Virus record (IMG/VR): IMGVR_UViG_3300025872_000381 | Coordinates: 1-21,021 of that record | From: a virus | DNA: 21,021 nucleotides | Direction: 5' to 3' (one strand) | Shown: piece by piece, positions 1 through 21,021 of the stretch | Position numbering within the stretch: position 1 is the first letter of the stretch | Layout of the letters: each line of letters starts with the position of its first letter | Position numbers and translations under genes: made by a program | The notes under the pieces: generated by a model | What the model saw: the letters and a program-made list of their open reading frames with translations, nothing else | Told to the model about the DNA's origin: nothing | Database searches by the model: none

Positions 1-1
1 T

Positions 2-331
2 TGCAATGTTGTTACACGAACTTATGTAAATACTCCAAAGGCTTTGGAAGATGTGACAGAAACACCAGAAGGTCAGACTGAGCCTATAACGACTAAGGGT
101 TTAAAAAGCCAATTCATCAGCCAGGTCAAAGCTGCTGCCAATAGTCAATTGGCCAGCACCGACTGGTGCGTGACCAGGAAGTTTGAGCGCAACATCGATG
201 TGCCAGCAGACATTGCCACGGCCCGTGCAGCCATCATTGCTGATTGCACTGCCAAGGAAGCAGCCATTGCAGCCTGCACGACCATGGAGCAGCTCATCGC
301 TGTGGTCGCACCAGTCACGACCATGGAGTAA
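2..331 (+). CDS. C-terminal part of a phage tail-type protein (5' partial)
   Basis: The reading frame is open from the window edge, so the N-terminus lies outside; about 109 residues are visible. A TTG at 44 could start a shorter protein, but the upstream codons are open and read sensibly (a VVTRTYVNTPKAL-like stretch), so I treat it as partial. The segment LASTDWCVTRKFERNIDVP followed by an Ala-rich helical stretch (DIATARAAIIADCTAKEAA) resembles the C-terminal 'tDW...R..E....iP' module found at the ends of many phage tail fibre and other virion proteins. The role in the tail is inferred from that resemblance and from the adjoining lysis and structural genes. The next gene starts 2 bases after the stop. 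Receptor-binding function cannot be judged from this fragment. Confidence 0.6.
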   Translation, partial: CNVVTRTYVNTPKALEDVTETPEGQTEPITTKGLKSQFISQVKAAANSQLASTDWCVTRKFERNIDVPADIATARAAIIADCTAKEAAIAACTTMEQLIAVVAPVTTME

Positions 332-333
332 AC

Positions 334-531
334 ATGGACGCTGATGTCGATAAGCGCCTGGCCGTGCATGAAGCCATTTGTGCAGAGCGATACAACAGTA
401 TCGCCAACACGCTCAAAGAGGGTGACAGACGCATGACCAAGATTGAGTATTTGCTCTACGCTGCAATCCTGGCTGTTTTGCTTGGACCAGGTGTGGCTGC
501 CGAATTCGTCAAGAAAATATTCGGGCTATGA
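334..531 (+). CDS. XhlA-like small membrane protein, holin candidate
   Basis: A 65-residue protein. Residues 1-42 are a charged amphipathic helix (DKRLAVHEAICAERYNSI), and about 44-62 form one hydrophobic segment (YLLYAAILAVLLGPGVAA), ending in FVKKIFGL. This layout (soluble helix, single C-terminal TM, short basic tail) matches the haemolysin XhlA type of phage accessory holins, which act in the inner membrane to permit endolysin release. The ATG at 334 is chosen because it follows the previous stop by 2 bases; the frame extends upstream but would overlap the preceding gene. Its stop overlaps the next start (ATGA). Family membership rests on pattern only. It could instead be a tail-associated membrane protein. 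Confidence 0.6.
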   Translation: MDADVDKRLAVHEAICAERYNSIANTLKEGDRRMTKIEYLLYAAILAVLLGPGVAAEFVKKIFGL

Positions 532-620
532 AAGACTGGGCCGTGGCATTCATCGCTGCGGCTCTGTTGACTGCCACCATCGTTTGGTGCTTTTTTGTCA
601 TCATTTTGTTTTGGCCATGA
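528..620 (+). CDS. 30-residue single-TM protein
   Basis: A micro-gene starting inside the previous stop (ATGA at 528-531) and itself ending in an ATGA overlap with the next gene (617-620). The product is MKDW followed by an almost wholly hydrophobic segment (AVAFIAAALLTATIVWC...) ending LFWP, that is, one transmembrane helix with hardly any soluble part. The stop/start coupling on both sides suggests translational reinitiation and is the main argument that it is a real gene. The function is unknown. A position between a holin-like protein and other lysis-region genes would suit an antiholin or pinholin-type role, but nothing in the sequence proves that. Confidence 0.45.
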   Translation: MKDWAVAFIAAALLTATIVWCFFVIILFWP

Positions 621-733
621 TCTATGCTCTGGTCCTACTAGCAGCTGCCGAATATAGATGCACCAGGTGGATTTGGTCGGGTGATGTCTACAATCGAAGG
701 GTTGTCTGCATCAAGTGGGAGAAGAGGACATGA
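617..733 (+). CDS. Small phage protein, 38 residues
   Basis: It starts in an ATGA overlap with the preceding micro-gene and stops in an ATGA overlap with the endonuclease gene (730-733). The product begins with a short hydrophobic segment (MIYALVLLAAAEY) followed by a polar stretch containing RCTRWIWSGDVYNRRVVCIKW and a basic end. The Trp-x-x-Gly-Asp-Val-Tyr-Asn-Arg pattern looks familiar from tiny proteins in the lysis/tail region of other environmental phages, but I know no function. Two Cys flank the WIWSGDVYNRRV core. The coupled overlaps support translation. Confidence 0.5.
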   Translation: MIYALVLLAAAEYRCTRWIWSGDVYNRRVVCIKWEKRT

Positions 734-1218
734 TTGACCATGAAACAGTAAAAAAATTGTTTCACTATGACGCTGAAAGTGGCATGCTACTTTGGCGAAA
801 TGGTAACAATCGAAATGTTAAGCCTTGGCAACAAGCCAAAGCGCCAAATGGCAATGGCTATTACTCTGTAAAAATAAACAATAAAAGCTATCCAGTCCAC
901 AGAATAGTTTGGCTTTATGTTTATGGTGATTTCCCACAATCAGACATTGACCACAAAAATAGAATCAGAAATGACAATAGACTTTGCAATTTGCGTGCTG
1001 TAACAAGAACAGACAATTGCCAAAATATTTCATTGCCAAGCCACAATAAGAGTGGCCATCTAGGTGTGTCTTGGTTAAAAACACACAATGCTTGGACAGT
1101 CTATGTCAAAGTAAATAAGAAAAATAAATGGCTTGGTCATTACAAAAATTTAGACGCAGCCATTGCTGCAAGAAAAGCTGGTGAAGCTAAGTATTACAAC
1201 TTACCAGAGGTGACATGA
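730..1218 (+). CDS. HNH homing-type endonuclease with AP2 DNA-binding domain
   Basis: A 162-residue free-standing HNH_3-type nuclease. The HNH core is SDIDHKNRIRNDNRLCNLRAV (about residues 73-93), with the metal-binding D-H and the N...N pattern. It is followed by TRTDNCQN and then an AP2-like DNA-binding domain, SGHLGVSWLKTHNAWTVYV...WLGHYKNLDAAIAARKAGEAKYY. Family knowledge: such enzymes cut DNA at phage target sites and spread by homing. The start at 730 overlaps the previous stop and has AGAAGAGG just upstream; an ATG at 715 is possible but gives an unneeded extension. The gene is visibly AT-richer than its neighbours and has many AAT/AAA codons, which supports recent insertion. The ATGA overlaps at both ends show it has nonetheless been fitted into the translational chain. 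Confidence 0.9.
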   Translation: MIDHETVKKLFHYDAESGMLLWRNGNNRNVKPWQQAKAPNGNGYYSVKINNKSYPVHRIVWLYVYGDFPQSDIDHKNRIRNDNRLCNLRAVTRTDNCQNISLPSHNKSGHLGVSWLKTHNAWTVYVKVNKKNKWLGHYKNLDAAIAARKAGEAKYYNLPEVT

Positions 1219-1715
1219 TGTTGGACCCCATAAGTGCATTAAACGGCCTGCAAAGCGCCATCAGCATGGTCAAAAAGGCCAGCAAGGTCGCCAATGATTT
1301 GGGCGGTCTGGCCCCCATGATTGGCAAGATGTTTGATGCCAAGAGCCAGGCCACCAAGGCCATGCTCCAGGCCAAGCGCGAGAAAAAAGGCTCCAACATG
1401 GGAGCAGCCCTGCAAATCGAGATGGCCCTGGAGCAGGCCAGAGCATTTGAGGAAGAGCTGAAAATGCTCTTTATGCAGACCGGCAAGATCGATGTCTGGA
1501 ACAAGATCAAAGCTCGCCAGGCTGAGATGGACAGGGATGATGCCAAAGAAATGGCTGCCTTGAAGGCCGAGGAAAAGAAGGCCAAACAAAAAGAGCAAGA
1601 GATGAATGAGCTGGCCATGATCATTGCAGGCTGTGCTTTTGTTTTGTTTCTGGTCTTTGTTGGCGTGAATGAATTGATGGACTTCTGCCAAACAACCAAA
1701 CGCTGTGGTCGATGA
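1215..1715 (+). CDS. Coiled-coil protein with a C-terminal TM, unknown phage protein
   Basis: A 166-residue protein beginning LDPISALNGLQSAISMVKKASKVANDLGGLAPMIGKMFDAKSQ. A long, highly charged helical region follows at about 40-130 (AEMDRDDAKEMAALKAEEKKAKQKEQE), then one hydrophobic segment at about 137-156 (MIIAGCAFVLFLVFVGVNEL) and a short basic tail. Similar helical, tail-anchored proteins sit beside lysis and tail genes in environmental podoviruses. The function is not established, and I make no claim beyond membrane association. The start at 1215 overlaps the previous stop; the next in-frame ATG at 1218 has better spacing from GAGG and may be the true start. GGCC-rich composition resumes here after the AT-rich endonuclease gene. 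Confidence 0.75.
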   Translation: MMLDPISALNGLQSAISMVKKASKVANDLGGLAPMIGKMFDAKSQATKAMLQAKREKKGSNMGAALQIEMALEQARAFEEELKMLFMQTGKIDVWNKIKARQAEMDRDDAKEMAALKAEEKKAKQKEQEMNELAMIIAGCAFVLFLVFVGVNELMDFCQTTKRCGR

Positions 1716-1864
1716 ATGAGTATCAGAAACAATTTGATTTGTTTCTCAAAATCTTTGTGCGAATGTGCATCGCCTGGTATGTGCTTGGACTGCTGCGCTA
1801 CTTGCCTGATGACTTGTCGGACAAGATCGTGAATCTGCTTTTGAGCAAGGTGGGATTAGGATGA
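1712..1864 (+). CDS. 50-residue membrane-associated protein
   Basis: A small gene coupled on both sides by ATGA overlaps (1712-1715 and 1861-1864). The product starts MNEYQKQFDLFLKIFVRM, has a moderately hydrophobic stretch CIAWYVLGLLRYL, then an amphipathic helix LPDDLSDKIVNLLLSKVGLG. A single membrane-spanning or peripheral helix is plausible. No family is recognised. The overlaps, and the absence of room for any other gene, are the main evidence that it is translated. Confidence 0.5.
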   Translation: MNEYQKQFDLFLKIFVRMCIAWYVLGLLRYLPDDLSDKIVNLLLSKVGLG

Positions 1865-2037
1865 AAATCTCTTTGTATCAAGTCAATGGCCAATTGCTCA
1901 AGGAGGCCCAGAGGGTGATCAGGCAGCAAAACCTCCAGCAGCTTGAGCAATTGAATCGCCAGGCTGAAAAGCAGATCAAAGACCAGCAGCTCAAGGCACA
2001 ATGGGTCAAACCTAATTCTGTGGATGTGTACGCATGA
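1861..2037 (+). CDS. 58-residue Gln-rich coiled-coil protein
   Basis: It starts in an ATGA overlap with the preceding gene and ends in an ATGA overlap with the lipoprotein gene (2034-2037). The product is MKISLYQVNGQLLKEA followed by an almost purely helical Gln/Lys/Glu-rich stretch (RVIRQQNLQQLEQLNRQAEKQIK) and a short end WVKPNSVDVYA. A coiled-coil is likely. No family or function is recognised. It belongs to the same co-translated chain as its neighbours. Confidence 0.55.
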   Translation: MKISLYQVNGQLLKEAQRVIRQQNLQQLEQLNRQAEKQIKDQQLKAQWVKPNSVDVYA

Positions 2038-2237
2038 AATACTTAATTGCAATTGCCCTGGTCATGCTCACTGGCTGTGAAGACCGGTACAGATATAAGT
2101 GTCAGAATCCTGACCACTTTCATGCCGAAGAGTGTCAGAAGCCAAAGTGTTTATTCACTCAGCAGTGTCCAGAATACCTGGTCGCGCCAATACTTGAAAA
2201 GAAGGTGAACGATGTCCAACCTACTCCAGAAAAATGA
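2034..2237 (+). CDS. Small Cys-rich phage lipoprotein
   Basis: A 67-residue protein with an N-terminal lipoprotein signal: MKYLIAIALVMLTGC, lipobox LTGC with Cys15 as the likely lipidated residue. The mature part holds spaced cysteines in EDRYRYKCQNPDHFHAEEC, QKPKC and TQQC. The 'GCEDRYRY.CQ.P......C.KP.C' pattern is one I associate with short lipoproteins in tail/lysis regions of cyanophage- and pelagiphage-like podoviruses. The function is unknown; it should sit in the periplasm, anchored to a membrane. The 26-base overlap with the next gene is larger than others here. It is not a convincing o-spanin, because a proper Rz/Rz1 pair lies just downstream. Confidence 0.7.
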   Translation: MKYLIAIALVMLTGCEDRYRYKCQNPDHFHAEECQKPKCLFTQQCPEYLVAPILEKKVNDVQPTPEK

Positions 2238-2793
2238 GCCTTTAACAGCAGAAGCCATTGAGGTAAGAATCTGGGGCTTTGTGGTGGTGGTGGTCACATT
2301 GATTTTGTGCTTCATCGTGATTGCGCTTTTGTACTCAGTGACTTTTGTCACTCAGCCGATCAAATCAATGGCCCCCATTGACCAGGCTTATACAAAGATG
2401 TTGAATGACATCGTGCTGCTGATTGTGGGTGGCATTGGTGGCGTGATGACAAAACGTGCTGTCGGCTCTGGTGCAAGGGCTTTGGCAGCGCCACAGCCTC
2501 CAATGCAGCCAATGCCCATGATGATGCAGCCAATGGCTGCCGGATATCCAACTGGATACTTAACCCCAACGACTGGATACTTAAACCCAACGACTGGATA
2601 CTCAAACAACCATGGATTCACGGCCAGCACCAATGGCATCCCAAGTCAGCCGTTTGGCGCGATGCCGACCTGGACCAATCCAGAGCTTGATGAGTCCTGG
2701 ACACCTGGTCCACCACCAGACACGCCACCAGACCATCTTGAGGATGACCATGAGCGCGTTCAATTGGCGGCTGCACGCCAGGAGGCTGACTAA
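2212..2793 (+). CDS. Two-TM phage membrane protein with Pro/Gly/Met-rich tail (holin candidate)
   Basis: A 193-residue protein. It begins SNLLQKNEPLTAEAIEVRIWGF, then TM1 at about 21-44 (VVVVVTLILCFIVIALLYSV), a short loop FVTQPIKSMAPIDQAYTKML, and a second hydrophobic segment at about 65-80 (NDIVLLIVGGIGGVM). After that comes a long low-complexity tail rich in Pro, Met, Gly and Thr that contains a TGYLxPT heptad repeat and ends with an acidic, charged segment. The N-terminal 85 residues resemble a membrane protein common in marine and freshwater podoviruses. Its place directly before spanins and endolysin makes holin a reasonable guess, not a proven one. The start is supported by GAAGG upstream of 2212. 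It overlaps the lipoprotein end by 26 bases. Confidence 0.7.
   Translation: MSNLLQKNEPLTAEAIEVRIWGFVVVVVTLILCFIVIALLYSVTFVTQPIKSMAPIDQAYTKMLNDIVLLIVGGIGGVMTKRAVGSGARALAAPQPPMQPMPMMMQPMAAGYPTGYLTPTTGYLNPTTGYSNNHGFTASTNGIPSQPFGAMPTWTNPELDESWTPGPPPDTPPDHLEDDHERVQLAAARQEAD
2551..2610 (+). repeat. 21-bp in-frame tandem repeat (TGYLxPT), about 2.9 copies
   Basis: Units start at 2551, 2572 and 2593. Copies one and two are ACTGGATACTTAACCCCAAC+G and the same with one C-to-A change. The third is partial (ACTGGATACTCAAACAAC). Each unit encodes Thr-Gly-Tyr-Leu-(Thr/Asn)-Pro-Thr inside the cytoplasmic or periplasmic tail of the membrane protein. The period is a multiple of 3, so copy-number change by slippage would keep the frame. 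Confidence 0.9.
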
Positions 2794-3269
2794 TGCTACC
2801 AATACCCCTACCCTGGCTCATTGTTGGTGTCTTGGTCTCATTATTCGGTACATACCGGGTGGGCCACCACTACGGGTGGATTGAGCGCGACAATGACATG
2901 AAATTGGCCATTGCCAAAAAGAATGAAGAGTCGAGAAAGATTGAGCAACAGATGGGCGAGAAGCTGCTGGCCCAGGAAGATCAACTAAGAAAGGCACAAG
3001 ATGAAGTCAAGAAAAAGCAGTCTGCTATGCATGAGCTTGCTAGGACTGGCCGGCTGCGCCTCCCAGCCCCAAGTTGTCCACAAAGCGCCCCAAGTGCCGC
3101 CACTCCCCCTGGAGATAGCAGACCCCAGCAAGCCGATGCAAGCGAACTTGAGCGACAGACTATTGAAGCTCTTATCGACATCGCAGCCGATGGAGACAAA
3201 GCCATCACCAAGCTCAACGCCTGCATCAGCGCCTACAACGAAGTGAGGAGTCTTTTGAATGGTCAATAG
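2793..3269 (+). CDS. Rz: i-spanin (Rz-like)
   Basis: A 158-residue protein with an N-terminal signal anchor (LPWLIVGVLVSLFGTYRVG, about residues 6-24), a charged coiled-coil at about 33-82 (ERDNDMKLAIAKKNEESRKIEQQMG...), a Pro-rich middle, and a helical C-terminal part (LERQTIEALIDIAADGDKAITKLNACISAYNEVRSL). This is the classical Rz layout: an inner-membrane protein whose periplasmic domain pairs with the Rz1 lipoprotein to fuse inner and outer membranes in the last step of lysis. The best support is the o-spanin gene lying wholly inside it in another frame. The stop of the previous gene overlaps the start by one base, and the endolysin gene overlaps its 3' end by 11 bases. Confidence 0.85.
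   Translation: MLPIPLPWLIVGVLVSLFGTYRVGHHYGWIERDNDMKLAIAKKNEESRKIEQQMGEKLLAQEDQLRKAQDEVKKKQSAMHELARTGRLRLPAPSCPQSAPSAATPPGDSRPQQADASELERQTIEALIDIAADGDKAITKLNACISAYNEVRSLLNGQ
3001..3246 (+). CDS. Rz1: o-spanin (Rz1-like) lipoprotein, embedded in Rz
   Basis: An 81-residue protein read in the +1 frame relative to Rz and entirely contained in it. It has a basic N-terminus MKSRKSS, a hydrophobic core LLCMSLLGLAGC with lipobox LAGC (Cys19), and then a Pro-rich mature part (VVHKAPQVPPLPLEI...; TKPSPSSTPASAP). Lipoprotein signal plus proline-rich mature chain plus nesting inside an Rz-type gene is the diagnostic signature of Rz1. The mature protein would sit on the inner leaflet of the outer membrane. 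The Pro-rich stretch of Rz lies over the signal/early mature coding region of Rz1, as expected when two reading frames constrain each other. Confidence 0.85.
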   Translation: MKSRKSSLLCMSLLGLAGCASQPQVVHKAPQVPPLPLEIADPSKPMQANLSDRLLKLLSTSQPMETKPSPSSTPASAPTTK

Positions 3270-3852
3270 CGAACAATTGGCACGGCTGCATATTGGCCCA
3301 GAGTGGGTCGATGCACTCAATGCCACATTTGAAAGATTCGACATTTCAACGCCACTCAGGCAGGCTGCCTTTATTGGCCAGTGTGGCCATGAGTGTGGCA
3401 ACTTTAAGGTGCTGCAAGAGAATTTAAATTACAGGGCAGAGGCATTGCAAAAACTCTGGCCAAAGCGCTTTGACGCTGCCAAGGCCCAGATGTGTGCCAG
3501 GAATCCCAAGCTGATCGCCAATACTGTTTACAGCAACAGGATGGGCAACCGGGATGAGGCCAGCGGTGATGGCTGGCGCTTCAAAGGCCGTGGCTGCATT
3601 CAGCTCACCGGGTCTGCGAACTACCACCACGCTGGCCAGGCGCTGGGTGTGGACCTGATCATGCAGCCCGAGCTGGTGGCCACGCCCCAGTATGCTGCGC
3701 TGACTGCCGGGTGGTTTTGGAACACCCACAAGCTCAACCAGTATGCAGACAGCCAGGACTACAAAACCATGACCAAAAAGATCAATGGTGGCTTTATCGG
3801 GCTGGAAGACCGGATCAAACACATTAACCATGCGCTGTCTGTCCTGACATAA
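3259..3852 (+). CDS. Endolysin, GH19 chitinase/lysozyme family
   Basis: A 197-residue peptidoglycan hydrolase. Family features: TPLRQAAFIGQCGHECGNFKVLQENLNY at about 31-56, with Glu45 in GHEC as the probable catalytic acid; YSNRMGNRDEASGDGWRFKGRGCIQLTG at about 89-116; then NYHHAGQALGVDLIMQPELVATPQYAALTAGWFW and an end KKINGGFIGLEDR. These match GH19-type phage lysozymes, which cleave the glycan strands of the cell wall. No signal peptide or TM is visible, so release should depend on a holin. The start at 3259 overlaps the Rz stop. The other lysis genes (XhlA-like, two-TM protein, spanins) lie directly upstream. Confidence 0.92.
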   Translation: MVNSEQLARLHIGPEWVDALNATFERFDISTPLRQAAFIGQCGHECGNFKVLQENLNYRAEALQKLWPKRFDAAKAQMCARNPKLIANTVYSNRMGNRDEASGDGWRFKGRGCIQLTGSANYHHAGQALGVDLIMQPELVATPQYAALTAGWFWNTHKLNQYADSQDYKTMTKKINGGFIGLEDRIKHINHALSVLT

Positions 3853-3859
3853 TTACCCC

Positions 3860-4501
3860 ATGGCCAGCCAAACACAACAGCTTGAAAACCCTGCACCACC
3901 AGCCCTTGGTTATCCGACCGAGGTCTATGAGCGCAGGCACTTCAACGAGAACAACAGCGCTCTGAATATTTACTTCAGAAAGCTGACCACTGTTCTCGGC
4001 TCTTTGTTTGGTCCAAGAGGTGGCCGGTTTATGAATGCCCCTTATGGGGCTTTTCAAAGCACTGCGGATCAGACAGCAGCAGTGGCCAACACGGCCTATG
4101 CCATGACACTGAATACGACCGACTACGCCAATGGCGTGAGTGTGGCCAGCAATTCAAGGATCACAGTGGCTGACGCTGGCATTTGGAATCTGCAATGGTC
4201 TGGCCAGTTTCAGAACACTGACAGCCAACTGCATGATGTCAGGGTTTGGCTCAAGATCAATGGGACTGTGGTGACTGGATCGACTGGGTTTATCTCAATC
4301 CCAAACAGCCATGGTGGCATCAATGGCCATTCAATTGCGGGCTGGAATTATTTTGTGAGCTTAGACGCGACAGATTATGTGGAGCTTTTGTGGGAGGCTG
4401 ACAATACTGCAATCAGCATCCAGGCTTATCCAGCATCGGGTAATTACCCCTCAACGGCATCGCTAATTGCGACAATGAGCTTTGTCTCGAACATCAAATA
4501 A
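3860..4501 (+). CDS. Virion-associated protein with jelly-roll-like C-terminal domain
   Basis: A 213-residue protein. Residues 1-70 are a linker-like N-terminal part (NENNSALNIYFRKLTTVLGSLFG). From about 62 a beta-rich domain begins: YGAFQSTADQTAAVANTAYAM, GVSVASNSRITVADAGIWNLQWSGQFQNTD, HDVRVWLKINGTVV, FISIPNSHGGINGHSIAGWNYFVSL, TDYVELLWEADNTAISI. This C1q/TNF-like string is repeatedly found in structural proteins of environmental podoviruses. Position between the endolysin and a large structural gene supports a virion role, perhaps capsid decoration or tail surface. The exact role is not known. The short 7-base gap to the endolysin suggests one late operon. Confidence 0.75.
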   Translation: MASQTQQLENPAPPALGYPTEVYERRHFNENNSALNIYFRKLTTVLGSLFGPRGGRFMNAPYGAFQSTADQTAAVANTAYAMTLNTTDYANGVSVASNSRITVADAGIWNLQWSGQFQNTDSQLHDVRVWLKINGTVVTGSTGFISIPNSHGGINGHSIAGWNYFVSLDATDYVELLWEADNTAISIQAYPASGNYPSTASLIATMSFVSNIK

Positions 4502-4509
4502 ATACTGCC

Positions 4510-5988
4510 ATGTACATACCTCTCAAATTACCTCCAGGTGTTTTCCGAAATGGTACTGAATACCAGGCAGCAGGCCGCTGGTATGACGCAAACCTTGTGC
4601 GCTGGTATGAAGGGACCTTGAGGCCCATCAATGGGTGGCGTACCAGGTCAAGCTCACAGATGACAGGCTCATGCCGTGGACTCATCACTTGGCGCGACAA
4701 CAGCGCCAACCGATGGATTGCTGCTGGCACGCATTCCAAGCTCTATGTAATGAATGAGCTTGGAACACTCAAAGACATCACGCCAACAGGCTTTACCACG
4801 GGTTACGCCAGCTCAACAGTGCTGACGGGCTATGGATACAATGTCTATGGCAGCTTTGCCTATGGCGTGGCCAGGCCTGACACCGGCACACCCATTGCAG
4901 CCACCACCTGGTCCATGGACACATGGGGTGAGTATTTGGTGGCGTGTTCATCATGGGATGGCAAGCTCTACGAGTGGCAATTGGGCTTTTCATCGCCCAC
5001 ACTGGCCGCAGCAATCACCAATGCCCCAGTTAACAACAAGGCAGTCCTGGTCACTCAAGAGCGCATCATCTTTGCGCTTGGCGCTGGTGGCAACCCACGC
5101 AAGGTCAAGTGGTGCGACCAGGAAGACAATACCCAATGGACACCAGCAGGCGACAACCTGGCAGGCGACTATGACCTGGCCACACCTGGCTCACTCATCG
5201 CTGGCAAGCGTGTGAAGGGTGTGAATCTATTGTTCACCGATGTGGATGTCCACACGGCCCAGTATGTTGGCGCTCCATTCGTTTATGGCTTTGAGAAGGC
5301 AGGAAGTGGCTGCGGTCTCATTTCGGCCCAGGCTGTGGCGGCCATTGACACGGCAGCCATTTGGATGAGCAAAGCAGGCTTCTGGATTTATGACGGGTAT
5401 GTAAAGCCACTGCCAAGCGATGTGGGCGACTACATCTTTGGCAACATCAACTATGCCCAGGCATCCAAGATTTATGCTGTCCACAACAGCAAGTTTGGTG
5501 AGATTTGGTGGTTCTACCCAAGCGCATCGAGCAATGAAAATGACAGCTATGTCACTTTCAACTACCGCGAAAACCACTGGAATATTGGCTTGATGGCCAG
5601 ACTGGCTGGCTCTGACTCTGGCGTGTTTACCTATCCCTTGATGGTCTCAAGCGATGGCTACATCTACGAGCATGAGGTCGGCTATGACTACGGCTCGGCA
5701 AGCGTCTATGCTGAGTCTGGCCCAGTGCAATTGGGCAATGGCGACAACATCATGTCTGTCAGGCAAGTCATTCCTGATGAGCAAACCCTGGGTGAGGCTG
5801 TGGTGTCATTCAAAACCCGTCTTTATCCGACAGGGTCGCAATCGACATTTGGACCATATACGGCAGCCAATCCGACCAGTGTCCGGTTCTCTGGCCGCCA
5901 GGTCAATGTCAAAGTCACTGGTGACACATTGTCTGACTGGCGAATTGGGGTTATGAGATTAGAGGCTGTGCCATCGGGTAAGCGATGA
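4510..5988 (+). CDS. Large structural protein, probable tail or head-to-tail completion protein
   Basis: A 492-residue protein starting MYIPLKLPPGVFRNGTEYQAAGRWYDANLVRWYEGTLRPINGW. That N-terminal signature is very common in podovirus-like genomes, in proteins annotated only as structural. The body carries repeated short beta segments with aromatic ends (WRDNSANRWIAAGTHSKLYV, EYLVACSSWDGKLYEWQ, ERIIFALGAGGNPRKVKWCDQED, KAGFWIYDGYVKPLP, KFGEIWWFYPSAS), which suggests a beta-propeller-like fold as in tail stabilisation proteins. The C-terminus is another beta domain (RFSGRQVNVKVTGD...WRIGVMRLEA). There are no membrane segments. Its stop overlaps the next start (ATGA at 5985-5988), so the two are co-translated. 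Confidence 0.75.
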   Translation: MYIPLKLPPGVFRNGTEYQAAGRWYDANLVRWYEGTLRPINGWRTRSSSQMTGSCRGLITWRDNSANRWIAAGTHSKLYVMNELGTLKDITPTGFTTGYASSTVLTGYGYNVYGSFAYGVARPDTGTPIAATTWSMDTWGEYLVACSSWDGKLYEWQLGFSSPTLAAAITNAPVNNKAVLVTQERIIFALGAGGNPRKVKWCDQEDNTQWTPAGDNLAGDYDLATPGSLIAGKRVKGVNLLFTDVDVHTAQYVGAPFVYGFEKAGSGCGLISAQAVAAIDTAAIWMSKAGFWIYDGYVKPLPSDVGDYIFGNINYAQASKIYAVHNSKFGEIWWFYPSASSNENDSYVTFNYRENHWNIGLMARLAGSDSGVFTYPLMVSSDGYIYEHEVGYDYGSASVYAESGPVQLGNGDNIMSVRQVIPDEQTLGEAVVSFKTRLYPTGSQSTFGPYTAANPTSVRFSGRQVNVKVTGDTLSDWRIGVMRLEAVPSGKR

Positions 5989-6353
5989 GCGACCAAGAGC
6001 ATTTGGAAAGATTACGCCACCATGTGGAGGCGGCATTAGAATACTCTGGAGGCACACACAATTTTGAAGATATTGCCGAGATGGTCCAGGATCACAGATT
6101 GCAACTGTGGCCAGCCAAAGACTCGGTGGTATTGACAGAGATCATTGTCTATCCCAGGCTAAAGAATTTGCATTATTTTCTGGCTGGTGGCGACCTAGAT
6201 GAACTCTCAAGGATGAGACCATTGATCGAATCCTGGGGCAAGTCTGTTGGCTGCACCAGGGTGACTTTGGCAGGCCGAAGAGGCTGGCAAAAGACATTTT
6301 TGAAAGACGAAGGTTACAGCCCACAGTGGTCTGTACTGGCAAAAGATTTATAG
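5985..6353 (+). CDS. GNAT-like acetyltransferase-fold phage protein
   Basis: A 122-residue protein. The central part, VVLTEIIVYPRLKNLHYFLAGGDLDEL, then MRPLIESWGKSVGCTRVTLAGRRGWQKTF and DEGYSPQWSVLAKDL, resembles the C-terminal half of GNAT folds ('E...P....l....agG', helix, 'a...G...v...grrgw...l...Gf'). Such proteins recur beside tail and ejection genes in podovirus-like phages. The acetyl-CoA pyrophosphate loop (R/Q-x-x-G-x-G/A) is not obvious, so enzymatic activity is uncertain and it may be a structural or assembly factor. It starts in an ATGA overlap with the large structural gene and ends 10 bases before the first ejection-type gene. Confidence 0.6.
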   Translation: MSDQEHLERLRHHVEAALEYSGGTHNFEDIAEMVQDHRLQLWPAKDSVVLTEIIVYPRLKNLHYFLAGGDLDELSRMRPLIESWGKSVGCTRVTLAGRRGWQKTFLKDEGYSPQWSVLAKDL

Positions 6354-6363
6354 GGGAAAGATT

Positions 6364-7359
6364 ATGGCAACTTCACCGGCACTAGCATGGTCACTGGCCA
6401 ACGGCATCAGCCAAGAGCAATTTGACAAGAACATTGTTGACGCAATCAAACAAGGCGAGGCTCAAGGCTTGAGCGATGCCCAGTTTGAAAGCCTGATGAA
6501 TCAATACCAGATCAGCGCTGCTGATGTGGCCCGTGCCACTCAATCAAGCCCTGCGGCTATTCAAGCCCGCATGGAAGCGGCAACGCCCACAACGGCCACT
6601 GAGATTGCCTACAACCAGGCAGCCATGGATGAGCTGGCAGCGCGTGAAGCGCAGTGGGCCAAGCAGCAGCAACAAAATGCGACTAATTGGGCAGCGCAGC
6701 AGCAGGCCAACACGACCAACTGGGCCGAGCAGCAGCGCTTGAATGAGATCAGGAATCAGCAGCAGATTGCAGCCAATCAAAAGGCTTATGAGGCATACCT
6801 GGCCAATCAGCAGAAGTTGGCAGCCGAGCAGGCCGCAAAGACCACAGGCTTTCAGACCAGTGTTGGCACAACGCCATTCGCAAATGCCACCCAAGGCTTT
6901 GCTCAGAACTTTCAGAATTACCAGTCAATTGCACCTGGTGCGCAGTACAACCCAGCAGTCACTCCTGGTGGCGCTTCTCCTTACAGCCTGATCATGGGCC
7001 AGATGAAGCCCATGGGCAACCCATACGCAGGCGTGGTGGCAGGCACAGCAATGGGTGGCTATAACCCAGCTCTGTACGACCAAATCGCTGCTGCCAATAC
7101 GGCCAAGACAGTGGCAGAGCAAGCGGCTGCAACGCAAAACAATCAGCAAGAATCAACAGGCATGGCCAAAGGCGGCATGGTCCATGGCGGCCTGATGTTT
7201 GGTGGCAACCCTCCAGGTCCTGATGATGGCGCTGTCAACCTTGACCTTGGCGAGTATGTGATCAAGAAGTCTTCAGTCGATAAGTATGGCAAGGGTCTTC
7301 TGGACATGATCAATGAAGGCAAAGTGCCTGCCAAGAAAATGAAATCTTTACTGGGATAA
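6364..7359 (+). CDS. Ejection/internal-virion type protein with an 11-residue Gln-rich repeat
   Basis: A 331-residue protein in three parts. (1) Residues 1-60 are a small helical domain, LANGISQEQFDKNIVDAIKQ...LSDAQFESLMNQYQISAADVARAT, a module seen singly or repeated in virion proteins. (2) Residues about 85-160 are a long Gln/Ala/Asn coiled-coil with 11-residue periodicity. (3) A Gly/Pro-rich region follows, with the C-terminal motif GPDDGAVNLDLGEYVIKKSSVDKYG and LLDMINEGKVPAKKMKSLLG; 'GEYVI.K..VDKYG' is a recurring phage structural C-terminus. It is the first of four adjacent large Ala-rich genes, as in podovirus ejection cassettes. AGGGGAAAG precedes the start. The function is inferred from composition and context. 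Confidence 0.7.
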   Translation: MATSPALAWSLANGISQEQFDKNIVDAIKQGEAQGLSDAQFESLMNQYQISAADVARATQSSPAAIQARMEAATPTTATEIAYNQAAMDELAAREAQWAKQQQQNATNWAAQQQANTTNWAEQQRLNEIRNQQQIAANQKAYEAYLANQQKLAAEQAAKTTGFQTSVGTTPFANATQGFAQNFQNYQSIAPGAQYNPAVTPGGASPYSLIMGQMKPMGNPYAGVVAGTAMGGYNPALYDQIAAANTAKTVAEQAAATQNNQQESTGMAKGGMVHGGLMFGGNPPGPDDGAVNLDLGEYVIKKSSVDKYGKGLLDMINEGKVPAKKMKSLLG

Positions 7360-7368
7360 GGTGGCAAT

Positions 7369-8310
7369 ATGTCAAAAGGTGGAAGCACAACATCAACAAG
7401 CTCTATTGATCCACAGATCAAGGAAGCATTCCTAGCCAACTTTCAGCAGGCCCAAGGTGTGGCCGGTGCATTGCCGGTCCAGCAGTTTGCTGGGTACAAC
7501 CCCATGTACCAGGCAGGCGAGGAGGCTTTGGTCAACACGGGCCTCGCTGGCCCAGGCATCACTGGCACTGACCTGGCAGCTCAAATGGCTGCTTATGGCG
7601 GTGTCTATCAGCCTGCACAAATTACAGCGCAGCAGACCAATTTGGGTCTTGGTCAAGGACCAGGAACAATTGGCTCTTACATGAATCCATACACAAGCAT
7701 GGTGCGTGAAAACGCATTGTCCGACCTGGAGTCTGCAAGACGCGCTGCCATTCAGCAGACTGGTGAGCGTGCAAATGCTGCCCGTGCATTCGGTGGCTCG
7801 CGCCAAGGTGTGGCCGAGGCTTTGACAAACCAAGGGTTTGCCAAGCAGGCTGCCACACTTGGCACTCAACTCAATGAGCAAGCATTCAACCAGGCAATGG
7901 CCGCACAGCAGGCAGACATTGCACGCAGATCAGCAGCCGACATTGCCAATCAGCAAGCCGGTTTGCAAGGCGCTCAATTGCGTTTGGGCGGTGCAAGCCA
8001 GCTCGGTAATTTGGCAGCGCAGCAACAAGCATTGCGTCTTGGTGGCGCTCAAGCTGTCATGGGCGCTGGTGGTGCGCGTCAGGCTTTGGACCAGCAGCAA
8101 ATGGATGCCATCCGCAACATTGGTTTGCAGCGCCTTGGCATTGTCCAGTCTTCACTTGGTGCGCAGCCTGCAAACCTTGGCATGGTGGCACAGACTCCAA
8201 GCTATTCAAACCCAGCATCGAGCGCATTAGGTGGTGCTTTGGCCGGTGGCCAATTGTTTGGACCAATGGGCGCTGTGGCTGGTGGTGTTCTTGGCCTTTT
8301 AGGCAGTTAA
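7369..8310 (+). CDS. Internal-virion (DNA ejection) type protein
   Basis: A 313-residue Ala/Gln/Gly-rich protein. It starts SKGGSTTSTSSIDPQIKEAF, then has an FAGYNPMYQAGEEALVNTG segment, and YMNPYTSMVRENALSDLESARRAAIQQTGERANAARAFGGSRQGVAEALT, a helical block I recognise from many podovirus-like genomes. A long helical region (EQAFNQAMAAQQADIARRSAADIA...) and a Gly/Ala-rich C-terminus (SALGGALAGGQLFGPMGAVAGGVLGLLG) with membrane-interacting character follow. Proteins of this type are packaged in the capsid and pass into the cell envelope with the DNA. The assignment rests on composition, the block above and its place in the cassette. GGTGGC lies upstream of the ATG. Confidence 0.7.
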   Translation: MSKGGSTTSTSSIDPQIKEAFLANFQQAQGVAGALPVQQFAGYNPMYQAGEEALVNTGLAGPGITGTDLAAQMAAYGGVYQPAQITAQQTNLGLGQGPGTIGSYMNPYTSMVRENALSDLESARRAAIQQTGERANAARAFGGSRQGVAEALTNQGFAKQAATLGTQLNEQAFNQAMAAQQADIARRSAADIANQQAGLQGAQLRLGGASQLGNLAAQQQALRLGGAQAVMGAGGARQALDQQQMDAIRNIGLQRLGIVQSSLGAQPANLGMVAQTPSYSNPASSALGGALAGGQLFGPMGAVAGGVLGLLGS

Positions 8311-8320
8311 GGGGTAAGCG

Positions 8321-9745
8321 ATGGCAGACTTTGATTTTGGCGGCCTTTTAGGCAATGCATTTGGCGCTAACTCTGGCAGTGAGCTTGAAAAGCTATTGAC
8401 AGCCCAACAGCGCCAAAACCTTGGCACTCAGTCTGCACTGTCAGCAGCCGCTGCTTTGCTCCAGGCTGGCGGCCGTAGTCCACAGCGAATCAGCCTTGGT
8501 CAAGCTCTTGGATCAGCACTTCAAGCTGGCCAACAGGGATATCAACAGGCAAGAGCTGCATCTTTGCAAGATTTATTGCTTGGCCAAAAATTGCAAGAGG
8601 CCAAAAGCGCTCAAGACTTGCAAACTCAATTGGGTGGCATTTTTACCAAACCAACAACTGCATTGAGTCCAGAGCAGCAAGCCTTGGCCATGCCTGGAAT
8701 GCAAGCAGGCCCAACCATGGCCCGTGCTGAATTGGCCGCCAATATTCCACAGCCAAGCGCTGCCGAAATGAAAGCTGCCCAATATCAGCAAGCAGCAGAC
8801 CTCTTGGCATCACGGGGTAAGAGTGAAGAGGCCAAGCGCTACCAAGATATGGCCAGAGAATTAAACCCACGAGCTGAAGTTGTTGGCCAGCCATTTGAAG
8901 TGACTGATACCACTGGCAAGCCCATCATGGTCCAGCAATTTAAATCTGGTGAAATCAAAACCATGGCAGGCTTTGGTCCAAAGCGCGATGTTGTTTTGCA
9001 AAATCTTGGTGGCATGACTGTGGCCATTGATAAGTCAAAACTGACTGGCAATGAGCAATTTGCACAAACAATGACACCAAGCGAAATTGCCAACTTGAAA
9101 GTGGCTCAGGGTAACTTGGCCATTTCACAAGCTAATTTTGCCCGTGGTGCGACAGAGATTAGAGAAACCCCAGAAGGTTTTGTCTATGTGCCAAAGACAC
9201 CTGGTGGTGTTGCCACTCCAGTCATGGGTGCAGGCGGACAACTCAAAGGTGTTTCTGGTGGACAGCCAACAGAGGCCCAATCCAATGCTGCCGGATACGC
9301 ACAGCGCATGGAGCTGTCAAACAGCATCATTAACAGTTTGCCTGCTGGCTCACAGCCAGGATGGGGAACTCGCACAGCTGAAGCCATTCCTTTGGTGGGT
9401 GGTGCAATTGCCCGTAGTGGCCAAAGCGCTGAAACCCAGAAGTTTGATCAGGCTGCGCAAGATTGGATTCGCGCCAAGCTGCGCAAGGAATCAGGCGCTG
9501 CCATTGGCAAGGATGAGATGGCCCAGGAATATGCGACATATTTCCCACAAGTGGGCGACAGTGCTGAGAAGTTGGCACAGAAAGCAGAAGCAAGGCGTGT
9601 GGCCACATTGGCCATGCAGAAGTCTGCTGGCAAGGCTTATGAGGCTTACACTCCATTGCCATCAGCTCCCGCAGCTGCTGCACCATCAGGCCCAACCACT
9701 GAGCGAAAAATGGTGTTTCGTAATGGTCGATTTGAATTTGAGTGA
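8321..9745 (+). CDS. Internal-virion (DNA ejection) type protein with a KESGAAI motif
   Basis: A 474-residue protein. The N-terminus is Gly/Ala/Gln-rich and helical (residues 1-110: GGLLGNAFGA..., LTAQQRQNLGTQSALSAAAALLQAGG...SLGQALGSALQAGQQGYQQARA). The middle contains a short beta domain (PFEVTDTTGKPIMVQQFKSGEIKTMAGFG). The C-terminal part carries DWIRAKLRKESGAAIGKDEM at 381-400 and YFPQVGDSAEKLAQKAEARRV, a motif shared by many phage ejection/virion proteins ('R.eSGAAI...E......yfP..GD'). The last residues, RKMVFRNGRFEFE, form a short tag seen in related proteins. AGGGG lies 8 bases before the start. The role in DNA entry is inferred from family resemblance. Confidence 0.75.
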   Translation: MADFDFGGLLGNAFGANSGSELEKLLTAQQRQNLGTQSALSAAAALLQAGGRSPQRISLGQALGSALQAGQQGYQQARAASLQDLLLGQKLQEAKSAQDLQTQLGGIFTKPTTALSPEQQALAMPGMQAGPTMARAELAANIPQPSAAEMKAAQYQQAADLLASRGKSEEAKRYQDMARELNPRAEVVGQPFEVTDTTGKPIMVQQFKSGEIKTMAGFGPKRDVVLQNLGGMTVAIDKSKLTGNEQFAQTMTPSEIANLKVAQGNLAISQANFARGATEIRETPEGFVYVPKTPGGVATPVMGAGGQLKGVSGGQPTEAQSNAAGYAQRMELSNSIINSLPAGSQPGWGTRTAEAIPLVGGAIARSGQSAETQKFDQAAQDWIRAKLRKESGAAIGKDEMAQEYATYFPQVGDSAEKLAQKAEARRVATLAMQKSAGKAYEAYTPLPSAPAAAAPSGPTTERKMVFRNGRFEFE

Positions 9746-9751
9746 GGCAGT

Positions 9752-11617
9752 ATGAAAAAAATCAACATCGAAGGCATTGGAACAATTGAATTTCCAGCTG
9801 TCGCAAGTGATGAGCAGATTGCTGCCTTTATCAATTCGACTGCACCAACAGAGCTTAAAAAGATTGCAGCCACTCAAACGCCAGACACATTAGGTCGCCA
9901 GATTGGTTTGGCCACACGGCCCATGGCCCAGGCTGCGCTGACTGCTGGTGGTCTGCTGCCCATGGTGGTAGATCCATTGGTTAATCTAGTCAATTTGGCT
10001 GCCGGGACAAAAATCCCAACGCAAACCCAGGCTGTCGAAAAGACTTTGACGGGTATTGGTTTCCCAACACCTAGAACACCTCAAGAGCGAATCATCCAGG
10101 ATGTGACCACAGCCGGATATGGCACTGGTGGTGTTGCCCGTGTTGCTGGTGAAATGGCTCCAAAGCTGCCTGGCATGGCCTCAGATGTGGCCAAATTCTT
10201 TGCACAAAGCCCACAAGCCCAGTCTGCTGCTGCGCTGACAGCATCAGGCGCTGGTGGTTTATTGCGTGAAGGTGGCGCGTCTCCTGGTGCGCAGCTTGGC
10301 GGTGCAATGTTGGCAGGCATGGTCGCCCCAGGCGGCCCAAAGCTCACACCAACCCAGAAGATTTTGGAAGCGCCAAGCGCATTGGTTAAGCCATTTACAC
10401 AAGAAGGCCGAGAAGTCATTGTTGGCAATGTCTTGAACAAACTGGCCACAGATCAACAGCGTGCCATGCAGAACTTGCAGCAGGCCCAGCCTCTTGTCCC
10501 AGGTGTGCGTGTCACGACAGCAGCTGGTGCGCGTGATCCTGGCTTGGCTGCTGCTGAGACTGCCATTCGCGCACTGGACCAGTCTGGTGCTTTCCCAAGC
10601 GTGCTGTCTGCAAATCAGCAGGCTTTGCTTGAGTCATTCAGAAGACTTGGTGGCCGAGCTGGTGATGCAACAACTCCAGGCTCTATCCCATACGCTGAAG
10701 CTAAACGCGCCAGCGTCACAGGCCCAATGCGTGAATCTGCATTTGCCAACAAGCAGCCAGTAAGTGTCGAGCCGATCACAAACGCCATCAGCGGCATCAT
10801 GTCTAACCCTGCAACGCAGCGCAAGACAGTCGATGAAGCGATGGGCTATGTCAACAGTTTGTTGGCCAAGCGCGTCAATCCTGAGACTGGAACAATTGAC
10901 CCCATGGCTTTGTACAGTGTCAGAAAAGACATCACAGACGCAATGGCTGGCAAGCTCTCAGGCGACCTGGCTAATTTGCGTTTGGCCAAAGGACAGATGG
11001 CTGAATTGCTGCCAGTCATTGACAATGCAATCGAATCTGGCGCTCCAGGCTTTCAGAAGTACATGAAGCAATTTGAGAAGTCATCGAGCGCCATTGACCA
11101 AATGCGCTTGCTGCAAGGCATTGAGTCCAAAGTCACAACTGGCCAGCCCAACTTGATGACTGGTGAGCCAGTCCTGGCTGCCAGTGCTTTGCGCAGACAA
11201 GTGGCATCAAAGGCCGATGAGATTGGCGCTCAATTGTCACCAGCGGCTCAGACCCGTTTGGATAACATCATCAATGAGATCAATCGTGGCCAGGCTGCAA
11301 CAGCGCCGGGCGTGAAAGCTCCAGGCTCAAATACTTTCCAAAACATGAGTATGGGCAATTTGATTGGCCGAGTGTTTAGCGAGTCAATGGCTGACAACAC
11401 TACATTGCGCACCATGACAAGGCCGCTTGACTTTTTGTACAAGTTGCCAGATCAGCAGATTCAACAGCTCCTGGTCGAAGCAATGCTAGACCCTAAGTTG
11501 GCTGCAATGATGATGGGCAAAGCCAATGTGATGAAGGTCGATCCACTGGCCAAGTCACTGCGCAAGAAAGCTGAAGAGCTTGGATTTGGCACTGCAATTG
11601 GTGCAGGCCAAGAATAA
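9752..11617 (+). CDS. Large internal-virion (DNA ejection) type protein
   Basis: A 621-residue protein, the last of the cassette. It begins with a small beta segment, MKKINIEGIGTIEFPAVASD, then EQIAAFI, an N-terminal pattern often found on large virion proteins. A hydrophobic Ala/Gly-rich stretch at about 50-180 (MAQAALTAGGLLPMVVDPLVNLVNLAAG; AGMVAPGGPKLTP) could contact membranes. A long helical region follows (SGAFPSVLSANQQALLESFRRL; ITDAMAGKLSGDLANLRLAKGQMAELLPVIDNAIESG; QKYMKQFEKSSSAIDQMRLLQ). No lytic transglycosylase motif was seen, unlike T7 gp16. GAGG sits just before the ATG. Its stop (11615-11617) abuts the stop of the leftward block with no gap. Confidence 0.7.
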   Translation: MKKINIEGIGTIEFPAVASDEQIAAFINSTAPTELKKIAATQTPDTLGRQIGLATRPMAQAALTAGGLLPMVVDPLVNLVNLAAGTKIPTQTQAVEKTLTGIGFPTPRTPQERIIQDVTTAGYGTGGVARVAGEMAPKLPGMASDVAKFFAQSPQAQSAAALTASGAGGLLREGGASPGAQLGGAMLAGMVAPGGPKLTPTQKILEAPSALVKPFTQEGREVIVGNVLNKLATDQQRAMQNLQQAQPLVPGVRVTTAAGARDPGLAAAETAIRALDQSGAFPSVLSANQQALLESFRRLGGRAGDATTPGSIPYAEAKRASVTGPMRESAFANKQPVSVEPITNAISGIMSNPATQRKTVDEAMGYVNSLLAKRVNPETGTIDPMALYSVRKDITDAMAGKLSGDLANLRLAKGQMAELLPVIDNAIESGAPGFQKYMKQFEKSSSAIDQMRLLQGIESKVTTGQPNLMTGEPVLAASALRRQVASKADEIGAQLSPAAQTRLDNIINEINRGQAATAPGVKAPGSNTFQNMSMGNLIGRVFSESMADNTTLRTMTRPLDFLYKLPDQQIQQLLVEAMLDPKLAAMMMGKANVMKVDPLAKSLRKKAEELGFGTAIGAGQE

Positions 11618-12004
11618 TTAGTCACCAAAAAACGCGGCCACCAAAGGGTCGCGTTTGACAACTCGTCTTTTCTGTCTGCGTCTGGCCAGGCCAAAGTCTT
11701 TGTCATCGGCTGACATCTTGTCCCGATATTTCCGAATGCGCTCAGAGCCTGGAACTGGACCAGGCGCTTGAGCGTCTTCACCCTCACCCCATGACCACAA
11801 TGGCCGCCACTGGCCATTTGCATTCACCCTGGTGTAACCAGAGATGTGGACCATGTCTTTGAGGTGCAGCTCAAAAAGAATCCTGGCAGCGCTTCTGCGC
11901 ACGCAAAAGCACATCTTTGCCAGGTCAAGGTCAGAGAGATTGCTTTTCTTTTTGAGTGCAGCCTCAATGGCAGGGCCTACACGGGGTTTATTGCCTCTAG
12001 GCAT
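11618..12004 (-). CDS. Winged-helix-like small basic protein, possible regulator
   Basis: A 128-residue protein from the ATG at 12004 (an in-frame GTG at 12007 is possible). The N-terminus is MPRGNKPRVGPAIEAALKKK. Residues about 22-60 (NLSDLDLAKMCFCVRRSAARILFELHLKDMVHISGYTR) look like a winged helix-turn-helix; '..L..LHL.g.vhI.gW....g......w..G.g.Da' is a pattern I know from small phage and betaproteobacterial DNA-binding proteins (here SGYTRVNANGQWRPLWSWGEGEDAQAP). The C-terminal third is strongly basic (RIRKYRDKM; RRRQKRRVVKR). It is the last gene of the leftward block and overlaps the upstream gene's stop by 8 bases. DNA binding is inferred. Confidence 0.65.
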   Translation of the reverse strand: MPRGNKPRVGPAIEAALKKKSNLSDLDLAKMCFCVRRSAARILFELHLKDMVHISGYTRVNANGQWRPLWSWGEGEDAQAPGPVPGSERIRKYRDKMSADDKDFGLARRRQKRRVVKRDPLVAAFFGD

Positions 12005-12167
12005 CACTGGCCTCAGTGCGTGCTTTTAATCGCTCCAGCATCGTTTTGACAACGAATGCACGGGTTTTAAGCTCATCAGGGATGGCGTGTCCAAATGCTT
12101 CTGGGTGGACCATGTCATTGACTAGGTCCAGGCAAGCCTCAAGGGCTGGTTGAAGGTCTTGGTTCAT
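11997..12167 (-). CDS. 56-residue helical protein of unknown function
   Basis: The start at 12167 is chosen because its ATGA overlaps the stop of the upstream methyltransferase fragment (12164-12166); an ATG at 12179 would add four residues. The product reads MNQDLQPALEACLDLVNDM, then VHPEAFGHAIPDELKTRAFVVKTMLERLKARTEASDA, which is acidic then basic and probably all helical. No family is recognised. Its end overlaps the next leftward gene by 8 bases, so it is part of the same translationally linked set. Confidence 0.55.
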   Translation of the reverse strand: MNQDLQPALEACLDLVNDMVHPEAFGHAIPDELKTRAFVVKTMLERLKARTEASDA

Positions 12168-12385
12168 GCTGCACCCCATTGGCTGGCCATTGCTTGAGCG
12201 ATGCCAAGATAGGTTTCACTGCGCAGTTTCCAGCGATCTTCACTTGGCGGCAAATAGTGCAGGCGCTCTCTTTGGTTTCTAGGCAAAAGCATCATTTGTT
12301 CTTTCACAACATTGGTTGGTGCTAGGGGGGGGTGTTCTTCAGCCAAAGGCATGTGGCCTTTTGTTCCATGTGGCCAAACATCCAT
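12164..12385 (-). CDS. C-terminal part of the C5-methyltransferase-like protein (frameshifted)
   Basis: This frame carries LAPTNVVKEQMMLLPRNQ, RERLHYLPPSEDRWKLRSET and YLGIAQAMASQWGAA. In homologous phage methyltransferase-like proteins the sequence 'CLWLK.LPPL.PT' runs on directly to 'PS.DR...RS.TY.GIA.AMA.QWG', so these residues are the missing end of the protein encoded at 12322-12744. Only the part downstream of about 12332 is likely to be meaningful; the apparent start at 12385 lies inside the N-terminal frame and reads as a shadow there. It would be joined by a -1 frameshift at the C8 run (12325-12332). The stop overlaps the next gene's start (ATGA). Confidence 0.75.
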   Translation of the reverse strand: MDVWPHGTKGHMPLAEEHPPLAPTNVVKEQMMLLPRNQRERLHYLPPSEDRWKLRSETYLGIAQAMASQWGAA

Positions 12386-12744
12386 GGCTGGATGGTCTGG
12401 TCCGGTTTACGCCACAAGGATGACATCACACAAACAGGATTTTCAATCACGATTCTTGGAATGTCAGCCTTGGCCAGCATCATAAAAAAAGATGCGCTGG
12501 CCTGCTGCTGACCAGCCATGCGTTTCTTGGCAAACCATGCAGCACCAGAAACGGCCAGATCAGTGCATGGAGGGTGGGCGATCATCATGTCCCATGGATA
12601 GTCCAAGACATCGCGCACATCCCCTTGGTAATGTGGGCCAGGCGCGTCTGTTGGCAGCAGATCGCAGCTCATTGCTTCATGGCCAAGTTTTAAGAATTCA
12701 TCCCTGACACGACCAGAGTATTCGCAGGCAATAAGAATTCTCAC
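12322..12744 (-). CDS. C5-cytosine methyltransferase-like protein, N-terminal frame (truncated at a C8 run)
   Basis: A 140-residue reading frame from a GTG at 12744. Motifs: ILIACEYSGRVRDEF (SAM-binding motif I position), SCDLLPTDAPGPHYQGDVRDVL (motif II/III), MMIAHPPCTDLAVSG (PC motif IV, with the would-be nucleophile Cys), RIVIENPVCVMSS (ENV-like motif VI as ENP) and FGHMEQKATCLWLK. This is the short phage-type C5-methylase-like family, about 190 residues and lacking a clear target-recognition domain. It stops at TAG directly after eight Cs, whereas its natural continuation is in the -1 frame (see 12164-12385). The start overlaps the upstream stop (GTGA). It could protect phage DNA or be a non-methylating relative. 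Confidence 0.85.
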   Translation of the reverse strand: MRILIACEYSGRVRDEFLKLGHEAMSCDLLPTDAPGPHYQGDVRDVLDYPWDMMIAHPPCTDLAVSGAAWFAKKRMAGQQQASASFFMMLAKADIPRIVIENPVCVMSSLWRKPDQTIQPWMFGHMEQKATCLWLKNTPP

Positions 12745-13022
12745 AGCGCACCATCCTTAAACTTCTCAAGTGCTGACACCTCAATGTGGTCCACCAGGCT
12801 TTGCAGAAACATGTGTGCAACATCGACATCGGTGTCTGCAATGTATGCGTTATTCAGAGTCATGGACTCTTCTATATCAGGCTCATAAGGAGCGCCATAA
12901 GAATCTGTCGATCCTTTTTCGGCTGGGCTGTATTCCAGGAAGCAGACCAGGTCGACATCTTCAATGCAGCAATTGAACTGGAACAAGTCTTTTGGGCAGT
13001 TAGGTGTGCGGCTGTAAGTCAT
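12741..13022 (-). CDS. Acidic phage protein of unknown function (93 aa)
   Basis: The product begins TYSRTPNCPKDLFQFNCCIEDVDLVCFLEYSPAEKGSTDSYGAPYEPDIEE, then continues TLNNAYIADTDVDVAHMFLQSLVDHIEVSALEKFKDGAL. It is strongly acidic. The 'V.l.CFleY.PAe.gs.DsYG...EPD....mtL..AY......D......' pattern recurs in phages of betaproteobacteria in early-gene blocks; I know no function for it. The ATG at 13022 lies 3 bases after the stop of the upstream micro-gene, and the stop overlaps the GTG of the methyltransferase. Confidence 0.65.
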   Translation of the reverse strand: MTYSRTPNCPKDLFQFNCCIEDVDLVCFLEYSPAEKGSTDSYGAPYEPDIEESMTLNNAYIADTDVDVAHMFLQSLVDHIEVSALEKFKDGAL

Positions 13023-13025
13023 GTT

Positions 13026-13118
13026 TTACCCGCGCCAAGCTAACATCACGCCAATGCCACCAAAGATGATGATGGCCAAGGTCCATTCGATCAGGGCTGT
13101 AATGATTTTCTGTTTCAT
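13026..13118 (-). CDS. 30-residue single-TM protein, first gene of the leftward block
   Basis: ATG at 13118, TAA at 13026-13028. The product is MKQKIITALIEW then TLAIIIFGGIGVMLAW and RG, one hydrophobic helix with short basic ends. It sits between the leftward promoter region and the 93-residue gene with a 3-base gap, so it fills the space neatly. Its leader CTTAAACGAAAGAAACCG closely resembles the leader of the rightward helicase gene (TTAAACGAAGGAAACGATC), which supports it being expressed. The function is unknown. Confidence 0.5.
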   Translation of the reverse strand: MKQKIITALIEWTLAIIIFGGIGVMLAWRG

Positions 13119-13152
13119 CGGTTTCTTTCGTTTAAGTTGAATAGGCGTAACC

Positions 13153-13181
13153 ATTGTGGACAGAATTAAATATTCTGTAAA
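13153..13181 (-). promoter_or_regulatory. Candidate leftward promoter
   Basis: On the minus strand, TTTACA (13176-13181) and CACAAT (13153-13158) are separated by 17 bases; the -10 matches TATAAT in four of six positions. It points at the micro-gene at 13118 and is overlapped by the 19-bp dyad at 13160-13178, which would let a repressor block it. By eye only. Confidence 0.4.
13160..13178. promoter_or_regulatory. Candidate operator: perfect 7-bp dyad
   Basis: ACAGAATTAAATATTCTGT is a perfect inverted repeat (ACAGAAT / ATTCTGT, 5-base centre). It lies between the leftward promoter elements and about 55 bases upstream of the XRE-type regulator gene, so it is a natural binding site for that regulator. 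No second copy was seen in the same intergenic region. Confidence 0.5.
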
Positions 13182-13197
13182 GAATTATTTTTATCTG

Positions 13198-13227
13198 TTG
13201 TTTTTATACATATACCGCAATTAGAAT
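13198..13227 (+). promoter_or_regulatory. Candidate promoter of the XRE regulator (possibly leaderless)
   Basis: TTGTTT (13198-13203) and TAGAAT (13222-13227) are separated by 18 bases. The -10 ends 6 bases before the ATG at 13234, so transcription would begin at or next to the start codon. No Shine-Dalgarno sequence is visible in front of that ATG (TTAGAATGCGCCC), which agrees with a leaderless message. Alternative -10-like hexamers TATACA/TATACC at 13205-13216 lack a good -35. Confidence 0.35.
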
Positions 13228-13233
13228 GCGCCC

Positions 13234-13434
13234 ATGGAATCAATTCATACTATCAGGGCAAGGGCCAAGGCTCACAAGATAACCATGGCTGCGGTGTGCC
13301 AGGAGGCTGGTATCCAGCAGTCCCAGGTCAGCCGGTGGCTGTCTGGAACTGTGGAGCCACTCTGGACTTCAGTCAATCAATTGAACATTGCGCTCAATAA
13401 ATTGATTCAAGAATCACCAGTCACTGTCGACTGA
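13234..13434 (+). CDS. Small XRE/Cro-type HTH regulator
   Basis: A 66-residue protein made almost only of a helix-turn-helix domain. Helices include SIHTIRARAKAHKITMAAVCQ, EAGIQQSQVSRWLSG (turn and recognition helix at about 24-38) and WTSVNQLNIALNKLI. The size and the 'A.h.iTMA.vC..AGI..SqVSRWL.G...P......L..AL..L' pattern fit Cro-like proteins. It is the only rightward gene between two leftward blocks and faces the control region at 13119-13233, so it probably regulates the leftward early promoter and perhaps itself through the dyad at 13160. Its 3' end overlaps the convergent SSB-like gene by 21 bases. Confidence 0.8.
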   Translation: MESIHTIRARAKAHKITMAAVCQEAGIQQSQVSRWLSGTVEPLWTSVNQLNIALNKLIQESPVTVD

Positions 13435-13980
13435 TTCAGCAGCTGCTGGAGCTTTGCCAGCACTGATGCCAAAGTCACTGGCAGCACTTGGCTTTGCACC
13501 ACCCAATGAATCGCCCTTGGCTAAGAGCATGATGTTGTTGAGGCCATACGACACACCCTTATTGCCAGCCTGGTCATATGCATAAGCATTTAAAGACACG
13601 CGGCCAAAATCGCCAGAGACAATGTCCTGGCTGCCAATGATGTCGTGGCCATGCATGTCCACAGCGCCAGGCTTTGCCGTTGACTTGGTGTTGAAAAAGT
13701 AGTGGCCTGCATACTCTGGACCCAGTGGTGAACCATCAGACTTGGTCTCGGTGTCGCCATCACGCAAGGGATTGCGCACAGTCTTTGGAATCTTGTCTCC
13801 AAACTTGGCAGTCAATGCAGCCTTGGCTGCCGCTTTCAATTGGTTGACAGTTTCGGTGTCTGTCTTTGGGACCAGCACCTGGGTGGAGAACTCTTCTTTG
13901 CCGTTCATCTCATTCTTGCGAGCAGTCAAAGCTGAGAAATAAGAGAAGCGGACTTTGCCGGTTACGACTCTGGTTGACAT
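13414..13980 (-). CDS. DUF2815 single-stranded DNA-binding protein (Enc34-type SSB-like)
   Basis: A 188-residue protein. Family features: VVTGKVRFSYFSALTARKN, EEFSTQVLVPKTDTETVNQLKAAAKAALTAKFG, VRNPLRDGDTE, GPEYAGHYFFNTKSTAKPGAVDMHG, IVSGDFGRVSLNAYAYDQAGNKGVSYGLNNIMLLAKGDSLGG. These match the DUF2815 family, one member of which (phage Enc34) is a known OB-fold ssDNA-binding protein. The C-terminus is Ala-rich then acidic (AAAESVDSDW), like the partner-binding tails of other SSBs. AAAAGGAAAAACC precedes the ATG at 13980. It is divergent from the SNF2-type helicase gene and should bind single strands during replication and recombination. Confidence 0.88.
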   Translation of the reverse strand: MSTRVVTGKVRFSYFSALTARKNEMNGKEEFSTQVLVPKTDTETVNQLKAAAKAALTAKFGDKIPKTVRNPLRDGDTETKSDGSPLGPEYAGHYFFNTKSTAKPGAVDMHGHDIIGSQDIVSGDFGRVSLNAYAYDQAGNKGVSYGLNNIMLLAKGDSLGGAKPSAASDFGISAGKAPAAAESVDSDW

Positions 13981-14010
13981 GGTTTTTCCTTTTAAGGTTT
14001 ACAGGGTTTT

Positions 14011-14042
14011 AACGATTTAATCGTTTTCTGCGTTTGCAGAAA
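14011..14042. promoter_or_regulatory. Two adjacent perfect dyads between SSB and helicase genes
   Basis: AACGATTTAATCGTT (14011-14025; 7-bp arms around a single T) directly adjoins TTTCTGCGTTTGCAGAAA (14025-14042; 7-bp arms, 4-base loop). They lie in the 118-base divergent control region, just upstream of the rightward promoter. They may be operator sites or, in the leftward transcript, leader hairpins. The two dyads differ from each other and from the one at 13160, though CAGAA/TTCTG occurs in two of them. Confidence 0.5.
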
Positions 14043-14070
14043 TTGCACTTTAGCACAAATCGTATATGAT
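14043..14070 (+). promoter_or_regulatory. Candidate sigma-70 promoter of the replication operon
   Basis: TTGCAC (14043-14048), a 16-base spacer, then TATGAT (14065-14070): four of six and five of six consensus positions. The helicase ATG follows at 14099 with a strong SD-like GAAGGA at 14086-14091. This is the best promoter-like match in the window and would drive the long rightward block to 19510. Confidence 0.6.
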
Positions 14071-14098
14071 GCACACAAATTAAACGAAGGAAACGATC

Positions 14099-15325
14099 AT
14101 GAAGTTATTCCCCCATCAGCAAGAAGCCAAGCTCTTTTTGCTGTCCAGGCGAAGGGCCATCCTGGCCGACCAGCCCCGTGTTGGCAAGACGCTACCCACA
14201 GCGGCAGCAGCCCTTGAAAACCTCCCAGCCCTCATCGTCTGCCCAGCCATTGCAAAGACAGTCTGGGAGGCGGCTTTCAACAAGCTGGCCCCCAATGTCT
14301 CGGTGCATGTGGTAAACGGCAAGAAAGACGCTGGCCAGCCAAACAGTGCTGATGTGACCATCATCAATTACGATGTGCTGCAATATGGTGTTACGCAAGT
14401 GGACAAATATAACGCCCTAGTCTTGGATGAGTGCCATAGGATTAAGAATCCAAAAGCTGCCAGGACAAAGGCTGCAATGCTGGCCATGAAAAAGATCGAT
14501 TGCGTTTATGCGCTCAGTGGCACGCCCATCCCAAACAGGCCCATCGAGCTGTGGCCAATCCTCCATGGCCTGGGCATTTACCGGGGCGGCTGGTTTGACT
14601 TTGCCGCCAGGTACGCAAAGATGTGGTCAGCCCCCTGGGGCTTGGACACATCAGGCGCGTCAAATCTGCCAGAACTCAAAGCCATGATGAAGCCCCATGT
14701 GCTGCGCAGAAAGAAAGAAGACATCTTCAAGGACTACAAAGAGCCGCAAGTGTCACTCATCACCTTTGATCTGCCAAATGACAAGCGTGAGCAGTCTTTT
14801 GATGCCGATGCCCTGGTGGCCAATCCAAACGCGCTCATGGCCTTTGAAGGCTTGGCCGAGATCATGCGCGAAGCTGGCATGCGCAAGGTCCAATATGCAG
14901 CCGACTTCATCGATGACTTGCTCCAGGCCAACGAGCCAGTGGTGGTCTTTGCGCACCACAAGGATGTGGTCCAGGCTTTGCAAGATGAACTCAAAACCCA
15001 CAAGCCAGTGATCGTGGTGGGTGACACCACACGATTGAAGCGCGACATGGCCATTGAGGCTTTCCAAGCCGGCAAGACCAAATGCATCATCGGCAACATT
15101 GCCGCAATGTCTGAAGGCGTGGACCTCAGTGCTGCCGACACCATTGTCTTTGTCGAATGCACCTGGTCCACATCGGCACTGGAGCAGGCGTCAAGCCGGG
15201 TTGAGAACATCACCAAAAATGGCATTGCACCAGTGATCTACATTCTGACCATCAAGGCATCCCTGGACCACAATGTCCTGGCTAAGGTGTTGAAAAAACT
15301 CAATGTCGTGAATCAAATTATTTAA
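14099..15325 (+). CDS. SNF2-family DEAD/H-box helicase
   Basis: A 408-residue superfamily 2 ATPase. It begins LFPHQQEAKLFLL (Q-motif-like 'L.phQ'). Motif I is ILADQPRVGKT (21-31), a variant of the usual ADEMGLGKT; motif II is LVLDECHRIKN (DECH, 110-113); motif III is ALSGTPIPNRPIELWP (138-153). The C-terminal lobe carries PVVVFAHHKDVVQAL, AIEAFQAGKTKCIIGN, AMSEGVDLSAADTIVFVE and SALEQASSRVENI (motifs V/VI). This is the compact phage SNF2/SMARCAL1-like type associated with replication and fork remodelling. It is the first gene of the rightward block, 15 bases from the nuclease gene. Unusual point: motif I reads QPRVGKT instead of a Gly-rich loop. Confidence 0.92.
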   Translation: MKLFPHQQEAKLFLLSRRRAILADQPRVGKTLPTAAAALENLPALIVCPAIAKTVWEAAFNKLAPNVSVHVVNGKKDAGQPNSADVTIINYDVLQYGVTQVDKYNALVLDECHRIKNPKAARTKAAMLAMKKIDCVYALSGTPIPNRPIELWPILHGLGIYRGGWFDFAARYAKMWSAPWGLDTSGASNLPELKAMMKPHVLRRKKEDIFKDYKEPQVSLITFDLPNDKREQSFDADALVANPNALMAFEGLAEIMREAGMRKVQYAADFIDDLLQANEPVVVFAHHKDVVQALQDELKTHKPVIVVGDTTRLKRDMAIEAFQAGKTKCIIGNIAAMSEGVDLSAADTIVFVECTWSTSALEQASSRVENITKNGIAPVIYILTIKASLDHNVLAKVLKKLNVVNQII

Positions 15326-15340
15326 CCAACCGGAGAAACC

Positions 15341-16348
15341 ATGCAACATCAAACCCGCAAACACGCCAGGCTTTCAGCCTCACGCACAGACCGCTTCATG
15401 CAATGCCCAGGCAGCTATCGCCTGGAGTCACTCATGCCCTATGAGCCGGCAGGCGAGGCCGCTGCCATTGGCACAGCGATCCATGAGCTGTCAGAGATCA
15501 TTCTGTCTGGCCAGCAAGTCCCTGCCAACACTGACAAGGACCATGTGGCAATGGCCCAAGCCTATGCAGACTTTGTCAACACTCTGGTCGAGAATCCGCG
15601 CAAAAAGCTGATTGAGGTCAACCTGGATGAAGGTCTCAAATCCCTGCACCCAGCGCTAGGCGGCACGGCTGACGCTGTCCTGGTCGATGGCGACCACTTG
15701 CATGTCGTTGACCTCAAGACTGGCCGTGTGGCTGTTGACGCAACTGACAACAAGCAGCTGCTGACCTATGCATTGGGCGCCATGAGGCAATTCAAAGCGC
15801 CCGAGCGCATCACTTGCACCATGCACATATTCCAGCCCCGTGTCGGCCACAGCAAGTGGACTGTCACTGGCCAGGATTTAATTGACCATGGCAACAAGCT
15901 CAAAGCCGCAGCCGAGCTGGCACTGACAAGCGATGCACCCACAAGCCCATCTCCCGATGCCTGCCGGTATTGCAAGGCCAAGACCATTTGCCCAAGCATG
16001 CGCGAGAAGGTCCAGGAAGCCGCCAGGAGCGACTTCAAGCCTGACACCACTATCACACCAGAGATGCTAGACAACGCTGTCCTGGTGGCCGCATGGGCCG
16101 ATGCAGTGCAGTCGGCTGCCAAAGATCAACTGACCAATGGCCAACCCATCCAAGGATGGACCATGCGTGCAGGCCGCAAGACCAAATTCTGGAAAGACGA
16201 AGCCCTGGTGCGCGAAGCATTCAAAGACAACAAAGATGCCTGGGAACTCAAAAGCCCCAGCGCTGTCTTAAAACTCGGGGTCGAAGTGAGCGAAGACCTT
16301 GTCGGTGAGAAGAGTGCTGCACCAAGCCTGGCAAGGAGCAAAGAATGA
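15341..16348 (+). CDS. DUF2800 PD-(D/E)XK nuclease, Cas4/RecB-like, probable Fe-S
   Basis: A 335-residue protein. Motifs: SASRTDRFMQCPGSYRLE (Cys22), AIGTAIHELSE (His49, RecB motif), LGGTADAVLVDG (Asp111), HVVDLKTGRV (Asp124 and Lys126, the D-x-K core), and NKQLLTYALGAM (the conserved Q). The cysteine cluster ACRYCKAKTICPS (Cys208, 211, 217) together with Cys22 forms a likely 4Fe-4S site, as in Cas4 and AddB. Family knowledge: DUF2800 proteins are phage exonuclease-like partners of DUF2815 and SNF2 helicases. CGGAGAAACC precedes the ATG. It probably processes DNA ends during recombination or replication. Its stop overlaps the next start. Confidence 0.92.
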   Translation: MQHQTRKHARLSASRTDRFMQCPGSYRLESLMPYEPAGEAAAIGTAIHELSEIILSGQQVPANTDKDHVAMAQAYADFVNTLVENPRKKLIEVNLDEGLKSLHPALGGTADAVLVDGDHLHVVDLKTGRVAVDATDNKQLLTYALGAMRQFKAPERITCTMHIFQPRVGHSKWTVTGQDLIDHGNKLKAAAELALTSDAPTSPSPDACRYCKAKTICPSMREKVQEAARSDFKPDTTITPEMLDNAVLVAAWADAVQSAAKDQLTNGQPIQGWTMRAGRKTKFWKDEALVREAFKDNKDAWELKSPSAVLKLGVEVSEDLVGEKSAAPSLARSKE

Positions 16349-16512
16349 ACTTTAACCAAGGAAAACTTATTGATGGATTGATTGAAGACCTATTAAAGAC
16401 CATCCACAAATACGATGATTCTTTGTACATGGCCACAGTCATTGGTGCATTGGAATTTGTCAAGCTCCAATTGATCGAAGAAAGCAAGGAGCATGATGAT
16501 GACGCAGACTGA
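16345..16512 (+). CDS. Small acidic helical phage protein (55 aa)
   Basis: It starts in an ATGA overlap with the nuclease gene. The product reads MNFNQGKLIDGLIEDLLKTI, then HKYDDSLYMATVIGALEFVKL, QLIEESKEHDDDAD. It is all-helical in appearance with an acidic tail. The 'N.g.LIDgLIe.l...I..Y..SLY..TvIGaLE..K.ql..E' pattern occurs in other phages' early regions, but the function is unknown. It overlaps the next gene by about 14-20 bases depending on that gene's start. Confidence 0.6.
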   Translation: MNFNQGKLIDGLIEDLLKTIHKYDDSLYMATVIGALEFVKLQLIEESKEHDDDAD

Positions 16513-16891
16513 AGCATTACGCCTTGCATTGGAGGCGTTGGAATTGGCGCACCCAAGATTCGGTATTGCGACTGAAAAGCACAAGCAAGCCATCACCGCC
16601 ATTAAGTCCGCACTAGAAGCGAATGATGAGCCTGTTCCTGTAGCAATCGTAGAAGTATTTGGAAAAGATTGGAGGCTTGATTACATGGCACTACCTGTTG
16701 GTAAACACAAACTTTACGCACAGCAGTACACCTACACCACCCCACCACAGCGCAAGCCGCTGACGGATGAGGAGATTCAAGACGCGCTGGAGGCTGAGTT
16801 TCTTGGGTGTGACACAAAAAGGAATTGGCAAGACGACTTGCGAGTTGCCAGAGCCATCGAAGCCGCGCACGGCATTAAGGGGGAAGCATGA
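16499..16891 (+). CDS. Small phage protein with an LTDEEI C-terminal module
   Basis: A 130-residue protein. Three ATGs in a row (16493, 16496, 16499) are possible; 16499 has the best spacing from AGGAG at 16487-16491. The N-terminus is a helical pair (EALRLALEALELAHPRFGIATEKHKQAITAIKSALEAN), a frequent feature of small phage proteins of Burkholderiales. The middle carries WRLDYMALPVGKHKLYAQQYTYTTPPQ, and the C-terminus LTDEEIQDALEAEF...RVARAIEAAHGIKG. That C-terminal module reappears in the gene at 16992. Function unknown; no catalytic motif seen. The stop overlaps the next start (ATGA). Confidence 0.65.
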   Translation: MTQTEALRLALEALELAHPRFGIATEKHKQAITAIKSALEANDEPVPVAIVEVFGKDWRLDYMALPVGKHKLYAQQYTYTTPPQRKPLTDEEIQDALEAEFLGCDTKRNWQDDLRVARAIEAAHGIKGEA

Positions 16892-17016
16892 CTGTAATTT
16901 TTTGGTTATTAGTTTGTATTCTTTGTCTTGGTTTGGCTTGCTGGGCAGATTTAAGCGCACAGAAACATATCAGCAAAGGCTTGGAGGATGCATGGAAGCA
17001 AATCGACAACCCATAA
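16888..17016 (+). CDS. 42-residue single-TM protein
   Basis: It starts in an ATGA overlap with the preceding gene. The product has a hydrophobic N-terminal segment (TVIFWLLVCILCLGLACWA), then a polar tail DLSAQKHISKGLEDAWKQIDNP, so one membrane helix with a short soluble end. Three Cys lie in the membrane segment. Its end overlaps the next gene by 25 bases. No family is recognised. Local base composition is more AT-rich over the TM-coding part. Confidence 0.45.
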   Translation: MTVIFWLLVCILCLGLACWADLSAQKHISKGLEDAWKQIDNP

Positions 17017-17249
17017 CTCCTGCGAACGCTTGGCGTGAACATGCCAGTGAATACGAACGCGGCTTCATTGATGGAATGCAGAAGCAAGCGCAGTCCAGCG
17101 TGGACAAAGCGGTCAATGCGATGTGTAAACGTGAATGGGTAGGGCTGACGGATGAGGAAATTAGAGTGTGTATTGCATCAAACAAGTACGCTTTTGAAAT
17201 TGTCCGCGCCATTGAAGCCAAACTCAAACAGAAGAATTTCAAGGAATAG
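16992..17249 (+). CDS. Small phage protein with LTDEEI module (85 aa)
   Basis: The product reads MEANRQPITPANAWREHASE, then YERGFIDGMQKQAQSSVDKAVNAMCKREWVGLTDEEIRVC and IASNKYAFEIVRAIEAKLKQKN. The C-terminal part 'W.gLTdEEI......K.af..vRAIEaKLK.KN' is a recurring module at the ends of small phage proteins. GCTTGGAGGATGC lies just upstream (GGAGG at 16982-16986), a good ribosome-binding site. It is the last of four small genes before the replication protein. The same module, with near-identical DNA (CTGACGGATGAGGA), occurs in the gene at 16499-16891. Function unknown. Confidence 0.6.
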   Translation: MEANRQPITPANAWREHASEYERGFIDGMQKQAQSSVDKAVNAMCKREWVGLTDEEIRVCIASNKYAFEIVRAIEAKLKQKNFKE

Positions 17250-17277
17250 AATCCATCCCTCATTGTCCAAAAAGAAA

Positions 17278-17309
17278 GCCCTGGTCCAAGCGCAAACTCT
17301 GACCAGGGC
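17278..17309 (+). promoter_or_regulatory. GC-rich 9-bp stem-loop upstream of the replication gene
   Basis: GCCCTGGTC (17278-17286) and GACCAGGGC (17301-17309) form a perfect 9-bp stem with a 14-base loop, in the 83-base gap before the Prim-Pol gene. No T-run follows on the plus strand, so it is not a standard intrinsic terminator there. On the minus strand TTTCTTTTT follows, but no leftward gene is present. It may insulate, pause or stabilise the message ahead of the ATG at 17333. Confidence 0.55.
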
Positions 17310-17332
17310 AAAACTCAAGGGCAACCTACAAA

Positions 17333-19510
17333 ATGAAACACCAAACCAAAGGAATTTCAGTGCCAATCATAACTGAAACACCCCAAAACGATACATTCCA
17401 GCAGTCGCAGACTGTGGCCTGCAAGATAGGCGCTGTCGCACCTGATGCAGTCTTTTGCACCTTTGCCCTGCAAGGCTCTAAAAAGATTCCATTCAAGCGA
17501 AGTGGCCAAGGCGTGGCACGCGACACTGACCCGTCAGACCTCTACACGGCTGAAGACATTTGGTCCATGGATCAAGCGCCTCACGGCCAATATCTTGGCC
17601 TTGTCCAGCAGCGCCCCATCATCAGCCCATTAGGCGACTTTTTGGTCTGCCTGGATGTGGACATGAAGCACGCATCTGGCCCGACCAATGTGGCCATCCA
17701 GCGCATGGCCAAGTTTGTCAAAGCCAACAACATGCTGACCGAAGTGTCAGTCAGTGGCCGTGGCCGCCATGTGTTCCTATGGGTCAAAGCGCCAGCAGTC
17801 AAAGACCTGGTGTTGCCCAAGTACAAACTGGGTGGTGGCCAAGAGCTTGAAGTATTCGGCCTGCCAAACAGTGCAGGCAAGTCAGTGCTACTCAGTGGCA
17901 ACCAGGTGGCCGGGGAATTTCACGCTGCCGTAGACCTCTACGATTTACTCAAAGACTGGGGCATCATCGAGCAGCACCAGCTCCAAGAGCCAAAGCCAAC
18001 AGCTCCAAGTCAATCCTTTGACTTCAGCCAATTAGGCTCAAGACTGGATGACAGCGACCTAGATCGCGCCATCAAGGCTTTGCACCATATTTCCCCAGAC
18101 TGCGATTACGACCAGTGGATTGAGCTGGGCCAGGCGCTGCACACAGAATTTGGCGAGGCAGGCATGGGACCATGGATGCAATGGTCCATGGCTGGCCAGA
18201 AGTTTGCCGGGACCAAAGACATCGAGACCCACTGGAAGAGCTTTCACCAGGGCAAAGGTGTTGGCATCGGCACACTATTCAAGCATGCCAAAGACGCTGG
18301 CTGGGAGCCACCAACAAAACAAACTGAACGCAAATCAGCCGTTGAAGACTTTGCAGCTGTGATCAGCCAGGCCCAAGCGCCAGCACAGCCCGATGCACCA
18401 GCTGCTCAAGCTGACCCATCTTGGCCAGAGCTGCAACTTGACCTGACCCATCTCAAGCCAATCGACTATCTGATCGAAGGCTTCATGGCCCACAGTTTCT
18501 TTGTCTTGGCAGGCCAACCAGGAGTGGGCAAGACCACAGCGATTCTCTCCATGTCCATGGTCATGGCTGGGTTTAACTTGGAAGGCTGCGAGATATATGC
18601 CAAGACAAAGAGAAAGACGATTATTGTTACCGAAGACAGTGAGCAGATAATCAGGACTCTTTTCGCATATTCAAAGCATTTCAAAATCAATAACCTCAAC
18701 GACTGGTTTGTGGTTATTGATGCCAGAAGGTCTGAAGTTAAAGATTTACTCAGGCTTGCACATAATATTGAGAAGCACACCATCAACGGCATCAGGCCAT
18801 TGTTGGTGCTGGACACGGCCAATGCGACCATGGATATTGAAGATGAGAACAACAACTCAGAGGTCGGCAGCTTCATTGCAGCCATCAAGCAGACCATCTT
18901 CATTCAGCAAAAAGCGCCAGTCTGTATCCTGACCCACTTAAACAAGGCAGTATCGCGCCAGGAGTCAGACGCAATGGCCCGTGGTGCAAGTGCATTCACA
19001 GGAGATGCAACCCTCACAGGCGTGCTTTTCCTGGATGATGACAACCAACGCTACCTCAAGCTGACAAAAACGCGCTATGAGCCAGTTTTCAGAGAGATCC
19101 GATTCGATTCCATAACATTCCCAGAACTGGTGACAACGCCAAACAACGACATCCAAGAGATCATCTGCCGGGTGGCCATCCCATCCATGTCTTCAGAGAA
19201 AGAGCGCATGGCTGCCAAGCAATCCATGCAAGACAGCGCTAGGGAACAAAGAATCCAAGACAAGTGCGATGAGGTCTGCAACCATGTCCAGTCCATCATC
19301 AACGACAAAGGCAATGTGATCATGCGCAGAGGGCCAGGTCGCCCCAACATCCCAAAGGAACTCCAAAACCACTACCAACTGGACTGGACTGAAATCTTTT
19401 CCAGCGTCAAAGGCAGCGATGCAGGCTATATCCGCAAGCACATTGGCACGGCCATATTCACAAGATTCGCACCAAACGAGCCACTGTCTGGCTGGGTGAA
19501 GTTGGCATGA
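17333..19510 (+). CDS. Replication protein: Prim-Pol, PriCT-2 and AAA helicase fusion
   Basis: A 725-residue protein. N-terminal primase-polymerase (AEP-type) region: FLVCLDVDMKH with Asp108 and Asp110, SVSGRGRHVFLWVKAP (139-154), and QELEVFGLPN...SVLLSGNQVAG (170-194), matching the 'D.D', 'sG.G.H' and 'iE...R...lTG' motifs. PriCT-2-like domain at 245-325: IKALHHISPDCDYDQWIELG, WSMAGQKF, HWKSFHQGKGVGIGTLFKHAKDAGW. C-terminal RepA/AAA-25 helicase: Walker A AGQPGVGKT (393-401), Walker B LLVLDT (490-495), and TANATMD, then ILTHLNK (532-538). It primes and unwinds at the phage origin. The iteron array begins 5 bases after its stop, so the protein probably binds there. The RBS is weak (CAAGGG at 17317-17322). 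Confidence 0.9.
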   Translation: MKHQTKGISVPIITETPQNDTFQQSQTVACKIGAVAPDAVFCTFALQGSKKIPFKRSGQGVARDTDPSDLYTAEDIWSMDQAPHGQYLGLVQQRPIISPLGDFLVCLDVDMKHASGPTNVAIQRMAKFVKANNMLTEVSVSGRGRHVFLWVKAPAVKDLVLPKYKLGGGQELEVFGLPNSAGKSVLLSGNQVAGEFHAAVDLYDLLKDWGIIEQHQLQEPKPTAPSQSFDFSQLGSRLDDSDLDRAIKALHHISPDCDYDQWIELGQALHTEFGEAGMGPWMQWSMAGQKFAGTKDIETHWKSFHQGKGVGIGTLFKHAKDAGWEPPTKQTERKSAVEDFAAVISQAQAPAQPDAPAAQADPSWPELQLDLTHLKPIDYLIEGFMAHSFFVLAGQPGVGKTTAILSMSMVMAGFNLEGCEIYAKTKRKTIIVTEDSEQIIRTLFAYSKHFKINNLNDWFVVIDARRSEVKDLLRLAHNIEKHTINGIRPLLVLDTANATMDIEDENNNSEVGSFIAAIKQTIFIQQKAPVCILTHLNKAVSRQESDAMARGASAFTGDATLTGVLFLDDDNQRYLKLTKTRYEPVFREIRFDSITFPELVTTPNNDIQEIICRVAIPSMSSEKERMAAKQSMQDSAREQRIQDKCDEVCNHVQSIINDKGNVIMRRGPGRPNIPKELQNHYQLDWTEIFSSVKGSDAGYIRKHIGTAIFTRFAPNEPLSGWVKLA

Positions 19511-19515
19511 AAAGG

Positions 19516-19586
19516 CTAATGCGGAAAGGCGGAACTAATGCGGAAAGGCGGAACTAATGCGGAACTAATGCGGAATTCCGTATTAG
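19516..19586 (+). repeat. Tandem CTAATGCGGAA iteron array
   Basis: Two 19-bp units CTAATGCGGAAAGGCGGAA (19516-19534, 19535-19553) are followed by two 11-bp units (19554-19564, 19565-19575), the last joined tail to tail with an inverted copy TTCCGTATTAG (19576-19586). The joined pair is a 22-bp palindrome with one mismatched pair of positions. Spacing is 19, 19 and 11 bases. Confidence 0.9.
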
Positions 19587-19604
19587 ACAATGGCAGGGAT
19601 TGTT

Positions 19605-19635
19605 GGATAAGTGGGGTCTTCAGACCCACTTATCC
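19605..19635. repeat. Hairpin carrying a DnaA box on its edge
   Basis: GGATAAGTGGGGTC (19605-19618), loop TTCA, then GACCCACTTATCC (19623-19635): a 13-bp stem with one bulged G. The right arm runs into TTATCCACA (19630-19638). No U-run follows, so an intrinsic terminator is unlikely, although the hairpin could still slow transcription leaving the replication operon. Confidence 0.75.
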
Positions 19636-19667
19636 ACAGACCAGTCTCGGCTTGCAAGCTATTGCGG

Positions 19668-19718
19668 TTTCTAATGCGGAAAGGCGGAAAAAACCTTAAG
19701 GGGTTTCCGTATTAGAAA
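19668..19718. repeat. Inverted iteron pair forming a 15-bp stem
   Basis: TTTCTAATGCGGAAA (19668-19682) and TTTCCGTATTAGAAA (19704-19718) are complementary at 14 of 15 positions; the remaining pair is G-T, a wobble in RNA. The 21-base interior contains a second GGCGGAA and the palindrome CCTTAAGG. The left arm repeats the 19-bp unit of the tandem array exactly (19671-19689). Confidence 0.85.
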
Positions 19719-19749
19719 CGAGCATTTGATGGTCCAACACAGAAGAAAG

Positions 19750-19769
19750 TTATCCACATGTTATCCACA
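19750..19769 (+). promoter_or_regulatory. Two direct DnaA boxes
   Basis: TTATCCACA at 19750-19758 and at 19761-19769, the same orientation, 2 bases apart. Both are exact matches to the bacterial DnaA box consensus TTATNCACA. The second lies within the first codons of the next gene, whose ATG is at 19758, so host DnaA binding could also affect its expression. Confidence 0.75.
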
Positions 19770-20072
19770 GAAACAGAATTTGTTGAAGATGATCGGGTTT
19801 TCTGCCAAAACTGCGCTAATGCGGAAATGGTCGACATGAAGCAGTCCATGCCAGCAGACCAGATGGAAAAGCACCGAAAGGTCAACGCAAAACCTTTGCA
19901 ATGGATGTTTGACCAGGCAAAGATTAGGAATGGATGGGCGACAGTCACTTGGACCGAGCATCAGTGCAGCCGAACTGGCTTTGCTGCATTCCCGACCGAT
20001 GTGAAGCACCGATGCCACATGTACCAGGCCAAACCCTCGGCATTAGAATCCGAGGAATGGTGGTTGACATAA
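19758..20072 (+). CDS. Small Cys-containing phage protein, possible zinc binder
   Basis: A 104-residue protein. Residues 16-19 are CQNC, followed by MVDMKQSMPADQMEKHRKVN, KPLQWMFDQAKIRNGWATVTW, then CSRTGFAAFPTDVKHRCHMY. The C-x2-C plus two later Cys and several His suggest a zinc site. No family is recognised. The ATG at 19758 keeps the CQNC motif, but its coding start overlaps a DnaA box and no clear SD is present; a later ATG at 19828 would lose CQNC and seems less likely. An iteron copy at 19816-19826 is translated as part of it (ANAE). It overlaps the VRR-NUC gene by up to 16 bases. Confidence 0.6.
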   Translation: MLSTETEFVEDDRVFCQNCANAEMVDMKQSMPADQMEKHRKVNAKPLQWMFDQAKIRNGWATVTWTEHQCSRTGFAAFPTDVKHRCHMYQAKPSALESEEWWLT

Positions 20073-20440
20073 AACGCAAGCGAAAAAGCATTGAACACAT
20101 TGAACAAGTCAAGGTGGTGCAGCACATTCGAGCGTTTTATCCTGACACCATCATTGCAGCGATACCGAATGGAGGCGATAGAACGGCCTCAGAGCGCGTT
20201 AGGCTGCATTCTGAGGGTGTACTGGCAGGGATGCCTGATTTGTGTGTCCTGGAGGCCAAAAACGGGTTTCATGGATTGTTTGTGGAGATGAAGACAGACA
20301 TTGGTAAGGTTTCGAGCAAACAGAGCGACATAAAATTGCAGTTAAATGCAAAAGGGTACAAGGCAGTGGTCGCAAGATCAGCTGCTGAAGCAATCAAAAC
20401 AATTGAGGAATATCTGAATGGCACGCAACACATTGGCTGA
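20057..20440 (+). CDS. VRR-NUC domain nuclease
   Basis: A 127-residue stand-alone VRR-NUC protein from the ATG at 20057. Motifs: EHIEQVKVVQHIRAFYPDTIIAAIPNGGDR, RLHSEGVLAGMPDLCVL (Asp61), HGLFVEMKTDIGKVSSKQ (Glu77, Lys79 and Gln90) and GYKAVVARSAAEAIKTIEEYL. This is the PD-(D/E)XK-type core (D...E-x-K...Q) of phage VRR-NUC enzymes, which act on branched or flapped DNA. GAGGA lies immediately before 20057, so the TTG at 20063, with normal spacing, is an alternative start. The frame extends upstream to 19934, but that part is the shadow of the preceding gene. It overlaps the terminase gene by 23 bases. Confidence 0.9.
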   Translation: MVVDIKRKRKSIEHIEQVKVVQHIRAFYPDTIIAAIPNGGDRTASERVRLHSEGVLAGMPDLCVLEAKNGFHGLFVEMKTDIGKVSSKQSDIKLQLNAKGYKAVVARSAAEAIKTIEEYLNGTQHIG

Positions 20441-20900
20441 AATTGCCGACCAGGGCGCTGCAAACATCGCAGCAGCACAAGCCAGGAAGGCTGAAGTCAG
20501 CCTGGCCAATAAAGCGATACACAAGTTTGGTGGTGAAGATGCCGTGATTGAATTCATTGCATCGGGCGGCACGATCTCCGCACTGTGCAAGCTATTGGGG
20601 GTGGGGAACACCACATTCGACAGATGGGTGGAAAAAGGAGGCGAGGCACGCATGGCTGCCTACGCGCGCGCCCGTGTGCGCGCAGGGCAGAGTTTAGCAG
20701 AGCAAACCATCGATATCGCAGACGCTGCAAGCCCTCAAGAGGCGCAAGTGGCCAAGCTGCGCGTGGACACCAGGCGCTGGCTGGCCAGCAAGCTCTCAGA
20801 GGAATTCAGCGACAAGCAACAGCCATTGGTCAACATCGACCTGGGCAGCATGGCGCTCGATGCACTGCGAAAGCGCAGCGTGACATTTGATGAAAAGTGA
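20418..20900 (+). CDS. terS: Terminase small subunit
   Basis: A 160-residue protein. Residues about 35-72 form a helix-turn-helix (GGEDAVIEFIASGGTISALCKLLGVGNTTFDRWVEKG). YARARVRAGQSLAEQTIDIADAASPQEAQVAKLRVDTRRWLASKLSEEF follows, the helical part typical of phage small terminases of the 'DRW......YARAR...A....E....iaD......aKlrvDtRkW.as' type. It recognises packaging DNA and recruits the large subunit, expected past the right edge. GAGGA at 20404-20408 gives good spacing to the ATG. The stop at 20900 is followed by 120 bases without a gene, containing the second DnaA-box cluster. Confidence 0.85.
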   Translation: MARNTLAEIADQGAANIAAAQARKAEVSLANKAIHKFGGEDAVIEFIASGGTISALCKLLGVGNTTFDRWVEKGGEARMAAYARARVRAGQSLAEQTIDIADAASPQEAQVAKLRVDTRRWLASKLSEEFSDKQQPLVNIDLGSMALDALRKRSVTFDEK

Positions 20901-20943
20901 ATACCGAAGCACTCAGTCACTTTATACAATGACCATTATGTTA

Positions 20944-21021
20944 AGTGGATAAGTTGTTATCCACAGAAAAAGTAATGCTCTGGTGTTACTGATGCAGTTA
21001 TGCACAGCAATCTGTGGATAG
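20944..21021. promoter_or_regulatory. Second DnaA-box cluster, two inverted pairs
   Basis: The first pair is AGTGGATAA (20944-20952; one mismatch) facing away from TTATCCACA (20957-20965), an 8-bp perfect inverted repeat with a 4-base centre. The second pair is TTATGCACA (20998-21006, which fits TTATNCACA) facing TGTGGATAG (21013-21021; one mismatch). The cluster lies in the non-coding 20901-21021 stretch and may continue past the window edge. No reading frame is seen here. Confidence 0.7.

Follow-up and report, generated by a model that had tools for sequence, protein, structure and literature searches.

In the window, the whole 21,021-base stretch of viral DNA analysed here, a gene for a 725-residue protein combining PrimPol, PriCT_2 and RecA/DnaB-like helicase parts is directly followed by an array of short repeats and DnaA boxes, and then by a small ORF and the genes for a VRR-NUC nuclease and the terminase small subunit (TerS) (Table 1). 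Other neighbouring genes are of replication or recombination type, coding for an ssDNA-binding protein, an SNF2 helicase and an exonuclease, in keeping with an origin nearby. An initial annotation had listed six direct and two inverted repeats with three perfect DnaA boxes, in an array starting 5 bases after the stop of the primase-polymerase-helicase gene, and a pattern scan recovered all of these elements in place. Six copies of CTAATGCGGAA lie on the + strand and two inverted copies, CTAATACGGAA, on the minus strand, and the DnaA boxes, TTATCCACA, start at 19630, 19750 and 19761, the whole set of eight repeats and three boxes spanning 19516-19826. As the stop codon ends at 19510, the spacing of 5 bases to the first repeat is exact.

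Table 1. Positions of genes and sequence elements at the repeat locus (window coordinates)
Feature	Position	Strand	Remarks
PrimPol-PriCT_2-RecA/DnaB-like helicase fusion, 725 aa, candidate initiator	17333..19510	+	PriCT_2 E 8.6e-19, AAA_25 E 3e-16
C-terminal domain, aa 625-725, proposed iteron reader	19205..19507	+	identity predicts word class; model pLDDT 89
First iteron block	19516..19586	+	direct 19516, 19535, 19554, 19565; degenerate 19524, 19543; inverted 19576-19586 (minus strand); geometry conserved in relatives
Hairpin, 12-bp perfect stem	19604..19636	+	arms 19604-19615/19625-19636; 3' arm has most of DnaA box 1
DnaA box 1	19630..19638	+	TTATCCACA; in hairpin; conserved in relatives
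Second iteron block	19667..19719		direct 19671-19681, degenerate 19679-19689, inverted 19705-19715 (minus strand); together a 16-bp inverted repeat
DnaA boxes 2 and 3	19750..19769	+	at or overlapping next ORF start; conserved in relatives
Small conserved ORF, 104 aa, no family match	19758..20072	+	does not track word class (AUC 0.61)
Outlying direct copy	19816..19826	+	within next ORF; many relatives have a copy, not all
VRR-NUC nuclease	19934..20440	+	does not track word class (AUC 0.50)
Terminase small subunit, Sf6 type	20418..20900	+	does not track word class (AUC 0.52)
Second DnaA-box cluster behind terS	20944..21021		kept in 4/5 genomes; single box in G009

Eight exact 11-mers within 316 bases are far above the rough chance expectation of about 0.02 for the whole record and both strands. 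The 21,021-base record contains no further exact copy, and a reversed-pattern control gave no match. Three degenerate copies and a hairpin holding a DnaA box had been overlooked in the initial annotation. Each degenerate copy (GAAAGGCGGAA, 8/11 bases identical) lies 8 bp from an intact one (19524, 19543 and 19679, relative to 19516, 19535 and 19671). Because these +8 copies are perfect in sister phages, the conserved geometry is 0/8/19/30 with an inverted copy at 41; the window array has one extra 19-bp duplication, resulting in 0/19/38/49 with the inverted copy at 60. As in iteron origins, short direct repeats are thus gathered at one locus beside a replication gene, with DnaA boxes close to them. 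Read by eye, the array includes no clear AT-rich stretch that would serve for unwinding, a point against an origin; the clearest AT run lies about 1.6 kb away, in a sister contig.

The AlphaFold model of the 725-aa protein matches the NrS-1 PrimPol (N300; Foldseek E 2.6e-8), indicating a PrimPol catalytic domain. Weaker fold matches are to DnaB/KaiC, and a DnaB_C sequence match is also present. The helicase part, with its AAA_25 and DnaB_C matches and DnaB/KaiC fold, is therefore not of the SF3 (D5-type) family, and PriCT_2/PrimPol stands in the place of a Toprim primase. Confidence in the full-length model is modest (mean pLDDT 67), the full-length profile has no match among PDB sequences, and matches to plasmid relatives are mostly limited to the PriCT_2 part. 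Modelled separately, and with higher confidence, the C-terminal domain begins with a long helix and a strand, followed by a helix-turn-helix-like pair of helices and a final strand. For these approximately 100 residues, Pfam, PDB-sequence and Foldseek searches gave no convincing match, and a winged-helix fold is consequently a guess. The primase and helicase parts of a P4 alpha-like fusion are thus present, and the C-terminal part is a putative origin-binding domain on the basis of its helix-turn-helix-like model and of the covariation described below.

About 110 related loci, with 50-100% protein identity to the PrimPol-helicase, were collected from IMG/VR scans (31, then 80 loci) and from further queries with L040 and L113, which added loci including 35 of a distant clade; the MAG contig L113 and MW202879, a complete phage record entered as circular, were also included. 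L113 (CAINTF010000009.1) is binned as an Acidimicrobium MAG and holds a 58% relative; it is probably a misbinned phage contig, so that the host cannot be inferred from it. In every relative, close ones included, whose contig reaches the corresponding place, the array lies behind the gene, so that the proposal of the initial annotation passes one of its own refutation checks, a lack of the repeats in close relatives. In the 17 longest related contigs class-word matches are confined to this locus. A search for close DNA matches to the array in cultured phages gave none. The same layout was also sought in the distant PrimPol phages Torfinnsbu, Acjo_20 and VP58.5 and was rejected, as their layout differs. 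Close to the primase gene, Torfinnsbu and Acjo_20 do carry tandem repeats of 8 bp (L267:3719-3746 and 6336-6459; L268:3314-3343), with the period of the +8 pair in the window phage.

The 11-bp words of these arrays fall into four main classes: CTAATRCGGAA (class A), GTAATGCGGTA (class B), GTAAA[CG]CGGTA (class C) and, in the distant clade, TCGRAGATACC-type words unrelated to the others (class D); three loci have the word TAATCCGGT. Across the four main classes, the copies inside one array switch word together while the spacing stays. The geometry is 0/8/19/30/41 at 9/9 class B and 36/37 class C loci, and 0/19/30 with an inverted copy at 41, the +8 copy being degenerate, at 25/30 class A loci. 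MW202879 has an unrelated word, yet the same 8/11/11 spacing when its sequence is read by eye. The fixed G-to-A difference of the inverted copies, first seen in the window, holds up among relatives: over 26 distinct class A arrays, position 6 is G in 75, A in 23 and C in 4 direct copies (n=102), and A in 50 and G in 1 inverted copies (n=51). This orientation-linked base bias is also seen outside class A: the first inverted copy of class B arrays carries C in place of the G found in direct copies, and some class C arrays likewise show a difference between the two orientations. In the distant-clade arrays (L114-L148), the word core varies (GGAGATACC vs GGCGCGACC) with the TCG and ACC ends kept, which offers a second test case for a code relating domain to word.

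The hairpin between the two iteron blocks is likewise conserved. As single-stranded DNA, the region 19560-19740 folds 7.4 SD better than shuffled sequences (z -7.4), and a stem with a DnaA box in its 3' arm folds in every relative examined except L088, where the search anchor fell elsewhere, and L095, where the sequence is too short. Pairs were counted on individual folds because the MAFFT alignment of the hairpin shifted its bulge. The stem body is swapped as a unit, occurring as GTGGG/CCCAC, GTAGG/CCTAC, AATGGG/CCCATT, AAGGG/CCCTT, CTTGGGGA/TCCCCAAG or CCTGTGGA/TCCACAGG; in L147 the DnaA box itself is altered, with a compensating change in its partner. Such whole-stem compensatory changes suggest that the paired form is functional, either on one strand or as a cruciform. 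No RNA element of Rfam and no tRNA matches the locus. The A site of the ABC primosome offers a precedent, its DnaA box being likewise carried in a hairpin stem (PMC6127211); a corresponding function would here be an analogy, with the difference that the phage supplies its own helicase and primase. A hairpin with a host DnaA box is thus conserved next to a primase-helicase that the phage itself encodes.

Which protein reads the words was approached by measuring how well protein identity predicts a shared word class (expressed as AUC; 75 class A-C loci, which are related by descent and hence not mutually independent). For the C-terminal domain of the PrimPol-helicase, the AUC is 0.993-0.994, and 0.997 over all 112 loci. 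Upstream parts of the same protein give 0.48 (PrimPol), 0.53 (PriCT), 0.88-0.89 (ATPase/helicase) and 0.91 (linker), and the downstream genes 0.61 (next ORF), 0.50 (VRR nuclease) and 0.51-0.52 (TerS, its variable N-terminal 60 residues included). Among 238 within-class-conserved columns, 34 track the class, all at aa 626-724 and none at aa 365-624, where helicase columns are partly excluded by construction because class B mixes two helicase types. The nine class B (GTAATGCGGTA) phages share one C-terminal type, with a helicase of the class A type in five and of the class C type in four. In sliding comparisons of DNA identity, a cassette of approximately 19130-19730 breaks on both sides and ends before terS, and against the two helicase backgrounds its left border is at aa ~622, just before the C-terminal domain. 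Natural recombinants have moved this domain jointly with the array between the two helicase types, which looks like an exchange of the origin and its reader as a single cassette. The relation between domain and word is not a simple code: L189 is an exception in degree, its word, GTAAACCGGTA, belonging to class C while its C-terminal domain has diverged (~54% identity to the class C type). For word position 5 (T or A), inspection by eye revealed no simple correspondence with a residue, L189 and L255 breaking the pattern.

Linkage may give part of this covariation, because the C-terminal coding part adjoins the array. The array could accordingly be an origin at which a different protein, of phage or host, recognises the iterons, the C-terminal domain following by linkage alone, since recombination at the origin would tend to carry the adjacent coding part along. 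This explanation is unlikely: the ORF that adjoins the array just as closely at its other end does not track the word class, the left border recurs at aa ~622 against two helicase backgrounds, a concerted change of 6-9 sites needs a co-changing reader, and no other tested gene tracks the class.

Genome-scale composition points to the same site. A change in GC skew at the array, a check proposed with the initial annotation, was found as a minimum of detrended cumulative skew in all five long genomes, at 27, 27, 27, 199 and 241 bp from the array, with the maximum 10.7-12.5 kb to its right. These genomes are 36.3-37.3 kb in length, two having terminal repeats of 91 and 97 bp and MW202879 being circular in its record; as four of the five are close relatives and the signal is modest, the skew is support rather than proof. 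Its polarity suggests that synthesis proceeds mainly rightward.

The repeats could instead be operators of a regulator, through which, for example, the replication gene represses itself or the following genes are controlled, with no origin at the locus. Plasmid initiators often regulate through similar sites, the repeats lie between genes with the second block preceding the next ORF, and TTGACA-like motifs occur in sister clade arrays. Regulation of this kind as the sole role is nevertheless improbable, because the array follows the gene with the tracked C-terminal domain rather than preceding it, the region 19300-21021 has one promoter-like match (on the minus strand and far from the array) vs 1.4 in shuffled sequences, and both the DnaA-box hairpin and the GC-skew minimum would be left unexplained. 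That the repeats are a pac/cos packaging site read by TerS, encoded 0.6 kb downstream, is highly improbable and was rejected: repeats are typical targets of TerS-type proteins, and a pac site is often found close to terS, but TerS identity has no predictive power for word class, the recombination cassette stops before terS, and the GC-rich stretch behind terS is a better candidate.

The array is thus most probably a phage replication origin that is recognised by the C-terminal domain of the PrimPol-helicase, with host DnaA as a likely partner. The proposal of an iteron-type phage origin made in the initial annotation is supported by the single site per genome, the skew minimum and the covariation with the domain of the adjacent replication protein, all of which fit an origin read by the phage's own protein. 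The accompanying assignment to a short-tailed phage is indirectly supported by an SU10-type portal in a sister contig. In a possible mechanism, the C-terminal domain would bind the 11-bp iterons, spaced 8/11/11 and closed by the inverted copy, which would bring the helicase ring, of RecA/DnaB type, onto the DNA. Host DnaA would occupy the hairpin box and the two boxes past the second iteron block and help in origin opening or protein loading; once single-stranded, the hairpin may provide a site for single-strand initiation of the DnaA or the primase type. The PrimPol domain would then make the primer, and synthesis would run mainly to the right.

The proposed origin could work like those of P4 alpha, pRN1 or RSF1010, by analogy, being built differently in each case. 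P4 alpha unites primase, helicase and a winged-helix origin-binding domain in one polypeptide and binds origin repeats (PMC4234260). The window protein resembles it in joining primase and helicase beside candidate origin repeats, but P4 alpha has a Toprim primase, whereas the window phage has PrimPol/PriCT_2, a RecA/DnaB-type helicase, and DnaA boxes including the DnaA-box hairpin. In pRN1 ORF904 plasmids and Bordetella phage BIP-1, the proposed origin likewise lies immediately 3' of the PrimPol-helicase gene and a stem-loop is important (PMC4234260); these have an SF3 helicase with no iteron origin found, in contrast to the iterons, DnaA boxes and RecA-type helicase of the window phage. The RSF1010 oriV has iterons and, as initiation sites for a primase, hairpins; a helicase also takes part, and RepA, RepB' and RepC serve it as three separate proteins (PMC4234260), whereas the window phage has a single fusion, no stand-alone protein for iteron binding having been identified. 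NrS-1 polymerase shares the PrimPol fold and the union of PrimPol and helicase in one protein, its helicase part being hexameric. It has an SF3 helicase and recognises an 8-nt sequence occurring twice in the genome, with no iteron array reported (PMC7102993), unlike the RecA/DnaB-type helicase and iteron array described here. In the PLE RepA/ori system of Vibrio cholerae, a matched initiator and its iterons are exchanged as a replication module (PMC8263062), similarly to the joint swap seen here; PLE is a satellite with a RepA_N initiator and an N-terminal reader, whereas the window origin belongs to a phage with a different initiator family and a C-terminal candidate reader. A possible reason for such swaps is that they evade incompatibility or an attack directed at the iterons, with PLE as the known case.

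In the literature searched, which covered few subscription papers, no system was found that joins a PrimPol and a RecA-type helicase with both iterons and a DnaA hairpin. We tentatively consider, as a rather doubtful extension of the origin reading, a free-standing phage with an origin of hybrid type. Its self-contained PrimPol-helicase would read its own iterons via a C-terminal domain that can be exchanged, domain and origin moving as one specificity cassette, and the DnaA-box hairpin, kept by compensation, would be a single-strand site for host DnaA entry. The ~110 natural pairs of initiator domain and DNA word, natural domain swaps among them, should make a phage initiator recognition code readable and testable, and they provide a defined candidate origin for an uncultured, apparently common phage group, the window phage being from freshwater.

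Several minor observations concern the flanking regions. In an identical sister contig (L263:4530-4770), the DnaA-box cluster behind terS is followed by a GC-rich palindromic stretch and then by a long AT-rich run; in MW202879, the GC-rich and AT-rich parts are kept without DnaA boxes. The region may contain a packaging site, a late promoter or an unwinding element. Among relatives, TerS is highly variable in its N-terminal 60 residues (window 20418-20600), independently of iteron class. At the structural/lysis end of the record, an HNH_3/AP2-type homing-endonuclease-like gene occupies 715-1218 of the window.
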